From Bacteroides sp. An322 (GTDB lineage Bacteria; Bacteroidota; Bacteroidia; Bacteroidales; Bacteroidaceae), in the NCBI RefSeq assembly GCF_002161765.1, contig NZ_NFIN01000002.1:1-64000 (forward strand): a stretch of DNA of 64,000 nt, in the 5' to 3' direction. Shown here one piece after another: positions 1 to 64,000 of the stretch. The translations under genes were made by a program, and so were the position numbers. The notes beneath the pieces were generated by a model, which had not been told where the DNA came from, did not search any database, and was given only the letters and a program-made list of their open reading frames with translations. Within the stretch, counting starts at the first letter, position 1. Each line of letters begins with the position of its first letter.

Positions 1-161
1 CTTAGCAGCATATGGCTTTTCTTGCAAATTTAGTGGCTTTCATTCCATTAGAAAAGCTGCACCATCGGACTTAACAGATTTTAGTACATTTATCACCACA
101 CAGAGTAATGAATAGTGGGAGATGTATTCTTCGTTATTAACTTTTAATTATTAACTATTAA
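1..161. other. Window-edge intergenic stretch
   Basis: No convincing coding region. The last 35 bases before the queF stop are an AT-rich run built from TTAACT/ATTAACTA words. Similar runs occur at 4218-4250 and 41551-41580, so this is low-complexity intergenic filler that recurs in this genome. I see nothing else in it. Confidence 0.4.
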
Positions 162-623
162 CTAAATATCGTGATTCCTCATCCGATACTCCGCCAATTC
201 CTCATACTTGGTTCCCGGACGTCCGTAGTTGCAATACGGATAGATGGAAATGCCCCCGCGCGGAGTAAAGATACCCGTCACTTCGATGTATTTCGGATCC
301 ATTAGGCGGATAAGGTCTTTCATGATGATGTTTACGCAATCTTCGTGGAAATCCCCGTGATTGCGGAAGCTGAAGAGATACAGCTTTAAGCTTTTGCTTT
401 CCACCATTTTCACATCGGGCAGGTAGCTGATGCGGATTTCCGCAAAATCAGGCTGGCCCGTAATAGGGCAAAGGCTGGTGAATTCAGGACAATTAAAGCG
501 CACCCAATAATCGTTTTCGGGATGCTTGTTGGTGAATGCTTCTAATACTTCGGGGGCATAGTCCTGCCGGTAGGCGGTGGTCTTGCCCAAGATAGTCAGT
601 TCGTCTTTTCTTTCCATGTTCAA
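162..623 (-). CDS. queF: NADPH-dependent 7-cyano-7-deazaguanine reductase QueF
   Basis: Cytosolic enzyme that reduces the nitrile of preQ0 to the amine preQ1 for queuosine modification of tRNA. The protein is 153 aa, the short single-domain (type I, tunnelling-fold) form. The catalytic Cys is C52 in 'CPITGQPDF', the family signature '[13 protein letters not shown]' spans about residues 75-87, and 'FHEDCVN' follows at 92-98. It is the third gene of a minus-strand queuosine set (yhhQ, queC, queF). A 245-nt spacer full of inverted repeats separates it from queC, so co-transcription is likely but not certain. Start chosen at the first Met; Met3 is an alternative. Confidence 0.95.
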
Positions 624-710
624 TTTGCTAATGTATGTGATTTTTTCACCACAGATTACACAGATTTTTAAATTAAAAATATGAATGTTCGTATTTCATT
701 AAATTACCTG

Positions 711-786
711 TAGGGGCGTATTGTATACGCCCCGAAAACATCCACTTGTATAATTAGTGCATTCGGGCGTATGCAATACGCCCCTA
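711..786. repeat. TAGGGGC inverted repeat, copy 1
   Basis: Imperfect palindrome with arms starting TAGGGGCGTATTG and ending CAATACGCCCCTA, loop of about 35 nt containing a second GGGCGTA word. A second copy lies at 59909-59984. It is flanked by further inverted words (AATATGAAT at about 680 and ATTCATATT at about 805). It sits between the queC stop and the queF start. Confidence 0.75.
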
Positions 787-868
787 CATTGACTTTTTGC
801 GGATATTCATATTAAAATTGAGAATTGAAAATTAAAAGTTAGAATGCCGCACGGATAACTTTTAATTT

Positions 869-1534
869 TTAACTATTCATTTTTAATTGGTTCAAGTATT
901 TCTCTAATCCTTCGCGGCGCAATTTGCAGGCGGGGCAATGTCCGCATCCGTCTCCGGGGATTCCGTTGTAGCATGTCAGGGTTTCGTGGCGCACTAAGTC
1001 GAGCACGCCCAGTTCGTCCGCCAATGCCCATGTCTGCGCTTTGTCTATCCACATCAAGGGGGTATGGATAACGAATTGCTCGTCCATGGCGAGGTTGAGC
1101 GTGACGTTGAGCGATTTGATGAACGAATCCCTGCAATCGGGATAGCCGCTGAAGTCGGTCTGCGATACGCCCGTCACGAGATGCCGGATGCCTCGTTCGC
1201 GGGCATATACGGCGGCGATGCTCAAGAAGAACAGGTTGCGCCCGGGTACGAACGTGTTCGGGAAGGTGTCTTCGGGTTTCGTTTCGTCCATCGGAATGGA
1301 AGTGTCGGTGAGCGAGTTTTTGCCCAGTTGCCCGATAAGAGGCACGTCCATCACATCGAAATGCACTTCCGCCTTTCGTGCGATTTCGCGTGCGATTTCC
1401 ACTTCCTTCACGTGTTTTTGCCCGTAGAGGAAACTGAGTGCATACACTTCCTCGAAATGTTTCTTTGCCCAAAACAGGCAGGTGGTAGAGTCTTGCCCCC
1501 CACTGAATACGACTAATGCTTTGTTTGGATTCAT
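869..1534 (-). CDS. queC: 7-cyano-7-deazaguanine synthase QueC
   Basis: ATP-dependent conversion of 7-carboxy-7-deazaguanine plus ammonia to preQ0, the step before QueF. The 221-aa protein has the N-type ATP pyrophosphatase P-loop SGGQDST at residues 11-17 and a C-terminal zinc site built from C188, C197, C200 and C203 ('CGHCPAC'). Length and motifs are standard. It lies downstream of the queuosine-precursor transporter gene yhhQ and upstream of queF, which together give preQ0 synthesis, reduction and uptake in one locus. An AACGCAGAGACGC inverted repeat (1554-1637) fills the gap to yhhQ. Confidence 0.96.
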
Positions 1535-1553
1535 GTTCGTTGATTTTTATTTC

Positions 1554-1637
1554 AACGCAGAGACGCAAAATCGCGGAGAATATCTTTTTAAGGAGTTAAA
1601 TAAATATAAGAACTCTGCGCTTTTGCGTCTCTGCGTT
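1554..1637. repeat. AACGCAG inverted repeat, copy a
   Basis: Arms AACGCAGAGACGCAAA and TTTTGCGTCTCTGCGTT around an AT-rich loop; the inner CGCGGAG/CTCTGCG words extend the pairing. This is the first of about ten copies in the window. It lies between the yhhQ stop and the queC start, both minus strand. Confidence 0.85.
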
Positions 1638-1650
1638 CAATTATATAAAT

Positions 1651-2337
1651 TCAGATTTCCTTAATCCGGAGAATATTATAGGAGATGCCTTCATCGAATA
1701 CGTCGGTATGGTCTATCCGCTTGATGTAGCGCACCACACGCACGGTGACGGGCAACACGATGATTTCGTATGCCGTTTTGAGCACAACCTGCACCAGCAT
1801 CATCTTGCCTAATTCATTCACAGGCATCAGCCCGCCGAATGCTAACGGGAAGAAGATGAGCGAGTCGGCACTTTCGCCCAGCACGGTAGAGAAGATAGCA
1901 CGCATCGAAAAATGCTTGCCTCCCGATGCTATCTTCATGCGGCTCATCACGTAAGCATTGATGAACGAACCAGCCAAAAAAGCTAACAGGCTGGCTATGG
2001 CGATGCGGGGAGCCATGCCGAACACGAAGTTGAACCCTTCTTCGCCTTCCCAAAACGGAGCGGCGGGGAGTGCCACGGCAAGCTGGCCCATGGCTACGGT
2101 CATGAAGTTCATCGCGAAGCCCAGCCATATAATAAGGCGCGCCTTGCGGAAGCCCCACACTTCGGCGATGCAATCGTTGATGATGTAAGAGATAGGGAAG
2201 ACAATCAGCCCTGCGGTGACCGCTACGGGACCTGCCTGAATGACTTTGGTTTCTAAGAGGTTTGCTGCTACGAGGCAGACACAAAACACGATGCCCAAAA
2301 CCATAAAGGGCACCGATACGAGGTTTTCTTGTTTCAT
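1651..2337 (-). CDS. yhhQ: Queuosine precursor transporter (YhhQ family)
   Basis: Inner-membrane importer of preQ0/preQ1 (COG1738/DUF165 family). The 228-aa protein is strongly hydrophobic with about six membrane segments, among them residues 8-26, 36-56, 70-92 and 105-130, and carries the family-typical 'INDCIAEVWGFRKAR' after segment 2. It is the first gene of the queuosine set, preceded by a -7 box (2388-2395) and a short leader that resembles a preQ1-I riboswitch with the Shine-Dalgarno AGGAG in its 3' tail. Salvage plus partial synthesis genes together suggest that preQ0/preQ1 supply is feedback controlled here (inference). Confidence 0.92.
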   Translation of the reverse strand: MKQENLVSVPFMVLGIVFCVCLVAANLLETKVIQAGPVAVTAGLIVFPISYIINDCIAEVWGFRKARLIIWLGFAMNFMTVAMGQLAVALPAAPFWEGEEGFNFVFGMAPRIAIASLLAFLAGSFINAYVMSRMKIASGGKHFSMRAIFSTVLGESADSLIFFPLAFGGLMPVNELGKMMLVQVVLKTAYEIIVLPVTVRVVRYIKRIDHTDVFDEGISYNILRIKEI

Positions 2338-2340
2338 TTT

Positions 2341-2378
2341 GCTCCTGTTTTTTACGTGGTTGTCCTAGAATACACGGG
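2341..2378 (-). promoter_or_regulatory. Probable preQ1-I riboswitch in the yhhQ leader
   Basis: Read on the minus strand, the leader has a short stem CGTG (2373-2376) with CACG (2355-2358), a loop containing UUCUAG then ACAAC, and an A-rich tail UAAAAAACAGGAGC running into the Shine-Dalgarno. This matches the layout of preQ1-I aptamers, e.g. the Bacillus subtilis queC leader loop with UUCUAG and tail AUAAAAAACUA. The tail GGAG can pair with loop UUCU as the pseudoknot, which would hide the ribosome site. The downstream gene is a preQ1 transporter, a classic target. The P1 stem is only 4 bp, a weak point. Confidence 0.6.
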
Positions 2379-2387
2379 TTTTGGGTG

Positions 2388-2419
2388 CAAAATTACGTAT
2401 TATTTGCCGATTCGCCAAG
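2388..2419 (-). promoter_or_regulatory. Promoter of yhhQ-queC-queF
   Basis: Minus-strand -7 box TAATTTTG at 2388-2395 and a -33 CTTG at 2416-2419, 20 bp apart, fitting the Bacteroidetes TTTG/TAnnTTTG pattern. It interlocks with the divergent corA promoter. Confidence 0.6.
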
Positions 2420-2434
2420 AAAACTTTATCTTTG
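2403..2434 (+). promoter_or_regulatory. Promoter of corA
   Basis: TTTG at 2403-2406 and TATCTTTG at 2427-2434 with a 20-bp spacer. Transcription would begin near 2441, which rules out upstream in-frame start codons and supports the corA start at 2460. Confidence 0.7.
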
Positions 2435-2459
2435 TACGTCACTTTTTTATTGCTTAACT

Positions 2460-3503
2460 ATGGCAAAGAACAATCTTTTGACGGAAGAACTGAATTACAT
2501 CGGGGGGAGCAAGACTCCTACACATCTGCATCTGTGCACTTATACACCTACGGCGGTGGAAAGCCACGACGGTGACACGATAGACGACATACTGCCCCAT
2601 TTCAAGTCGGGAGCGATGCACTGGATTCAGGTGCACGGGCTGAAGGATACAGAGGAGGTACGGAAGGTGTGCCAGCATTTCAATATCGGTTTCCTCACCG
2701 AGCAGGACATCCTCAATTCGCTTCACCTCACTAAGATAGAAGAACACGATGCTTACAATGTCGTTATCCTGAAGTTGCTTTCCCCCTCCGGAGAAAGCAA
2801 CGAATACCAGCCCCAGCAGCTTTGCGTGGTGCAAGGCGAAAACTATTTGCTTACCTTCACCGAAAACGACACCGACTTCTTCGATGAAATTTATACGGCA
2901 ATAAAAGACAATGTGCTGAACATCCGCTCCCGTTCGTCCGATTTCTTGTTAAGCGTTATCTTGAATAGCGTAATGACCAACTTCATGTCCATCATTTCCG
3001 AAATGGAAGACCGGTTGGAGGATTTAGAAGAGAGGCTGCTCTCGCCTGAAATGGAAGACCCTACGATAGGCGACCTTCACGCATACCGCCGCAATTACCG
3101 CCTGATAAAGAAATGTGTCCTTCCCTTAAAAGAACAGATAACAAAGCTTTTCCATTCGGGGAACAGCCGCCTGCTCCACAAGGCAAACCATCCTTTCTTC
3201 AGCGATGTGAACGACCACTTGCAGTTCGTCCTTCAGACTTTGGAAGGATGCCGGGACCTCTTGGAGGCATTGGTCGACATGATTCTTTCGGGGAACGACC
3301 GCCGGATGAACGGCATCATGAAGCAACTCACCGTAGTGTCCACCATCTTTATTCCGCTTACCTTTTTGTCAGGGATTTGGGGAATGAACTTCCGTGTGAT
3401 GCCCGAATTGGAGTGGGAGTACGGTTACCTCTACGCCTGGGGGCTGATGTTGATGACGGCGGTAGGTGTATGCATATATATCCGGCGGAAGAAGTGGTAC
3501 TGA
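2460..3503 (+). CDS. corA: CorA-family magnesium/cobalt transporter
   Basis: Inner-membrane divalent cation channel for Mg2+ uptake. The 347-aa protein has a long cytoplasmic N-terminal domain with a helical section (about residues 200-280) and two C-terminal membrane segments. The GMN signature lies in 'GIWGMNF' at the end of the first segment, and a short basic tail 'RRKKWY' ends the protein. The start at 2460 is chosen because the promoter -7 box is at 2427-2434, so the in-frame Met at 2385 would not be transcribed. nth follows after 30 bp, probably in the same transcript. Confidence 0.93.
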   Translation: MAKNNLLTEELNYIGGSKTPTHLHLCTYTPTAVESHDGDTIDDILPHFKSGAMHWIQVHGLKDTEEVRKVCQHFNIGFLTEQDILNSLHLTKIEEHDAYNVVILKLLSPSGESNEYQPQQLCVVQGENYLLTFTENDTDFFDEIYTAIKDNVLNIRSRSSDFLLSVILNSVMTNFMSIISEMEDRLEDLEERLLSPEMEDPTIGDLHAYRRNYRLIKKCVLPLKEQITKLFHSGNSRLLHKANHPFFSDVNDHLQFVLQTLEGCRDLLEALVDMILSGNDRRMNGIMKQLTVVSTIFIPLTFLSGIWGMNFRVMPELEWEYGYLYAWGLMLMTAVGVCIYIRRKKWY

Positions 3504-3533
3504 ATGAGTTAATGTTTTAATAAAAGAAAGCGT

Positions 3534-4196
3534 ATGAGAAAGAAAGAATTATATCAGCAGGTAATTGCCTATTTTGAGCAGGCGATGCCCGTGGCAGAGA
3601 CCGAACTCCATTACGACGACCCGTTCCAACTGCTCGTAGCGGTTATCCTCAGTGCGCAATGCACCGACAAGCGCGTCAATCTGATTACCCCGCCCTTGTT
3701 CCGTGATTATCCCACGCCCGAAGCGATGGCTTCCGCCACGCCCGAAGTGATTTACGAATACATTCGCAGCGTGAGCTATCCCAACAACAAGGCACGCCAC
3801 CTTGTAGGCGCGGCGCAGATGCTAGTGCGCGATTACGGAGGGCAGGTGCCCGATACGTTGGAAGAACTGGTGAAGCTCCCCGGTGTAGGACGGAAGACAG
3901 CAAACGTAGTCCAAAGCGTGGTGTTCCATAAAGCCACAATGGCGGTCGACACTCACGTGTTCCGCGTAAGCCACCGCATCGGGCTCGTGCCCCCTTCCTG
4001 TACTACCCCGCTCGCCACCGAGCGTGAGCTGGTGAAGAATATTCCCGAACAGCTGATACCGAAAGCCCACCATTGGCTCATCCTTCACGGTCGTTACGTT
4101 TGCACGGCGCGCAATCCCAAATGTACCGAATGCGGGTTGAACGGCATCTGCACCTTCTCCGGTGCCATTTCGTCCATCGGGTTCCCAGTCAAATAA
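3534..4196 (+). CDS. nth: Endonuclease III
   Basis: Base-excision repair DNA glycosylase/AP lyase for oxidised pyrimidines. The 220-aa protein shows the helix-hairpin-helix 'LPGVGRKTANV' (about residues 115-125, with the catalytic Lys), the downstream 'VDTHVFRV' with the catalytic Asp, and the C-terminal iron-sulfur ligands C-x6-C-x2-C-x5-C in 'CTARNPKCTECGLNGIC'. It begins 30 bp after corA. Length is typical. Confidence 0.96.
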   Translation: MRKKELYQQVIAYFEQAMPVAETELHYDDPFQLLVAVILSAQCTDKRVNLITPPLFRDYPTPEAMASATPEVIYEYIRSVSYPNNKARHLVGAAQMLVRDYGGQVPDTLEELVKLPGVGRKTANVVQSVVFHKATMAVDTHVFRVSHRIGLVPPSCTTPLATERELVKNIPEQLIPKAHHWLILHGRYVCTARNPKCTECGLNGICTFSGAISSIGFPVK

Positions 4197-4260
4197 ACAG
4201 AATAGTCAATCATAGTCTTAGTTTAGTTAATAGTTAATAATTAATAGTTCTCTCTCGTTT

Positions 4261-4338
4261 GTCATCCTGAGCAAAGTGAAGGATCTCGTTTACATCCACG
4301 TGTATGCATTCGAGATGCTTCACTCCGTTCAGCATGAC
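4261..4338. repeat. GTCATYCTGA inverted repeat, copy a
   Basis: Arms GTCATCCTGAGCAAAGTG and CACTCCGTTCAGCATGAC with internal GGATCTCG / CGAGATGC words. Two more copies lie at 41600-41675 and 50086-50161. Located downstream of nth. Confidence 0.8.
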
Positions 4339-4540
4339 AATGGTTGGTAAATGAAAATTTTCATAACGCAAATTTACGCATTCCGCTCCGCATGGCAATG
4401 GATTTGAAACGGGTGGATGTAAAAATCTGTTAACGGATTGGGTGATATTTACATGTTTTCATGCTAACCTGCTGAATATATGTTGTTTACAAATAGAATC
4501 AATGTATTGTTAAGGTATTTGTTTCTGTTTTCCTGTTTTG

Positions 4541-4640
4541 CTAACTGTAATCTGTAAGGCGTAAGACAAAATTTTAGTGCAGGTCTGCTTCATTAGGAAA
4601 AGACACACGGAAATCTTACGCCTTACAGATTACAGTTTAG
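4541..4640. repeat. Long inverted repeat (ACTGTAATCTGTAAGG)
   Basis: Left arm 4541-4566 and right arm 4614-4640 pair almost perfectly over about 25 bp, starting CTAACTGTAATCTGTAAGG. A third, direct copy of the left arm occurs at 4759-4782. No transposase gene is nearby. Confidence 0.8.
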
Positions 4641-4878
4641 TAAATTCGATTTTCATCATTTGGCAATGGAGAACTTACTAAAAATTATTATATATATATT
4701 TATATATATAATATATTATATGTAATATTTTTTCATCCGTCAATTTTGCATTTTTCATAAACTGTAATCTGTAAGGCGTAAGATTTCTATAAAAAGTGCA
4801 TATAAATACATGAACTGACTCGGATATTTGCGTATGCCTTCGAAAATAATTGCGCCGCGCAAACCGATGCGTCAGGGT

Positions 4879-4910
4879 ATTGCATAATTCAAAACTTTTT
4901 CGTACTTTTG
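4879..4910 (+). promoter_or_regulatory. Promoter upstream of the hairpin cluster
   Basis: -33-like ATTG at 4879-4882, 20-bp spacer, and a perfect TAnnTTTG box TACTTTTG at 4903-4910. The next annotated protein gene (nrdJ) has its own promoter 600 bp further on, so this one would transcribe mainly 4917 to about 5390. In element copy B the equivalent box is degraded to TACCTTCG. Confidence 0.55.
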
Positions 4911-5010
4911 TAAGGTAAACCAAAAACTAATGCTATGACACTATCCGACCAATTCCTGACTCTTATCGCTTTTCCGTTTTGCTTTGTAATCCAGTTAGTT
5001 ACAATAGATA

Positions 5011-5339
5011 AGGTAGTTTCAAACTACCTCATCTCCGGAGATGATATAATTTCAAATTATCCCATCGGATGGAGGGGTGTAAGTTTGGCTAACACCCCTT
5101 CGGGAGATAACCTCGTTCCTTGTCACCCTGGCTTGCAATCTAGCGTAAACGAGCTGCGGATTTGCAATCATGAGTGGTCGGAAGATTTGATAAAGGCGGT
5201 GAAAACCGTCCAACAATATGTAACCGTAGGTTCGCTCGCTTACCAGCGGTTACGTATCATTGAGCCTCTTCAAGGCTCTGTTTATGATAAAGCGTATCCG
5301 ACAAAATCTTTTCAACCACTCATGATTGCAAATCCGGCG
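5011..5339 (+). ncRNA. Candidate structured RNA / dense hairpin cluster
   Basis: Head-to-tail hairpins behind a promoter. They are a 19-nt palindrome (5011-5029), CATCTCCGGAGATG (5030-5043), ATAATTTCAAATTAT (5046-5060), CCATCGGATGG (5062-5072) and GGGGTGT...ACACCCC (5074-5098), then CTCGTT (5112-5117) with AACGAG (5148-5153). After these comes a perfect 21-bp stem (5158-5178 with 5315-5335), which encloses three arms. Arm one is GGCGGT-GAAA-ACCGTC (5195-5210, a GNRA tetraloop). Arm two is GTAACCG...CGGTTAC (5220-5253). Arm three is TATCAT, GAGCCT, loop, AGGCTC, ATGATA (5255-5289). It could be a novel ncRNA, or a REP/BIME-like palindrome mosaic. A 152-codon reading frame (4935-5393) overlaps but looks like a by-product. 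Confidence 0.5.
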
Positions 5340-5511
5340 AATAAAATCATCTGTGTAAATCTGTGTTTCCTCTGTGTCTTCTGTGTGCCATAATATAAGC
5401 TATGTTAAAAGCAGGGTTTTCAAAAAAGAAAACTTTCGGAATGTTTGGATATTAATAAGGTTTTGTATACCAGTGTGTTGTGATTTTGTTTTGGAAAACT
5501 TTCTTTTTTGT

Positions 5512-5542
5512 TTTGTAGATTGAAAAAACATCTTTAGCTTTG
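5512..5542 (+). promoter_or_regulatory. Promoter of nrdJ
   Basis: TTTG at 5512-5515 and TAGCTTTG at 5535-5542 with a 19-bp spacer, leaving a 5' leader of about 45 nt before the GTG start of nrdJ. No cobalamin-riboswitch-sized leader is present. Confidence 0.7.
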
Positions 5543-5592
5543 TATCGCTTTATGAACGGCTAAAGATTTTAATCAAAAAATACTCATTAATC

Positions 5593-8139
5593 GTGGAAAA
5601 ACAAACGTACAGTTACGACGAAGCGTATGATGCCTCGTTGGATTATTTTAAAGGAGACGAGCTTGCTGCCCGCGTATGGGTGAACAAGTATGCGGTGAAA
5701 GATTCTTTCGGGCATATCTATGAAAAGTCTCCGGAGGACATGCACTGGCGCATTGCAAACGAAGTGGCTCGCATCGAAGCCAAGTATCCGAACGGATTGA
5801 GCGCACAGGAGTTGTTCGGCCTGTTCGACCATTTCAAGTACATCATTCCGCAGGGGAGTCCGATGACGGGCATCGGGAATGACTATCAGATTGCTTCTTT
5901 GTCGAATTGTTTCGTTATCGGGCTGGATGGGGAAGCCGATTCGTATGGTGCCATTATCCGTATCGACGAAGAGCAGGTGCAGCTGATGAAACGCCGGGGC
6001 GGGGTAGGGCACGACCTTTCCCACATCCGTCCGAAAGGTTCGCCGGTAAAGAACTCGGCGTTGACTTCTACGGGTTTGGTTCCGTTTATGGAGCGTTACT
6101 CCAACTCTACCCGTGAGGTGGCTCAAGACGGACGCCGCGGGGCGTTGATGATGACGGTGTCTATCAAACATCCCGACTCGGAAGCGTTCATCGACGCCAA
6201 GATGACCGAGGGGAAGGTGACCGGAGCCAATGTGTCGGTGAAGATAGACGATGAGTTTATGCGGGCAGCCGTAGAGAACCGTCCGTATATGCAGCAGTTC
6301 CCGATTGACTCGGCAGACCCGAAAGTGAAGAAGGAAATCGACGCTTCGGCTTTGTGGAAGAAGATTGTACACAACGCGTGGAAGTCGGCAGAGCCGGGCG
6401 TGCTGTTCTGGGATACGATTATCCACGAGTCGGTGCCCGATTGTTATGCCGATTTGGGTTTCCGCACCGTATCTACCAACCCGTGTGGCGAGATTCCTTT
6501 GTGTCCGTACGATTCGTGCCGCTTGCTTGCCATCAACCTGTATTCATACGTGGTCAATCCGTTTACGCCCGAAGCGTATTTCGACTTCGACTTGTTCAAG
6601 AAGCATGTCGGGCTTGCCCAGCGGATTATGGACGACATCATCGACCTCGAACTGGAGAAGATTGAAAAAATCATGGAGAAGATTGATTCCGACCCCGAAA
6701 GCGAGGAAGTGAAAGGGACGGAACGCCACTTGTGGGAAAAGATTTACCGCAAGTCGGGCATGGGACGCCGCACCGGTGTGGGCATCACCGCCGAGGGTGA
6801 CATGTTAGCTGCCATGGGATTGCGTTACGGGACAGAAGAAGCCACCGAGTTTGCTGAACAGGTACAGAAAACCATTGCGTTGGAAGCCTACCGTTCTTCG
6901 GTCAATATGGCGAAAGAACGCGGCGCATTCGAGATATATGATACGGAACGCGAAAAGAACAATCCGTTCGTGAGCCGCATCCGTGAAGCCGACCCGGAAC
7001 TTTACGAGGAGATGAAGAAATACGGACGCCGCAACATCGCGTGTCTGACTATTGCTCCTACGGGTACGACCAGCCTGATGACACAGACCACGTCGGGCAT
7101 CGAGCCGGTATTTATGCCGGTCTATAAACGCCGCCGCAAGGTGAACCCGAATGACGAGAATGTGCGTATCGACTTCGTGGACGAGACGGGCGACGCTTTC
7201 GAAGAATACTTGGTGTTCCACCATAAGTTCCTGACGTGGATGAAAATGAACGGTTACGACCCCGATAAGCATTATACGCAAGAAGAGATTGACGAATTAG
7301 TGGCGAAATCTCCTTATTATAAAGCAACTTCGAACGATGTAGACTGGCTGATGAAGGTGAAGATGCAAGGACGCATCCAGAAGTGGGTAGACCATTCGAT
7401 TAGCGTGACCATTAACCTGCCGAACAACGTGGATGAGGATTTGGTGAACCGCCTGTATGTAGAGGCATGGCGTTCGGGCTGCAAGGGATGTACGGTGTAC
7501 CGCGACGGTTCGCGTGCCGGCGTGCTGCTCTCCGCCAAGAAGAAAGACGATAAGAAAGAAGAAGAGGAATGCCATTGCAAGCCGCCTCAAGTAACCGAAG
7601 TACGTCCCCGCGTGTTGGAAGCCGACGTGGTGCGTTTCCAGAACAACAAAGACAAGTGGGTGGCATTTGTCGGTTTGCTTGATGGGTATCCGTATGAAAT
7701 CTTTACCGGTTTGCAGGATGACGATGAAGGCATCGTGCTTCCGAAGTCGGTCACTCGTGGGCGCATCATCAAGAACTATGACGAGAACGGTGTGAAGCGT
7801 TACGATTTCCAGTTTGAGAACAAACGTGGCTATAAGATGACGGTAGAAGGCTTGTCCGAGCGTTTCAATAAAGAATATTGGAATTATGCGAAGCTGATAT
7901 CGGGCGTGTTGCGTTACCGGATGCCGATTGAGCAGGTAATCAAGTTGGTCAATTCGCTCCAGCTGGATAGTGAGAATATCAATACGTGGAAGAATGGTGT
8001 GTCGCGCGCGTTGAAGAAATATGTATTGGACGGTACCGAAGCCAAAGGCGTGAAATGTCCGAATTGCGGCAATGAGACGTTGGTTTATCAGGAAGGTTGC
8101 CTGATATGCAAGACGTGCGGCTCTTCGCGTTGCGGATAA
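5593..8139 (+). CDS. nrdJ: Adenosylcobalamin-dependent (class II) ribonucleotide reductase
   Basis: Makes deoxyribonucleotides using adenosylcobalamin instead of a separate radical subunit, so it works with or without oxygen. The 848-aa protein has 'LSNCFVIG' (about residue 105), the NPCGE active-site motif at 296-300 and APTGT at 488-492 in the finger-loop region. A C-terminal zinc-ribbon/redox tail 'CPNCG ... CLICKTCG' ends at 'SSRCG'. I see no N-terminal ATP cone. The start is GTG at 5593, set by the promoter at 5512-5542. Implies dependence on B12 supply. folB follows after an AACGCAG inverted repeat. Confidence 0.95.
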   Translation: MEKQTYSYDEAYDASLDYFKGDELAARVWVNKYAVKDSFGHIYEKSPEDMHWRIANEVARIEAKYPNGLSAQELFGLFDHFKYIIPQGSPMTGIGNDYQIASLSNCFVIGLDGEADSYGAIIRIDEEQVQLMKRRGGVGHDLSHIRPKGSPVKNSALTSTGLVPFMERYSNSTREVAQDGRRGALMMTVSIKHPDSEAFIDAKMTEGKVTGANVSVKIDDEFMRAAVENRPYMQQFPIDSADPKVKKEIDASALWKKIVHNAWKSAEPGVLFWDTIIHESVPDCYADLGFRTVSTNPCGEIPLCPYDSCRLLAINLYSYVVNPFTPEAYFDFDLFKKHVGLAQRIMDDIIDLELEKIEKIMEKIDSDPESEEVKGTERHLWEKIYRKSGMGRRTGVGITAEGDMLAAMGLRYGTEEATEFAEQVQKTIALEAYRSSVNMAKERGAFEIYDTEREKNNPFVSRIREADPELYEEMKKYGRRNIACLTIAPTGTTSLMTQTTSGIEPVFMPVYKRRRKVNPNDENVRIDFVDETGDAFEEYLVFHHKFLTWMKMNGYDPDKHYTQEEIDELVAKSPYYKATSNDVDWLMKVKMQGRIQKWVDHSISVTINLPNNVDEDLVNRLYVEAWRSGCKGCTVYRDGSRAGVLLSAKKKDDKKEEEECHCKPPQVTEVRPRVLEADVVRFQNNKDKWVAFVGLLDGYPYEIFTGLQDDDEGIVLPKSVTRGRIIKNYDENGVKRYDFQFENKRGYKMTVEGLSERFNKEYWNYAKLISGVLRYRMPIEQVIKLVNSLQLDSENINTWKNGVSRALKKYVLDGTEAKGVKCPNCGNETLVYQEGCLICKTCGSSRCG

Positions 8140-8150
8140 GAGATAATAAA

Positions 8151-8232
8151 AACGCAGAGACGCAAAAGCGCAGAGGAATAATTTAATATGAATGTTTGCA
8201 TTTCACACAATTGGCTTTTGCGTCTCTTCGTT
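8151..8232. repeat. AACGCAG inverted repeat, copy b
   Basis: Arms AACGCAGAGACGCAAAAGC and GCTTTTGCGTCTCTTCGTT between nrdJ and folB. The loop includes a word, AATATGAATGTTTGCATTTC, that resembles one flanking the repeat at 711-786. Confidence 0.8.
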
Positions 8233-8255
8233 CGATAAATGAAAACACCCAGAAA

Positions 8256-8624
8256 ATGAAACCTACTCAGATGTATGTCCGCTTGGACGGATTAAGATTT
8301 TATGCCCGCCACGGCGTTTTGCCTCAAGAAACGAAGGTCGGCGCGGAATTTACCGTAGATTTGCGCCTTGCTGCTGATTTCTCTTGTGCCGCGGAGACGG
8401 ACGAATTGGAAGGCACGCTCAATTACGCGGAAGTGTTCGAGCGCGTAAAGGCAGAAATGGAGATTCCTTCCAAGCTATTGGAACATGTCGCTTACCGTAT
8501 CGCCCGAAGGCTCCTTCACGATTTTCCGGCTTTGACCGAAGTGCAAGTCGGTGTCTATAAGCAGAATCCGCCGATGGGCGCCGATGCCCGAAGAGTCGGG
8601 GTTGAGGCGGTGTATCGGCGGTAA
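8256..8624 (+). CDS. folB: Dihydroneopterin aldolase
   Basis: Cleaves 7,8-dihydroneopterin to 6-hydroxymethyl-dihydropterin in folate synthesis. The 122-aa tunnelling-fold protein carries the family signature 'LDGLRFYARHGVLPQE' near the N-terminus and the Lys-containing C-terminal 'VGVYKQNPPMGA'. The start at 8256 is preferred over an in-frame Met at 8196, because the sequence upstream of 8256 is the AACGCAG repeat and does not resemble folB. Ends 4 bp before the convergent DUF4861 gene. Confidence 0.92.
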   Translation: MKPTQMYVRLDGLRFYARHGVLPQETKVGAEFTVDLRLAADFSCAAETDELEGTLNYAEVFERVKAEMEIPSKLLEHVAYRIARRLLHDFPALTEVQVGVYKQNPPMGADARRVGVEAVYRR

Positions 8625-8628
8625 TCTC

Positions 8629-9867
8629 TTATTCTGCAATGCTGACTTCTAACGGATTGCGCACTTGTTGGCTGAATGATTTCAGGTAATCGGTCCAGTC
8701 TTTATCACTGGGGAAGCCGTATTTGCTCCAGCCCGACCCCCAATAATAAACAAAGGTGTCATTGGGTTGATACGTACAGACTCCCAATACGTGTCCTAAA
8801 GCGTCTCCTATGGGCTTATCGAAAAGCTGCACTTTGGTTTCGAGGTCTGAGTCGGGGAATACGGCTCCTACGTAAACAATGCCGTTATCCGCTTTGGCAT
8901 CGGTGGTAGGGTCTGCATACGCCGTGTAGCCTTCTTCTGCGCTATGGGAATAGCCTTCCGGGTTAGCCGCATGGATGACCAGTCCGCCCGTTACGGGAGT
9001 GGGTTGGGATAAGTTGGCGTAAGTTACGATTGTCTTGTTCAGTTGCGAGCCTTTATCCAACTGGATGATGCGGGTTTCGATGACATTCGAATCGTTTTTG
9101 ATGATTAACGGGTTAAAGGTAAGTTTCATGGTGAAACGCAAAGGGCCGTTATCCAGTATTTCATATTCTTTGTAGCAATACGGATAAACGATGCTGGAAT
9201 CCGGCATCAGGGCAGATGTTCCTCCTCCCAATGTAGGTCCTACGGCATAGCAATCCATACCGTTGCCGTGATCTACGTGATAGGAAATCTTGTTTATCAG
9301 TTCGTTTGCTTCTTTTTTCTTGCCTGCTTTCTGCAGAGCGTGGATTTGTGCCCAAGACGCAGAATCCAGTTCCAATGCATAGCGGTCTTCTACGACTAAG
9401 TTTTCGGTGCTTTTGGTGAAAACATCATACCCGTATGCTTTTTCTCCGGTCTTTTGCAGAGCAGGACCATAAGCGCGGTAAGCCGCCCGGTCGTTTTCCC
9501 AAGCGATGTCGTCCAGTCTTTCCGGATATTGGCGTCCAAATACGGTTGTAGTCACTTGCGAAGGTGTTCCTTGCTGTATCGTATAATTGCAGGATGCATT
9601 TGCGCTTACCGAAGCCGGGAAAATAAGTTGGTCATCGTAAGTCAATTGATAGGGGATTTCTTGTGCCTGTTCATTGTAAATGACAAGCTGGGCTGTATCG
9701 GGCAGATGGAGCCGCTGGTAGATTTGGGTAATAGGTATTTCTACCATTTCACCTGCACGGTTAAAGTCAAGAAGGTTGGTTACGGTTATTGTTACCGATT
9801 CGGGATTTCCGCATCCGCATAAGCAAATGGCGGCGCATGTTGTTGCGGCAAAGATTGTTTTTTTCAT
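8629..9867 (-). CDS. DUF4861-family lipoprotein
   Basis: 412 aa with an N-terminal hydrophobic segment ending in a lipobox-like 'LCGCGN', so probably exported and lipidated. The body resembles DUF4861 proteins: 'ENDRAAYRAYGPALQ', 'YHVDHGNGMDCYAVG', 'LGGGTSALMPD' and 'YYWGSGWSKYGFPSDKDWTDYL'. These often accompany pectin and uronate-degrading enzymes in Bacteroidetes; their biochemical role is not established. It stands on the opposite strand from the heparinase-like lyase gene (10090), with its own promoter at 9912-9942. I take it as the left border gene of the PUL. Confidence 0.75.
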   Translation of the reverse strand: MKKTIFAATTCAAICLCGCGNPESVTITVTNLLDFNRAGEMVEIPITQIYQRLHLPDTAQLVIYNEQAQEIPYQLTYDDQLIFPASVSANASCNYTIQQGTPSQVTTTVFGRQYPERLDDIAWENDRAAYRAYGPALQKTGEKAYGYDVFTKSTENLVVEDRYALELDSASWAQIHALQKAGKKKEANELINKISYHVDHGNGMDCYAVGPTLGGGTSALMPDSSIVYPYCYKEYEILDNGPLRFTMKLTFNPLIIKNDSNVIETRIIQLDKGSQLNKTIVTYANLSQPTPVTGGLVIHAANPEGYSHSAEEGYTAYADPTTDAKADNGIVYVGAVFPDSDLETKVQLFDKPIGDALGHVLGVCTYQPNDTFVYYWGSGWSKYGFPSDKDWTDYLKSFSQQVRNPLEVSIAE

Positions 9868-9911
9868 ACGTTTTGTTTTTATTTCGGGTTAGATAAATTC
9901 TTATGATAAGG

Positions 9912-9942
9912 CAAAGATAGTCTTTTGGAAGGATTGTGCAAC
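9912..9942 (-). promoter_or_regulatory. Promoter of the DUF4861 gene
   Basis: Minus strand: -33 GTTG at 9939-9942, 19-bp spacer, TATCTTTG at 9912-9919. Confidence 0.6.
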
Positions 9943-10089
9943 CGATTTGACCCGAAAAAATAGTTGTTCTGAATCGTTTTCTTCAATGTGCATTTATTTC
10001 TTGCTTCGCAGGATAAAAAAACATCTTTCTATTGAGTAAATGCCGTCTCTTATCCGTATCTTAGTGTAAAAATAAAAACGAATGTTGTT

Positions 10090-12828
10090 ATGAAAATGAG
10101 ATTTTGGTATATGATTCTTTTGTGGACGGGCATTTGCTTATCCGCAATGGGACAGACAGAAGGCTTGCCGCAAGGGCATCCCCGATACTTGACGAATGCC
10201 GATGGCAAGCAAGAGACATTAAGATTGATAAAGGAAGAAGCGTGGGCACAAGATGTGTTCGATAAATTGAAACAACGTACCGACCGCTATGCCGACCGGG
10301 GCGAAGACTGGCTGTCCTCGCGCTTGCAGATGTATTGGAACACCCGTGCTACGGAGGTATATATAAAAGGAGAGGTGTACGACCACGCGGGAGGTGAAGC
10401 CGCTCCGGCTCCTACGGTGGTGTTTACCGGCGCACGGAGCCATGCCACTAATTACCGCCGCCCGAAGTTAGAGGAATTGCAGCCCTATCAGGAAGACCCG
10501 AAGGGGATGTATCTGGCAAATTCGGCTTTGGAAGGCAATCCCTACGAATGGGTGAGCATCGGTAAGACAGGGCGGATGATAGAGAGCATCAACCGGGAGA
10601 TAATGGGCTATGCACGCGATGCCGCTTTCTTGTGGTGGCTGACCGGCGAGGAGAAATACGCCCGCATGGCGGCATCGGTGTTCGATACGTATATGACGGG
10701 GATTTATTACCGGAACGTGCCGGTGGACTTGAACAACGGGCACCAGCAGACATTGGTCGGCATGACTTCGTTCGAGGTCATTCACGAAGACATCTTGAAT
10801 GAATTAGTCCCCTTGTATGATTTCCTTTATGATTACGTGAAGCAATCCCGTCCCGAAAAGATGCCGGTTTATGCCGCGGCATTCAAGAAATGGATAGAGA
10901 ACATTATCGCCAACGGTGTGCCTCATAATAATTGGAACTTGATTCAGGCACGTTTCATCATGAACGTAGCAATGATATTGGAAGACGATGCCGCTTATCC
11001 CGACCGGAAGGGGAGGGAGTATTACATCGACTATGTGGTGAACCAATCTTCCCTCCGCCAGTGGTCATTGAAGCAATTGGCGGATTACGGCTTCGATTCC
11101 GATACGGGGATTTGGGCGGAATGTCCGGGATATAGCATGAACGTAGTGGGCGATTATGTATCGTTCGCCAATCTGTTCGACCGTAATTTGAAGATGGATT
11201 TGACCAAGCAGATACCGGTTATCCCGAAAGCCGTGGAAGCCTTGCCTCAATACCTGTTCCCCAACCGGATGCTTTGCGGATGGGGCGACACGCATCCCGG
11301 AGCGTTGCGCACTGATGTGTTCCGATATCTGATTTATAATGCACAATTGTATGGCAAGAAAGCCGAGGAGGAGAAATTCACGGCAATGCTCCGCTTGTTT
11401 GACCCGTTGGCAGGGCAAATGCGGGAAGGCACGCAGAAGATGCCCGTAGCCGTTACTTCCTTTTTTGCCGACAAGCCTTTAGAGTTAGACAAGTCTGTGA
11501 AAGCAGGGAAGATAGATGATTATGTGACTCCTACGTTTTATGCGCCCAATGTCAGCTGGCTGGTGCAACGCAACGGGATGCATCCGGAACATAGCCTGAT
11601 GGCATCGGTGAACGGGAGTGAGGGCAATCATGCCCACGCCAACGGCATCAGCCTGGAATTGTATGGCAAAGGCTATGTATTGGGTCCCGATGCCGGAATC
11701 GGGAAGACGCTTTATCAAGGATTGGATTACTTGGAGTATTATAGCCAGTTCCCTTCACACAACACGGTATGCGTGGACGGCATCTCGTCGTATCCCGTGA
11801 TGAAGAGCAACCATGCTTTCCGCTTGCTGAACCTTTATCCCGCTTCAGGGGCAAAGGTGGATTACCAGCCGGTGAGTTATAGCAATGTCTATTTCCGCGA
11901 GCCCGAGACCTATGCCGACCAAACTCGTTTGGTAAGTATCGTCAATACCGGTGATTCTACGGGCTATTACATCGATGTGTTCCGTAGCCGGAAGATAGAA
12001 GGAGGCGACAAGATGCACGATTATTTCTATCACAATTTGGGTCAGACGATGGCATTGGACGTTTCGGACGGAAGTAAGCTCGATTTGCAACCTACGCAGG
12101 AACTGGCGTTTGCCGGAGCGCATTTGTATGCCTACTCCTATATCTATAACCAGCGCGGTGCGGAAACCGCCAAGGACATCAAGGCGGATTTCACGATCCA
12201 AATGCCTGATAGCGACCATATCACGATGTCGATGTGGATGAAGGGAGAGCCGGACCGTAAGGTGTTTTCTGCCCTTAGTCCGATGACCGAAGGCTTGAGC
12301 CGCATCAAGCAGATGCCTTACGTGATAGCCGACCAGCCTACGCTGACTTTCATAGCCCGTCAGAGCGGAGAGGCATGGAACCGTCCGTTCGTGTCGGTTT
12401 TCGAGCCTCATACGGCAAAAAGTGCTCCTTCCCGCATCAGGTCCGTATCCTTCCCGCAGGTTTCCGCCGATAAGGAAGGAAGCCATGCAGGCATCCGAGT
12501 GGAACAAACGGATGGGGCTATCGACCTTATCCTTTCGTCCGACCAATCGGACGCGCAATGTTCAGCGGAAGGTTTATCTGCCAAAGCCACGTATGCGCTA
12601 AGCCGGGAGAAAGCGGGCGAGGTAATAATGGCATTCATGGGTGGAGGCACTTTGCTGGAAACGGGAAACATCCGCATTCAGTCGGAAGAACCCGCCGATG
12701 TTTTGTTGGTTAAGGATGCGGACGGCTGGCATTACACCGCTTCTTGTCCGTGTGTGGTATCGGTAGACGGGAATGTTTCCCATTTGAGTATTGCACAAAT
12801 AAAAACGCCTCTAATGTTTTCAAGGTAA
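10090..12828 (+). CDS. Heparinase II/III-fold polysaccharide lyase
   Basis: 912-aa exported protein (signal peptide about residues 1-21, ending 'LSAMG'). The first half is an alpha/alpha-toroid with 'GHQQTLVGMTSFEVIHEDI' and 'NGVPHNNWNLIQARF'. The second half is a heparinase II/III-like beta-sandwich starting near residue 490, with the conserved 'EGNHAHANGISLELYGKGY' (about 506-524) and 'YYSQFPSHNTVCVDG'. Such enzymes cleave uronic-acid-containing chains by beta-elimination. The His-rich 'NHAHAN' and the Tyr/Asn positions fit catalysis, but the substrate cannot be read from sequence. The GH88 gene downstream in the locus would act on the unsaturated product. A weak promoter-like TATCTTAG lies at 10057-10064. 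Confidence 0.82.
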   Translation: MKMRFWYMILLWTGICLSAMGQTEGLPQGHPRYLTNADGKQETLRLIKEEAWAQDVFDKLKQRTDRYADRGEDWLSSRLQMYWNTRATEVYIKGEVYDHAGGEAAPAPTVVFTGARSHATNYRRPKLEELQPYQEDPKGMYLANSALEGNPYEWVSIGKTGRMIESINREIMGYARDAAFLWWLTGEEKYARMAASVFDTYMTGIYYRNVPVDLNNGHQQTLVGMTSFEVIHEDILNELVPLYDFLYDYVKQSRPEKMPVYAAAFKKWIENIIANGVPHNNWNLIQARFIMNVAMILEDDAAYPDRKGREYYIDYVVNQSSLRQWSLKQLADYGFDSDTGIWAECPGYSMNVVGDYVSFANLFDRNLKMDLTKQIPVIPKAVEALPQYLFPNRMLCGWGDTHPGALRTDVFRYLIYNAQLYGKKAEEEKFTAMLRLFDPLAGQMREGTQKMPVAVTSFFADKPLELDKSVKAGKIDDYVTPTFYAPNVSWLVQRNGMHPEHSLMASVNGSEGNHAHANGISLELYGKGYVLGPDAGIGKTLYQGLDYLEYYSQFPSHNTVCVDGISSYPVMKSNHAFRLLNLYPASGAKVDYQPVSYSNVYFREPETYADQTRLVSIVNTGDSTGYYIDVFRSRKIEGGDKMHDYFYHNLGQTMALDVSDGSKLDLQPTQELAFAGAHLYAYSYIYNQRGAETAKDIKADFTIQMPDSDHITMSMWMKGEPDRKVFSALSPMTEGLSRIKQMPYVIADQPTLTFIARQSGEAWNRPFVSVFEPHTAKSAPSRIRSVSFPQVSADKEGSHAGIRVEQTDGAIDLILSSDQSDAQCSAEGLSAKATYALSREKAGEVIMAFMGGGTLLETGNIRIQSEEPADVLLVKDADGWHYTASCPCVVSVDGNVSHLSIAQIKTPLMFSR

Positions 12829-12848
12829 AAAAGATATTACTATTTTTG
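12817..12848 (+). promoter_or_regulatory. Promoter of the propeller-AraC regulator gene
   Basis: TTTT at 12817-12820 and TATTTTTG at 12841-12848, 20 bp apart; the -33 region overlaps the last codons of the lyase gene. Confidence 0.5.
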
Positions 12849-12885
12849 TTCGCCTTAAATTTTTCGGTGTATCTGAATAAGACAA

Positions 12886-15732
12886 ATGAGAGAACAAATA
12901 AAGACAATAATCGTAATGGTGGGCATCCTGTTGCTGGCGGTCTTGCAAGCGGCGGGTATGCCTTCTTTGCATAATTTCCGTAGCTTGTCGGTTTCCGACG
13001 GGTTGTCCGATTTGGTGGTGAACGCTTGCTACAAAGACCGGCAAGGCTTTGTGTGGTTCGGGACGAATGTTTCGCTCGAACGGTTCGACGGTGTCCGGCT
13101 GAAGCATTACCTGATAAAGGGAAAGAGTGAAAACCTGAAGCGGGTGTATGCCATTGCCGAAACGCAAGGAAACGAACTATGGGTTGGTGCCGATGTAGGC
13201 TTGTTGCGCTTGGATAAGGCTTCCGACCAGTTAGTGGCAATAGACCCGACTCAGATAGATACGCCGGTATATTGCTTGCTCTCGGACGGGAAAGAGACGT
13301 TGTACATCGGTACACGGAAAGGCCTGTTCATCTATCAGGCGGGTAAGTTGGAGCATCTTTTGCCCGATAAGAATGTGTTTTCGCAATGGAATGAAGTGCG
13401 GGGATTAAATCAAGACGCCAATGGACGCTTGTGGATGACTACTTCCAAGGGTGTGGTTAGAGTGGAGCTTGCAAATAAAAAGGTGGAAACCTATCCTTAC
13501 CGCAGTCCGCTTTATTCGGTGACGAGTGTGGGCGATACTTTGTATGCGGGAACGATGAACGAAGGCATTGTGGCGTTCGATATGCGGACGGCTGAGTTCC
13601 GTAACTATGTAGATGTGGGTTGTTCGGTCATTTCTTCGCTTTCCACCGACGGTAAAGACCTGCTCTATGTGGGCACCGATGGCAACGGTGTGCATATCGT
13701 TTCGGTAAGTCAAGGCAAAGTGATAAAGTCTTTCCGTCACGAGACCGGAAACGGGTCGAGCATCCGTTCCAATTCGGTTTATTCGTTGCTGGTAGACCGT
13801 GACGGGCTGATGTGGATTGGTTTTTATCAGTTGGGGGTAGACTATACCTTATACAAAAGCGGGTTATTTACTACTTATAAATACCCTCCGGTATTTGATA
13901 CGCAAGATATGCCCGTCCGTACCATTGCTTTCCACGGTGAGGAGAAGTTGATTGGCTCGCGTGACGGATTGTATTTTATCAATCAAGGCAAGAAGATATT
14001 CCAAAGTTTTCACCGCCTTCGTGCCAATATGATTATTTCTAGTTGTTATTTCGAGGGGAAATATTACATCGGGACCTATGGGGGAGGTATGTATGCCTTC
14101 AATCCGGAAACGCTGGAGTTGAGTGATTTTGACCCGAATACCCGCAATCCGTTTCTTTCAGGACATATCTTTTGCATTCGTGCCGATGCAGAGGGAAACT
14201 TGTGGATAGGCACGTCGGCAGGGCTTTTCCGGTACCGTGGCGGGAAACAGGAGGCTCATTACACCAGTGCCAACTCGAAACTGCCCGAAGGCAACATCTA
14301 CGAAATCTTCTTCGACTCTTCCCGCAAAGGCTGGATATGTACGGAAAAAGGTCTTTGCATTTGGGACGCTTCTTCCGAAAGCATTAAGTCGGACGTCTTC
14401 CCCGAAGGGTTTATTCATAAAGAAAAAGTAAGGGTGGTGTACGAAGATTCCCGGCATAATTTGTATTTTTTGCCCGAAAAGGGAACGTTGTTCGTATCCG
14501 ACCTTTCCATGAGCCGGTTTAACCGCTATAGCCATGCGTTGCTTCAGGACAAGGCGTTGATGTCTATCATAGAAGATAACGAAGGGTGGTTGTGGCTCAC
14601 TACGAACAACGGTATTTACCGGTATGACAAAAAGGATGTCGTGATGCCTTATAACCTGACGGACGGTATTCTCAGCCCTATCTTCATCAATTGTTTCCCT
14701 GTAAAAGATGAGCAAGGGGTGCTTTGGTTCGGTAATTCAAAAGGCTTGGTTTACTTGGATATCCGTCAAATCAAGGCGTTGCAGAAGCCGCCTTACAAGT
14801 TGGCGATATCAGATGTATGGGTAAATGGGAAACCGGTCGCTTCGGAAGTATGGAATACGGGACGACCGGATGAAGTGCGTTTGGATGAGGCGCAAACGAG
14901 TTTAACCATCCAATTTTCGGCATTGAATTATACCGACCCTTCCAATATGTTTTATGAATACAAATTAGAAGGGGCGGAAGACGACTGGAATCCGTTGATT
15001 GGCAAGTCGTTTGTTTCTTTCTACAATTTGCCTTCGGGTGATTATACGTTCCGGGTGCGGAGCATCGGTTTGCCCGATACCGAAACCGTGCTTGCGCTTC
15101 AGATTGGTTCGCCGATAGGAGCGTGGCTCTATACGGTAGTGTGTTTGGGCATATTGATAGTGGGAGGCGGAACCAGTTTTCATCTATGGCGGAAAAGGAA
15201 ATTGCGTTCTTTGCCTATAGCCGTCCAGCCGGTGCTGGAACATGTCGTGCCGGATGCGGATAATCGGGAAGTGCTTCAAAGTATCATGGACGGTTCGTTG
15301 GGGGCTGAGATGCCTTTATTAGCCGACGAGGAGGAAGAAACGAAAGAGGAAAAAGAAAAGTATAAAGCCTCTAAGGTCAGTACGGAAGAGTGCCGCCGGA
15401 TACAAAAAATGTTGGAAGACGCCATGCGGAAAGCAAAACCTTACCGCAATCCCGACTTGAAGATAGCCGACTTGGCAACGTTGACGGGAGTGACTTCGCA
15501 TGCGCTTTCTTATTTCTTTAACCAATACTTGAAAAAGAGCTATTACGATTACATCAACGAATACCGGGTGGAAGAGTTCAAACGGCTGGTCGTTGATGAA
15601 CAATATGCCAAATATACCTTAGAGGCATTGGCGGAAGTGTGCGGCTTCAGTTCGCGTGCCTCTTTCTTCCGTTCCTTTAAGAAGGTGGCGGGCATTACTC
15701 CAAATGAATACATCAAGCAGCTCAGCCGATAA
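12886..15732 (+). CDS. Membrane-tethered propeller-AraC regulator (HTCS-like, no kinase)
   Basis: 948 aa. Order: N-terminal signal/TM (about 7-24); a periplasmic two-bladed sensor of Reg_prop repeats ('GFVWFGTN', 'NELWVGAD', 'GNLWIGTS', 'GWLWLTTNNGIY') to about 640; a Y_Y_Y domain ('MFYEYKLEG', 'YTFRVRS') to about 735; one membrane helix at about 744-766; an acidic linker (814-825); and an AraC-type double HTH (about 850-948) ending 'GITPNEYIKQLSR'. Classical hybrid two-component systems of Bacteroides are about 1300-1400 aa with HisKA, HATPase and receiver domains between the membrane helix and AraC. None of these is present here. Likely senses an oligosaccharide and regulates this PUL directly from the membrane (inference). 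Confidence 0.88.
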   Translation: MREQIKTIIVMVGILLLAVLQAAGMPSLHNFRSLSVSDGLSDLVVNACYKDRQGFVWFGTNVSLERFDGVRLKHYLIKGKSENLKRVYAIAETQGNELWVGADVGLLRLDKASDQLVAIDPTQIDTPVYCLLSDGKETLYIGTRKGLFIYQAGKLEHLLPDKNVFSQWNEVRGLNQDANGRLWMTTSKGVVRVELANKKVETYPYRSPLYSVTSVGDTLYAGTMNEGIVAFDMRTAEFRNYVDVGCSVISSLSTDGKDLLYVGTDGNGVHIVSVSQGKVIKSFRHETGNGSSIRSNSVYSLLVDRDGLMWIGFYQLGVDYTLYKSGLFTTYKYPPVFDTQDMPVRTIAFHGEEKLIGSRDGLYFINQGKKIFQSFHRLRANMIISSCYFEGKYYIGTYGGGMYAFNPETLELSDFDPNTRNPFLSGHIFCIRADAEGNLWIGTSAGLFRYRGGKQEAHYTSANSKLPEGNIYEIFFDSSRKGWICTEKGLCIWDASSESIKSDVFPEGFIHKEKVRVVYEDSRHNLYFLPEKGTLFVSDLSMSRFNRYSHALLQDKALMSIIEDNEGWLWLTTNNGIYRYDKKDVVMPYNLTDGILSPIFINCFPVKDEQGVLWFGNSKGLVYLDIRQIKALQKPPYKLAISDVWVNGKPVASEVWNTGRPDEVRLDEAQTSLTIQFSALNYTDPSNMFYEYKLEGAEDDWNPLIGKSFVSFYNLPSGDYTFRVRSIGLPDTETVLALQIGSPIGAWLYTVVCLGILIVGGGTSFHLWRKRKLRSLPIAVQPVLEHVVPDADNREVLQSIMDGSLGAEMPLLADEEEETKEEKEKYKASKVSTEECRRIQKMLEDAMRKAKPYRNPDLKIADLATLTGVTSHALSYFFNQYLKKSYYDYINEYRVEEFKRLVVDEQYAKYTLEALAEVCGFSSRASFFRSFKKVAGITPNEYIKQLSR

Positions 15733-15763
15733 GCATTTTTTCCGAAGATAACTGCATGTAAAA

Positions 15764-15826
15764 TACGATTAGTAATCGTATCGCGTGACGATTACTAATC
15801 GTACAGCTGAACGATTACTAATCGTA
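15764..15826. repeat. Three palindromes with 23-bp period
   Basis: ACGATTAGTAATCGTA at 15765-15780 and ACGATTACTAATCGTA at 15788-15803 and 15811-15826, with 7-nt spacers. Each is a 7+1+7 palindrome plus one base. It lies between the regulator stop and the sigma-factor promoter (about 250 bp upstream of it). It could be an operator cluster, or the same class of array as the 22-bp ones elsewhere in the window. Confidence 0.85.
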
Positions 15827-16075
15827 CCGGCGTAGCAGTTATATTGCATTTGCAAATACTATTATATTTATTGGGTAGATGAACGGTATTTCTATGTCAT
15901 CTGTATGCGGTAGGAATCGTCTTTGTTTAGTAAAGATGCGGATAAAGCTGCCCTTAGCGTATCATCCAATTATTTGAGACTCGATGTAACGGCTTTGTAA
16001 TTCGTTGGTAATAGGAACGTTACGATTTATCTTGTCTAACCCTATCCGTTGAGATAGCTTGACCCTTAAAAAATT

Positions 16076-16105
16076 TTTGCTTTTCTTATCTCTGCCTTAC
16101 TTTTG
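16076..16105 (+). promoter_or_regulatory. Promoter of the ECF sigma / susCD operon
   Basis: TTTG at 16076-16079 and TACTTTTG at 16098-16105, 18-bp spacer, 32 bp before the sigma-factor start. No equally good box lies between the sigma gene and susC, so it may drive the whole operon to the terminator at 23845. Confidence 0.65.
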
Positions 16106-16137
16106 CGGTGTAATCATTAAACCAAAACACTAATGGC

Positions 16138-16653
16138 ATGGAAAACCGTACTGAAAAATCTGACAGGCTAATAGCAGAATATTATGAAGAGCACCGCTCC
16201 TCTATATTCTTCTATATCTACCGACGCATCAATGATGAAGGTGATGCGGAAGACCTGGTTCAAGACGCTTTTTTACGATTGTTAGAGTATCGAATGATGA
16301 TCCGCCGCGACACCTTAAAGTATTTCCTTTTTACGATAGTGCGGAATCTGTTGAACGACTACCTGCGTCGTTATTATAAAAGGCAGGAAATCGATAGGTA
16401 TTTATATGATATGCTCCCGGTATCGACCGTAGAGCCTGAGAGCCGGATTGTGGCGGACGACCTTCGCCGGATGGAAATCCGAAGGGTGTCCGCGCTTCCG
16501 GAACAGAGACGTAAGGTTTATGAGATGAACCGTTTTCAGGGTAAGTCATCAGAAGACATTGCAGAAGAATTGAACCTTTCCCGCCGTACGGTAGAGAACC
16601 ATTTGTTCATCAGCCGGAAGGAAGTGCGAGAGTTTATCCGTCAGTGTATCTGA
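16138..16653 (+). CDS. ECF RNA polymerase sigma-70 factor
   Basis: 171 aa, extracytoplasmic-function sigma factor of the Bacteroidales type. Region 2 is 'DEGDAEDLVQDAFLRLLEYR' (about 37-56) and region 4 is 'KSSEDIAEELNLSRRTVENHL' (about 138-158). Family members usually pair with a FecR-like anti-sigma gene directly downstream and a SusC carrying an STN signalling domain. Here neither is present: the next gene is a surface lipoprotein and the SusC lacks STN. It is the first gene of an apparent operon with the lipoprotein, susC and susD, so it may autoregulate the operon (inference). Confidence 0.92.
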   Translation: MENRTEKSDRLIAEYYEEHRSSIFFYIYRRINDEGDAEDLVQDAFLRLLEYRMMIRRDTLKYFLFTIVRNLLNDYLRRYYKRQEIDRYLYDMLPVSTVEPESRIVADDLRRMEIRRVSALPEQRRKVYEMNRFQGKSSEDIAEELNLSRRTVENHLFISRKEVREFIRQCI

Positions 16654-16703
16654 TAACTGGCAATTAGATAGATGTGACAACACTATACTTTAAATTTAAT
16701 TAT

Positions 16704-17978
16704 ATGAATATGTGTAATATGATGAGAAAAAGTTCATGGAAATCGGCTTTGGTGAAAGGATGTTTTGCCATGGTTGTTTTAGGAGCTTTGTCTATTGGGG
16801 CAACTTCCTGTTTAGATGAAGCAGACGAACGGGTCGAGATTGACAATTCAGCTCCAGCCCAAGTGACGAATGTACAGACTTCAGCCGGACCGGGCGAAGT
16901 GTATTTGACATGGAATATTCCTCAAAGTTCCAGTTTTATGTACACTAAGATTGAATATCTGGATGCAAAAGGTGAGATGCAGTATCAGATTATTTCGAAA
17001 GAGCGGGCGGATGCCAACGGACGGTGTAACGCTACTGTTAGTGGATTCGTTTCTACCGACCCTGTTAAGTTTTCGCTCTACGCATGTGCCGTAAAAGGGA
17101 ATAACGTAGGTGCGGTCGAACTGGAAGCCTCACCGGGCGCGCCTGCCTTTACCGCTGTAGCGGAAAGCGTGACGGTAGAACCCGATGAAGGCGGAATCTT
17201 AGTGAATTACAGCAACGAGTTCAGCGTTTCTGCATTTATCCAGATAGACTATCAGGCGGCGGGTGACGCTTCGAAGGCTGGAAGCAAAAGCTTCGAAGTG
17301 GCAGCTAATTCAACCGGAAGCCAATGGGTACAGCTTTCGTATGGCAATGAATTTATTGCGGGAGAAGCATGCACTATCAGCGTAAGAGGGAAAGACGTTG
17401 CGGGCAATATGTCTGAAGCGCGTGAAATGACGGTGACCCCTATTCCGGTAGTGAAGGTAGACAGGACGGCATGGGCATTTCCCGGTTACGATGATAATTC
17501 CGACTCGGAAACAATCGGCTATAGTTCGCAGGAAACGAAAGGTGAAGGCGGAGGCAAGTCGCCCGCAGGACGTGTAATCGCCATGATAGACGGTGATGTG
17601 AATACATTCTGGCACGCGACATGGAAGAGTCAGGGCACCAAATATCCGCATTGGTTCATTTTGGATATGGGTAAAAATGTAAAAGTCAGCAGCATCGAAT
17701 TACTCCGCCGTCAAGGCAAGGACGGGGCAAAATGCCAGACCGGACAACAGTTCTATCTTTGTTCAGAAGAAAACGCAACCAATCCGACTGCTCCTGATAC
17801 TTGGGCATGGGATGACCGTGGTGCTTATGCTTTCGATGCCAATAGCGAAACCCCGCAGGCTTACCGTATGACCGGAACTCCGAGTGTACGTTACATCAAG
17901 GTATATTTCGGTGAGCAATATAAAGGAACGGGCGATCAAGCCATGCTGGCTGAAATCAACGTATATACAGTAGAATAA
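16704..17978 (+). CDS. DUF4959/DUF5126/F5-8-type-C surface lipoprotein
   Basis: About 424 aa. The lipobox 'IGATSC' follows a hydrophobic signal. Next come two Ig/fibronectin-like domains ('QVTNVQTSAGPGEVYLTW', then 'PDEGGILVNYSN') and a C-terminal discoidin-like domain with 'GRVIAMIDGDVNTFWHATW' and 'PHWFILDMGKNVKVSSIELL'. This layout matches DUF4959-DUF5126-DUF5000/F5-8C proteins encoded beside SusC/SusD, thought to be surface glycan-binding proteins. Unusually it precedes susC instead of following susD. Start is uncertain: a GTG at 16674 and ATGs at 16704, 16710, 16719 and 16722 are in frame; MMRKSSWK at 16719 is also attractive. Confidence 0.8.
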   Translation: MNMCNMMRKSSWKSALVKGCFAMVVLGALSIGATSCLDEADERVEIDNSAPAQVTNVQTSAGPGEVYLTWNIPQSSSFMYTKIEYLDAKGEMQYQIISKERADANGRCNATVSGFVSTDPVKFSLYACAVKGNNVGAVELEASPGAPAFTAVAESVTVEPDEGGILVNYSNEFSVSAFIQIDYQAAGDASKAGSKSFEVAANSTGSQWVQLSYGNEFIAGEACTISVRGKDVAGNMSEAREMTVTPIPVVKVDRTAWAFPGYDDNSDSETIGYSSQETKGEGGGKSPAGRVIAMIDGDVNTFWHATWKSQGTKYPHWFILDMGKNVKVSSIELLRRQGKDGAKCQTGQQFYLCSEENATNPTAPDTWAWDDRGAYAFDANSETPQAYRMTGTPSVRYIKVYFGEQYKGTGDQAMLAEINVYTVE

Positions 17979-18006
17979 AAAAGTCTAATACCAAAACATA
18001 TACAAT

Positions 18007-21000
18007 ATGAAGAAAAAAGTAATACTTGCGGCAGTATTATGCCTGACGGTTTCCTTGCCTTCGGCTTATGCTGCAAAAGAAGCAGGTTCCGATGCTGTGC
18101 AGCGCGTCCAGCAAAACGGAAAAAGAATCACCGGTAAGGTGATTGATAATACCGGAGAACCGGTTATAGGTGCCAGTGTTACGGTGAAAGGCACTACAAA
18201 CGGTACCATTACGGATATGGACGGAAACTTTACGTTAGACAATGCTTCGGGCACTTTGGTGGTTTCGTTTATCGGGTATAGTCCAGTGGAAGTGAACATC
18301 GGAGGAAAGACTTCATTTACCGTTACGTTGCGTGAAGACGATGAGTTGCTCGATGAAGTGGTCGTAGTAGGTTATGGTGTGCAGAAAAAGGCGTCACTTA
18401 CCAGTGCCATCAGCCAAGTGCGTGGTGAAGAAGTGTTCGCCAACCGTGGTATCACCAATGCCACAACGGCCCTGCAAGGTGAAGTGCCGGGACTGACCAT
18501 TACCCGTTCTTCTTCCCGTCCGGGTAGTGAAGGAGCGGCGATGAAGATACGTGGCGATATTTCTATCAATGGAGACGGTTCGCCTTTGGTTCTTATCGAT
18601 GGAATGGCAGGCTCATTGGATGACCTGAACGCAATGAACCCGAACGACATCGAGAATATCTCTGTATTGAAGGATGCTTCGGCTGCTATTTACGGTGCCC
18701 GTTCGGCAAACGGTGTCGTATTGGTCACTACAAAACGCGGAAAGAAAGGCAAGGCGCAAATTACCTATAACGGTTCGGTGAGCCGTACGATTACGGGTAT
18801 CGAGACTCCGTACACCAACAACTTCGAATGGCTGGATATGTTCTTCGAGGCGCAGTACTGGGATACGGCTTGCAACCCTAACTACAAAGACCCGCGCGAG
18901 ATTTACCAGAACATCAACTGGTGGATTTTCAACAATGCCGACAACGGAGGTACGGCAATCGACGGACATCTGTCGCCGGGCGGTGTCCCGACATTCTACC
19001 GGGGTGCTAATCTGTTCAATGCCATGCGTGACGGTGAAGTGCTGACACTTGATAACGGAACATTTGTTGAACGCTGGGACCCTTACGTCTATTTGGAAGA
19101 CGAAATGTACGGACAAGCGACATCCAACAAACATGCCCTCACAATTTCCGGAGCTGATGACAAGTTCGGATATTATGCGTCGTTGAGTTACTCGAACGAA
19201 CAATCGCAGTTGAAGATAGCCGATGACGGACAAAAGAAATACGGCGCACGCTTGAATATGGATTATCAGGCTACCGATTTCTTGAAATTCGAGACGGGTA
19301 TGTCGTATGACAAGCAAGACATTTCTACCCCGTCGAGCGGTGTGGGTGAAGGTTATATGGACGCTTGGTTCTGGCCGGTCTATAACGTAAACGGCGACCC
19401 GTTGGATGTATTCTCTGGTAACCGGAATCCGATTGGCAAGATTCTTGAGGGTGGACGGATAAACAATACATTTAGTAATTTCCGTGGGAATGCACGGGCT
19501 ATCCTTGATTTGTCGAAATGGGTAACTGAAGGACTGAAGTTTTCGGTGAACGGAAACTATAAGATGGCAAGAAGAGAGAAGCAGGAAGTGAAAACCCCTG
19601 TCAGTTTCTACGATTGGTCGGGTACGCAGGTGATGGGTACGTTCCAGTCGCCGGGCTCGTTGAAAGAGGAAATCCAACGCTGGGAGAACTTCAACGTGGG
19701 GGCACAGATTGACTATAACCGCACGTTTGCCGATGTGCATACGGTTTCTGCCATGCTCGGTATGACCGCCGAACAAGAGACATGGAAAAAGGTGATAGCA
19801 GCCCGCAATCAAGGCGAAGTTTATCCGGGCTCCGGACTGAACGATTTGAATGTGTGGGTAAATGGAAATAATAATACAGCCGAAGGAGGACAGACCTCAT
19901 GGAGTTTCGTTTCTTATTTAGCCCGTTTGAACTATGTGTACGATGACAAATATTCGATAGAGTTCTTAGGACGCCGAGACGGTTCTTCCCGTCTTGCTGC
20001 ACAACAACGCTGGAAAAACTTCTACTCGGTATCGGGCTTCTGGAGAATTTCACGTGAAAATTTCCTGAAAGACCTGAACTGGTTGAGTGATTTGAAAGTG
20101 CGTTACAATTACGGTAAGACAGGTAGTGTAACCGGTATCGGTGAATACGAACGTTTCGCCTTGATTAAGACCGGCAACGCTTTTTTCGGAAGAGGCGATG
20201 CGACTCAGTACACTTCGATGTGGCTTGATGGCATCCGCTCGGATGACCGCACGTGGGAAACTATCTTCAGCCATAACATTGGTGTGGATTGGGCTTTCTT
20301 AAATAACCGGTTGAGAGGTTCTTTCGATTACTTCATCAAAACGAACGATAACATGTTCATCCCGGTTACTTTCCCCGCTGTATTGGGTGCCAGTGCCCCA
20401 CTGAGCAACAACGGTAAATTGCGCACGAAAGGTTGGGAAATCACGGCAGGATGGTCCGACCAAGTGAACGGTTGGAAGTATAGCATCAGCGGTTCGTTGT
20501 CTGACGCATCGACTGAATTGATGGAAATGGCAGGCAATACCAATATCCCGGTGGCTGGTTATAACAATAGCAACAACCGTTTGATAGGCAAGCCGCTGAA
20601 CTCTATCTATGTCTATCAGACCGACGGTCTGTTCCAGACACAGGAAGAAGTGGACGCTTACTACGAAATGTTCTATTGGAATGCAGATCATACAGGTCCG
20701 AAACCTAATAATATCCTGCCGGCTCCTTCGGAGACAGGAACCAATACCCTTCGTCCGGGTGCACGCCGTTACGTAGACCGTGACGGTGACGGAGCCATTA
20801 CACAATACGACTTGTATTACATCGGTGATGCCGCTCCCCGTCTGACTTTCGGATTGAAAGGTACATTGGAATGGAAAGGCTTCGACCTTTCGGTATTCTT
20901 CCAAGGCGTGGGCAAGCAGATGTTGCTGAGAACCGGTAACACGTATGCGCCGTTCGTTACCAACTACGTGCGCCAGAACCGCAATTTCTTGGGCAAGACT

Positions 21001-21321
21001 TGGTCACCCGACCATACGGATGCCGAATACCCGATTTTGTCGCGTGACCAGAACTTCAATAAATTCAACTACAACAATGTAGATGCCAGTGTGCAGAAGA
21101 ACCGCTACATCCGTCTGAAATCGCTGATTGTGGGATATACCTTGCCGCAGAAATGGACAACGAAAGCGGGTATTAATCGGTTGAGAGTGTATTTCTCGGG
21201 TGATGACTTGTGGGAATGGACCAGCGTAAACGACGGTTTCGACCCCGAACGCGGCGAAGCTTCGAACAACGGTTTCCCCTTCAGCCGTCTGCTGACATTC
21301 GGTGTAGACGTTACTTTCTAA
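18007..21321 (+). CDS. SusC/RagA-family TonB-dependent outer-membrane receptor
   Basis: 1104-aa outer-membrane transporter for oligosaccharides, working as a pair with the SusD that follows. Signal peptide about 1-22; a carboxypeptidase-D-like regulatory domain about 38-115 ('GKVIDNTGEPVIGASVTVKG'); the TonB-box-like junction 'LLDEVVVVGYGVQKK' near 113-127; the plug domain ('RGITNATTALQGEVPGLTI'); then the beta-barrel ending in 'LLTFGVDVTF' with a terminal aromatic residue. There is no N-terminal STN domain, so this receptor should not signal through an anti-sigma factor in the usual way. Confidence 0.96.
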   Translation: MKKKVILAAVLCLTVSLPSAYAAKEAGSDAVQRVQQNGKRITGKVIDNTGEPVIGASVTVKGTTNGTITDMDGNFTLDNASGTLVVSFIGYSPVEVNIGGKTSFTVTLREDDELLDEVVVVGYGVQKKASLTSAISQVRGEEVFANRGITNATTALQGEVPGLTITRSSSRPGSEGAAMKIRGDISINGDGSPLVLIDGMAGSLDDLNAMNPNDIENISVLKDASAAIYGARSANGVVLVTTKRGKKGKAQITYNGSVSRTITGIETPYTNNFEWLDMFFEAQYWDTACNPNYKDPREIYQNINWWIFNNADNGGTAIDGHLSPGGVPTFYRGANLFNAMRDGEVLTLDNGTFVERWDPYVYLEDEMYGQATSNKHALTISGADDKFGYYASLSYSNEQSQLKIADDGQKKYGARLNMDYQATDFLKFETGMSYDKQDISTPSSGVGEGYMDAWFWPVYNVNGDPLDVFSGNRNPIGKILEGGRINNTFSNFRGNARAILDLSKWVTEGLKFSVNGNYKMARREKQEVKTPVSFYDWSGTQVMGTFQSPGSLKEEIQRWENFNVGAQIDYNRTFADVHTVSAMLGMTAEQETWKKVIAARNQGEVYPGSGLNDLNVWVNGNNNTAEGGQTSWSFVSYLARLNYVYDDKYSIEFLGRRDGSSRLAAQQRWKNFYSVSGFWRISRENFLKDLNWLSDLKVRYNYGKTGSVTGIGEYERFALIKTGNAFFGRGDATQYTSMWLDGIRSDDRTWETIFSHNIGVDWAFLNNRLRGSFDYFIKTNDNMFIPVTFPAVLGASAPLSNNGKLRTKGWEITAGWSDQVNGWKYSISGSLSDASTELMEMAGNTNIPVAGYNNSNNRLIGKPLNSIYVYQTDGLFQTQEEVDAYYEMFYWNADHTGPKPNNILPAPSETGTNTLRPGARRYVDRDGDGAITQYDLYYIGDAAPRLTFGLKGTLEWKGFDLSVFFQGVGKQMLLRTGNTYAPFVTNYVRQNRNFLGKTWSPDHTDAEYPILSRDQNFNKFNYNNVDASVQKNRYIRLKSLIVGYTLPQKWTTKAGINRLRVYFSGDDLWEWTSVNDGFDPERGEASNNGFPFSRLLTFGVDVTF

Positions 21322-21352
21322 TTAACAACAACTATAAAAAGGAACAATATAT

Positions 21353-23380
21353 ATGAAAACAAGATTCAATAAGTTTTGTCTGGCTTCGGTTGTAGCGGCT
21401 TCGTTATCATTAGGAGCATGCAGCGACTTCCTCGACAAGGAACCTTTGGCGCAAGGCACGGAAGCCATTACGTTCAAGACTCCTGAACAATTCGAACAGG
21501 CTGCCAATGCGCTGTATAACACCGATGGATGGAAAGACCTGAACGGTACAGCCTATTCTAATATGGACAAGAACCTGGACATCTCCGGCTTAGGCGCAAA
21601 CGGCGGAGGGTCTGCTCCCGAATCAGACTGGCGGTGGGACAAGATATATGGACATATCCGTACTTCGAACGTTTTGCTGGAGAAGGCAGAAGAATACGGC
21701 GACAAGGATGCCATTGCCGCTTCCATAGGTACCGCTTATTTCTTCCGTGCATGGCAATATTTCACTCTGCTGAAGACTTTCGGCGGTGTGCCCATCATTG
21801 ACCATGCCCCCAATATGAGTGATGAAGCATTGTATGCCCCACGTAACAGCCGGTATGAAGTGGCTAATTTCATCATCAACGATTTGGAACAAGCCATTCC
21901 TTTGCTCCCGATAGAGCAAGACATTCCAGATGCTGAAAAAGGAAAAGTCAGCCAGCAAGCCGCTAAAGCCTTCTTGGCAAGAGTGCTTCTGTATGAAGCT
22001 ACTTGGGAAAAATACGTACCCTCTATTGATTATGATTTGGACGGTGACGGTACAGGTTCGGGGGCAGGTACGACTAAGCCTGACACTTACCAATCCGTGA
22101 GCGATATGCTGACCCGTGCTAAACAGCTTTCGAAAGAGGTTATTGAGGATGTGGAGATGAACGGCACTTACGCTTTGTGGAATGAATGCGACTCGTTGAG
22201 CTACTACTATTTGTTCAATATTGACGATAAGGGTGGTAACATTTGCAACTTCCGCGGTGCCGGCAAAAACACGAACAAAGAGTTCATTTTCTTCAAGAAG
22301 TACGACTATGACCTGAACCGTGGTGGTATCAACTTGACCCATACAGTCATTACGTGGCAAGCTACTAACATCAGTGCTTCGTTCGGTGAATCCTTCTTGT
22401 GCCGCAACGGACTTCCGATACGTATCAGCTATACGGGCAGTATGGCGGATGCGCAGAACAATCCGGAGTTCCTTGGTTATGGAGAGTTTGAAAGCGAATT
22501 CCGCAACCGCGACTATCGTTTTGTAGGCTGTGCCTTTTTGCCTGACCGTGTGACTTGGAGCGGTCGTCCGGAAGATAACCGTCAGTGTACAGAATTGGGC
22601 AAACCTTATCCTGATCCAGTATATCCGGCAAGTAACGATGTTAAAAACGAGAATGACCCTGCTTATAACAGCCCATTCTTGATTACCCGTCCTACCCTCC
22701 GCAACAGCAGTACGCATGCCACATACGGCAGCCGCAAGTATCTGCCGGAAGGAGCGAACCGCCCGCAGAACACCGAATCGGCAGATTATCCGCTGATCCG
22801 TTTGGCGGAAGTGTACTTGATTTACGCTGAAGCAACCTGCGAATTAGGCAATGGAAACATTTCGGACGCTGACTTGGATTTCTCTATCAACAAGACCCGT
22901 GCCCGTGCGGGTGTGGCTCCGCTTACCAATAACCTGATAGCGAATGTGTGGGACGCAGGTTATTTCGACCACGCTACCGGACGTACGATTTGCAAGAAAA
23001 TGAACATGCTGGATGAAATCCGCCGCGAACGCGCTTGCGAACTCTTCGGTGAAGGTTTCCGTCTGGATGACTTGAAGCGTTGGGGCATTGCACATATCAA
23101 CCTGACCGGTCAGAAATTAGGACGTCACGTATTGAATACCGCTTATACGAAATATACGGCAAACGACTTGAATTATTTCGGAGAGCCTTGCTATTATCCG
23201 GAAAGATATCCGTTACTGCACGGCGTTTATGAAGGAAGCGGACCGGATGATCCGGATTACGGACGTTCCATTGCCACCTTGGCTTCGGATTTGTTGTTCG
23301 AGAAACGTGAATACTTGGCACCTATCCCCTTGGCTCAAATGCGTCTGAATCCGCAATTGAAACAGAATCCGGGATGGTGA
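21353..23380 (+). CDS. SusD/RagB-family surface glycan-binding lipoprotein
   Basis: 675 aa, anchored by the lipobox 'LGACSDFLDKEPL' and lying on the outer face of the SusC barrel, where it captures the glycan. It has the TPR-like N-terminal half typical of SusD ('YFFRAWQYFTLLKTFGGVPIID') and the conserved C-terminal blocks 'YPLIRLAEVYLIYAEA' and 'DEIRRERACELFGEGFRLDDLKR'. It begins 31 bp after susC and belongs to the same operon. Confidence 0.96.
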   Translation: MKTRFNKFCLASVVAASLSLGACSDFLDKEPLAQGTEAITFKTPEQFEQAANALYNTDGWKDLNGTAYSNMDKNLDISGLGANGGGSAPESDWRWDKIYGHIRTSNVLLEKAEEYGDKDAIAASIGTAYFFRAWQYFTLLKTFGGVPIIDHAPNMSDEALYAPRNSRYEVANFIINDLEQAIPLLPIEQDIPDAEKGKVSQQAAKAFLARVLLYEATWEKYVPSIDYDLDGDGTGSGAGTTKPDTYQSVSDMLTRAKQLSKEVIEDVEMNGTYALWNECDSLSYYYLFNIDDKGGNICNFRGAGKNTNKEFIFFKKYDYDLNRGGINLTHTVITWQATNISASFGESFLCRNGLPIRISYTGSMADAQNNPEFLGYGEFESEFRNRDYRFVGCAFLPDRVTWSGRPEDNRQCTELGKPYPDPVYPASNDVKNENDPAYNSPFLITRPTLRNSSTHATYGSRKYLPEGANRPQNTESADYPLIRLAEVYLIYAEATCELGNGNISDADLDFSINKTRARAGVAPLTNNLIANVWDAGYFDHATGRTICKKMNMLDEIRRERACELFGEGFRLDDLKRWGIAHINLTGQKLGRHVLNTAYTKYTANDLNYFGEPCYYPERYPLLHGVYEGSGPDDPDYGRSIATLASDLLFEKREYLAPIPLAQMRLNPQLKQNPGW

Positions 23381-23425
23381 TTTGAGAATAGATAGAAAAA
23401 CAAAATAACAATCAATGAATTTGAA

Positions 23426-23815
23426 ATGATGAAAACATTGAACTATATCTTTGGTATCTTGGCAGGAGCATTGATGTTTGTTTCTTGCGAAGACGAAATA
23501 GGAAGCCCAAACGTTGATTCGCGCGACTTTATCGATGTACAGAACGCTAAGGCTGTAGTAAGTAACGACGGTACTTACTATATCTTGACCCAATACGAAG
23601 ACCCTGACACGATTGCGAAATATAACTTAACAATGAGTGTATTTATCGTTGACCGTGAAGAGGATGCCGTTAAAGTAGAAGCATTGAATGGTGCACAATA
23701 CGTTAATTTTAGCGGCATCGGCATGAAGACCGATTACCGTCCGGAAGGGACAGATAGGAATAAAGACCATTATAACATTATGTTGGTTAACATTAGTGCT
23801 CGTGACGGGCAATAA
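23426..23815 (+). CDS. Small PUL lipoprotein, unknown family
   Basis: 129 aa. The signal sequence ends in 'LMFVSCEDE', giving a lipidated N-terminal Cys. The remainder is a small beta-rich domain ('AKAVVSNDGTYYILTQYEDP', 'YNLTMSVFIVDREEDAVKV') that I do not recognise. Position directly after susD and before the operon terminator suggests a minor surface component of the uptake complex, a common place for glycan-binding or accessory lipoproteins. Function unproven. Confidence 0.7.
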   Translation: MMKTLNYIFGILAGALMFVSCEDEIGSPNVDSRDFIDVQNAKAVVSNDGTYYILTQYEDPDTIAKYNLTMSVFIVDREEDAVKVEALNGAQYVNFSGIGMKTDYRPEGTDRNKDHYNIMLVNISARDGQ

Positions 23816-23844
23816 CTTCTGTTTATTTTAAAGTTATACATTTT

Positions 23845-23886
23845 AGCCTGTGAACCGCATTGCAGACGGTTCACGGGCTTTTTTTA
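23845..23886 (+). terminator. Rho-independent terminator of the susCD operon
   Basis: 13-bp stem AGCCTGTGAACCG (23845-23857) with CGGTTCACGGGCT (23867-23879), one G-T pair, followed by a run of T to 23885. Confidence 0.9.
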
Positions 23887-23995
23887 TTCAATGTAGAAAA
23901 ATGGTTGTTTTTGTCATTTTGAATGAGTAAATTTACTTTTTTGTTCGTATTAATAAAGGAAAGTTGATTGGATTATAATAAAAATAAAGAGAAAT

Positions 23996-25429
23996 ATGAA
24001 ACAGAAAACAGTATGGCTGGTGTTTGTGTTGTTGTGTTTGAACATCACAATGAGTAGAGCTGACGAAGGAAAGCTCGAAGTATGGAAAGCTCCAGAAGGG
24101 GTCTTGTTGAACGATAATTTTACGGTGAAAGTACGCCGTTCAGGGGGAACGTGGAAGAATCTGCCTTCTTATTTGATTAAAGTGGACAAGGTGGAAGGAG
24201 TCCGGCACGTGCCTCTGCCTTCTTCCATGGCTACATTTGGTTTTGAAGGAAAAGTAGAAGTGAGCGTCACTTACAATAAGGGGGAAATCCGAAAAGCGTG
24301 TGTACGTCCTGCGTCAAGAGGGATAGAGACGGTGGTAGAAGGGAATACGTTGACTTTTACGTTGGATAAGCCGGGCAATTTTTCGGTAGAGGTAAACGGA
24401 GATATTTTTAATAACCTGCACTTGTTTGCCAATCCTATCGAAACTGATGTGCCGGATAAGAAAGATAAAGATGTGATTTGGTACGGTCCCGGCATACATC
24501 GTCCCGATTCGGGCGAAGTGTTCCGCATTCCTTCAGGTAAGACGGTATATGTAGCTGGAGGAGCCGTGATGATGGGGCAACTCCTGATGGATAGCGTTGA
24601 GAACGTACGGTTGTTGGGACGGGGCATAGTAGACCATACGGTGAAGATGGGCATACGGATAAGCAATTCAAAGAATATTTATGTGGAAGGATTGTTTGCT
24701 ACACAATGTGCGACCGGAGGGTCGGAACATGTTACCATCCGCAATGTGAAGTCCATCAGTTATTACGGTTGGGGAGACGGAATGAATATTTTTGCCAGCC
24801 GTCATGTATTGTTCGATAATGTATTTTGCCGGAATTCGGATGATTGTACTACGGTCTATGGAACCCGGTTGGGGTTCACGGGAGCCAGTTCAGATATTGC
24901 GATGCGTCATTCCGTTCTTTGGGCAGATGTGGCACATCCCATTTTTATCGGCATTCATGGCGATACGAAGAATCCCGAGGTGCTCGAAAATCTGACTTAT
25001 GAGGATATCGACATTCTTGACCATAAAGAGTGCCAGTTGAATTATCAAGGATGTATGGCTATCAATGCGGGCGACAATAACCTGATACGTAACGTGCGTT
25101 TTGAAAACATCCGCATAGAGAATTTCAGACAAGGCCAATTAGTGAACCTTCGGATATTCTATAATGAGAAGTATTGTACGGCTCCCGGACGTGGCATTGA
25201 AGATGTCCTGTTTAAAGACATTACGTACACAGGTGACCATGCAGAGATTTCCATTATAGAAGGTTACAACGAGGAACGGAAAATCAAGAACATCCGCTTT
25301 AAGAATTTGAAGATTAACGGGACGGTGATATCCGATGATATGCAGGGAAAGCCCAAGTGGTATCACACGGGTGATATGGCTCGGATTTATGTGGGGCCTC
25401 ACGTAGAAGGTGTGGTATTCGAAAGATAG
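23996..25429 (+). CDS. Right-handed beta-helix glycoside hydrolase, GH28-like
   Basis: 477 aa with a signal peptide (about 1-22). The N-terminal beta-sandwich ('PLHLF'-type segment reading 'NNLHLFANPIETDVP') and the strand 'VIWYGPGIHRPDSGEVFRI' lead into a beta-helix ('VENVRLLGRGIVDH', 'VTIRNVKSISYYGWGDGMN', 'VLFDNVFCRNSDDCTTVYG'). 'GDGMN' and 'NSDDC' sit where clan GH-N enzymes (GH28 polygalacturonases, GH49 dextranases) carry their catalytic Asp residues. The N-terminal module is reminiscent of GH49. So a pectin/uronan-backbone hydrolase is plausible, but the exact family is uncertain. It follows the susCD terminator and ends before a triple palindrome array. Confidence 0.65.
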   Translation: MKQKTVWLVFVLLCLNITMSRADEGKLEVWKAPEGVLLNDNFTVKVRRSGGTWKNLPSYLIKVDKVEGVRHVPLPSSMATFGFEGKVEVSVTYNKGEIRKACVRPASRGIETVVEGNTLTFTLDKPGNFSVEVNGDIFNNLHLFANPIETDVPDKKDKDVIWYGPGIHRPDSGEVFRIPSGKTVYVAGGAVMMGQLLMDSVENVRLLGRGIVDHTVKMGIRISNSKNIYVEGLFATQCATGGSEHVTIRNVKSISYYGWGDGMNIFASRHVLFDNVFCRNSDDCTTVYGTRLGFTGASSDIAMRHSVLWADVAHPIFIGIHGDTKNPEVLENLTYEDIDILDHKECQLNYQGCMAINAGDNNLIRNVRFENIRIENFRQGQLVNLRIFYNEKYCTAPGRGIEDVLFKDITYTGDHAEISIIEGYNEERKIKNIRFKNLKINGTVISDDMQGKPKWYHTGDMARIYVGPHVEGVVFER

Positions 25430-25452
25430 CCGTAGGCAAATACCCGTTTTTA

Positions 25453-25512
25453 ATGAAGGTACCTTCATCTGCCGTCGAAGGTATCTTCATCGCCCTACGA
25501 AGGTATCTTCAT
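25453..25512. repeat. 22-bp-period palindrome array, locus 1 (three units)
   Basis: Palindromes GAAGGTACCTTC, GAAGGTATCTTC and GAAGGTATCTTC begin at 25455, 25477 and 25499, exactly 22 bp apart, each followed by AT and an 8-nt spacer (CTGCCGTC, CGCCCTAC). The first extends to the perfect 16-mer ATGAAGGTACCTTCAT. Lies between two convergent genes. Same architecture as 40547-40634 and 63150-63237. Confidence 0.9.
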
Positions 25513-25560
25513 AAAACCAGGGGTGTTATAGCGATTGATTTTGTACACCTACTTAGTTAC

Positions 25561-27342
25561 TTATGCAAGAAAATCAGTTTCTGTATTTCTGTGTGCTATT
25601 TCCTCGCACACCTTCATGTCCGCTCCTTGGAACACCACTTTCAGCAGGTGCAGTGTCGTGCCTTCACACAGTCTTTTTACGATTTTGTCATTGGCATACT
25701 TGTGCAGTTGTTCTTCGGCTTCCTTGCTTTTCGCCTCCACTTCAGTTTGGGCTGCAGAGGGCTTCACGTATTTCAGTTCCATGATGTAGCTGCGGGCAAT
25801 TTCGGGATAGCGTGCCTTGTCGGGCAGCATGAGGAAGTCGCTGAACCCGTAGTTCAATTCTATTTCAGGCTCAACTAAGTAAAGGCTGTTCAGTGCGAGG
25901 TATGCCTTGAAGAACCCCTGCAAGTTGTGTTCGCCCAAGATGCTGTCGCGCACGGAATAGTTTTCACGGTATGCCGTGGCGATGTGCGTAATCAGGGGTT
26001 CCCATTCCCCGTCAAAAGACATCAGGTCCATTTTGTCTTGCAGCTCAGTTATGTTCATTGGTACACTCCGGTTGAAGTAGTCTCTCATGAAGCTCCAGTA
26101 CTGTTCTTTTATACAGTTGTTCGGTATGGTCATTTCGATTCTTCTTCCAATGTTCTTTTTCATGGTGAGCAACCCGTAGTAATAGAGTAGGCTGCGGAAA
26201 TTTTCGTCCTCTGTCACGTATTCGGCAGGGAATGAAGACTTCAGTGTCATCAGTATTGTTCCAGTGGCTGCAATCTCTTCGATGACGCTCATGCGGTTCT
26301 CCCGCTTGTTCCCTCGGTCGATGTCGGCGAGCATCTTCAGCTTCTTGTAGTCGGTACGGATGTTCTTGTCCACCATTTCTCTTGGAGGCCGGTTGTATAA
26401 CACTTGGTGGCGCAGGTAATAAAACACCATGTCGCAGTTGTACAGGCGGTCATCGTCCAGACATTCTTGGGCGAAGCAATAGTTGTTGTACCACGGCTTC
26501 ATTTCTGCCATCATGGCTTCGATGTCTGCATCGGGATGCAGCTTCCCGTTGTCTTGGTAGTAGTGGAACATGGTCCTTACGTCGCTTTCCGAGAATCCGA
26601 GAATATGGTTGAACTCTGGTGCCTGCGAGATGTTCCAGTCGATGTTGTATCCGCTTGAGAGGTCATCTAATGTGACTGGCGATACGCCGATGAGGAATAC
26701 GCGGCTGAACATGGCTTTGAAAATCTTGAAGTAGTCTCTGTAGAATCCGCTGGCATGAGTCAGGTTTTGGAAGACTTCCTTTCCTCCTTCGCTGAGTATG
26801 ACGTTGGTGAAGTTGTCATATTCATCGATGATGAGATACAAGGGGTAGCCCATTTCACGTGCTTTCGTGTTGATGGAGTTTAGTTTATAAGCGGCATTTG
26901 TCGCGTTCTTGACTTCGTAGAAGAAACTATCATCGTAAAAAGCGTGGTATCGTTCGATAAAGCGGTCCAATACTTTACAGCAGTAATCATTGAATGTCTG
27001 TTTTAAGTTTTCTATTCCTCCTGCCCCTACTAAAGAGAAGTCGAAGTAAATCACTTGGAAGGCGTTTTTCAGTGGGGTGGGGTGTTCTTTAATCCACAGC
27101 CCGTCAAACAGGGTGTCGAACCGGTCTGCTTTGGCGATGTCGTAGTACGCCTGCATCATGCTTACGAACACGCTTTTGCCGAATCGTCGCGGGCGGATAA
27201 GGAACAGGTAGTCGCTCGTTTCCTCCAAAAGCGGTAGATACATGGTCTTGTCCACATAATATCGGTTCTTGTTTCTCACGTCTTCGAAATTCGCTACGCC
27301 GTAGGGAATCCCTTTTACTACTTTCGCTTGTTCCATATCCAT
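25561..27342 (-). CDS. DUF1703-type AAA-ATPase with PD-(D/E)XK nuclease-like domain
   Basis: About 593 aa. N-terminal AAA-like ATPase: 'GVANFEDVRNKNRYYVDKT' then Walker A 'RPRRFGKSVF' (near residue 48-57), with 'YPLYLIIDEYDNF' as Walker B. The C-terminal PD-(D/E)XK-like domain has 'NYGFSDFLMLPD' and 'SYIMELKYVK'. The family is widely multiplied in Bacteroides and its role is unknown; a link to mobile elements or defence has been suggested but not shown here. Start taken at 27342, because the promoter -7 box (27366-27373) lies inside the longer frame. It interrupts the PUL on the opposite strand. Confidence 0.85.
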   Translation of the reverse strand: MDMEQAKVVKGIPYGVANFEDVRNKNRYYVDKTMYLPLLEETSDYLFLIRPRRFGKSVFVSMMQAYYDIAKADRFDTLFDGLWIKEHPTPLKNAFQVIYFDFSLVGAGGIENLKQTFNDYCCKVLDRFIERYHAFYDDSFFYEVKNATNAAYKLNSINTKAREMGYPLYLIIDEYDNFTNVILSEGGKEVFQNLTHASGFYRDYFKIFKAMFSRVFLIGVSPVTLDDLSSGYNIDWNISQAPEFNHILGFSESDVRTMFHYYQDNGKLHPDADIEAMMAEMKPWYNNYCFAQECLDDDRLYNCDMVFYYLRHQVLYNRPPREMVDKNIRTDYKKLKMLADIDRGNKRENRMSVIEEIAATGTILMTLKSSFPAEYVTEDENFRSLLYYYGLLTMKKNIGRRIEMTIPNNCIKEQYWSFMRDYFNRSVPMNITELQDKMDLMSFDGEWEPLITHIATAYRENYSVRDSILGEHNLQGFFKAYLALNSLYLVEPEIELNYGFSDFLMLPDKARYPEIARSYIMELKYVKPSAAQTEVEAKSKEAEEQLHKYANDKIVKRLCEGTTLHLLKVVFQGADMKVCEEIAHRNTETDFLA

Positions 27343-27365
27343 ACAGTTTACAGTTGATTGTAAGG

Positions 27366-27373
27366 CAAAGATA
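27366..27373 (-). promoter_or_regulatory. -7 box of the DUF1703 gene
   Basis: TATCTTTG on the minus strand about 25 bp upstream of the chosen start; no clear -33 element at the usual spacing. Confidence 0.5.
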
Positions 27374-27466
27374 AGCATTTATTCGTTTCCGGCTGCAACT
27401 TTTCTTTATCTTCGTTGGGTAAAAATGTTTTCTTGAACGTATAAACAGGTAAAAAGATTGGAAGAT

Positions 27467-27590
27467 ATGAAACGAATAAAGACATTGATAGGTGTCATGT
27501 GGCTCCGCAACATATTTAGCTGTAATAGGTACGGCGATTGCAATTTGGCTGAATACGAAATCGGGTAAGAAATGGCTATCGAATTTATAA
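27467..27590 (+). pseudogene. Frameshifted small membrane protein gene
   Basis: Begins ATG AAA CGA ATA (MKRIKTLIGVM) and, after a one-base shift near 27500, continues in another frame as 'ATYLAVIGTAIAIWLN' then 'TKSGKKWLSNL' to a TAA at 27588-27590. The total length of 124 nt is one base out of frame. Joined, the two parts would make a protein of about 41 aa with one membrane helix and a basic tail, like small YtxH-type membrane proteins. It is followed 15 bp later by a good terminator, so it was an independent transcription unit. Either a decayed gene or a sequencing/assembly error. Confidence 0.55.
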
Positions 27591-27605
27591 AGCGGGACGA
27601 GAAAG

Positions 27606-27636
27606 GGATGTCGGGTTGACCGGCATCCTTTTTTTT
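27606..27636 (+). terminator. Rho-independent terminator after the frameshifted small gene
   Basis: Stem GGATGTCGG (27606-27614) with CCGGCATCC (27620-27628), loop GTTGA, then eight T. Confidence 0.85.
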
Positions 27637-27697
27637 ATGTGCGGTTGAGTAAAAGCGGCGGCTTTTCCGTAGATAAAGGAAAACAATGAAGTAACGT

Positions 27698-29641
27698 ATG
27701 AAGAAGATTGCAGGAATGATGTTGGCTTGCCTCGCAGGATGGGGCGGCGTGTGTGCCCAGTCGGTTTATCCGGGGAAGTTCGAAGGAAAATTTAAGGTAG
27801 AGAATAGTGTGCCGATGGCGGCGGAGTGCTTCGATTTGAGCGATGTGCGTTTGTTGCCCAGCCGTTTCAGGGAGAATATGGAGCGCGATTCGGCTTGGAT
27901 GGTCTCGATAGAGGTTAATCAGTTGCTCCATAGCTTCCGCACGACGGCAGGAGTCTATGCGGGGCGTGAAGGAGGTTATATGACGGTGAAGAAATTAGGA
28001 GGTTGGGAGTCGCTCGACTGCGAGTTGCGTGGGCACATCACGGGACATTTGCTTTCCGCCTATTCATTGATGTATGCCGCTACAGGGGGCGAGGTGTTCC
28101 GTCTGAAAGGCGACAGCTTGGTGAGCGGGCTGGCAGAAGTGCAGCAGACAAATGGAAACGGATACTTGAGCGCTTATCCCGAAGAACTGATAAACCGGAA
28201 TATCCGAGGCACGAGTGTATGGGCACCGTGGTACACACTGCATAAAATCTTTTCGGGTCTGATAGACCAATACCTATATGCAGACAACCGGCAAGCGTTG
28301 GACGTGGTGAAGCGGATGGGCGACTGGGCATATGCCAAGCTGAAACCGCTTTCCGAGGAGACCCGTCGCAAGATGATACGCAACGAGTTCGGGGGCATCA
28401 ATGAGTCGTTTTACAATCTCTATGCCTTGACGGGAGACGAGCGTTACCGTTGGCTTGCCCGCTTCTTTTACCACGATGAGGTCATCGACCCTTTAAAAGA
28501 GGGGCGCGATGAACTGGGCACTAAGCACACCAATACGTTCATTCCAAAAGTGCTGGCAGAGGCACGTAATTACGAGTTGGACGGAAGCGAGGAGAGCCGT
28601 TCGCTCAGCAAGTTCTTTTGGAATACGATGATAGACCGTCATACTTTCGCGCCCGGATGCAGCAGCGATAAGGAGCATTATTTTGACCCTGCGCAATTCT
28701 CAAAACATCTGTCGGGCTATACGGGCGAGACCTGCTGTACGTATAATATGCTGAAGCTAAGCCGTCACTTGTTCTGCTGGGACGCTTCGTCCCGTGTGGC
28801 TGACTATTACGAGCGGGCGTTGTACAACCATATTCTTGGGCAGCAAGACCCAGCGACGGGAATGGTTGCTTACTTCCTGCCTTTGCTCTCGGGTTCACAC
28901 AAGGTGTATAGCACGCCCGACCGCTCGTTCTGGTGCTGTGTGGGGAGCGGTTTTGAGAGCCATGCCAAATATGCTGAAGGTATCTATTATCATAACGAAG
29001 AAGGTGTGTTTGTTAATCTGTTCATCCCTTCTGTGTTACATTGGAGAGAGAAAGGCATTACCCTGCGTCAGGAAACCTGTTTCCCAGAAAGCGAAACCAC
29101 GTCATTGATTGTTTCCGTGGATAGTCCGACCCGTGCCAAGTTGTTTTTGCGTTACCCGTTGTGGAGCGGAAAGGTCGAAGTGAAGGTGAACGGCAAGCGG
29201 ATAAGGGTCGGTCAGAAACCTGGCTCATATATTACGCTTGATAAGGAATGGAGAGAGGGCGATTGTGTGGAAGTTACTTATCCGATGCATTTCTCTTTGG
29301 AGACTACGCCTGATGACTCGAGCCGCGCGGCGTTACTCTACGGGCCTATTGTACTGGCGGGCGAACTGGGGACGGAAGGGATGCAGGCTCCTGCCCCTGA
29401 TTCAGACCCTTTGAAATACAACGATTATTATACTTATAATTATCACATTCCGGAAGGGCTTCCCGTTTCGTTGAAATGGGATGAAAAACATCCGGAAAAC
29501 AGTGTGAAGCGTATTTCGGACAGTACTTTGCGATTCTGCACGGCGGACGGTGTGACAATTTCGCCGCTCTACGACGTACATCGCCAGCGTTACGTGGTGT
29601 ATTGGAACGTGGAATTGAAAACTTATTCGGATGAAAAATAA
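27698..29641 (+). CDS. GH127 beta-L-arabinofuranosidase
   Basis: 647 aa, exported (signal about 1-20, '...GVCAQ'). Strong GH127 pattern: 'ELRGHITGHLLSAYSLMYAATG', 'WAPWYTLHKIFSGLIDQYLY', 'GETCCTYNMLKL' and 'DRSFWCCVGSGFESHAKY'. In the characterised Bifidobacterium enzyme HypBA1 the Zn-bound thiolate nucleophile and its ligands are a Glu, a Cys and a Cys pair; the E and C in 'GETC' and the 'CC' in 'FWCC' match them. It removes terminal beta-L-arabinofuranose. First of four same-strand CAZyme genes (27698-35702). Confidence 0.93.
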   Translation: MKKIAGMMLACLAGWGGVCAQSVYPGKFEGKFKVENSVPMAAECFDLSDVRLLPSRFRENMERDSAWMVSIEVNQLLHSFRTTAGVYAGREGGYMTVKKLGGWESLDCELRGHITGHLLSAYSLMYAATGGEVFRLKGDSLVSGLAEVQQTNGNGYLSAYPEELINRNIRGTSVWAPWYTLHKIFSGLIDQYLYADNRQALDVVKRMGDWAYAKLKPLSEETRRKMIRNEFGGINESFYNLYALTGDERYRWLARFFYHDEVIDPLKEGRDELGTKHTNTFIPKVLAEARNYELDGSEESRSLSKFFWNTMIDRHTFAPGCSSDKEHYFDPAQFSKHLSGYTGETCCTYNMLKLSRHLFCWDASSRVADYYERALYNHILGQQDPATGMVAYFLPLLSGSHKVYSTPDRSFWCCVGSGFESHAKYAEGIYYHNEEGVFVNLFIPSVLHWREKGITLRQETCFPESETTSLIVSVDSPTRAKLFLRYPLWSGKVEVKVNGKRIRVGQKPGSYITLDKEWREGDCVEVTYPMHFSLETTPDDSSRAALLYGPIVLAGELGTEGMQAPAPDSDPLKYNDYYTYNYHIPEGLPVSLKWDEKHPENSVKRISDSTLRFCTADGVTISPLYDVHRQRYVVYWNVELKTYSDEK

Positions 29642-29703
29642 TCGTATTTCGATTGAGTGCATTTATCTGTTTGTTCGTATTCCTTAGTAAAAAGACGAAA
29701 TTT

Positions 29704-31641
29704 ATGAAACATCTTGTAGCTGGAATAATGATGTGCGTGGCAGGCGTTTCACTATGTGCTGCCGTGCCTGAGAAATTAGAAGTGGTGTCGCCCGATGGGA
29801 CACACCGTTTGGAATGTTACACAGCCCGGACGGCTTCGGGAGTGAATACCTTATGTTATGAAGTGACATATAAAGGTAAGAAGGTGATAAAACAGTCGCG
29901 TGTGGGACTGGAACTGGACAATCGTGTATGGGAAAAAGCGTTGGGATTCTGTAAGCTGGAACAGCCAGATTGTTGGATGGATAATTTGGAAGTTGATTCG
30001 GTATCTTACGGGAAGCATGATGAGGTGTGGAATCCGTTGTATGGAGAGCGGAGCACCGTGCGTGACTGTTACAATGCAGGTACGTTGTACTTGTCGAAGA
30101 AAGACGGTTCGAAGTATCGAATGAACATTGAAGTGCGTGCCTACGATGAAGGCGTGGCGTTCCGTTATTTCTTCCCCGAACATCCGCAGGCTATCTTTCA
30201 CAAGGTAACGGGCGACCTGACGGAATATACCCTTCCCGAAGGTACCAAGGCTTGGGCAGAAGAATGGGCACAAGCTCCTTTTGATTATGTGGACGTAAAT
30301 GCGCTCAAACATCCTGTAGAGCGTACTTTGACGTTAGAACTTCCGGATGGGAAATGGATGGCTTTGACGGATGCTGATGTGGATGATTGGTGTCTGACTA
30401 AATTTATAGCATCTACGAAGAAGCGGAACACGTTGGAATCGGTGATGTACAGCCCTGTAGATGCCGTGACTTATTTTGCTTCACCGTGGAAAGTGATTAT
30501 GGTGGCAGATAAGCCGGGTGAATTATTGGAACACAATGACATCATTCAAAACCTGAATCCGCCGTGCGAGATAGCCGACGCTTCGTGGGTGAAGCCCGGT
30601 AAGATTATGCGTGAGACCACTTTAACTACAAAAGGGGCGATGGAGACCATCGACTTCTGTGCGGCTCATAAGATACCGTATATGTTGTTCGACTGGCAAT
30701 GGTATATGCCTTGCACTTCGTTTGACGGCGATGCAACTAAAGTAGTATCGAAACTCAATCTTCCGAAAGTCATTGCATACGGGAAGAAAAAGGGGGTAGG
30801 CGTGTGGCTTTATGTTAATCAGCACGCCTTGCAGAAACAGATGCGTGAGCTATTCCCCTTGTTACACGAATGGGGTGTGGTAGGCGTGAAGTCGGGGTTT
30901 GTGCAATACGCTTCCCACCGCTGGTCGGTGTGGTTGCACGATATGGTGCGTTATGCTGCTGAGAACAAGCTGATGATTAACATTCATGACGAGTTCCGTC
31001 CGTCGGGATTCAGTCGTACATACCCCAATTTGCTGACTCAGGAGGGCATCCACGGCAACGAAGAGTTTTCTGATGCCACACACAACACGATATTGCCTTT
31101 TACTCGTATGATTAATGGGGCGGCAGACTATACCATTTGTTATTACGATAAGCGTCTGAAGACCACTCATGCCCATCAATTGGCGGCATCGCTGATATTC
31201 TACAGCCCGTTGCAGACTATCTTTTGGTACGACAAGCCTTCGTTCTACGGAGGCGAACCTGAGATAGAATGGTTTGAAGAGTTGCAGACTGTATTCGATG
31301 AGAGCAAGGTTATCGACGGAACTCCCGGCAAGAATGTCACGATAGCCCGCCGGAGCGGAGAAGAATGGTTCGTGGGGCTGATAACTAATAACGATGCTTC
31401 CACACAGAAAGTAGACCTTTCTTTCTTGGAAGACGGAAAGACTTACGTGGCTCACTTGTACACCGATGGCGGGGAAGAGACTGGTACACGCACGCAAGTG
31501 AAATGTAGTAAGTTGTTGCTCACAGGCAAGCAAGCGTTGATGTTTGCCTTGAAGCCGAGTGGGGGAGCTGCTGTACGCTTGGTTCCCGCTTCGGAGAGAG
31601 ACTTGAAGGAGTATGCTTCTTATCAGGGAGAGACTTTGTAA
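29704..31641 (+). CDS. GH97 alpha-glycosidase
   Basis: 645 aa from the Met at 29704 (signal peptide '...GVSLCAA'); an in-frame Met at 29653 gives an implausible hydrophobic extension. Family blocks: the N-terminal beta-super-sandwich ('RAYDEGVAFRYFFP'), the barrel strand 'PYMLFDWQWYMP', 'GVGVWLYVNQHA', 'NIHDEFRPSGFSRTYPNLLT', 'QEGIHGNEEFSD'. At 'GVKSGF' (394-399) Gly398 stands where retaining GH97 enzymes have the nucleophile Asp, and 'RPSGFSRTYPN' resembles inverting SusB-type enzymes. Hence alpha-glucosidase-like (inverting) activity is my guess; the sugar removed is unknown. Confidence 0.9.
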   Translation: MKHLVAGIMMCVAGVSLCAAVPEKLEVVSPDGTHRLECYTARTASGVNTLCYEVTYKGKKVIKQSRVGLELDNRVWEKALGFCKLEQPDCWMDNLEVDSVSYGKHDEVWNPLYGERSTVRDCYNAGTLYLSKKDGSKYRMNIEVRAYDEGVAFRYFFPEHPQAIFHKVTGDLTEYTLPEGTKAWAEEWAQAPFDYVDVNALKHPVERTLTLELPDGKWMALTDADVDDWCLTKFIASTKKRNTLESVMYSPVDAVTYFASPWKVIMVADKPGELLEHNDIIQNLNPPCEIADASWVKPGKIMRETTLTTKGAMETIDFCAAHKIPYMLFDWQWYMPCTSFDGDATKVVSKLNLPKVIAYGKKKGVGVWLYVNQHALQKQMRELFPLLHEWGVVGVKSGFVQYASHRWSVWLHDMVRYAAENKLMINIHDEFRPSGFSRTYPNLLTQEGIHGNEEFSDATHNTILPFTRMINGAADYTICYYDKRLKTTHAHQLAASLIFYSPLQTIFWYDKPSFYGGEPEIEWFEELQTVFDESKVIDGTPGKNVTIARRSGEEWFVGLITNNDASTQKVDLSFLEDGKTYVAHLYTDGGEETGTRTQVKCSKLLLTGKQALMFALKPSGGAAVRLVPASERDLKEYASYQGETL

Positions 31642-31648
31642 TTAAAAA

Positions 31649-31779
31649 AACGCAGAGACGCAAAAGCGCAGAGAAATAATTTTATTTAGCGAAGGCGTAG
31701 GACGTAAAGCCGGATGCTATTCTCTGTGGTCTTTGCTCTTTTTAAAAATAGAAATTTTGCGATTCTGCGTCTCTGCGTT
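31649..31779. repeat. AACGCAG inverted repeat, copy c
   Basis: Left arm AACGCAGAGACGCAAAAGC and right arm GCGATTCTGCGTCTCTGCGTT around a loop of about 90 nt, between the GH97 and GH88 genes. Confidence 0.8.
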
Positions 31780-31817
31780 TGATTATATAAATGCATAAAC
31801 TATTAAGAAATACGAAT

Positions 31818-33035
31818 ATGAAAGCAAGAAATTGGTTGATGGGAGTCGGATTGGCTATGCTTGCGGCTTGTACGGATTCGAACTCTGGTACAACATCCGG
31901 GCAATTCGATGTAGACAAGGTTTTGGCATATTGCGATACGCAGGTGCGTCGCACGTTAGATGAACTTTCCCGCGGGGATGAAGGGACGGACTATACGATG
32001 ATGCCTCGCAACATTCCCGATAGTACATCGCATTGGTATTGTAGCAAGGCAACGAAAGAAGAATGGTGTGCAGGGTTTTGGCCCGGCATCCTATGGTATG
32101 ATTACGAATATACGAAAGATCCCGTGATAAAGGCGGAAGCCGAAAGGTTTACCGATGCGTTGGAAAGCATTTCACACATCACGCCCGCCTATGATCACGA
32201 TTTGGGTTTCCTGATGTTTTGCAGTTACGGAAATGGATATCGGTTAACGCATAACGAGGCGTACCGCGAAGTTATTCTCCGTAGTGCCGATGCGCTGGCT
32301 GAATTGTTCAACCCTAAGGCTGGAACTATCCTCTCATGGCCTCGTAACGTGGAAATGTTAGGAGGACACAATACCATTATGGATAATATGATAAACCTTG
32401 AGATGCTCTTTTGGGCATCGAAAAATGGAGGCGATAAGAATTTATATGATATAGCCGTATCGCATGCGGATACCACGATGAAGTATCATTTCCGTCCCGA
32501 CTACACTTCGTATCACGTAGCGGTGTACGACTCGGTGACGGGACATTTCATCAAGGGTATGACGCACCAAGGTTATTCCGACAGCAGTATGTGGGCACGC
32601 GGTCAGGCTTGGGCGATATACGGCTATACGGTAGTCTATCGGGAGACGCAAGACCCGAAGTATCTCGACTTCGTACAAAGAGTGACCGACGTTTATCTGA
32701 AGCGTCTCCCTGATGACTACATTCCTTATTGGGATTTCGATGACCCTGCCATCCCTTATGCTCCACGTGATGCATCGGCTGCTTGTGTAGTGGCTTCGGC
32801 GTTGCTGGAACTTTCAGGCTATGTGTCTCCTGAAAAAGGAAGCACGTATCGGGAAGCGGCTCTTCGTATGTTGGAAAGCTTGAGTTCGGATAAGTATCAG
32901 TGTGGTAAGCAGAAGCCCGCTTTCCTTCTGCACTCTACGGGACATTATCCCAACGGTTCGGAAATAGACGCTTCCATCATTTATGCTGACTATTATTATA
33001 TAGAAGCGTTGTTGAGGCTAAAGCGGGGAATATAG
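31818..33035 (+). CDS. GH88 unsaturated glucuronyl hydrolase
   Basis: 405-aa lipoprotein (lipobox 'MLAACTD') with the alpha/alpha-barrel blocks of GH88: 'WCAGFWPGILWYDYEYT', 'HDLGFLMFCSYGNGYRL', 'NTIMDNMINLEMLFWA', 'DSSMWARGQAWAIYGY' and 'PRDASAACVVASALLEL'. It hydrolyses the 4,5-unsaturated uronate left at chain ends by polysaccharide lyases, using conserved Asp residues (the DxMxN block 'IMDNM' holds one). This pairs it functionally with the heparinase-fold lyase at 10090. Start at 31818 gives a proper lipoprotein signal; an in-frame ATG lies 27 bp upstream in repeat-flanking sequence. Confidence 0.92.
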   Translation: MKARNWLMGVGLAMLAACTDSNSGTTSGQFDVDKVLAYCDTQVRRTLDELSRGDEGTDYTMMPRNIPDSTSHWYCSKATKEEWCAGFWPGILWYDYEYTKDPVIKAEAERFTDALESISHITPAYDHDLGFLMFCSYGNGYRLTHNEAYREVILRSADALAELFNPKAGTILSWPRNVEMLGGHNTIMDNMINLEMLFWASKNGGDKNLYDIAVSHADTTMKYHFRPDYTSYHVAVYDSVTGHFIKGMTHQGYSDSSMWARGQAWAIYGYTVVYRETQDPKYLDFVQRVTDVYLKRLPDDYIPYWDFDDPAIPYAPRDASAACVVASALLELSGYVSPEKGSTYREAALRMLESLSSDKYQCGKQKPAFLLHSTGHYPNGSEIDASIIYADYYYIEALLRLKRGI

Positions 33036-33185
33036 ATTGAACTAGTTTATTCATTCCTTTACTATAGAGGGCACAGAGTACATAAAAAAATAATTAACAC
33101 TCTGTGTCCTCTGTGGTCTAAAATTAATTATCTGCGAAAATTCGCATTAATCTGTGTTTCTTAAAAATATGTGTATTCTTTTGTT

Positions 33186-33215
33186 TTTGTTTATAGCCGG
33201 AAAAGTTTATCTTTG
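33186..33215 (+). promoter_or_regulatory. Promoter of the GH95 gene
   Basis: TTTG at 33186-33189 and TATCTTTG at 33208-33215, 18-bp spacer; excludes the in-frame Met at 33171 and supports the start at 33246. Implies that GH95 can be transcribed separately from GH88. Confidence 0.65.
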
Positions 33216-33245
33216 CTTCTCAAACAAACTAATCTTATTTGTAAT

Positions 33246-35702
33246 ATGAAGAAAAAACTTTTATTGGCTGCATTTTTTTGCTCTGCTTTTGCCTTATCAT
33301 CGTGGGCGGAAAGCCTGAAGCTTTGGTATAAGCAGCCTGCTCAAATTTGGGTGGAGGCTTTGCCGCTGGGGAATTCAACCATGGGTGTGATGGTTTATGG
33401 CGGTACTGGAGTGGAACAGCTTCAATTGAATGAAGAGACAATGTGGGGCGGCGGTCCTCATCGGAACGATAATCCGGAAGCATTGCAAGCACTTCCAGAA
33501 GTACGGAAACTTATTTTCGAGAACCGGAATATGGAAGCTCAGCAATTGATAGACAAGACATTTTATTCGGGACGGAACGGGATGCCTTATCAAACTATCG
33601 GTAGTTTGATGATTGAGCAGCCGGAGCACGAAAAGGTTACCGATTATTATCGGGACTTGGATTTGGAGCGTGCGGTAGCTACTACCCGTTATAAAGTAGA
33701 CGGAGTGACTTATCAACGTGAAGTATTCGCATCACTTGTGGATAAAGTGATAAGGGTTCGTCTTACGGCAGACCGTCCGGGAATGTTGAGTTTCACGCTT
33801 GGTTATCAGACTCCGTTGAAGCAGCATCAGGTAAAATGCAAAGGCAAGACATTGGTACTGACTGGAAACGGTGAAGACCATGAAGGAGTGAAGGGAGTTA
33901 TCCGTATGGAAACAGCTACGCAGGTAGTTGCAGAAGGTGGAAAAGTGAAAGCCGAAGGAGATAAATTACGTGTGGAGGGTGCTGATGAAGTGACACTTTA
34001 TATTGCTGCTGCCACTAATTTCCGTTCATACAATGATATGAGTGGCAATCCGCACCGGAAAGTGCAAGAATTGTTGAAGGCTGCCTTAAAGAGTTCGTAT
34101 AGTCAGGCTTTGGCAGAGCATGAAGGTTATTATCAAGAACAATTCGGGCGTGTCCGTTTGGATTTGGGCGAAGGAAAAGGCGATGTATGGGAAACCACAG
34201 AGCGTGTACGGCGTTTCAATGAAGGACAAGACGTGTCGCTTGCCGCGTTGATGTTCCAATACGGGCGTTATTTACTGATTTCGTCTTCTCAACCAGGAGG
34301 TCAAGCCGCTAATTTGCAAGGTATATGGAACGATAATCTGGCTGCTCCATGGGATGGAAAATATACGATAAACATCAATACAGAGATGAATTATTGGCCT
34401 GCTGAAGTGACGAATTTGACAGAAACGCATCAGCCGCTTTTCGGGTTAATAAAAGACTTGTCACAAACCGGTCGGGAAACGGCTCGTGTGATGTATGGAG
34501 CAAATGGCTGGGTGGCACATCATAATACCGATATTTGGCGTTGTACAGGACCGGTAGATAATGCATATTTTGGTACATGGCCCAATGGTGGGGCATGGTT
34601 GACCACACATTTGTGGCAGCATTATCTTTATACGGGAGACACGAATTTCTTGAAGGAAGTTTATCCTGCATTGAAAGGTGCCGCTGATTTTTATTTGTCA
34701 TATCTTATTCCGCATCCGCAATACGGTTGGATGGTAGAAGCACCTTCGATGTCGCCCGAACATGGTCCGCAGGGTAAGAATGCTGGTTCTACGATTGTAG
34801 CTGGTTGTACGATGGACAATCAAATCGTATTCGATGTGTTGAACAATGCTTTACAAGCTGCTCAGGTGTTGGGTGAATCTTCGGCTTATCAAGATTCATT
34901 GCGGCAAATGATAGAAAAGCTTCCTCCAATGCAAATCGGCAAGTATAATCAATTACAAGAGTGGTTGGAGGATGTAGACAATCCCTATGACCAGCATCGT
35001 CATATTTCACATGCGTATGGTCTTTTCCCTAGTAATCAGATTTCGCCATACGCGCATCCATTGCTTTTCCAAGCTATCAAGAACACGATGCTTCAGCGTG
35101 GAGATGAAGCTACAGGATGGTCTATCGGGTGGAAAATCAACTTGTGGGCACGTTTGCTTGATGGCAATCACGCTTATAAAATGATAGGTAATTTGTTGAA
35201 GCTTCTTCCTTCCGATGCAGTAGCGAGAGAATATCCCGAAGGACGTACTTATCCCAATTTGTTCGATGCGCATCCGCCTTTTCAGATTGACGGAAACTTC
35301 GGTTATACAGCAGGTGTAGCCGAAATGTTGATGCAAAGTCATGACGGAGCAGTCCATTTATTGCCTGCATTGCCCGATGCATGGACGAAAGGAAGTGTAT
35401 GTGGATTGGTAGCCCGTGGAGGTTTTGTAGTAGATATGAAATGGGATGGTATGCAACTTTCTGAAGCAAAGATTCATTCGCGCTTAGGAGGTAATTTGCG
35501 GTTGCGTTCTTATATCCCGTTGAAAGGAAAAGGATTGAAACCTGCATCAGGAAAAAATCCCAATCCGCTTTATCAGCAGGCATTAATAAAAGAGCCTTTG
35601 GTTTCTAAGGAAATTCGTCCTCAACGTCCGGTTTTGTATCAGATTTATGAATATGATTTAGAAACGGTTGCCGGACACGATTATCAGATAGAACGTTTGT
35701 AA
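33246..35702 (+). CDS. GH95 alpha-L-fucosidase / alpha-L-galactosidase
   Basis: 818 aa, signal peptide '...ALSSWAES'. GH95 blocks: '[19 protein letters not shown]' (N-terminal beta-domain), '[19 protein letters not shown]', '[15 protein letters not shown]' (the Asn pair that activates water), '[12 protein letters not shown]' (general acid Glu), '[18 protein letters not shown]' and '[18 protein letters not shown]'. Works by inversion on terminal alpha-1,2-L-fucose or alpha-L-galactose; which of the two cannot be told here. Own promoter at 33186-33215 and a bidirectional terminator right after the stop. Confidence 0.93.
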
Positions 35703-35719
35703 AGAATATTCGGAAAAAG

Positions 35720-35776
35720 GTCTCAGTATTTGGGCAAAACATGAAATGTGAAGCCTGGATACTGAGATCTTTTCTA
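35720..35776. terminator. Bidirectional terminator between GH95 and the DUF4884 gene
   Basis: Stem GGTCTCAGTAT (35720-35730) with ATACTGAGATC (35760-35770), followed by TTTT on the plus side and, on the minus side, by CCTTTTT. Serves two convergent genes. Confidence 0.75.
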
Positions 35777-35777
35777 T

Positions 35778-36062
35778 TTAGCGGAATGGACGGATGATAC
35801 TGTCTTCGTGATGGAAGGTGATTGTCTTTTCTTTTGTAGAATCGGTTTTTATGCTGGTTACATCTCCTCGTGTCGTGAAATATACGTAGTTCCCTTTATC
35901 GTAGAAGCGATATACTTTTACGCCATCATGCTGGAACAAGTATTGGATCGTATAGCTATCATTGTTGTCTGACGGTTCATAACGTAAGGGGATGCCTATG
36001 TTACATGAAGAAAAATTCATTATGCAAAAAAGGAGTAGGATAATCTTTGCTGCTATTTTCAT
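35778..36062 (-). CDS. Small lipoprotein, DUF4884-like
   Basis: 94 aa with a signal sequence ending 'MNFSSCN' (lipobox). The body is a small beta-rich domain: 'YTIQYLFQHDGVKVYRFYDKGNYVYFTTRGDVTSI'. It resembles short Bacteroides lipoproteins grouped as DUF4884, whose function is unknown; the family call is from memory of the pattern. It stands between the PUL and valS, and is not obviously part of either. Confidence 0.6.
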   Translation of the reverse strand: MKIAAKIILLLFCIMNFSSCNIGIPLRYEPSDNNDSYTIQYLFQHDGVKVYRFYDKGNYVYFTTRGDVTSIKTDSTKEKTITFHHEDSIIRPFR

Positions 36063-36093
36063 CTGAGTGTAAGATTAAGGATGTATTTTATGA

Positions 36094-36169
36094 GAAACGC
36101 AGACGAACACAGGGCGGCAGAAGCATGGATAAAATGTGTTCTGCTGGAATCTGCGTTCATCTGCGTTTC
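36094..36169. repeat. AACGCAG-type inverted repeat, divergent copy
   Basis: Arms GAAACGCAGACGAACACAG and CTGCGTTCATCTGCGTTTC, just beyond the valS stop. Same words as the main family but arranged differently. Confidence 0.65.
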
Positions 36170-36184
36170 AGATATAAGTATGTT

Positions 36185-38812
36185 TTACTTTTTCAGTGCG
36201 GCGATGCTTTCTTTCAAAGCGGCAATCTTCGTTTCGGCATCGGCTTGCTTCTTGCGTTCCATTTCGATAACATTGGCAGGAGCCTTGCTTACGAATTTCT
36301 CGTTGCCGAGTTTCTTCAATACGCTTTGCAAGAATCCTTTCTGATATTTCAAGTCGGCTTCTAATTTCTTCAACTCCTCTTCTACGTTAATCAGGTTGCC
36401 TAACGGTACGGCATATTCCGTTGTGCCTACCATGAAGGCGGCTGCTCCTTCGGCTTTTACAGATACCGTGTTGATAGCGGAAAGGTTGCCCATTTTCGTT
36501 AAAATTGAGTTGAATGCAGCTACCGGATTCTCGCCTGTCGCTTCCAATGCCAAAGTTTCTTTCTGCGCGATGTTCTTTTGCAGACGGATGGTACGGATGC
36601 CTCCGATAACCTCTTTCACTTTTTCGAAGTCACGAATCAATGCTTCATCAAAACTTTCCACTTTATCCAATTGTTGCGTCATGATGCTTTCACCCGGTTG
36701 GCGGTCGTAGATGTGTTGCCACAATTCTTCGGTGATGAACGGCATGAACGGATGAAGTTGTTTCAGCAAGGCTTCGAAGAATTTCAGGGTCTGTCCGTAA
36801 GTGGTGCGGTCGATAGGTTGTCCGTATGCAGGTTTCACCATTTCGAGGTACCAGCTTGAGAACTCGTCCCAGAAGAGTTTGTAGACCGCCATTAATGCTT
36901 CACTCAGACGGTATTTCCCGAAGAGGTCTGCCACTTCGAGGGTAGTCTTAGCCAATACGGCTTCAAACCATTTCGTAGCCAAACGGGCATATTCGGGTTG
37001 TTCGATGTCTGCTACTTGCCAGCCTTTCACCAAACGGAAGGCGTTCCATATCTTGTTGTTGAAGTTTCGTCCTTGTTCGCAAAGCGCGTCATCAAACAAA
37101 ATGTCATTTCCTGCAGGAGCAGACAACATCATACCCATACGCACACCGTCGGCACCGTATTGGTCAATGAGTTCCAATGGGTCGGGAGAGTTGCCGAGTG
37201 ATTTCGACATCTTGCGTCCGATTTTATCGCGCACGATACCGGTGAAGTACACGTTGCGGAACGGCATATCGCCCATGTATTCGTAGCCTGCCATAATCAT
37301 GCGTGCCACCCAGAAGAAGATGATGTCCGGACCAGTTACCAGGTCTGATGTCGGATAGTAGTACTTGATTTCCTCGTTGCCCGGATTGTTGATGCCGTCG
37401 AAGAGCGAGATAGGCCACAACCAAGAAGAGAACCAAGTATCGAGGCAATCTTCGTCTTGACGCAGTTCTTCCAATTTCATGTCGGCACGTCCGCTCTTTT
37501 GCTTAGCCAGTTCGAGGGCTTCTTCCGGTGTCTCTGCCACTACATATCCGCCTTCGGGCAGGTAATATGCCGGGATGCGGTGTCCCCACCACAATTGGCG
37601 GCTGATGCACCAGTCTTTGATGTTTTCCAGCCAGTTGCGGTAGGTATTCTTATATTTAGCCGGATAGAATTTCAATTCATCGTTCATTACCGGAGGCAAT
37701 GCCATGTCGGCAAAGTGCTGCATCTTCAAGAACCACTGCATGGAAAGTTTCGGCTCGATGGGCACGTTGGTGCGTTCCGAGCATCCTACCTTATTGGTAT
37801 AGGCTTCCACTTTCTCCAATAAGCCGGCATCTGCTAAGTCTTTCTCGATTTGTTCGCGCACATCGAAGCGGTCCATGCCTACATACAGCCCTGCGGCTTC
37901 GCTGATGGTTCCGTTATCGTTGAAGATGTCGATGCTTGGCAAGTTGTGTTTCTCGCCTAACATATAGTCGTTCACATCGTGTGCCGGAGTCACTTTCAGG
38001 CATCCCGTACCGAACTCGATGTCTACATAATCGTCTTCGATGACCGGAATCACGCGGTTTACTAACGGAACAATCACTTTCTTACCCTTCAGCCATTGGT
38101 TTTTCGGGTCGTTCGGATTGATACACATTGCCGTATCGCCCATGATGGTTTCGGGACGGGTGGTGGCTACTACGGCATAGCGTCCTTCTGCGTCACCTTC
38201 TACCTTATATTTTAAATAATATAGTTTGCTATGTTCTTCTTTGTAGATTACTTCTTCATCACTCAATGCCGTGAGAGCTTTCGGGTCCCAGTTCACCATG
38301 CGTACGCCACGGTAAATCAATCCTTTGTTATAGAGGTCTACAAATACCTTGATGACACTTTTGCTACGCTTCTCGTCCATGGTGAAGGCAGTGCGGTCCC
38401 AGTCGCACGAAGCACCCAGTTTGCGGAGTTGCTTCAGGATGATGCCTCCATGTTCATCGGTCCAGTCCCATGCGTGTTTCAGGAACTCGTCGCGGGTCAG
38501 GTCTGTCTTCTTGATTCCTTGCCCTGCCAATTTATTTACCACTTTGGCTTCGGTAGCGATAGAAGCATGGTCAGTTCCAGGCACCCAGCAGGCGTTCTTG
38601 CCGGTCATGCGTGCACGGCGCACCAAGATGTCTTGTATGGTATTGTTAAGCATGTGTCCCATGTGGAGCACTCCCGTCACGTTAGGGGGAGGAATGACGA
38701 TGGTGTACGGTTCACGTCCGTCAGGTTTCGAACTGAAGAGTTTGTTGTCCAGCCAATACTGGTACCATTTTCCCTCCACATCAGCGGGATTGTACTTACT
38801 TGCTAATTCCAT
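36185..38812 (-). CDS. valS: Valyl-tRNA synthetase
   Basis: 875-aa class I aminoacyl-tRNA synthetase charging tRNA-Val. HIGH motif in '[15 protein letters not shown]' (about residues 40-54), editing (CP1) domain with '[10 protein letters not shown]', KMSKS in '[14 protein letters not shown]' and a C-terminal coiled-coil arm (last about 65 residues, '[19 protein letters not shown]'), as usual. Single gene with its own promoter -7 box at 38860-38867. Confidence 0.98.
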
Positions 38813-38859
38813 TTTGTATTATGCGTTTTAATGTTTTCGTTATTCTTGTTTTCGAGGTG

Positions 38860-38867
38860 CAAAGGTA
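38860..38867 (-). promoter_or_regulatory. -7 box of valS
   Basis: TACCTTTG on the minus strand, about 48 bp upstream of the valS start. No T-box-like leader fits in this space. Confidence 0.55.
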
Positions 38868-38960
38868 GTAAATTCTTCGGAATATGCATAGAAAATCAAC
38901 AGATTCACATGGGATGAAAGCATAATCTTAGGCTTTTATCGGAATATGAATCTGCCGGTT

Positions 38961-40415
38961 TTATTGTTCTTTTTCTTTGTTTTCCGAAATGAGCAGGAGT
39001 TTATCCCCTTCTTGAAGTTCGGTTTGTCCGTTAGGGATAATAAATTCATTTCCGCGTTTTACCAGCATCACCAAGGTGCCTTTGGGCAGGTCGATATGAG
39101 TCAGGCGGTTGCCTTCCGCCAGCATTTCTTGCGTAAGGGTTAAGTCATTCAGTTGGGTATCAATTTCTTCCGGAAGTTCTACGCCGAACTCATTGCCTTC
39201 TTTGGGTTGGGGCATATCCAGCTTCAGCCAGCGTGCCATGCAGGAAATGCTCATACCTTGGATGATAAGCGACAATAGTGTGATAAAGAACACGATATTG
39301 AATAGTTGGTTTGAACCAGGAATTTGTGCAATGACCGGATAAGTGGCGAAAATGATAGGGACGGCTCCTCGAAGCCCTACCCATGAGACGAAGATACGTG
39401 CCCGATAAGATAGGTTGCGGAAAGGGAGCAGACATAGGAAAACACTGGCAGGGCGTGCCACTATAATCATGAATATGCCGATGAGCAAGCCTACTCCTGC
39501 AATGTCTATCATTTCATGTGGGTTGACCAATAAGCCCAATGCGATGAACATGATAATCTGTACCAGCCAGGTCAGTCCGTCCATAAATGTAAGTATGTCT
39601 TTGCGTGAAGTGAGTTTGGCATTTCCTACAATAACTCCTGCTATATAAACCGCCAGATAGCCGTTTCCTTTAAGCAAGTCGGTTGTGGTAAAAGTGATGA
39701 ATACGATGCTCAGCAGCAATATCGGATAAAGTGAGGTATTGGGAAGGTTGATTTTATTCAGTAGCCATACACCGAATTTTCCGGAAACATAACCGATGAT
39801 TCCGCCGAAAAAGAATTGGATTAATAAGTCGCGTGCGATAGTGCCTATATTGAGGTCTGTCCCGCTTCCGATGACTTGTATCAAAACAATGGTGAGCATA
39901 TAAGCCATAGGGTCGTTGCTCCCGCTTTCCAACTCAAGCATGGGACGCAGGTTTTCTTTTAGGTTCATGCGTTGCGAGCGGAGCAGGCTGAATACCGAAG
40001 CGGAATCGGTAGACGACATAGTAGCAGCCAGTAGCATTCCGGCTAATAATGTGACGTGGATGTCTGCTTGCGTGTGGCACGAGAGATAATAGATGAACCA
40101 GCCGGTCAGCAGGGTAGTTAGCAATACGCCTACGGTAGAAAGCAGGATGCCTTGCGTCAGAATCGGCTTGATTTCGCGGAATCGTGTATCCATTCCTCCT
40201 GTAAACAGGATGATGCTCAAGGCGATCATACCGATGAATTGTGCATCTTTTGCACTATGGAACTGGATGCCAAGCCCGTCGCTTCCGAAAAACATGCCCA
40301 CTAATAGGAAGAGCAATAAAGTCGGGATGCCGAACCTGTATCCGGTTTTGCTGATTAGGATGCTGATGAAAATCAGGATAGAGCCGATAAGAAGGATGTT
40401 TTCTGCGGTAATCAT
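38961..40415 (-). CDS. Potassium/proton antiporter (CPA1, NhaP2/CvrA type)
   Basis: 484 aa. About twelve membrane segments ('ILLIGSILIFISILIS', 'IPTLLLFLLVGMFFG', 'MIALSIILFTGGMDTRF', 'MLLAATMSSTDSASVFSLL' with the ion-binding Asp pair region) followed by a cytosolic TrkA-C domain ('FGVELPEEIDTQLNDLTLTQEM' region to the end). Exchanges K+ or Na+ for protons across the inner membrane. Start at 40415 (MITAENILL), because the promoter box (40449-40456) overlaps the longer in-frame start at 40451. Confidence 0.88.
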   Translation of the reverse strand: MITAENILLIGSILIFISILISKTGYRFGIPTLLLFLLVGMFFGSDGLGIQFHSAKDAQFIGMIALSIILFTGGMDTRFREIKPILTQGILLSTVGVLLTTLLTGWFIYYLSCHTQADIHVTLLAGMLLAATMSSTDSASVFSLLRSQRMNLKENLRPMLELESGSNDPMAYMLTIVLIQVIGSGTDLNIGTIARDLLIQFFFGGIIGYVSGKFGVWLLNKINLPNTSLYPILLLSIVFITFTTTDLLKGNGYLAVYIAGVIVGNAKLTSRKDILTFMDGLTWLVQIIMFIALGLLVNPHEMIDIAGVGLLIGIFMIIVARPASVFLCLLPFRNLSYRARIFVSWVGLRGAVPIIFATYPVIAQIPGSNQLFNIVFFITLLSLIIQGMSISCMARWLKLDMPQPKEGNEFGVELPEEIDTQLNDLTLTQEMLAEGNRLTHIDLPKGTLVMLVKRGNEFIIPNGQTELQEGDKLLLISENKEKEQ

Positions 40416-40448
40416 ACTTGGTAAGTTTTGTTGTGAAAAATAGTTCCC

Positions 40449-40456
40449 CAAAGATA
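40449..40456 (-). promoter_or_regulatory. -7 box of the antiporter gene
   Basis: TATCTTTG on the minus strand; decides the start codon at 40415. Confidence 0.55.
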
Positions 40457-40546
40457 CGAAAAATATATTTTAGATTATACCGTCCGCCTTATTATATGAA
40501 GAGATTTTGAATCCTGCCTTTTTGTCATTCGATATCTGACGGAAAG

Positions 40547-40634
40547 GCATACGGCTTCATCGCCCGTTGAAGCAGGCTTCATTGGCTTATGCATACGGCT
40601 TCGTAAGCCGATGAAGCCTGCTTCGTAAAAAGTT
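40547..40634. repeat. 22-bp-period palindrome array, locus 2 (four units)
   Basis: Units start at 40547, 40569, 40591 and 40613, exactly 22 bp apart. The 12-mers are GCATACGGCTTC, GAAGCAGGCTTC, GCATACGGCTTC and GAAGCCTGCTTC, each followed by AT or GT and an 8-nt spacer. Units 2 and 4 are reverse complements of each other. A GTCA...TGAC word precedes the array, as (inverted) at 63230-63250. Lies between the antiporter promoter and the tRNA terminator. Confidence 0.9.
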
Positions 40635-40650
40635 GTACTTAGGTGACAAA

Positions 40651-40680
40651 AAAAGGATACGTTTTTGGCGTATCCTTTTC
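40651..40680 (-). terminator. Terminator of the tRNA cluster
   Basis: Stem GGATACG (40655-40661) with CGTATCC (40669-40675); on the minus strand it is followed by seven T, right after the last tRNA-Gly gene. Confidence 0.85.
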
Positions 40681-40686
40681 TTTAGA

Positions 40687-40758
40687 GCGGAAGACGGGAC
40701 TCAAACCCGCGACCCTCAGCTTGGAAGGCTAATGCTCTATCGACTGAGCTACTTCCGC
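40687..40758 (-). tRNA. tRNA-Gly (anticodon TCC), second copy in transcript
   Basis: 72 nt, acceptor GCGGAAG paired with CTTCCGC, D-loop AGCTCAGTCGATAGAGC, anticodon loop CTTCCAA, T-arm GCGGGTTTGAGTCCCGT. CCA is not encoded. Identical to the other copy at 40863-40934. Confidence 0.97.
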
Positions 40759-40766
40759 AAGTTATG

Positions 40767-40849
40767 TGGGCAAGGATGGATTCGAACCACCGAAGGCATA
40801 AGCCAGCAGATTTACAGTCTGCCCCATTTGGCCACTCTGGTACTTGCCC
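40767..40849 (-). tRNA. tRNA-Tyr (anticodon GTA), second copy in transcript
   Basis: 83 nt with a long variable arm (GGCTTATGCC), anticodon stem-loop CAGACTGTAAATCTG, T-arm GGTGGTTCGAATCCATC. Acceptor stem GGGCAAG/CTTGCCC. It differs from the other copy by a compensated pair at the base of the acceptor stem. Confidence 0.97.
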
Positions 40850-40862
40850 TTGAGGAATGAGA

Positions 40863-40934
40863 GCGGAAGACGGGACTCAAACCCGCGACCCTCAGCTTGG
40901 AAGGCTAATGCTCTATCGACTGAGCTACTTCCGC
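40863..40934 (-). tRNA. tRNA-Gly (anticodon TCC), first copy in transcript
   Basis: 72 nt, same sequence as 40687-40758. Forms with the adjacent tRNA-Tyr a unit that is repeated with a 176-bp period. Confidence 0.97.
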
Positions 40935-40942
40935 AAGTTGTG

Positions 40943-41025
40943 TGGGCAAAGATGGATTCGAACCACCGAAGGCGTAAGCCAGCAGATTTACAGTCTGCCC
41001 CATTTGGCCACTCTGGTATTTGCCC
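40943..41025 (-). tRNA. tRNA-Tyr (anticodon GTA), first copy in transcript
   Basis: 83 nt, acceptor stem GGGCAAA/TTTGCCC and variable arm GGCTTACGCC. First gene of the tRNA transcript, starting 10 nt after the predicted transcription start. Confidence 0.97.
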
Positions 41026-41041
41026 TTTCTCAAATGCGCTG

Positions 41042-41071
41042 CAAAGGTACGATTATTTTTTTAATTTGCAA
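41042..41071 (-). promoter_or_regulatory. Promoter of the tRNA cluster
   Basis: Minus strand TACCTTTG at 41042-41049 and TTG at 41069-41071, 19-bp spacer; the -33 part lies inside the last codons of ribH and the -7 box directly follows the ribH stop. Confidence 0.65.
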
Positions 41072-41547
41072 GCGAAATCAATCATTTTTATTGCATCAAT
41101 TGCACATTCGTCTCCTTTATTGCCCAATTTTCCGCCCGCACGCTCTTCGGCTTGTTGCATATTATTGGTGGTAATCAGTCCGTAAATGACTGGAATGTCG
41201 CTTGTTGCGTTCAGGTAGGTAATGCCTTGGGTGGCTCCCATGCATACGTAATCGAAATGAGGGGTGTCTCCGCGTACCACGCATCCAAGGGCGATAACGG
41301 CATCTACTTTCCCGCTTTTAATTAGTTGGGCAGAACCATAGGTCAGTTCGAAACTTCCCGGTACGGTCTTTACCAAGATGTTTTCGTCTTTGGCTCCGTG
41401 TTTCTTTAATGTATTCAAAGCTCCGTTCAGGAGGGCATCGGTAATGTGTTGGTTCCATTCGGATACCACGATACCGAAACGCATGGCAGATGCATCGGGT
41501 ACGGAATGGGTATCGTAATCGGACAGATTGTGAAAGGCTGTTGACAT
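41053..41547 (-). CDS. ribH: 6,7-dimethyl-8-ribityllumazine synthase
   Basis: 164 aa; condenses 3,4-dihydroxybutanone phosphate with the ribityl-aminouracil in riboflavin synthesis and assembles into a capsid-like complex. Typical segments: '[21 protein letters not shown]' (about 24-44), '[40 protein letters not shown]' region with the catalytic His, and '[21 protein letters not shown]'. Probably downstream of the TPR gene on the same strand. No FMN riboswitch is visible. Confidence 0.96.
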
Positions 41548-41599
41548 GGGGAATAGTTAATAATTAATAGTTAAGAATTAAGAATGGGGAGAGCCTTTT

Positions 41600-41675
41600 G
41601 TCATTCTGAACGAAGTGAAGAATCTCGGAAGCATTCGCTTGTGTATTCGAGATCCTTCACTTCGTTCAGGATGAC
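41600..41675. repeat. GTCATYCTGA inverted repeat, copy b
   Basis: Best copy: left arm GTCATTCTGAACGAAGTGAA with right arm TTCACTTCGTTCAGGATGAC and inner AATCTCG/CGAGATC words. Sits between the TPR gene and ribH; preceded by a TTAATAATTAATAG-type run. Confidence 0.85.
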
Positions 41676-41690
41676 ATTTATAAAGAACAT

Positions 41691-42368
41691 TTATTTGATA
41701 GATGCGCGTTCGATGTATTTATCGATGCTCATAGCTTGAATAGAATTCGCATATTTGGTCTTAATCTGCTTGTAAGCGTCTACGGCTTCAGCGTTTTTGC
41801 CTTGCTTTTCCAGGATTTGTCCGGCTTGGAGCAGATAGATCGGGCTTAATGTGGTACTGTTTGCCTTGTCTGCTGCTTTCAATAATGTAGCGGCTGCTTT
41901 ATCCAATTGTCCCATTTGTGCATAGCAGTTGCCCATGGTGCCGATGATAGCAGGTGCTACCATGTAATCGTCTGCACTGAACTTGTCGAGATAGGTTGTT
42001 GCTTCTTCGTACTTGCCCAGTTGCGCATAGCAAAGTCCGCAATAAGCGTTGGCAAGGTTTCCTGCATCTGTACCGCTGAACTCGTCTGCAATTTTCAGGA
42101 AGCCCGTATATCCCAGGCTATCACCGTTCAGAGCCAGTTCGAATTCGTTGTTTCCGAAATATTGTTCTCCTTTAAATAAGGCTTCGGATGCTTTCAACTC
42201 GTTCGGTTCGCCGATGAAATGATTGTAACCTACAACGCCGCATACGATAACGACAATAGCTACTACAACACCAATAAACAGGTTCTTGTACTTTAACAGG
42301 AATGCTTCGGAAGTGTTCAATGCTTCGTCTACATTCAACGGATCATGAGTTTGTTTTTGTTTTGACAT
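41691..42368 (-). CDS. Tetratricopeptide-repeat membrane protein
   Basis: 225 aa from the Met at 42368. A cytosolic N-terminus ('KQKQTHDPLNVDEALNTSEAFLLKY') is followed by one membrane helix ('NLFIGVVVAIVVIVCGVVGYNHF', about 30-52). Then come several TPR units with 'AYCGLCYAQLGKYEEATTYLDKF', 'GNCYAQMGQLDKAAATLLKAA' and 'LEKQGKNAEAVDAYKQIKTKY'. Probably an envelope scaffold (YfgM-like layout) with the TPR part in the periplasm; partner unknown. The start is set by the promoter box at 42417-42424. Confidence 0.8.
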   Translation of the reverse strand: MSKQKQTHDPLNVDEALNTSEAFLLKYKNLFIGVVVAIVVIVCGVVGYNHFIGEPNELKASEALFKGEQYFGNNEFELALNGDSLGYTGFLKIADEFSGTDAGNLANAYCGLCYAQLGKYEEATTYLDKFSADDYMVAPAIIGTMGNCYAQMGQLDKAAATLLKAADKANSTTLSPIYLLQAGQILEKQGKNAEAVDAYKQIKTKYANSIQAMSIDKYIERASIK

Positions 42369-42416
42369 TTTTCTTATTGTTTTTTTATTATTTTCGTGAG
42401 ATTTATTTTCGGTCAG

Positions 42417-42424
42417 CAAAAGTA
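42417..42424 (-). promoter_or_regulatory. -7 box of the TPR gene
   Basis: TACTTTTG on the minus strand, divergent from the recF box at 42488-42495. Confidence 0.55.
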
Positions 42425-42487
42425 GTTTATTTCTGTTTATAAACGAAATTTGCGGGCATGTTTTTTTATCAATCTTTCTTTTATTCG

Positions 42488-42495
42488 TATTTTTG
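42488..42495 (+). promoter_or_regulatory. -7 box of recF
   Basis: TATTTTTG, 22 bp before the recF start; the good ribosome site AAGGAG at 42505-42510 fixes the start at 42518. Confidence 0.6.
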
Positions 42496-42517
42496 TGGCT
42501 TAAAAAGGAGAATACGT

Positions 42518-43636
42518 ATGTGGTTAAAGCGCATTTCTATATTGAATTATAAGAATCTGGAGCAGGTGGAACTTGCTTTTTCGAGAAAGTTGAATTGCAT
42601 TATCGGGAAGAACGGAATGGGGAAGACCAATCTGATGGATGCGGTGTATTACTTGTCTTTTTGCAAGAGTGCCACGAATCCGATTGATTCGCAAAACATT
42701 CTTCATGAGCGTGATTTCTTCGTGATACAAGGTTTTTACGAAACGGATAACGGCGAGCCGGAGGAAGTGTATTGCGGATTGAAACGCAGGCAGAAGAAGC
42801 AATTCAAGCGGAATAAGAAGGAGTATTCGCGCTTGTCGGACCATATCGGGCTGATACCTTTGGTGATGGTTTCGCCCGCCGACTCTTGGCTGATAGCCGG
42901 AGGAAGCGAGGAACGGAGGCGGTTTATGGATGTGGTGATATCGCAATTCGACCGGGAATACTTGGACGCTTTAATCCGGTATAATAAGGCTTTGCAACAA
43001 CGGAACGCTTTGCTGAAGGCTGAAATGGAGCCGGAAGAAGAGTTGATGGCTTTGTGGGAAGAGGCGATGGCTTCGACGGGTGAAATTGTATTCCGGAAGC
43101 GGAAAGACTTTGTGGATGAGTTCATCCCGGTGTTTCAATCGTATTATGCCTATATTTCGCAGGGCAGGGAGCAGGTGAGCCTGATGTATGAATCGCATGC
43201 GGCTCAGGGGAATCTTTTGCAATTATTGAAGGAGAGCCGCCAGCGGGACCGTATCTTAGGATATTCGACTAAAGGCATACACAAGGATGATTTGATTATG
43301 GAATTGGGCGATTTTCCGATGAAACGGGAAGGGTCGCAAGGGCAGAACAAGACGTACTTGATTGCATTGAAACTGGCTCAATTTGATTTTTTGAAGCGCA
43401 CGGGAAACCGGACGGTGCCGATTGTCTTGTTGGACGATATATTCGATAAGCTGGATGCTTCGCGTGTGGAGCAAATCGTGAAGTTAGTGGCTGGAGATAA
43501 TTTCGGGCAAATCTTCATCACCGATACCAACCGGGAGCATTTGGATAAGATATTGAGCGGAGTAGGCGAAGATTATAAGTTATTCGAAGTGGAGGACGGA
43601 TGTGTTTCCGAACGGGAAAAGGAGGCTGAGGCATGA
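42518..43636 (+). CDS. recF: DNA replication and repair protein RecF
   Basis: 372-aa SMC-like ATPase that helps load RecA at gaps through RecR/RecO. Walker A 'IIGKNGMGKTNLMDAVYYL' near residues 28-46, the ABC-type signature region 'REGSQGQNKTYLIALKLAQF' and Walker B 'VPIVLLDDIFDKLDASR'. The start at 42518 follows AAGGAG. Its stop overlaps the ATG of the next gene by 4 bp (ATGA), so the two are translationally coupled. Confidence 0.96.
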   Translation: MWLKRISILNYKNLEQVELAFSRKLNCIIGKNGMGKTNLMDAVYYLSFCKSATNPIDSQNILHERDFFVIQGFYETDNGEPEEVYCGLKRRQKKQFKRNKKEYSRLSDHIGLIPLVMVSPADSWLIAGGSEERRRFMDVVISQFDREYLDALIRYNKALQQRNALLKAEMEPEEELMALWEEAMASTGEIVFRKRKDFVDEFIPVFQSYYAYISQGREQVSLMYESHAAQGNLLQLLKESRQRDRILGYSTKGIHKDDLIMELGDFPMKREGSQGQNKTYLIALKLAQFDFLKRTGNRTVPIVLLDDIFDKLDASRVEQIVKLVAGDNFGQIFITDTNREHLDKILSGVGEDYKLFEVEDGCVSEREKEAEA

Positions 43637-43923
43637 AAAGGAACAATACGGAGCAGGTGGGCGATGTTATCCGGCGTTTGCTTAGGCAAGAAGGATTGGA
43701 AACGCCTCTTAACGAATACCGGTTGATTGAAGCGTGGAAAGACGTTGTAGGTCCGGTGATAGTCCGATATACGCAGAATTTATATATCAAGAATCAGGTG
43801 CTTTATGTGCATTTGTCTTCTTCCGTCTTGCGTCAGGAGCTTTCGATGAGCCGGACGTTGTTGGTACGGAATCTGAATACCCGGGTAGGGGCACAGGTGA
43901 TTGTGAACATCGTATTCAGGTAA
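43633..43923 (+). CDS. DUF721 (DciA-like) protein
   Basis: 96 aa, small nucleic-acid-binding family often next to recF, dnaN or gyrB; DciA members load the replicative helicase in bacteria lacking DnaC. Conserved features: 'EAWKDVVGPVIVRYTQNLYIKNQVLYVHLSSSVLRQEL' (about 33-70) and a basic N-terminus. Coupled to recF by a 4-bp overlap. Whether it is a true helicase loader here is inference. Confidence 0.85.
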   Translation: MKRNNTEQVGDVIRRLLRQEGLETPLNEYRLIEAWKDVVGPVIVRYTQNLYIKNQVLYVHLSSSVLRQELSMSRTLLVRNLNTRVGAQVIVNIVFR

Positions 43924-43928
43924 GCGGG

Positions 43929-44477
43929 TCAATACATTCTTCCGTTTTCGGTCCATACTTCGTCCATGGGTATATCCAATGCATCGGCAGGAAGCGGCGT
44001 TTCGCGAAGCTGAAAATGGAAGCATATACCTATTTTATATAAGGAGGCTTTGTGCAAAAGGCGGTCGTAATATCCTTTCCCGCGTCCCAACCGGTTTCCT
44101 TGGCGGTCGAAAGATACGCCGGGGATAAAGGCGAGGTCGATTGTGTCCCATTCGTTTATCGGTTCTCCCGTAGGTTCTTCGATATGGAAATTTCCTTTAG
44201 TCAGGTTTTCTTTCCCCGTATATTTCCGTAGTTCGAGTTCGTCTCCTTTTACAACGGGCAGGATGATGTCTTTTTCCTTGCTCCATTTCTCTACAAATCC
44301 ATGGGTCTGCACTTCATCGGGCAGGGAATAGTAGAGCAGGACGGTACGGGCATGTTGGAATCGCGGATGTTGTTCCAGTTGGTTTAATAAGCGTAGGGAG
44401 AGCCTGTTTAGTTCTTCCCGTGGATATTGCTTTTTCTTTTGGGTGATTTCGAAACGGATTTGTGCCTTGTTTTGCAT
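43929..44477 (-). CDS. 5-formyltetrahydrofolate cyclo-ligase
   Basis: 182 aa; ATP-dependent conversion of 5-formyl-THF to 5,10-methenyl-THF. Family blocks 'VLLYYSLPDEVQTHGFVEKW', 'DLAFIPGVSFDRQGNRLGRGKGYYDRLL' (the GRGKGYYDR ATP site) and 'GICFHFQ'. Start at 44477; the in-frame extension up to 44516 is read through the inverted repeat (44496-44569) and is rejected. Last gene of a minus-strand run from 49879. Confidence 0.93.
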   Translation of the reverse strand: MQNKAQIRFEITQKKKQYPREELNRLSLRLLNQLEQHPRFQHARTVLLYYSLPDEVQTHGFVEKWSKEKDIILPVVKGDELELRKYTGKENLTKGNFHIEEPTGEPINEWDTIDLAFIPGVSFDRQGNRLGRGKGYYDRLLHKASLYKIGICFHFQLRETPLPADALDIPMDEVWTENGRMY

Positions 44478-44495
44478 GATGTGAATAGGATAATA

Positions 44496-44569
44496 AACAC
44501 AGAGACACAAAGGCACAGAGTTTTATAAATTGAATTAATAGATTCTCTGTGTCTTTGCGCCTCTGTGTT
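44496..44569. repeat. AACGCAG inverted repeat, copy d (AACACAG variant)
   Basis: Arms AACACAGAGACACAAAGGC and GCGCCTCTGTGTT, the whole copy changed from CGC to CAC words with matching changes on the other arm. Between the S41 protease and cyclo-ligase genes. Confidence 0.8.
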
Positions 44570-44578
44570 CAATTTAAT

Positions 44579-46219
44579 TTATAAAGATTCTTCTTCCGGA
44601 GCTTTCGGGAATGATTCCCCTTTCTCCAACACTTCGAGTGCCTTTAGTACGGTATTATCCGTTTTATTGCTATATTCGATGTAGGCTTCGATGCCTAACA
44701 TGTTGTAGATGATGTTTCCGTACAGGTTTTCATCGAATAATTTTTTCGATTTATACATCAGGATGTTCCGGCGTTTCAATCCCTTCTTTTCGGCATACGA
44801 AGCGAATTTCTCTAACAGGTTCTGTGTCTTGAGGTAATCCGCCATGCTATCGGGGGTGGTGTATTGTTGAAGTTTAGCCCGGTTCTTGTCCGTATAATCT
44901 AAGGTATAGCGGATGATAAGCCCGCGTGATGCAGCCATACGGAAGTAGGAAGTGAATCCGGTGGTATCTTGCGGCACGAAGATGTCGGGCATGATGCCTC
45001 CTCCTCCATATACCGTGCGTCCCAAACGGGTGTGGTAGATTTCTTTCGTGTTTTGCTTGATGCTGTCCGCCGAGAAGAACTCACCGTGCTCATAGCGGGT
45101 AATCAAGTCCATTTGGTATTCCGAATCGTTCCCGTTTTGGTACGGTTTCTGGATGCATCGTCCCGAAGGCGTATAATAGCGGGCTATAGTCAGGCGGATA
45201 GCCGAACCATCGCTGAACTCAATGGGTTGCTGCACCAATCCTTTTCCGAACGAGCGGCGTCCGATAATTGTTCCCCGGTCATTGTCTTGAATGGCACCGG
45301 CGAAGATTTCGCTTGCCGAGGCTGAACCTTCATCCATCAATACGACCAATGGAATGCCTTGGCTGCTTCCTGTTCCGTTTGAAGTGTAATTTTCTCTGGG
45401 TGCTTTGCGTCCTTCGGTATATACAATCAGGCTATTCCCTGGAAGGAATTCGTTAATCATTTGGATAGCTGCAGCCATATATCCTCCCGTGTTTCCGCGC
45501 AGGTCGATAATCAATCCTTCATAATTGGCTTGGTTCAGTTTGGCAAGGGCAACAAGCAATTCGGGATAAGTGGTTTCTCCGAACTTGTTTACTTTGATAT
45601 ATCCGAACCGTTCGTTAATCATGTATGCCGCATCAATGCTTTTCACCGGAATATCTCCTCGCACAACGGAGAAATGAAGGATTTCTTGCTCTCCCGGACG
45701 ATAGATACCCAGTTTGACGGTACTTCCCTTTTCTCCTTTCAGGCGGCGCATGGCTTCTTCGTTTGTCACTATCTTTCCTACAAAAGCCGAATCGTCCACT
45801 TCGATGATGCGGTCTCCAGCCAACATGCCCACTTTCTCCGAAGGTCCTCCGGGGATGACATTGTTCACGTGGATAGTATCGTCTTGAATGGTAAATTGGA
45901 TGCCTACACCGCTAAAGCTTCCTTTCAGGTCCGAGTTGACCGCTTCCAGATCTTTGGCGGGGATATAAGCCGAGTGGGGGTCCAGTTCGCCCAAAATCTG
46001 AGGCATGGCTTCTTCCACGAGGTCATACATATTGACCGTATCTACATATTGGTCATCGATGATGCGCAAGAGGGCATTCAACTTGTTCGATGAGGTGTTG
46101 ATGATGCCTAATTTATTTCCCGAAAAATGATTGGCATAGAATGTTCCAATCAGGATTCCCACCACTACACACAAGGCAAGCAGGAAAGGCATGAGCCGGT
46201 TTTTGTTATTGTTTGTCAT
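44579..46219 (-). CDS. S41-family C-terminal processing peptidase
   Basis: 546 aa. N-terminal membrane anchor/signal ('LMPFLLALCVVVGILIGTFY', about 9-28), PDZ domain ('GVGIQFTIQDDTIHVNNVIPGGPSEKVGML', about 100-170) and the protease core: 'GLIIDLRGNTGGYM', the catalytic Ser in 'MDEGSASASEIFAGA' and the catalytic Lys in 'GRRSFGKGLVQ'. Periplasmic processing or quality-control protease, Ctp-like. Six bp after the dCMP deaminase gene. Confidence 0.94.
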   Translation of the reverse strand: MTNNNKNRLMPFLLALCVVVGILIGTFYANHFSGNKLGIINTSSNKLNALLRIIDDQYVDTVNMYDLVEEAMPQILGELDPHSAYIPAKDLEAVNSDLKGSFSGVGIQFTIQDDTIHVNNVIPGGPSEKVGMLAGDRIIEVDDSAFVGKIVTNEEAMRRLKGEKGSTVKLGIYRPGEQEILHFSVVRGDIPVKSIDAAYMINERFGYIKVNKFGETTYPELLVALAKLNQANYEGLIIDLRGNTGGYMAAAIQMINEFLPGNSLIVYTEGRKAPRENYTSNGTGSSQGIPLVVLMDEGSASASEIFAGAIQDNDRGTIIGRRSFGKGLVQQPIEFSDGSAIRLTIARYYTPSGRCIQKPYQNGNDSEYQMDLITRYEHGEFFSADSIKQNTKEIYHTRLGRTVYGGGGIMPDIFVPQDTTGFTSYFRMAASRGLIIRYTLDYTDKNRAKLQQYTTPDSMADYLKTQNLLEKFASYAEKKGLKRRNILMYKSKKLFDENLYGNIIYNMLGIEAYIEYSNKTDNTVLKALEVLEKGESFPKAPEEESL

Positions 46220-46225
46220 ACGCTT

Positions 46226-46660
46226 TTATTCATTAAGGTTTAAGTAAACCACTTCGATATTCGCACGTTTCAAGAGGTCCAGCCCGTCTTCCAGCCGGTA
46301 TTTCTCTGCATATACCACACGCTTGATGCCTGCCTGGATGATAAGCTTGGCACATTCGATGCAAGGCGATGCGGTCACATAGAGTGTGGCGCCTTCGCTG
46401 CTATTGTTCGAGCGGGCTATTTTCGTGATGGCATTGGCTTCGGCATGCAATACGTAGGGCTTGGTCAGTCCGTTTTCGTCTTCGCATACGTTTTCAAATC
46501 CGGCTGGAGTACCGTTGTAGCCATCGGAAATAATCATTTTGTCTTTTACTATCAAGGCACCTACTTTTCTCCGGTTGCAATAGGAGTTTTCAGCCCAAAT
46601 GGCGGCCATGCGCATGTAGCGTTTGTCTAATATTTCTTGTTTGTTCTCGTTTGCTTCCAT
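46226..46660 (-). CDS. dCMP deaminase (ComEB-like)
   Basis: 144-aa zinc deaminase converting dCMP to dUMP for thymidylate supply. Zinc/catalytic motifs 'HAEANAI' (His and Glu, about residues 74-80) and 'PCIECAKLII' (the Cys pair, about 100-109); 'GYNGTPAGFENVC' is typical for the family. Lies between a lipoprotein gene (6-bp gap) and the S41 protease gene (6-bp gap), so it is part of an operon. Confidence 0.93.
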   Translation of the reverse strand: MEANENKQEILDKRYMRMAAIWAENSYCNRRKVGALIVKDKMIISDGYNGTPAGFENVCEDENGLTKPYVLHAEANAITKIARSNNSSEGATLYVTASPCIECAKLIIQAGIKRVVYAEKYRLEDGLDLLKRANIEVVYLNLNE

Positions 46661-46666
46661 ATATGA

Positions 46667-47137
46667 TTAGTTTCTGAATCCTACAGGGTAGAATTGGATG
46701 TAATGGTTTTTATCTATATTGAAAAGTTTAATGAGTCTGGAATCTCCCCGATAGAACTTGGCGTTGCTGATTTCATCGAAGAAAATCTCGTCCAGCCCGC
46801 TGGGAGTCCGGTTGGCACGTATGTTTATTGAGATGCTTCGGTCTTCTCCGTTTGCACTCCATGTACCGGTAAAGGTTATTGCGTTTCCTTGCCCTTCTAC
46901 TGTTCCGTCTTCAGAGAACCGGATGATGTATTTCTCTTGGTCTTTGTTGATTTGTTCACGCTCGTCAATGGAAAGAGTCGATTCCCAGTTGTTATCGTCT
47001 TCCCAATTGCTTGTGTCATACGAGCTGCTCCAATGCCAGGTCTGCCCGCTGGCGAAGATTTCCATTACATCATCTTCGTTGCATCCGCTTAGCAGGATTG
47101 CCAGGCATATTCCGATGTATGAGATGTATTTTTTCAT
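46667..47137 (-). CDS. Lipoprotein with lipocalin-like fold, unknown
   Basis: 156 aa, lipobox 'AILLSGCNED'. The rest looks like a single beta-barrel domain of the type that starts with 'GQTWHWSSSYD' and repeats 'YIIRFSEDGTVEGQGNAITFTGTWS', recalling lipocalin-like or META-type Bacteroides lipoproteins. Function unknown. Begins one base after the M3 peptidase stop, so it is co-transcribed with it. Confidence 0.65.
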   Translation of the reverse strand: MKKYISYIGICLAILLSGCNEDDVMEIFASGQTWHWSSSYDTSNWEDDNNWESTLSIDEREQINKDQEKYIIRFSEDGTVEGQGNAITFTGTWSANGEDRSISINIRANRTPSGLDEIFFDEISNAKFYRGDSRLIKLFNIDKNHYIQFYPVGFRN

Positions 47138-47138
47138 G

Positions 47139-49181
47139 TTATTCGATAATTCCGTTTCGTTTTAATAATGCGTCTATCGTAGGCTCTTGTCCCCGGAAAC
47201 GCTTGTATAGCGTCATGGGGTGTTCCGTTCCGCCTTTCGACAAGATATTGTCCCGGAAAGATTGAGCCGTTTCGGTATTGAAGATTCCTTTCTCCTTGAA
47301 TACCGAAAATGCGTCGGCATCCAATACCTCTGCCCATTTGTAGCTGTAATATCCGGCGGCATATCCTCCCGACATGATGTGTCCGAACTGGACGCTCATA
47401 CAGGTCTCAGGCACCGTGGGCAAGATTTGGGCACGTTTCCATGCTTCTTGTTCGTAGGCACGTACATCGCCTTCGAATGGAGTGCGGCGGGTGTACCATG
47501 CCATGTCGAGCAGCCCGAAACTTACTTGGCGGAGGCAGGCGTATGCCACGTTGAAGTTAGACGAGTCGATAATCCGCTGGATCCATTCATCCGGAAGGTT
47601 TTCTCCTGTTTGATAATGCGTTGCAAAGGTATGAAGAAATTCTCTTTCTATGGCAAAGTTTTCCATGATTTGCGAGGGAAGTTCCACAAAATCCCAATAA
47701 ACGTTCGTTCCGCTCATGCTTTTGAAGCGTGTATGGGCGAACATGCCGTGCAGGGCGTGCCCGAATTCGTGCAAGAATGTGGTCACTTCCGAGAAAGTCA
47801 GCAATGCCGGTTTGTCAGGGGTAGGCTTTGTAAAATTCATGGTCACCGATACGTGCGGGCGGCTATCAGTACCGTCGGCTTCCGTCCATTGCTCTTTGTA
47901 GCTGGTCATCCATGCGCCCGATTTCTTTCCGGCGCGTGGGTGGAAGTCGGCATAAAGTACAGCCAGATAACTTCCGTCTTTGTCATACACTTCGTAGGCT
48001 TTGACATTGGGATGATAGACCGGAATGTCCGGGTTTTCCTTGAAGATGATGCCATACAAGCGGGTGGCAAGCCCGAACACGCCTTTGATGACACGGCTCA
48101 GCTCGAAGTAGGGGCGTAATTCTTCTTCATCGAGGGCATACTTCTTCTGGCGGAGCTTGTTGCCATAATACGAGAAGTCCCACGGCATCAGCTTGAAGTC
48201 CGGTCCTTCGGTCTCTTGTGCCAAGGCTTCGATTTCTTCCACTTCCTTATGGGCGGTAGGGGTATAGGCTTCTAATAATTGGTCGAGGAGGCGATAGACG
48301 TGTCCGCTATCCTCTGCCATGCGTTTGCGCAATACGTAATCGGCATAGTCGGTATATCCCAAGAGTTGGGCGATTTGCATGCGTGTGTTCACCAGTTGCT
48401 TTACGATATCGAGGTTATTTTGTTCGTTATCGTGGGTGCACTGGGTGTTATAGGCAAAATACAGTTCTTTCCGTAAATCCCTGCGGGCACTGTATTTCAT
48501 GAAAGGTACGAAGCTGGGGGCTTGGAGGGTGAAGGTCCATCCCGTTTCTCCTTTTTCTTGCGCCGTATGTGCCGCGGCTTCACGGACACTTTCCGGAAGT
48601 CCCTCTAAGTCTTCTTCTCGTGTGAGGTTCAATTCATAATTGTTCGTTTCTTTCAGGTGGTTTTGCGAGAAGCGCAAGGTCAGCGTGCTCAGGTCCATGC
48701 TCAGTTTGCGGAACGTGGCTTTGCCGGCATCGTCCAGGTTGGCTCCGTTCCGCACGAATCCGTCGTAGGTCTTTTCTAACAGGCGGTGTTCTTCGGGCGA
48801 GAGAGTTAGCTGTTCGCGCCGGTCATAAACGTGCTTGATGCGTTGGAAAAGTTTCTCGTTCAGCCCGATGTTGTTGCTATGTTCCGAGAGTTCGGGCATG
48901 AGCTTTTCGGCAAGAGCGTCCAGTTCATCGCAGGTTTCGGTGCTCATCAGGTTAAACATCACTGTGGTCACCCGGTCTAATAAGCCTCCCGATTGCTCCA
49001 ACGCCACGATAGTATTGTCGAATGTAGGTTCTTCCGGGTTGTTGATAATGGCTTCTATTTCTTTGTCTTCCCGGCGCATGCCTTCGCGGATGGCTGGCTC
49101 ATAATCGGGCAAGGTTATTTGGTCGAAAGGAACTGTCCCGTGCGGGGTTGTATAAGGTGTTAAAAAGGGATTCTTCATCAT
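47139..49181 (-). CDS. dcp: M3-family oligopeptidase (peptidyl-dipeptidase Dcp-like)
   Basis: 680-aa zinc metallopeptidase degrading oligopeptides. HExxH motif in 'FLHEFGHALHGMF' (about residues 460-472), followed by the third ligand region 'VELPSQIMENFAIE'. No signal peptide, so a cytosolic role is more likely. Its ATG overlaps the stop of the upstream Crp/Fnr gene by 4 bp. Confidence 0.93.
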   Translation of the reverse strand: MMKNPFLTPYTTPHGTVPFDQITLPDYEPAIREGMRREDKEIEAIINNPEEPTFDNTIVALEQSGGLLDRVTTVMFNLMSTETCDELDALAEKLMPELSEHSNNIGLNEKLFQRIKHVYDRREQLTLSPEEHRLLEKTYDGFVRNGANLDDAGKATFRKLSMDLSTLTLRFSQNHLKETNNYELNLTREEDLEGLPESVREAAAHTAQEKGETGWTFTLQAPSFVPFMKYSARRDLRKELYFAYNTQCTHDNEQNNLDIVKQLVNTRMQIAQLLGYTDYADYVLRKRMAEDSGHVYRLLDQLLEAYTPTAHKEVEEIEALAQETEGPDFKLMPWDFSYYGNKLRQKKYALDEEELRPYFELSRVIKGVFGLATRLYGIIFKENPDIPVYHPNVKAYEVYDKDGSYLAVLYADFHPRAGKKSGAWMTSYKEQWTEADGTDSRPHVSVTMNFTKPTPDKPALLTFSEVTTFLHEFGHALHGMFAHTRFKSMSGTNVYWDFVELPSQIMENFAIEREFLHTFATHYQTGENLPDEWIQRIIDSSNFNVAYACLRQVSFGLLDMAWYTRRTPFEGDVRAYEQEAWKRAQILPTVPETCMSVQFGHIMSGGYAAGYYSYKWAEVLDADAFSVFKEKGIFNTETAQSFRDNILSKGGTEHPMTLYKRFRGQEPTIDALLKRNGIIE

Positions 49182-49879
49182 AATATATCGTTATTGTTCT
49201 GTTGGTTATATGCAAGTAGGGCGTTCATGTCGGGGATTTCTATTTCCCTCCGGCTAAGGGATGCCAGTCCTTGTTGTTTCCAGTCATTCAAAACCTTTGA
49301 GATGTTGATGCGTGTGTCATCGAGCAGTTCTGCCAGGTCTTCCATACGGACATGAAGTTTTTTATATCCCGAGATTGTAGTGCATCTCAAAAGCAGGAAA
49401 TTGATGATTTTGTTTTGTGTATTTCCGATGTGCGCGTTCCACAAACGCCGGTAGAATGTTTGGTTGCGGTTGCAAAGTAAGTTTACGTAGTTGAGTTGGC
49501 AAATAGAGTATTTGCTTAATTCCGATACTACATACGATTTGTCAATGGTAATGGTATGCACGTTTCCTAGTGCAGAATAAGATGCGTTATATTGCTGATG
49601 CATACCGAATAACGAATAGGGTTCGATGACGTGTGGAGCGTCTAGTGTCTCATAAAGTGTATAATGGTGCGTTTTGTCTGTTGATTCAGACATGATTTGC
49701 CCTTGTAGAATAAAGGTCAAACCGTTGCAAGGATCGTCTTGTTTTGCGATATAATGCCCCGATGTGTATTTCTGAAAATGCAATTTTACTTTTTCCAATA
49801 TGTTGGTAAAGTCTTCTTTGCAGAGACCTTGGAACAAAGGAAGCAATAAAAGTTTGTCGTACATACTGTTTTCTTCCAT
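49178..49879 (-). CDS. Crp/Fnr-family transcription regulator
   Basis: 233 aa. N-terminal cyclic-nucleotide-binding fold ('SGHYIAKQDDPCNGLTFILQGQI', about 38-60) and a C-terminal winged HTH ('MEDLAELLDDTRINISKVL', about 178-196). No Fnr-type Cys cluster at the N-terminus, so a redox role is not indicated. First gene of the operon that continues with dcp by a 4-bp overlap; it may regulate this operon (inference). Met6 (49864) is an alternative start. Confidence 0.88.
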   Translation of the reverse strand: MEENSMYDKLLLLPLFQGLCKEDFTNILEKVKLHFQKYTSGHYIAKQDDPCNGLTFILQGQIMSESTDKTHHYTLYETLDAPHVIEPYSLFGMHQQYNASYSALGNVHTITIDKSYVVSELSKYSICQLNYVNLLCNRNQTFYRRLWNAHIGNTQNKIINFLLLRCTTISGYKKLHVRMEDLAELLDDTRINISKVLNDWKQQGLASLSRREIEIPDMNALLAYNQQNNNDIL

Positions 49880-49915
49880 CTTGCTTTAACTTTATTAAGT
49901 TATTATTTTAACAGA

Positions 49916-49923
49916 CAAAGGTA
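49916..49923 (-). promoter_or_regulatory. -7 box of the Crp/Fnr-dcp operon
   Basis: TACCTTTG on the minus strand, about 37 bp upstream of the start codon. Confidence 0.55.
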
Positions 49924-49995
49924 AACAATATTCTGATACGTGATGTGCCTTTCACCTTTTTTATATTTCGTGCGGCAGGAGTTTGTGGTTTTATA

Positions 49996-50278
49996 AACGC
50001 AGAGACGCAGAAACGCAAAGTTCTTTAAATTAAAAATTTCGTTACGAGGTTATGTCAAAATGAGAATTGCTTATCAAAAAGTAATGTCTAAGGGAACGAA
50101 GTGAAGAATCTCGTGTATATCCGCTTATGTATTCGAGATCCTTCATTGCGTTCAGGATGACAAAATGAAAGTGTTTTTTTATTTTGATACGCCCTCATGA
50201 CAAACTTTCAACTTTTAATTTCTCCGTATCCTTTGCCTTCTTTAAAATATATTCTCCGCACTTTTGCGTCTCTGCGTT
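49996..50278. repeat. AACGCAG inverted repeat, copy e, with nested element
   Basis: Left arm AACGCAGAGACGCAGAAACG at 49996-50015 and right arm CTTTTGCGTCTCTGCGTT ending at 50278, about 250 bp apart instead of the usual 70-130. The GTCATYCTGA repeat (50086-50161) lies in between, as if inserted. The region is the only content of the Crp-marC intergenic stretch apart from promoters. Confidence 0.75.
50086..50161. repeat. GTCATYCTGA inverted repeat, copy c
   Basis: Arms degraded on the left (GTCTAAGGGAACGAAGTG) and intact on the right (CATTGCGTTCAGGATGAC), with GAATCTCG and CGAGATCC inside. Nested in the AACGCAG repeat. Confidence 0.75.
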
Positions 50279-50319
50279 CGATTTCCCTCGCTTTCTTTCG
50301 CTTTTTCATTTCTTTCTAC

Positions 50320-50327
50320 TATATTTG
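50320..50327 (+). promoter_or_regulatory. -7 box of the marC gene
   Basis: TATATTTG, 26 bp before the start codon. Confidence 0.55.
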
Positions 50328-50352
50328 TGAACAAAAATTAAATTGACGGACT

Positions 50353-50943
50353 ATGGGAGGATTGAATTTTCAAGAATTAATCAGCGCGTTTATCGTTTTG
50401 TTTGCGGTGATTGATATTATCGGGGCTGTGCCTATCATATTGGATTTGAAGCAGAAAGGGCGGGCGGTGAATGCTTGGCAGGCGACGTTGATTGCTACAG
50501 CGTTGCTCGTGGGGTTCTTTTTCGCCGGCGACATGATGCTGAAGTTGTTTCAGGTGGATATCGCTTCGTTTGCGGTGGCGGGCGCGTTCGTGATTTTCCT
50601 GATGTCGCTCGAAATGATATTGGATATCGAAATCTTTAAGAATACGGGACCGATTAAGGAGGCTACTCTCGTGCCTTTGGTTTTCCCGCTCTTGGCTGGA
50701 GCCGGTTCGTTCACCACGTTGTTGTCCCTGCGTGCCGAGTATGCTTCCATTAACATTCTAATTGCTTTGTTCCTCAACATGGGGTGGGTGTATCTGGTAT
50801 TGAAGATGACCGACCGTGTGGAACACTTGTTGGGGAAAGGAGGCATTTACATCATCCGCAAGTTCTTCGGCATCATCCTGCTTGCGATATCGGTCCGCTT
50901 GTTTACGGCGAACATTACTTCGCTTATCGAGCAGTTCCATTGA
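50353..50943 (+). CDS. MarC-family integral membrane protein
   Basis: 196 aa, six membrane segments ('LISAFIVLFAVIDIIGAVPIIL' at about 8-29, 'ATLIATALLVGFFFAGDMML', 'FAVAGAFVIFLMSLEMIL', 'VPLVFPLLAGAGSFTTLLSL', 'NILIALFLNMGWVYLVLKM', 'GIILLAISVRLFTANI'). Matches the MarC/UPF0056 family; despite the name no antibiotic-resistance role is established. Single gene with its own promoter. Confidence 0.9.
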   Translation: MGGLNFQELISAFIVLFAVIDIIGAVPIILDLKQKGRAVNAWQATLIATALLVGFFFAGDMMLKLFQVDIASFAVAGAFVIFLMSLEMILDIEIFKNTGPIKEATLVPLVFPLLAGAGSFTTLLSLRAEYASINILIALFLNMGWVYLVLKMTDRVEHLLGKGGIYIIRKFFGIILLAISVRLFTANITSLIEQFH

Positions 50944-50956
50944 TAATCAATAATCA

Positions 50957-51083
50957 AACGCAGAGGCGCAAAAACGCAAAGCTTGTATTTAGAGAGGGCA
51001 AAGAACACGGAAAAAATAAGCCTCTGTGGCCTTTGCCTTCTTTATAGAAAAAATAATTCTCTGCGCTTTTGCGTCTCTGCGTT
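50957..51083. repeat. AACGCAG inverted repeat, copy f
   Basis: Arms AACGCAGAGGCGCAAAAACG and GCTTTTGCGTCTCTGCGTT; the loop holds a second pair built from GGCAAAG/CTTTGCC and CACGG/CTCTGTGG words. It lies between the convergent marC and ygiQ genes. Confidence 0.85.
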
Positions 51084-51090
51084 TGATTAA

Positions 51091-52899
51091 TTAATACAGT
51101 TTCCCTATCAGGTCGCTTCGTCCGATGCGCCTTAGCTCGCGGATGATGTTCTGACGCTCTTCGGGCTTGTACCAGAAGAAGAACATGCGCTGGGCAAGCT
51201 TCTCCTTTTGCGTCTTTGCCGAGAAAACGGGTTTCAGCGTGTAGGGATGTATGCCCGTGTACCATGCTTCCGTAGCTACGGTCATCGGGGTGGGGGTGAA
51301 GTCTTGCACCTGTTCCAAGTGGAAGTCCAGCCGCTTGGTGATGACCGCTAATTCCGCCATGTCCTCTTCGGTGCATCCGGGATGGCTGCTGATGAAGTAG
51401 GGGATGAGTTGCTGGCGCAGGTTCAGTTCGCGGTTCAGGCGGTCGAAGATGCGCTTGAAGGCATAGAACTGTTCGAACGAGGGCTTGCGCATCACTTCTA
51501 ATACCCGTGCGCTGGTGTGTTCGGGAGCCACTTTCAATCGTCCGCTCACGTGTTTCGTGATAAGCTCGCGGGTATATTCGGCGGTGCTCCGGTTCGTGGC
51601 AGGGTCTTTGCTTTCGTGCAAAAGCAGGTCGTAGCGCACGCCGCTTCCGATAAAGCTTTTCTTGATGCCCGGCAGGGCGTCTACGCTACGGTAGATGTCC
51701 AGCAAAGGGCGGTGGTCGGTGTTCAGGTTCGGGCAGATTTTCGGATGCACGCACGAGGGGCGTTTGCATTTGCGGCAGAGGCTTTCGTCTGTGCCGTGCA
51801 TGGCATACATGTTTGCCGAAGGCCCTCCCAAGTCGCTCAGATAGCCTTTGAAGTCGGGCATCTCGGTGATGGCTTTCACTTCTTTCAGGATGCTTTCCTT
51901 GCTCCGGCTCACGATGAACTTGCCTTGGTGTGCTGAAATGGTGCAGAAGGCGCATCCGCCGAAACATCCGCGGTGGATATTTACCGAGAACTTAATCATG
52001 TCGTACGCCGGGATGCGTTTTCCCTTGTATTTCGGGTGAGGCAGGCGCGTGTAGGGCAGGTCGAACGAGCGGTCCAGTTCGCCTTGCGTCATGGGCGGGT
52101 AAGGCGGGTTGACCACCACCGTTTGTCCGTCCGTCTCTTGCCAGATGCGTCGGGCTTCGTATTTGTTCGATTCTTCTTCGATGTGGCGGAAGTTTTGCGC
52201 TTGCTTGCGTTTGTCAGCAAGGCATTCTTCGTGCGAGAAGAGGCGCAGGTCGGTTTCCGCGGGCTGGAAATCCTTGCGGGGGACGAGGTATGCCGTTTGC
52301 GGGATGTCGGTCGGCACTTCGGGCGACGCTTCCATGCGCCGGCACAGTTCCGTGATGGGTTTCTCGCCCATGCCATATATCAGCAGGTCGGCTTTCGAGT
52401 CTATCAGGATAGACGGGCGCACCTTGTCTTGCCAATAATCGTAATGCGTCAGGCGGCGGAGCGAGGCTTCGATGCCTCCCAACACTACGGGCACATCGGG
52501 GTACAGTTCTTTCAGGATGCGCGTATAGACGATGCTGGGATATTCCGGGCGCATGTCGTGCCGTCCGTCGGGCGTATAGGCGTCTTCGCTCCGCAAGCGT
52601 TTGTTGGCGGTGTATTTGTTGACCATGCTGTCCATGCTTCCAGCCGTCACGCCGAAGAACAGGCGGGGCGTGCCTAATTTCTTGAAGTCGCGCAGGTCAT
52701 CGCGCCAGTTGGGCTGGGGGACGATGGCTACTTTCAGCCCTTCTGCTTCCAAGATGCGCCCGATTACGGCAGCTCCGAACGAGGGGTGGTCGATATAGGC
52801 ATCGCCGCTGAACAGAATAACGTCCGGCTGGTTCCAGCCTCTCAGTTCCATTTCTTTCTTGGTCGTGGGCAACCAGTCTGTCAGTTGATAGTTTCTCAC
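51091..52899 (-). CDS. YgiQ-family radical SAM protein
   Basis: 602 aa. N-terminal B12-binding-like region ('FSGDAYIDHPSFGAAVIGR'), radical SAM core with the Cx3Cx2C cluster motif 'CFGGCAFC' (about residues 316-323), 'VSRSKESILKEV', and a C-terminal region with 'KVAPEHTSARVLEVM' and 'FISSHPGCTEEDM'. A conserved orphan enzyme family; the reaction is not known to me. Stands alone between two AACGCAG repeats. Confidence 0.9.
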   Translation of the reverse strand: MRNYQLTDWLPTTKKEMELRGWNQPDVILFSGDAYIDHPSFGAAVIGRILEAEGLKVAIVPQPNWRDDLRDFKKLGTPRLFFGVTAGSMDSMVNKYTANKRLRSEDAYTPDGRHDMRPEYPSIVYTRILKELYPDVPVVLGGIEASLRRLTHYDYWQDKVRPSILIDSKADLLIYGMGEKPITELCRRMEASPEVPTDIPQTAYLVPRKDFQPAETDLRLFSHEECLADKRKQAQNFRHIEEESNKYEARRIWQETDGQTVVVNPPYPPMTQGELDRSFDLPYTRLPHPKYKGKRIPAYDMIKFSVNIHRGCFGGCAFCTISAHQGKFIVSRSKESILKEVKAITEMPDFKGYLSDLGGPSANMYAMHGTDESLCRKCKRPSCVHPKICPNLNTDHRPLLDIYRSVDALPGIKKSFIGSGVRYDLLLHESKDPATNRSTAEYTRELITKHVSGRLKVAPEHTSARVLEVMRKPSFEQFYAFKRIFDRLNRELNLRQQLIPYFISSHPGCTEEDMAELAVITKRLDFHLEQVQDFTPTPMTVATEAWYTGIHPYTLKPVFSAKTQKEKLAQRMFFFWYKPEERQNIIRELRRIGRSDLIGKLY

Positions 52900-52921
52900 T
52901 ATGCTTGTCGGTTTATAATTA

Positions 52922-53061
52922 AACGCAGAGACGCGAAAGCGCAGAGTTTTTTTATTTTTTAGAGAAAAGCAAAGATGCAGAGGTATACGTGACGAACCGC
53001 CAAAGCTCTGTATGTTTTTACTTTCTCTAAATGAATCTTTGCGTTTTTGCGCCTCTGCGTT
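52922..53061. repeat. AACGCAG inverted repeat, copy g
   Basis: Arms AACGCAGAGACGCGAAAGCG and CGTTTTTGCGCCTCTGCGTT; the loop includes GAGAAAAGCAAAGATGC and a roughly matching CTTTCTCTAA word. Between ygiQ and the hypothetical gene at 53072. Confidence 0.8.
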
Positions 53062-53071
53062 AGATTTAAAA

Positions 53072-53416
53072 TTAGTTCAACGGTTCGTTCAGCACGTTGG
53101 GGCTTAGGCTTCCTTCTTTCTCGCGCTCCCACTTGATGTAGAGCTGGATGAGGTTGAACAGCCCGATTGCCTTCATGTTGTTGTGGTAAATCACGTCGAT
53201 GCAGAGGTCGAGCAAGTCTTTGCTGTTCCCTTCCATCGAGGCGATAAGCGAGCGTACGTTCAGTCTCAGCTTGTCGAGCACCGATTCGTCTACGATTCCG
53301 TTGCTGTCTATCAGGTGCTGGAACAACGCGTATTTCTCGATGGTCTGCAAGTGCTCTTCCGATATTTCCAAAGTCCGTGTGCCGGACTGGTTCGCTTGTA
53401 TGGTATACATAATCAT
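53072..53416 (-). CDS. Conserved hypothetical protein
   Basis: About 114 aa (start Met at 53416 or 53410). Mostly helical, soluble, acidic to neutral: 'LEISEEHLQTIEKYALFQHL', 'VLDKLRLNVRSLIASMEGNS', 'LLDLCIDVIYHNNMKAIGL', 'FNLIQLYIKWEREKEG'. I do not recognise the family. The promoter box at 53443-53450 excludes the upstream in-frame Met at 53500. Confidence 0.65.
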   Translation of the reverse strand: MIMYTIQANQSGTRTLEISEEHLQTIEKYALFQHLIDSNGIVDESVLDKLRLNVRSLIASMEGNSKDLLDLCIDVIYHNNMKAIGLFNLIQLYIKWEREKEGSLSPNVLNEPLN

Positions 53417-53442
53417 TATTGTTTTAAAAGTTAATTGTAAAG

Positions 53443-53450
53443 CAAAGATA
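53443..53450 (-). promoter_or_regulatory. -7 box of the hypothetical gene
   Basis: TATCTTTG on the minus strand, 26-33 bp before the candidate starts. Confidence 0.55.
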
Positions 53451-53524
53451 ACCGTTTCTTTTGTATTCCGGGCATTTCTGTCCCGTTTTTTTCGCATCAC
53501 AAAGATACGTTTTCTTTTCCGTAC

Positions 53525-53862
53525 GGCAATGGATTTGGAACGGGTGAGCGTAAAAATCTGTTAACGAATAGGCGTTTTATTTACTTGTTGGTTCGCAATC
53601 TATTGTATATGTGTAAAATATAGATAAGTGCAAACGACAACTTTTTTCAGTGCCGATATCTATGCTATCAGTGAAGGTGTCTAAGAAAACCGATTTCACC
53701 TAACTGTAATCTGTAATATTGTAATGCTGTAACGGAGAATCTGCATATATATGCATGAATTATTCTGCCTAACTGGATGCGTGAAAGAAAATAGTTGCGC
53801 CGTGCTGCGCAACTATCTGTTTATGGTATTGCATAATTCAAAACTTTTTCGTACCTTCGTAG
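53525..53862 (+). repeat. Modular intergenic element, copy B
   Basis: Blocks matching copy A (4394-4912): 53525-53567, 53700-53716, 53742-53759, 53787-53812 and 53825-53854 (30/30 identical to 4876-4905). The hairpin block is longer here: ATAGTTGCGC and GCGCAACTAT pair over 10 bp around CGTGCT. The promoter box is decayed (TACCTTCG) and points into the 3' end of the Spy-like gene. No protein gene recognised between 53501 and 53888. Confidence 0.65.
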
Positions 53863-53888
53863 GCGTAAAGCAAAGGTTTCAGATTCTG

Positions 53889-54380
53889 TCATCGCACGAG
53901 CAAATGCGGGGGCAGAGGGGCATGTTGGAAGCATCGGTTGCCGGGAGCGCAATGAGCTTTGTGCGGCGCGTGGTGGAAACGTTTGGGATGCGGGGCGAAA
54001 ATCTTTTCTACTTGGCGCATAGTGAGTATTTTCTTGAACTTGGCGTAATAGGTTTCTTGCGTCTCGATGCGTTTCTTTTGGCATTCGAAACGGGTTTGCA
54101 TCCGCTTGTCCAGTTCTTCATCGCTCAGCTCGCTTTTGCGCGGGCGTTCGGCAGGAGCAGGACGGCATTCTGCCATTGCTTGCAGGTATTCCTTGTAGAG
54201 CGGAAGGAACTTGGCTGAGGTTTCATCGTCAAGCATCAGTTCCTTGTCCATTCGTGCGGCTTGGCGTTCGATGCGTTGTTCGGGTGTGGGTTGTTGTCTT
54301 TTCTGTTCAGGCTTTTGAGCGAAAAGTGTGGTGGTGCACATCAGGGCACCCATTGCGAGATATACATACATTGTTTTCAT
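53889..54380 (-). CDS. Spy/CpxP-like periplasmic protein
   Basis: 163 aa with a signal peptide ('MGALMCTTTLFAQ'), then a helical, charged region: 'RIERQAARMDKELMLDDETSAKFLPLYKEYLQAM', 'RMQTRFECQKKRIETQETYYAKFKKILTMRQVEKIF'. 'LTMRQ' corresponds to the LTxxQ motif of the Spy/CpxP chaperone and metal-stress family. The C-terminal tail is rich in His, Pro and Cys ('HPKRFHHAPHKAHC'), a possible metal-binding addition. In Bacteroidetes such genes often follow an ECF sigma gene; none is seen here. Confidence 0.75.
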   Translation of the reverse strand: MKTMYVYLAMGALMCTTTLFAQKPEQKRQQPTPEQRIERQAARMDKELMLDDETSAKFLPLYKEYLQAMAECRPAPAERPRKSELSDEELDKRMQTRFECQKKRIETQETYYAKFKKILTMRQVEKIFAPHPKRFHHAPHKAHCAPGNRCFQHAPLPPHLLVR

Positions 54381-54573
54381 GTTCCTTGAGTTTTTTAGTT
54401 ATTAATTCTTTTAAGTCCGCTCCCTTCGTTTCCGGTACCGGGTGAAAACGAACGAGCTGTTTCGCGCGTTTACTATTCAGACAAGCGATGAAGGCTACCG
54501 TTTAATCGGTTTAATATATTTTAGCGTAGAGGCATGCGAAGAAGAAAGAATTGATAGAAAAACGTCTTCTTTG

Positions 54574-56205
54574 TCAGAATTCAGCTTCTCTGCAGAGGGT
54601 GAGCCGCTTGCCGGTCACGGGATGGACGAACGTAAGCTGGGCGGCATGGAGGTAGAGGCGTCCGGCTTTCTTGCCATAAAGTTCATCGCCCGCAATGGGA
54701 CAATCCAGCCCGTCGGGGTGGGCGGCATGGACGCGTAGCTGGTGGGTGCGTCCGGTGAGGGGATAGAACGAGACGCGGGTCTTCCCCTCTTTCCGTTCGA
54801 GCACTTCGTAACGGGTCACGGCGGGTTTTCCGTGTTCGAAGTTCACCATTTGGCGCGGACGGTTGGCGTAGTCCGGGCAAAGGGGCAGGTCGATGATGCC
54901 TTCGTCTTGCTCTACCATGCCATCTAACAGGGCGGTGTAGCGTTTCCGTATCTCGCGGGTGGCGAACATCGCCTGCAACGCTTGATGTGTTTCCTTGGTC
55001 TTTGCCGCTAAGAGCAAACCCGATGTAGCCATGTCTAAGCGGTGGACGATGAGCGGACCGTCGGCTTCGGGATATTTTTCCTTCAGGCGGGTGTAAACGG
55101 AATCGGATGTGAGCTTGCCCGGTGCGGAGAGCATTCCGCATGGCTTGTTTACCACCACGATCCACTCGTCTTCGTAAACGGTTTCCAACTCACCGGTTTC
55201 CCGATGGGCTTTCTCTAACGGGTTGGGTTCCACTTCCAGTCCTGCTAACATGTGCCGCAAAATGGGTTCGCACTTGCTTTTGCATGAAGGATAGAAGTGC
55301 CCTTCGCGCCGGAGTTCTTCCTTCGGCGATTCTCCCACCCAGAACTCGCCCATTGCTAATGGATGAAGCCCGTGCAGGTAAGCGTATTGCAGGAGCTTGG
55401 GCAAGGCGCATTCGCCCGCTCCAGCGGGAGGGATGCCCTGCGGGGTGTCGCGGAAGATTTGGCACAGGTCTTTCGTTTCGCCTCGTGCGTTCAGCATCCG
55501 GAATTGGCGGAACAAGCGTTGCTGGAGTGCCGCCGAGCGGGTTTTCCGTTCGTGCTTCAGGGCTTGTATCTGGGTTTCGAAGGCGGAAAGGGAAGCCTTT
55601 CGTTCCTCTTCTTCTTGCCTTAGCTTTTTCTCCAGGCGTTTGTATTCGGCTTTTTGGAACTGGCTTTCTTTGATGAGCGCGGCTTCTTCTTCGGGCGAAA
55701 CTCCTTTCTTCCGCTTTTCTTCGCGCGAGCGTTTGGCTTGTTTCATTTCCTCCTTTGCCTTTGCCAATGCTTCCCGATGGGCTTGTGTGCCGGCTTGGTA
55801 AGCGTGTTGCAGGTGCAGGTAGGCTTCGTCTTTTTCCAGCGATTCGATGCGCCGGTTAATGGCGGATATTTCGCTTTCTTCTTGCTTGAAGAACCCGTCG
55901 GGACGCAAGAGGTCATATACCGGAGGCACGAACCCTCGGTGCAGGTTGCTTCCGGCAAGGTTTCCCGAGAAAGCCGCCAGATACCCCACGTTTCCTTCCG
56001 TGTCTCGTATCAGGAGCACGCCGAACATCTTCCCTTTGTGCAATTCTTCTTCCCATTTGGAGCGGGTGCGGAGATGTGCCTGCACCTCGTGTGCCGCTTC
56101 CTGCACCAACGGGTGAGGGGTGTAATGAAAAGGGAAAGTGAACGCCGGGGGCAAGGGAATGCCCTCGATAGAAGAAGCAAAACGGTGGATGTTGGGGTCG
56201 GACAT
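54574..56205 (-). CDS. RluA-family pseudouridine synthase with long N-terminal extension
   Basis: 543 aa. The C-terminal third (about 325-543) is a pseudouridine synthase of the RluA group, with 'VVNKPCGMLSAPG', the catalytic Asp in 'VHRLDMATSG' and 'PLTGRTHQLRVHAA'. The first 320 residues contain a globular part ('FGVLLIRDTEGNVGYLAAFSG'), a long coiled coil (about 115-210, 'AKEEMKQAKRSREEKRKK') and a Cys-containing 'FYPSCKSKCEPIL'. This long form is common in Bacteroidetes. Likely modifies rRNA or tRNA; site unknown. Start at 56205 (MSDPNIHRF), since the longer frame reads through a repeat. Confidence 0.88.
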   Translation of the reverse strand: MSDPNIHRFASSIEGIPLPPAFTFPFHYTPHPLVQEAAHEVQAHLRTRSKWEEELHKGKMFGVLLIRDTEGNVGYLAAFSGNLAGSNLHRGFVPPVYDLLRPDGFFKQEESEISAINRRIESLEKDEAYLHLQHAYQAGTQAHREALAKAKEEMKQAKRSREEKRKKGVSPEEEAALIKESQFQKAEYKRLEKKLRQEEEERKASLSAFETQIQALKHERKTRSAALQQRLFRQFRMLNARGETKDLCQIFRDTPQGIPPAGAGECALPKLLQYAYLHGLHPLAMGEFWVGESPKEELRREGHFYPSCKSKCEPILRHMLAGLEVEPNPLEKAHRETGELETVYEDEWIVVVNKPCGMLSAPGKLTSDSVYTRLKEKYPEADGPLIVHRLDMATSGLLLAAKTKETHQALQAMFATREIRKRYTALLDGMVEQDEGIIDLPLCPDYANRPRQMVNFEHGKPAVTRYEVLERKEGKTRVSFYPLTGRTHQLRVHAAHPDGLDCPIAGDELYGKKAGRLYLHAAQLTFVHPVTGKRLTLCREAEF

Positions 56206-56230
56206 AAGTATAGAATTTATTTTTGAATCG

Positions 56231-56303
56231 AACGCAGAGACGCAAAAGCGCAAAGTTTGTATTTTCTCAAAATATATTCTTTGCGTCTTTGCGTCTCTGC
56301 GTT
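56231..56303. repeat. AACGCAG inverted repeat, copy h
   Basis: Compact copy: AACGCAGAGACGCAAAAGCG and CGTCTTTGCGTCTCTGCGTT with a 30-nt AT-rich loop, between the pseudouridine synthase and ispE genes. Confidence 0.85.
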
Positions 56304-56321
56304 TAATATAAAGCATCGTAA

Positions 56322-57146
56322 TCAAATCATTTCCCGTTGGCGGCAGAAATATCCGCTGAAGATAGCGTCGATGTTCTCTATCCGTTCGCGGAAGATGCCG
56401 TAGACGGCTGAGCCTGACCCCGTCATTGAGGCATATACGGCTCCCAAGTCGTACATCTTGTCCTTGATAGCGGCTATATCGGGATAAAGGGCGAACACCG
56501 ATTCTTCGAAATCGTTTTTCAGTTCGTCTTTCCACGTCTCTACGGGCTGGCGGATGATTTCTTTTACCGATTTTTCCGGATAGTGCGGCTTGATGCGGCT
56601 ATAGGCTTCGTTGGTCGAAATTGCGTTTTGCGGTTTCACCAATACCAGCCGGTAATCGGAAAGCGAGCAGGTGATTGGCTCGAAGATGTTTCCGATGCCC
56701 GTGGCGAAGACGGGCTGGTTGCGCACGAAGAAAGCGCAATCGGCTCCGATGCGTGCGGCGTATTCTTCCATTTCCTGCACGGTCAGCCCGATTTGGAATT
56801 TCTCGTTCAATAGCTTAAGCATGAAAGCCCCGTCGGCTGAACCTCCTCCCAGCCCGGCTCCGGTAGGGATGTGCTTGTACAGGTGGATGTCGATAGGGGG
56901 CAATTGGTATTTCTCGCGAAGCAAGAGATAGGCTTTTACTACGAGGTTGTCTTCGGGTGCTCCGTCAAGGAGGGTGCCTTTCACGTGCAGGCGGTAAGGT
57001 TCTGTTCCGTTCTCCAGCCGGTTTACTTCAAGCGCGTCTTGCAGGTTAATCGGATAAAAGACGGTTTCGATGTTGTGGTATCCGTCGGCACGTTTTTCTA
57101 CTACGTTGAGTCCCAAGTTTATCTTGGCGTTAGGGAATGTTATCAT
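56322..57146 (-). CDS. ispE: 4-diphosphocytidyl-2-C-methyl-D-erythritol kinase
   Basis: 274-aa GHMP kinase of the MEP isoprenoid pathway. '[26 protein letters not shown]' at the N-terminus, the glycine-rich ATP loop '[17 protein letters not shown]' (about 92-108) and the C-terminal '[14 protein letters not shown]'. Start at 57146, set by the promoter box 57173-57180; longer in-frame starts run into the AACGCAG repeat. Confidence 0.95.
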
Positions 57147-57172
57147 GGCAATGTTTGTTTTTAATGTTTTGC

Positions 57173-57180
57173 CAAAGATA
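57173..57180 (-). promoter_or_regulatory. -7 box of ispE
   Basis: TATCTTTG on the minus strand, directly downstream of the AACGCAG repeat copy i in transcription direction. Confidence 0.55.
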
Positions 57181-57191
57181 GGATAAAAATC

Positions 57192-57296
57192 AACGCAGAG
57201 GCGCAAAAACGCGGAGTTTTTATTTTTTCTATTGGCACTTCGTGTGTCTTTGCCTTCTCTGAAATAAAAAACTTTGCGCTTTTGCGTCTCTGCGTT
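57192..57296. repeat. AACGCAG inverted repeat, copy i
   Basis: Arms AACGCAGAGGCGCAAAAACG and GCGCTTTTGCGTCTCTGCGTT; abuts the GH3 stop (57306) on one side and the ispE promoter on the other. Confidence 0.85.
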
Positions 57297-57305
57297 AATG
57301 AAAAT

Positions 57306-59654
57306 TTACCGGTTCGGTGTGTCCCACACCTTGGTTTGCGTGCATTGCAGGTCAATCCATTGGTCTCCGCACTTCACTTTGAAATCGCCTTTCTCCAAGG
57401 TCCATTGCCCGTAATAGTTGACGAAAGCCAAGTCGCTTCCTTTCAATGTCATCGTTACGGTCTTGGTTTCGCCCGGATTGAGGGAAATCTTTTCGAAGTT
57501 GCGCAGGCGGATGTTGTCGGGGGTGCTGCTTGCCACGAGGTCTTTCGAGTAGAGCAGTACGCTTTCCTTGCCCGCCATGCTTCCCGTGTTGGTCACGTCT
57601 ACGCTGAAGGTCAGCACGTCATCGGCGGTGAATTGAGGCTTGTCCACCTTCAGGTTGCTATACTTATAGGTGGTGTAGCTCAGTCCGAAGCCGAAGGGCC
57701 ATTGGATGTCCATCACCGAATCGTAATTGTAGTTTCCGCCCATTTGCCCGATGTTCTCGCACGGCTTGTAGTCGTAAGTGGCGAGGGCATTGATGTGCTT
57801 CGGATAGGTGTAGGGCATCTTCGCGCTGAAGTTGGCATCTCCGGCAAGGAGGTTCGCCAAGGCATCTCCTCCGTAATTGCCCGGAAGCATGATGTTTACT
57901 ACGGCTTTAGCGAGCGGCTCGATGTCTTTGATGAGGCGCGGGCGTCCTTCGTTCAGAATCAGGATAATGGGTTTACCGGTCTTAGCCAATGCCTTTACCA
58001 AGTTTTGTTGGTTTGCGGAGAGGTTCAGGTCGGTCAGGTTTCCCGGAGTCTCGCAATACGAGTTCTCCCCGATGCAGGCGATGATGACATCGGCATTTCG
58101 TGCGGCTTCTACCGATTTTTCTATCTCCGGCGTGTTCTCTTCCCACCAGTTATCGTTCTTATAAGGAGCGTAAGTTACGCCCGGCTCGTAAATGATGTTT
58201 TCCTTGCCGAACTTGTTACAAAGGGCTTCGTAAATGGTGTTGTATGCTTGGGCACATTCATCGGCACGGTGTCCTTGCCAGCTATACGACCAGCCTCCGT
58301 TCAGGCACCGCATGGAGTTGGCGTTGGGTCCTGTTAAGAGAATCTTCTTGCCTTTGACGAGCGGAAGGATGCCTCCTTCGTTCTTGAGCAATACTTCCGA
58401 TTCTTCGGCGGCTTGGAGAGCCACTTGTGCGAACTCTTCCGAGCCGAACTTCGGATAGTCTTCGGTGCTCCAGTAGGGCTTGTCGAAGAGTCCGAGGCGG
58501 TATTTCAGGCGCAACACACGTGCCACGGCATCATCGATGCGGCTCATGGGCACTTCGCCTTCCTCTACTAATTCTTTCAGGTAATCGCAGAAGCTCACTT
58601 CGTAAGGCACCATTGACATGTCGATGCCGGCATTGATAGCTATCTTGATAGCTTCTTTCTTGGTAGCCGCAATGTGGTCGCGTGTGCAGAGGTTATTGAT
58701 GTCCGCCCAGTCGGTCACAATCATTCCGTCCCAGTTCAGGTCTTCTTTCAACCATTTGGTCAGGTATTCTTTGTTGGCATGGAAAGGCATGCCGTTGTCC
58801 ACGCCCGAATTGACCATTACGCTCAATGCCCCTTGGCGGACGGCTTCGAGGTAAGGTGCAAAGTGCTTTTCGCGCATATCGCTCCGTGAGATAGAAGAAG
58901 GCGTGCGGTCCTTGCCCGATACGGGGACGCCATAGCCCATGTAGTGCTTCATACATGCCGCTACATGATTCGGTCCGATGTGGTTCGGGTCTTCGCCTTG
59001 AAAACCTATGACCGATGCTTTTCCCATTTCTGCGTTCACGTAGCAATCTTCCCCGTAGTTCTCCCACATACGCGACCAGCGCGGGTCTCGTCCGAGGTCT
59101 ACCACCGGAGCATACGTCCAAGGGATGCATCCCGCCTTGGTCTCGTATGCCGAGATTTCGGCTTCACGCTTCACCAAGTCACGGTTGAAGGATGCGCCCA
59201 TATTCACGCCTTGCGGGAAGAATGTGCCTCCGAGGGTATAGGTAGTTCCGTGTATTTGGTCTACGCCATAAATACAAGGTATGCCGATTTCCTTCATCGA
59301 AAGCTCTTGGATTTGCTTAATAGCCTCCGCCCATTTTTCTTTCGGTTGGGCGATGCTTAAAGGCACGTTCAGGAGTGAGCCTACTTTGTATTTCCCGATA
59401 ACGGTATCCAGCTTGGCTTTATCCAAAACGAACCCATGTTTCATACTTGCTTCGAAGTCGGTCACTACATCAATGGTGATTTCACACATCTGACCTATCT
59501 TTTCTTCAAGGGTCATCTTCTGAAGCCATTCTTGGATGTTGGCTTCGATGACCGGGTCGGAAGGTATGGCAGGAGGCACGTTTTGTGCTCCTGCGCTCAA
59601 ACAAGCTCCTGCACAAAATACAGAAGCCAATGCGAGTTTAGAAATGTTTTTCAT
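57306..59654 (-). CDS. GH3 beta-glycosidase (BglX-like)
   Basis: 782 aa, exported ('[18 protein letters not shown]'). Typical periplasmic GH3 layout: (beta/alpha)8 domain with '[25 protein letters not shown]' and the nucleophile Asp in '[13 protein letters not shown]', an alpha/beta sandwich ('[15 protein letters not shown]'), and a fibronectin-III-like end ('[19 protein letters not shown]'). Removes terminal beta-glucose (or beta-xylose) from oligosaccharides. Start at 59654 behind the promoter box 59684-59691. Near the SGNH-GH95 gene and divergent SusC, it probably serves the second PUL. Confidence 0.93.
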
Positions 59655-59683
59655 GAACACTGAATTTATTAAGTTATGTATTA

Positions 59684-59691
59684 CAAAAATA
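59684..59691 (-). promoter_or_regulatory. -7 box of the GH3 gene
   Basis: TATTTTTG on the minus strand, 30 bp before the GH3 start; separates GH3 transcription from the GH95 fusion gene upstream. Confidence 0.5.
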
Positions 59692-59908
59692 AGCGTTTCC
59701 TTTGATATATGCTGATACTTTTTTATCAAAATCCCGTATTCTTATCGTTGGAACCGGAATCGTACTTTCTCTGCAAAGATAGTTTTTTGAATATAAATAC
59801 AAATGCTTTTTGATGCTAAGGTGGGCAGAGGTTACAAAAGGATACCTATTTGAAAACATTTCATACGCCCGCATGATAAAATGGATGTCCGCATTTGTCA
59901 AATACCTG

Positions 59909-59984
59909 TAGGGGCAGGGTTTGCCTGCCCGAATGCATCACAAATAGAGCGGTGATGTCTTCGGGCGGGCAAACCCCGCCCCTA
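59909..59984. repeat. TAGGGGC inverted repeat, copy 2
   Basis: TAGGGGCAGGGTTTGCC with GGGCAAACCCCGCCCCTA, loop with GAATGCATCA...TGATGTCTTCG. Same outer TAGGGGC and same left flank (ACCTG) as the copy at 711-786, but different inner arms that stay self-complementary. The rest of 59730-60013 shows no gene. Confidence 0.75.
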
Positions 59985-60013
59985 CGGTTAAATGAACTAT
60001 AATAGAAAAAACT

Positions 60014-63000
60014 TTAGAAAACGATTGTTGTTTTTTCCCCTTCCGTAACCGTAAGTTCCAAGAAGCCTTTCACGGGGCGTTTTTCTCCGTTTACCGATAC
60101 TTCGGTCACGCCTTCCGGCATCTTGATTTTGAGGTTCGGGTTCCAGCCTCCGGTGAGGATGACTTCAGCGGGCTTCCCGTCTTTCCATTTCATGTCTACC
60201 GTAGCTCCGCCACGCACCTTGAACCCGTACAGGTTTCCCGTTTTCCACGAGTCGGGCAAGGCTGGAAGCAGGTTGATGAATCCCTCCTGGCTTTGTACCA
60301 GCATTTCGCTGATGCCCGAAGTGCCTCCCCAGTTTCCGTCCATTTGGAAAGGCGGATGCGAACAGAACAGGTTGGGGAAGGTTCCGCTTCCATGTTCCGT
60401 GGGAGCGGCTTGCGTATAGGCGGGATAAAGCAGGTTGCGGAACAAGGTGTATGCTCGGTTTCCGTCTCCCAAGCGTGCCCAGAAATTGATTTTCCATGCC
60501 CGGCTCCAGCCCGTTCCTCCGTCTCCTCTCCGGTCAAGCGTGGCACGGCACGCTTCCGCTAATTCGGGGGTGTGGTAAAGCGAGATTTGGTTTCCCGGAT
60601 GCAAGCCATACAGGTGCGATACATGGCGGTGGTGCACATCCACTTCCTCATAGTCCTTGAGCCATTCCATCAGATACCCCTTCTTGCTGATTTGGTGCGG
60701 GGGAAGCTGGGTGAGGGCTTTATTTAATTCTCCGGCATAAAGGGAGTCGGTATGCAAGATGCATGCGGCTTCTATCACATTGGTATAGAGTTCACGCACC
60801 AATTGTATATCCATGGTAGGTCCCATGCAGATACTTATCGGTGTACGGTCTTTCTTTGATGCGTAAAACTCGTTTTCGGGTGAGGACGTAGGAGCGGTCA
60901 CCAGCCATCCGTGTTCCGGTTCGCGCACCATGGTAGAGTAGAAGAACTCCGAAGCTCCTTTCAATATAGGATAGATGTCGGCAAGGTATTGCCGGTCGCC
61001 CGTATAAAGGTAATGTTCCCATAGGTGTGCGCAGAGCCAAGCTCCGCCCGTATTAGTCGCGCCCCACGAAGGATGTTCGCCCGGAGCGGTATAGTTCCAG
61101 ATGTTGGTCATCATGTGAAGCACCCAGCCTTTCGCATCTTCTCCATAGAATGCCTTCGCGCTTTCTTCTCCGCTCTTCACCAAGCGTTCCACCAAGGCTA
61201 TCATCGGTTGGTAGAGTTCGGAAAGATTGCCCGGCTCTACGGGCCAGTGGTTCATTTGGATGTTGATGTTCGTATGATAATCCCCGTTCCAAGGTGTGGT
61301 GACCCCGTTCGCCCAAAGCCCTTGGAGGTTGGGCGGAAGGCTTCCGGGACGGGTGCTGCTTATCAACAGATACCGTCCGTAATTATAATAAAGGGCAGCC
61401 AGCGAAGGGTCATCCTGCGTTTGGAAAGCTTCCAGCCGCTTGTCGGTGCTTAGTCCGGAAACGGTTGGGTTTTCGGGCAAAACGATTCCCGCACGGTGGA
61501 AGAGCCGCTGGTATTCATCTATCGCCTCTTGCTTGGCTTGCGCTAAATCGGAAGCCAAGGCTTGGTCGAGCAAGCGTTGGGTCTCGGTCTGATACAGTTC
61601 GCCTTTCATATACGACGTGTTCGCCGATACGATAATCCATGCTTCACCGGCATCCGAAACTTCGATAGCATCCGCATGGGTCTGCATCCGGCTCTTGTTT
61701 CCTATAAGCTTCACACCCGTTATGGCGGAATAGCGTACACCCTCTTTCCGCTCGTTCCCGCTATCCAAGGTACCTGCTATTTCCAGTTTTCCTTCGCTCA
61801 GTTTCCGCACGCTTCCCCGTTCGGGACGGCTCAAAGTGAGGCGGAATCCGAGTGCGTCCGGTCGGTCTGCTTTCAGGTGGATAAGCATCACGTCTTTGTC
61901 TCTCGATACGAAATACTCACGCACGTAGCGCGTTCCGTTTTTCGTGAAGGTGGTGTATGCCACACTTTCATCCAAGTTAAGCCAGCGCAAGTAATCCTCC
62001 TCCGGGCTTTCCGCATCGGGATAATCGTATTCGATGTACATATCGGCAAGCATCTGGAAACATCCGTACGTGCCTCCCTTTTCGGGCTTCTTGGGTACGA
62101 AGCTGGTGTACATCAGTTCTTGCGCTTCTTTGTTCTTGCCTTCGAAGAGGAGTTGGCGGATGCGGGGAAGGCTTTCGGAGGCTTGCGGGTTGCGGTAATC
62201 GGCTTCCGAACCGCTCCACATGCTGATGTCGTTCAGTACGATATGCTCCCGCGCGATACCTCCGTCGGGCATCATGCCCAAGCGTCCGTTGCCTAACGGG
62301 AGAGTTTCTTCCCATTGTGCCGCCGGCTCGTCATACCATAAGGTTTGGTCGGTCCGTTTCAGAGTGGGCATCGGCTCTTTTCCGGTCAGGGCGCGGTAGA
62401 TGGTTTCGGCGATGAGTTGCGCTCCGTATTTATTGGGATGCACATCGTCGGTATAGGCTTGCGGGAAATAAGGGCGCAAGGGTGTATTCAGGTCGATAAT
62501 GGGCAAATGGCGTTCGTGAGCCACATCCTTGATGCGGGGAATGACTCCGTATGTGGTGATGCTATCGTTGATGCCCCAGTCTTCCCGTCCTCCCGGAACG
62601 GGAAGGCAAAGGTAGATTTTCGGATGTGAAGGCAAGGCCTCGAAGGCATCAATCATCGTGTTCAGGTCTTTCTTGAAGTCTTCTTTATGTACCCAGTTCA
62701 TGGGCTTTGTATCATTGGTGCCCAACTTGATGGTCACAATATCGGGTAAGAAAGCAAGCGCGTCCTGATAGGGTTGCTTTGCCATGTAGGGCAAGTTTCC
62801 TTTCATCATGAGTGTATGAGCGGTCAGTCCGAAATTCCCTACTTTATATTTGTCCCCTAGCAGACGTTGGAGCACGGCTGGATAGCTTTCGGTTTCGGGA
62901 TGCTCCAAGGCAAATCCTTCGGTGATGCTATTGCCTATACAAGCCACTTTGATAATCTTTTCTTTGGTTTGCGCAAAAAGGCACATCGGGAAGACGATGA

Positions 63001-63034
63001 GCCAAGCGAGTAAAAGTAGTTTTTTGTTTTGCAT
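60014..63034 (-). CDS. SGNH-esterase / GH95 fusion enzyme
   Basis: 1006 aa, exported ('LIVFPMCLFAQ'). Residues about 27-215 form an SGNH hydrolase: Ser36 in 'CIGNSITEG', 'GLTAHTL', 'IKLGTNDT' (GxND), and the Asp-His pair in 'DDVHPNKYG'. From about 230 a complete GH95 domain follows: 'WEETLPLGNGRLGMMPDGG', 'NINIQMNHWPVEPGNL', 'TAPTSSPENEF', 'HRHVSHLYGLHPGNQISL', 'PPFQMDGNWGGTSGISEML'. One polypeptide thus would remove an acyl (probably acetyl) group and an alpha-L-fucosyl or galactosyl residue from the same side chain; fucosylated, acetylated xyloglucan is a candidate substrate (inference). Promoter box 63063-63070. Confidence 0.9.
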   Translation of the reverse strand: MQNKKLLLLAWLIVFPMCLFAQTKEKIIKVACIGNSITEGFALEHPETESYPAVLQRLLGDKYKVGNFGLTAHTLMMKGNLPYMAKQPYQDALAFLPDIVTIKLGTNDTKPMNWVHKEDFKKDLNTMIDAFEALPSHPKIYLCLPVPGGREDWGINDSITTYGVIPRIKDVAHERHLPIIDLNTPLRPYFPQAYTDDVHPNKYGAQLIAETIYRALTGKEPMPTLKRTDQTLWYDEPAAQWEETLPLGNGRLGMMPDGGIAREHIVLNDISMWSGSEADYRNPQASESLPRIRQLLFEGKNKEAQELMYTSFVPKKPEKGGTYGCFQMLADMYIEYDYPDAESPEEDYLRWLNLDESVAYTTFTKNGTRYVREYFVSRDKDVMLIHLKADRPDALGFRLTLSRPERGSVRKLSEGKLEIAGTLDSGNERKEGVRYSAITGVKLIGNKSRMQTHADAIEVSDAGEAWIIVSANTSYMKGELYQTETQRLLDQALASDLAQAKQEAIDEYQRLFHRAGIVLPENPTVSGLSTDKRLEAFQTQDDPSLAALYYNYGRYLLISSTRPGSLPPNLQGLWANGVTTPWNGDYHTNINIQMNHWPVEPGNLSELYQPMIALVERLVKSGEESAKAFYGEDAKGWVLHMMTNIWNYTAPGEHPSWGATNTGGAWLCAHLWEHYLYTGDRQYLADIYPILKGASEFFYSTMVREPEHGWLVTAPTSSPENEFYASKKDRTPISICMGPTMDIQLVRELYTNVIEAACILHTDSLYAGELNKALTQLPPHQISKKGYLMEWLKDYEEVDVHHRHVSHLYGLHPGNQISLYHTPELAEACRATLDRRGDGGTGWSRAWKINFWARLGDGNRAYTLFRNLLYPAYTQAAPTEHGSGTFPNLFCSHPPFQMDGNWGGTSGISEMLVQSQEGFINLLPALPDSWKTGNLYGFKVRGGATVDMKWKDGKPAEVILTGGWNPNLKIKMPEGVTEVSVNGEKRPVKGFLELTVTEGEKTTIVF

Positions 63035-63062
63035 ACAATTAAATATTAGTTTAAGTTGCTTG

Positions 63063-63070
63063 CAAAGATA
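63063..63070 (-). promoter_or_regulatory. -7 box of the SGNH-GH95 gene
   Basis: TATCTTTG on the minus strand, about 29 bp before the start codon. Confidence 0.55.
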
Positions 63071-63149
63071 ATCTTTTTTCTCTCATTTGAAAGGTTTCTT
63101 TGGATTTAAGATTAGGCATGATGTTATTAATTAGGGTATCGAATGTTTT

Positions 63150-63237
63150 GAAGCCGGCTTCGTAGGCGGATGAAGCAGGCTTCGTGGGCAGATACATACG
63201 GATGCGTAGGGCGATGAAGCCGTATGCATTTTTGTCA
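63150..63237. repeat. 22-bp-period palindrome array, locus 3 (four units)
   Basis: Four 22-bp units from 63150: 12-mers GAAGCCGGCTTC, GAAGCAGGCTTC, ACATACGGATGC and GAAGCCGTATGC, each followed by a short GT/AT spacer such as GTAGGCGGAT. The last 12-mer is the reverse complement of GCATACGGCTTC found at locus 2, and the arrays are in opposite orientation. Lies between divergent SGNH-GH95 and susC genes. The remaining part of 63035-63500 holds only promoters. Confidence 0.9.
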
Positions 63238-63395
63238 GCAGATAACTGACATATTGGCGTAGTTTCTATGCCTTTGTGTTTTGTGCTTATCGGCTTAATA
63301 TGCTTAGGGGTAAGGAATGATAATAAAAAGGGTATGCAAACAAAATGTGCCCTTAGGGGAAACAAATTCGCCCCTTCTTTTTTATATAAGTGTAA

Positions 63396-63403
63396 TATAT
63401 TTG
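63396..63403 (+). promoter_or_regulatory. -7 box of the second susC gene
   Basis: TATATTTG about 98 bp before the start codon, giving a leader of about 90 nt, common for susC transcripts. Confidence 0.5.
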
Positions 63404-63500
63404 CGTTGTCCTAAATGAAGAGGAGGGCTTTTGCCATGTTATACTCCGTTTTATTAGGACAAGAAATGAATGATTAAGTTTAACTATTAAACAATGTACC

Positions 63501-64000
63501 ATGAGTAAACACTTATTCGGAAAGTGCACTTTCGTGCAACTGTGTTTTCTTGCAATGGCGATGCTATTATGCTTCCCTGCAAGTGGTGTGAGAGCCGCTC
63601 AGGCTTCTCAGCAAAATCTAACTGTTTCGGGTGTTGTTACTTCTGCTGCAGACCAATTGCCGCTTATCGGCGTTAGTGTGCAAGTGAAGGGGACAACTAA
63701 TGGCGCTATTACCGACCTCGACGGAAATTATACCGTAAGCGTAGCTTCCGGCGAGACGTTGGTATTCTCTTACATCGGTTTCAAGACGCAAGAAATCCAA
63801 ATTACCAATCAAACTACATTGAATGTAGTAATGGAAGAGGATTCGGAAACTTTGGATGAAGTAGTCGTAGTAGGTTACGGTGTTCAGAAGAAGAAATTGG
63901 TGACCGGTGCCACGGTGCAGGTAAAAGGTGAGACCTTGGCGAAGATGAACACCAATAGCCCGTTGCAGGCTATGCAGGGCCAGACTCCGGGTGTGAACAT
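63501..64000 (+). CDS. SusC-family TonB-dependent receptor, N-terminal part (cut by window end)
   Basis: Only about 166 codons are in the window. Signal peptide ('FLAMAMLLCFPASGVRAAQA'), a carboxypeptidase-D-like domain ('VSGVVTSAADQLPLIGVSV', 'GAITDLDGNYTVSVASGETL', 'VFSYIGFKTQEI'), the junction 'ETLDEVVVVGYGVQKKKLV', and the start of the plug ('LQAMQGQTPGVN'). No STN domain. Opens a second PUL, divergent from the SGNH-GH95 and GH3 genes. Confidence 0.95.
   Translation, partial: MSKHLFGKCTFVQLCFLAMAMLLCFPASGVRAAQASQQNLTVSGVVTSAADQLPLIGVSVQVKGTTNGAITDLDGNYTVSVASGETLVFSYIGFKTQEIQITNQTTLNVVMEEDSETLDEVVVVGYGVQKKKLVTGATVQVKGETLAKMNTNSPLQAMQGQTPGVN

Follow-up and report, generated by a model that had tools for sequence, protein, structure and literature searches.

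The hairpin cluster located between nth (3534-4196) and nrdJ (5593-8139) in the 64,000-nucleotide stretch of Bacteroides sp. An322 DNA analyzed here (the window) is probably a recent, lineage-specific mosaic of palindromes, placed between the resident promoter P1 and nrdJ, with a tandem array of palindromes on the left and a REP-like palindrome interrupted by a MITE on the right. The anatomy of the cluster, the dispersal of its pieces, an unoccupied site in a relative, and the homology of the array units to a hairpin in phage antirepressor genes were observed directly. An earlier sequence-only reading had favored a structured RNA of unknown class, with a DNA-level mosaic of the REP/BIME kind as the alternative; it is the alternative that turned out to be essentially right, except that there is no REP (Y1) transposase and that the mobile part is an IS4-family element. 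What had been a candidate unknown RNA becomes a readable mosaic, which provides a tested case of IS4-type MITE insertion into palindromes. The suspicion that some of the hairpins are biologically special finds support as well, as those on the left match a hairpin inside phage antirepressor genes whose covariation is strong. Fragments of the cluster recur widely, with 23 matches in all within the window's genome and further ones in Phocaeicola salanitronis; the whole cluster was found in none of the phage and plasmid records searched. It is probably read from P1, and as a whole it appears to have no conserved RNA function.

Promoter P1 (4852-4940, plus strand) consists of a TTG at 4880-4882 and TACTTTTG at 4903-4910; the latter had been proposed as a -7 box, and indeed it fits the Bacteroidota motif TAnnTTTG, with the TTG at the right spacing. 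P1 resides inside a dispersed promoter-bearing repeat of ~90 bp, copies of which were located on contigs C34, C8, C12 (53.8k) and C14 of the window's genome, and also in P. salanitronis and the genomes G067 and G084. This repeat, with its complete Bacteroidota promoter (window 4852-4940 and 53787-53874; contigs C34, C8 and C14), precedes unrelated sequences. The nrdJ gene, whose product was assigned to Pfam Ribonuc_red_lgC, is preceded by a promoter P2 (5513-5542, plus strand; TTG 5513-5515, TAGCTTTG 5535-5542), which is conserved at the orthologous locus of uncultured Bacteroides sp. SI.B2 (L116, apparently genome G084). At L116, P1, the ATGACACTATCCG behind it, and the complete nrdJ leader are preserved with high identity; the locus has no counterpart of 4971-~5305 (about 340 bp), with no array and hardly any MITE, and a single palindrome, CCGCCGGATTGCAAGTCCGGCGG, stands in place of the cluster. 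A gain in the lineage of the window is simpler to assume than a loss in L116, although that locus may once have possessed the cluster. A second case of turnover is provided by the P1 repeat at 53.8 kb of the window, which is followed by almost nothing, and by its counterpart in P. salanitronis (108.1 kb), which has two array units behind it. The gene order of the nrdJ neighborhood also differs between the window (53828) and P. salanitronis (C1:108.1k), and the P1 repeat and palindromes occur at both breakpoint regions.

The right half of the cluster begins with the REP-like palindrome TTGTCACCCTGGCTTGCAATCTAGCGTAA (5120-5148; family TGTCACGCTGGATTTGCAATCCAGCGTAA), matched by loci L044 and L046 in P. 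salanitronis. A second REP-like palindrome is split into a left half, CTGCGGATTTGCAATC (5154-5169), and a right half, GATTGCAAATCCGGCG (5324-5339), the latter aligning with GATTGCAAGTCCGGCG in L116, and it is the probable target of an internally deleted IS4-family MITE (5170-5323, plus strand) recognized by IS ends and aligned copies, with terminal inverted repeats (TIRs) at 5170-5186 (ATGAGTGGTCGGAAGAT) and 5306-5323. The arms 5157-5183 and 5310-5336 are 93% complementary over 27 nt and include a perfect stretch; the perfect 21-bp stem described in the sequence-only reading is present, but has to be reinterpreted as the terminal part of the MITE TIRs together with the two halves of the target palindrome. 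The arm thought to be capped by a GAAA tetraloop exists among the inner hairpins of the MITE (5195-5211), but its loop reads GAA or AAA in related copies and does not represent a conserved GNRA loop, and the pieces assigned to a 6-bp long-range pair (5112-5117 with 5148-5153) are in place but require no special explanation.

The ends GGATTTGCAATC-ATGAGTGGTCGGAAGAT bound both the MITE and three copies of a 1.43-kb IS in P. salanitronis (G016). Pfam placed the IS transposase in DDE_Tnp_1 (3.9e-18), an assignment to DUF4372 having been tried with no match, and its motif YRRRWDIEVFFRFLK displays the YREK spacing Y(2)R(3)E(6)K, a hallmark of the IS4 family (PMC2266710). The IS copy at L199 is flanked by the 11-bp direct repeat GATTTGCAATC and a MITE of genome G020 by GATTTGTAATT, a length within the IS4 range of target site duplications (PMC2266710); both repeats sit at the center of the palindrome CGCCGGATTTGCAATCCGGCG. 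The 11-mers flanking the window MITE are inverted (GATTTGCAATC/GATTGCAAATC) and not direct repeats. Non-coding copies close to full length (about 300 bp) are found in the window's genome (C8) and in G084 (C93, C151), whereas the window copy is missing about 145 bp from its middle and the G020 copy, also deleted, measures about 80 bp. The transposase gene is present in P. salanitronis (G016) and absent from the window's genome; this absence and the inverted 11-mers count against the mosaic reading. Judged by its ends and copies, the MITE would once have been moved by an IS4-family transposase into the center of the REP-like palindrome; ISRm22 offers a precedent for IS4-family insertion at a REP-palindrome axis (PMC1525189).

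The element resembles IS4-family MITEs in its IS-shared TIRs, the lack of a transposase gene, the several copy lengths, and the 11-bp duplication in some copies; it differs in that its interior is a nest of dispersed palindromes and in that the partner IS is missing from the window's genome. With REP/BIME sequences and their targeting IS (ISRm22, PMC1525189) the region shares clustered intergenic palindromes and an IS4-family element at a palindrome axis, whereas its palindromes belong to several unrelated families. A REP/RAYT origin was considered and discarded, as no Y1 transposase (PF01797) could be found in the window's genome, while the control genomes do give matches. Elsewhere in the window's genome (L007 1540-1850; C45:107.8k), units of about 50 bp (GCGAAAGCTCGCCCACGCCGTGGGGACGGAATCCC..), repeated in tandem, directly follow a decayed MITE.

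The left half of the cluster (5007-5118) is an array of palindromes on the plus strand with a strict 33-nt period, the units starting at 5007, 5040, 5073 and 5106. Unit 1 (5007-5033) is the perfect-core palindrome GATAAGGTAGTTTCAAACTACCTCATC, reading DKVVSNYLI; unit 2 (5040-5066), GATGATATAATTTCAAATTATCCCATC, reads DDIISNYPI; unit 3 (5073-5099), AGGGGTGTAAGTTTGGCTAACACCCCT, reads RGVSLANTP and has counterparts at the same place in the arrays of P. salanitronis and G067; unit 4 (5106-5118), GATAACCTCGTTC, is truncated and may be compared with GATAGCCTCGTTTCAAGCGAGGTCATC at 2870.9k of P. salanitronis. A linker palindrome, CATCTCCGGAGATG (5030-5043), pairs the right arm of unit 1 with the left arm of unit 2 in an alternative register. 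Related arrays amount to about 29 sites in 7 loci in P. salanitronis, about 8 in G067, and 3 in the window's genome; a search of G084, G068 and G010 gave none, and one of G061 and G066 marginal single matches only. No exact unit occurs in the named genomes of GTDB r220, a set outside which very near genomes possibly lie. The majority of the arrays begin a short distance behind a promoter of the P1 type and point away from it, with a consistent strand in those inspected. Between paralogous units, 89% of the cells are paired and 45 both-side changes were counted, compared with 18.8 ± 3.0 after shuffling; selection on the hairpin would also produce such covariation, which, like the promoter arrangement, counts against the mosaic reading. 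Outside pairs 8-9, the array units carry no strand signature (G.U 11, A.C 12).

These units were compared with phage sequences by means of a covariance model, R2, which was built from phage Bro-N antirepressor hairpins only (52 training rows, none taken from arrays and one from the Bro-N genes of other Phocaeicola species, not that of the window). Within the 64-kb window R2 made exactly three matches, namely array units 1-3, with nothing else at E up to 1. Unit 1 scored 31.1 bits on the minus and 27.1 bits on the plus strand (E 8e-6 and 1e-4 over 83 kb), unit 2 scored 35.2 bits (E 5.7e-7), and unit 3 scored 17.6 bits (E 0.048 over 83 kb, 0.0014 over 2.5 kb). The model also recovers every one of the related Phocaeicola arrays.

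The hairpin on which R2 is based is a 27-nt palindrome at a single Bro-N codon site, encountered in IMG/VR loci (L282-L361) and in named-phage loci (L372-L392); an IMG/VR scan with a looser motif gave 17 matches, 14 of them within Bro-N reading frames. Named phages with the palindromic site include those of Paenibacillus, Exiguobacterium, Mycobacterium, Streptococcus, Faecalibacterium, Listeria, Bacteroides, Synechococcus, Anoxybacillus and Pseudomonas, and the hairpin phages span Firmicutes, Bacteroidota, Actinomycetota, cyanobacteria and Pseudomonas, at one and the same antirepressor codon site. The palindrome is weak or absent in Staphylococcus StB27, Streptococcus Javan306 and C. difficile phiCDKH02. 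From 80 phage Bro-N genes gathered via peptides outside the palindrome, 62 distinct five-codon segments were obtained; 6.18 of 7 symmetric positions are paired, where a random choice of synonymous codons gives 3.52 (z 20) and a shuffle of codon columns among genes 4.76 (z 15; observed value reached in 0 of 2000 shuffles). Pairing beyond the synonymous-codon expectation implies that the hairpin is constrained at the nucleotide level in the phage genes. The residues follow the palindrome, V/I going with N, L/F with K, and C/S with T; the outermost codons covary (GAT..ATC, AAG..CTT, GAG..CTT, GAC..GTC), and the proline codon is CCC in 40 of 41 cases. In a set of 52 diverse hairpins, changes on both sides occur at 12 of 13 pairs, with a covariation of 0.524 versus 0.184 ± 0.015 shuffled and ≤0.126 slid; for the named-phage rows the best palindrome had been picked by score, hence with a bias to structure, whereas the 62 segments were not so picked. 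The palindrome is kept by matching changes on both arms across very different phages, even where the amino acids change. It is not in Rfam, and it appears to be undescribed in the open-access literature, where no earlier description was found. The antirepressor gene of Pseudomonas phage vB_Pae_CF57a (L391) holds two palindromes 39 nt apart, an in-gene tandem like the intergenic arrays.

The stems of the phage hairpins contain G.U over A.C pairs at 20 to 4, which by itself would suggest action as RNA. At pairs 8-9 the ratio of G.U to A.C is 5 to 40, and the antisense hairpin is more stable than the sense hairpin in 43 of 62 segments, the weakness of the sense form being due to a fixed A.C and a C mismatch, so that the hairpin may act at either the RNA or the DNA level. 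A role as an operator with further copies was tried as well; since most phages are single-copy, it is unlikely (of 28 phage records, 24 have a single copy and two have a pair, while the other two gave no exact match). An antisense copy of the palindrome was sought beside the antirepressor gene, where the gene's own matches were no better than decoys. Antirepressors switch prophages to lytic growth, and among the closest known systems are the C4 antisense RNA (Rfam RF01695) and c4-2 (RF02944), likewise structured RNAs tied to antirepressor control; neither has a match in the window, and no pairing with the coding hairpin was found. An Rfam search of 12 antirepressor loci yielded c4-2 near one only. 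There (L326 856-933), the c4-2 match, at 40.2 bits against a gathering score of 41, lies immediately before the antirepressor gene, and one of its loops, GCTATGTT, is complementary to AACATAGC just ahead of the start codon.

The array units and the Bro-N coding hairpin have in common the 27-nt palindrome of the type GATGA.GT..TTTCAAA..AC..CATC, on the same strand in most array units. In contrast to the coding hairpin, the window units are intergenic, not inside a Bro-N coding sequence, and follow each other in tandem at a 33-nt period behind a promoter. A connection is found in P. salanitronis, in which a Bro-N/ANT antirepressor gene contains a unit identical at 26 of 27 positions to an array unit of the same genome, and a second Bro-N gene (L255 1646-1676) agrees at 30 of 31 bases with the element that opens the intergenic array at 825 kb (L202), at the same protein site. 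On these comparisons we take the arrays to have been derived from, or exchanged with, antirepressor genes; as the hairpin is widespread in phages and the arrays are narrowly distributed, the direction would be from antirepressor to array. Most likely, the array would have originated from a prophage antirepressor sequence and then been multiplied and kept palindromic at the DNA level.

Regarding the role of the host arrays, they are likeliest relics. It is conceivable, though clearly the lesser prospect, that the P1-driven arrays are host elements directed against phages, which would mimic or pair with the hairpin of the phage antirepressor mRNA, or titrate its binder, and so restrain lytic switching; palindromes are their own antisense. 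Such a function would be in line with the several classes of antirepressor hairpin held in the arrays (..NYPI, ..KVI, DGVCLTEGV, GVxxxxTP), with differing arms, with the P1-type promoters and consistent strand, with the strong covariation of the units, and with the position of the arrays next to crcB, rlmN, nrdJ and a cation transporter and not in prophages. On the other hand, the array units have no G.U excess, the arrays turn over rapidly and are lacking where orthologous loci were compared, and viral contigs contain no exact type-1 or type-2 unit. Put more broadly, and with the same reserve, the promoter-driven arrays of many variants in a small group of gut Phocaeicola might serve as a collection of antisense or decoy hairpins by which the lytic switch of infecting phages is dampened. 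If true, the antirepressor-internal element and the host arrays would be parts of phage-host control open to direct testing.

A further proposal holds that arrays and Bro-N genes exchange palindromes, the arrays being stores or by-products of a gene conversion that alters the palindrome and its residues. This is improbable: the near-identity of the two P. salanitronis genes to array elements at the site (26/27 and 30/31) and the open Bro-like reading frame of the array units would agree with it, but it rests on two cases only, and the same covariation is found in phages without arrays.

An even smaller probability attaches to one structured ncRNA of about 350-450 nt transcribed from P1, the interpretation originally preferred. 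The hairpins are present where the stems had been placed, and the region 4990-5345 folds at -138.9 kcal/mol compared with -86.8 ± 5.4 for shuffled sequences (z -9.6; 0 of 100 shuffles as low), so that both promoter and fold speak for it. However, the reverse strand of the cluster region, taken as DNA, gives z -9.7, and the RNA folds of 4911-5345 are equal in sense (-149.1) and antisense (-148.6); because both strands fold alike, the signal reflects DNA palindromy and not a strand-specific RNA. Furthermore, the cluster is composed of separately dispersed repeats, is not conserved as a whole and is missing at the orthologous locus L116, the GAAA loop is not conserved, and there is no Rfam match. 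For the left half of the cluster, a merely accidental resemblance to the antirepressor hairpins, both being simple palindromes, is hardly credible: palindromes with a TTTCAAA core do have few possible forms, but the outer GAT..ATC arms match too, R2 finds nothing else in the 64-kb window reaching E 1, and near-identical copies lie within the two P. salanitronis Bro-N genes. That the 152-aa ORF 4935-5393 encodes a protein can practically be dismissed, as had been judged before, for although its ATG comes soon after P1 and the array units are read in a single frame, it has no Pfam match and the frame is not maintained in the orthologous locus or in other arrays. The Rfam comparison of the window returned tRNAs only, four in number; these lie on the minus strand at 40686-41025 as two identically scoring pairs in tandem, apparently the outcome of a recent duplication.

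Follow-up and report, generated by a model that had tools for sequence, protein, structure and literature searches.

Dispersed four-unit palindromic arrays with a 22-bp step in intergenic regions of Bacteroides sp. An322

Described repeat systems and the array at 40547

The nearest description that we found in the literature is BrickBuilt, a MITE of Porphyromonas gingivalis with 23-nt tandem units and predicted stem-loops, present in 19 copies that are always intergenic (PMC4596501). In each copy, a 23-nt direct repeat is present 1 to 22.8 times with no spacer, along with a long leader and tail and inverted ends (PMC4596501). The element described here shares with BrickBuilt a Bacteroidales host, tandem units with predicted stem-loops, a leader and tail, and intergenic placement. 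It differs in consisting mostly of four units of 12 + 10 bp at a 22-bp step, in contrast to a 23-nt unit of variable copy number, and in its shorter leader and tail. This separation is made by description and not by repeat sequence.

REP, BIME and REPIN sequences are alike in other ways, being short, dispersed, intergenic palindromes of mosaic structure that lie near gene 3' ends and have species-specific sequences. REP palindromes bear a GTAG or a CGTC tag at one end. Both classes are named in the title of PMC3733652. Unlike these, the element has four units, a 22-bp step and a conserved spacer core, and there is no Y1/RAYT gene in An322 or in three array-rich relatives (G065, G072 and G051). 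Two-way intrinsic terminators have a similar GC-rich stem, with an A tract before and a T tract after it, and lie between convergent genes. They differ from the element in that it has a four-unit layout, copies between divergent genes, and separate terminator-like hairpins beside some arrays. Integron attC sites and CRISPR are less likely kinds; the spacers of the arrays are conserved, in contrast to those of CRISPR. The element was not found described in literature on Bacteroides, Bacteroidetes and Phocaeicola, which is weak evidence of novelty because most subscription journals lay outside the search.

The window analyzed here is a stretch of 64,000 nucleotides from contig 12 of the An322 genome (3.43 Mb in 79 contigs). 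As shown in Table 1, a first-pass annotation had correctly placed four 12-mers at 40547, 40569, 40591 and 40613 in 22-bp steps, and none would be expected there by chance. Its observation that units 2 and 4 are reverse complements of each other holds without a mismatch. The span that it gave, 40547-40634, does contain the array, but the 12-mers stop at 40624 and the last ten bases are extra. We also defined a spelling-free pattern in which four GnA..TnC units have a YR step at each 12/10 border. This pattern fit the array with 0 mismatches, and 100 shuffles that preserved the dinucleotides of the window gave no match. The spacers are half-palindromic as well (ATCGG/CCGAT and GTAAG/CTTAC), so a symmetry center occurs each 11 bp. 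Folding of 40540-40634 predicted an energy of -44.1 kcal/mol (z = -5.6 versus shuffles), and the stem of the main hairpin is predicted to be ~23 bp long and uninterrupted.

Table 1. Coordinates of the arrays and their parts in the window
Feature	Position	Strand	Description
Array core	40547..40624	+	78 bp; four 12-mers and three 10-nt spacers in 22-bp register
Unit 1	40547..40558	+	GCATACGGCTTC
Unit 2	40569..40580	+	GAAGCAGGCTTC; exact reverse complement of unit 4
Unit 3	40591..40602	+	GCATACGGCTTC; loop of main hairpin
Unit 4	40613..40624	+	GAAGCCTGCTTC
Leader	40514..40546 (CTGCC..TGTCA..CTGAC part: 40514-40540)	+	CTGCC..TGTCA..CTGAC..AAAG, 5' of array
Trailer	40625..40634	+	GTAAAAAGTT; consensus across family GTTTAAAAAC
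Main hairpin (predicted)	40569..40624	+	stem arms unit 2 + spacer 2 and spacer 3 + unit 4; unit 3 as loop
Second copy of the family	63150..63227	- (leader-first)	same spelling; four units and leader
Array of other spelling	25455..25510	+	GAAGGTACCTTC, GAAGGTATCTTC, GAAGGTATCTTC; three clear units, 22-bp step

A tRNA operon ends on one side of the array, and on the other side an antiporter gene starts that is putatively NhaP-like, judging from its sequence. Both are on the minus strand. The order of the operon is Gly-Tyr-Gly-Tyr, and at 40684-41027 the tRNA-Gly(TCC)-tRNA-Tyr(GTA) pair occurs twice in head-to-tail order, forming a 176-bp repeat with 97% matches. At curated scores, Rfam families in the window were limited to these four tRNAs, and the array gave sub-threshold hairpin matches only. 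We rejected the array as terminator of the operon because the operon has its own U-tailed hairpin adjoining the array (seen in the fold and not listed by the consensus scan).

The array at 25455, which sits between convergent genes, had been described as having the same period in a different spelling, and its step is indeed 22 bp. An array of another kind was observed at 15765-15827, ~32 bp behind a gene, with three units of a 15-bp palindrome (ACGATTACTAATCGT) and 8-nt spacers at a 23-bp step. It is resembled by a AAGATTATTAATCTT array near nhaP in G072, also with a 23-bp step.

A family of arrays in the An322 genome

An initial pattern search of the genome returned 32 matches, with 0 in the reversed control. 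Running a sequence model of the family, built from 21 copies, over the genome identified 80 separate arrays. Exactly four units were scored in 64 of these and three in 13 (some with a weak fourth), and two, five and six units were scored in one array each. All of the unit-to-unit steps (228/228) are 22 bp, even though the scoring tolerated steps that were 1 or 2 bp off. This agrees with the original view of the array as a mosaic of half-sites at a fixed step. The spelling-free pattern matched 103 times in the genome versus 1 in the reversed control, where overlapping registers are counted separately.

Across copies, the fixed positions are GnA..TnC and a GCC/GGC spacer core, and the middle is variable. 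Some form of the leader CTGCCAAAATGTCAGn7CTGACAAAAAT precedes unit 1 in most copies, and a GTTTnAAA trailer follows unit 4 in most. Many copies have AAAAAC...GTTTTT ends, and the flanks split into several subfamilies. The leader hairpin occurs respelled on both sides, as TGTCAG/CTGACA, TGCCAG/CTGGCA and TGGCAG/CTGCCA (e.g., L179 in G065, and L015), with TGCCAG/CTGGCA at the G065 locus L179 versus TGTCAG/CTGACA in the An322 genome. L056 and L015 (G000:C23:47850) represent the single clear unit expansion, in which near-identical GCACCCTGCTTC and GTTGGCTGAT units stand in a row. Six units were scored there and the step stays 22 bp.

Only 5 of the 80 copies overlap small predicted ORFs, and all others are intergenic. 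With genes called by a simple longest-ORF rule, the 76 copies that were classed by gene orientation comprised 25 convergent, 30 tandem and 21 divergent, compared with 8 convergent, 37 tandem and 18 divergent among background gaps in the same stretches (n = 63). Convergent gaps were therefore enriched (25/76 versus 8/63; Fisher p = 0.0086). The median distance of copies was 45 bp to a flanking 3' end versus 128 bp to a start. T-rich exits were found in many copies.

Pairing within arrays and gene orientation

The first-pass annotation further suggested that halves combine freely, which the arrays contradict. Mean folding energy over 78 arrays was -36.8 kcal/mol, compared with -32.2 kcal/mol after recombining half-sites across arrays (z = -7.7 for the real arrays), -32.4 kcal/mol after recombining whole 12- and 10-mers (z = -7.1), and -28.7 kcal/mol after recombining single columns (z = -15.2). 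Within a 12-mer, the left half was associated with the right half (z = 4.3 to 7.0). Within a spacer, mirror-image halves were avoided (z = -3.6 to -3.9). Inverted matches to unit 4 within arrays exceeded those in shuffled arrays for unit 3 (z = 4.5) and were also seen for unit 1 (z = 2.7). One conserved fold (u1:u2 + u3:u4, or u2:u3) was rejected, with covariation no higher than in shuffles. The pairing register varies from copy to copy, which leaves a fixed structure without covariation.

The folding excess follows gene orientation in the order convergent, tandem, divergent, by a post hoc test. Within-class shuffles gave folding z-scores of -8.4 for convergent, -5.0 for tandem and +1.2 for divergent copies, and the match to the consensus does not differ between these classes (p = 0.75). 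After adjusting for GC content, the excess in An322 was -8.3, -5.7 and +2.0 kcal/mol per array, respectively (Spearman 0.43, p = 1e-4). The gradient was conceived after the data had first been seen, and the relative G016 is its sole independent check, where the corresponding values were -13.6, -4.7 and -5.5 kcal/mol (Spearman 0.34, p = 0.039). In G016, only the convergent copies are set apart, with no difference between divergent and tandem copies. A pooled permutation of divergent copies versus the rest gave p = 0.0005. Among tandem copies, the transcribed strand folded no better than the other (p = 0.85), and the folding excess is absent from the young, homogeneous family of G065.

We would give an even chance to the array at 40547 belonging to a palindromic element that is dispersed between genes in the order Bacteroidales and acts in the manner of an E. 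coli BIME or a REPIN, with a hairpin at gene ends. The four palindrome-like 12-bp units of such an element, with 10-bp spacers between them, would have a leader and A/T tracts at their flanks, and the whole block would spread between genes as a single unit. Copies behind genes would be retained as hairpins at transcript 3' ends, either as two-way terminators or as 3'-end protectors, and the units within one copy would co-vary as a consequence. Species-specific spelling would arise as copies are replaced or homogenized inside each genome. We infer the RNA-level action (termination or protection) and the means of movement and of homogenization, and a hairpin function at gene ends is our best-supported guess. 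Against a terminator role, 21 of the 76 classed copies are in divergent gaps, where no terminator is needed. Against a hairpin at gene ends more broadly stand the tRNA operon's own U-tailed hairpin, the lack of strand preference in tandem copies, the lack of folding excess in G065, the resemblance of divergent to tandem copies in G016, and the lack of covariation for a fixed two-hairpin structure.

Divergent copies retain the consensus while losing mutual complementarity, a pattern that would suit an array bound by a dimeric protein that reads the palindromes as a chromosome-organizing or regulatory site. The 22-bp step would then equal two helical turns, with centers each 11 bp and four dimers on one face, and spelling would vary between species because the specificity of the protein drifts. 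The invariant step accords with this geometry, the fixed positions (GnA..TnC and the GCC/GGC core) are those of a palindromic site with a varying middle, and one spelling prevails genome-wide within a species. Nevertheless, we consider protein binding unlikely, since complementarity between units and its dependence on orientation are unexpected for independent protein sites, and since sister species of the same genus respell the array wholesale, one of them at 23 bp.

Distribution and respelling of arrays among relatives

Matches to the spelling at 40547 were found in 9 other genomes of the genus and in none of the 40 genomes searched outside it. The spelling-free pattern was positive in 20 of 61 genomes of the genus, although three of these (G042, G015 and G004) were also high in the reversed control. 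G042 and G015 (L330) visibly carry other 22-bp repeats (CGTATCCAGCTACGTTGTGGGA in runs; TGTAGGCTTATGCGTACGTACG). Over the GTDB set, the pattern gave at least 117 hits. Among the 117 GTDB matches listed, the GCC/GGC core occurs in one or more spacers of 57 and in two or more spacers of 30, with the latter belonging to Bacteroidales by title (Prevotella, Parabacteroides, Phocaeicola and uncultured). Their 12+10 layout is that of the An322 arrays, and their 12-mers, among them GAACAATTGTTC, GCAAAGCTTTGC, GAACATATGTTC and GCACCACGGTGC, are different. We excluded spelling-free matches outside Bacteroidales (Pseudomonas, Thiotrichaceae, Sinomonas, Streptomyces and others), most of which were direct repeats lacking the spacer core. 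A phage origin was rejected as well, with 0 of 117 viral-contig layout matches carrying the core. The exact sequence of leader plus unit 1 had no match across GTDB, from which records near the An322 genome were possibly omitted.

The arrays of G065 are of GAAGATACCTTC type, and this main spelling is that of the 25455 array in the window. Whole four-unit blocks with a common spacer order are dispersed there, and several share a flank of ~60 bp, implying that whole blocks were copied. The REP-associated Y1 transposase (PF01797) had no match in An322, G065, G072 or G051, and it matched in 6 of the 61 genomes of the genus, the array-bearing G016 among them. A Y1/RAYT transposase was therefore rejected as the driver in An322. 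No target-site duplication was evident by eye in copies of An322 and G065, and at the nhaP and L039 loci relatives offered no clean empty site, owing either to a break in synteny or to another array. The components suit an element resembling REP/BIME or MITE, but given the missing Y1 and the lack of a clean empty site or target duplication, we do not claim membership in either family.

Several arrays of G016, G065 and G072 occupy positions that also hold an An322 array, including ~7 of 16 in G016 by one- or two-sided synteny. At two shared positions, both members of a unit pair have changed spelling without loss of pairing. At L046/L141, the compensating change is from ACATACGGCTTC with GAAGCCGTATGC to GCATACGTTCTC with GAGAACGTATGC; at L101/L140, u1:u2 pairing is 12/12 and 11/12 within species and 7/12 across species. 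For 4 of the 7 shared positions, the An322 array is closer to the majority of other An322 arrays than to its counterpart, while two of the others have 87-91% identity and one is intermediate. At the L054 position, G016 (L147) has only two clear units where An322 and G072 have four. The expectation that the 22-bp step is maintained was borne out within the family in An322, where no drift in period occurred, but not in the sister species G072, which has an array (L325, L329; G072:C85) of 13-bp units (GCAGTATATATTC AACCGCGTAT) and 10-bp spacers with a 23-bp step. This array occupies the intergenic position of the 22-bp array L039 of An322, indicating that 22 bp is specific to the family and not universal.

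It is conceivable, if somewhat improbable, that Bacteroidales have long-lived array positions at which the spelling turns over together in each species while the four-unit register, spacer core and internal complementarity are kept. This would need a novel trans-acting factor or copying process able to read arrays and rewrite them.

The G065 blocks with shared flanks and the patchy presence among genomes of the genus, including the three with a high reversed control, might also be explained by purely selfish MITE- or REP-like DNA without host function. In that case, the position at gene ends and the excess of hairpins would reflect tolerated insertions, from which a 3'-end bias is expected, or templated repair of imperfect palindromes. 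We doubt this explanation because positions are common to species, complementarity tracks gene orientation, and no transposase was found in a search of the Y1 family. A supercoiling device, in which gene-end palindromes would absorb or signal torsion between convergent genes by gyrase binding or cruciform formation and strong hairpins would be disfavored near divergent promoters, fits the same orientation gradient and the lack of strand preference, and E. coli BIMEs bind gyrase, but it appears very unlikely because the leader and A/T tracts are left unexplained and a gyrase or cruciform role here would be by analogy.

If the array at 40547 does belong to a dispersed element with a hairpin at gene ends, then a widespread group of gut bacteria would possess its own type of palindromic element at gene ends, strictly laid out in four units and spelled differently from species to species. 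Such elements would occur without a REP transposase, where tested. They would explain transcript 3' ends in Bacteroidales in a way that is open to testing, and they would clearly exemplify how short repeats at fixed positions turn over in concert.
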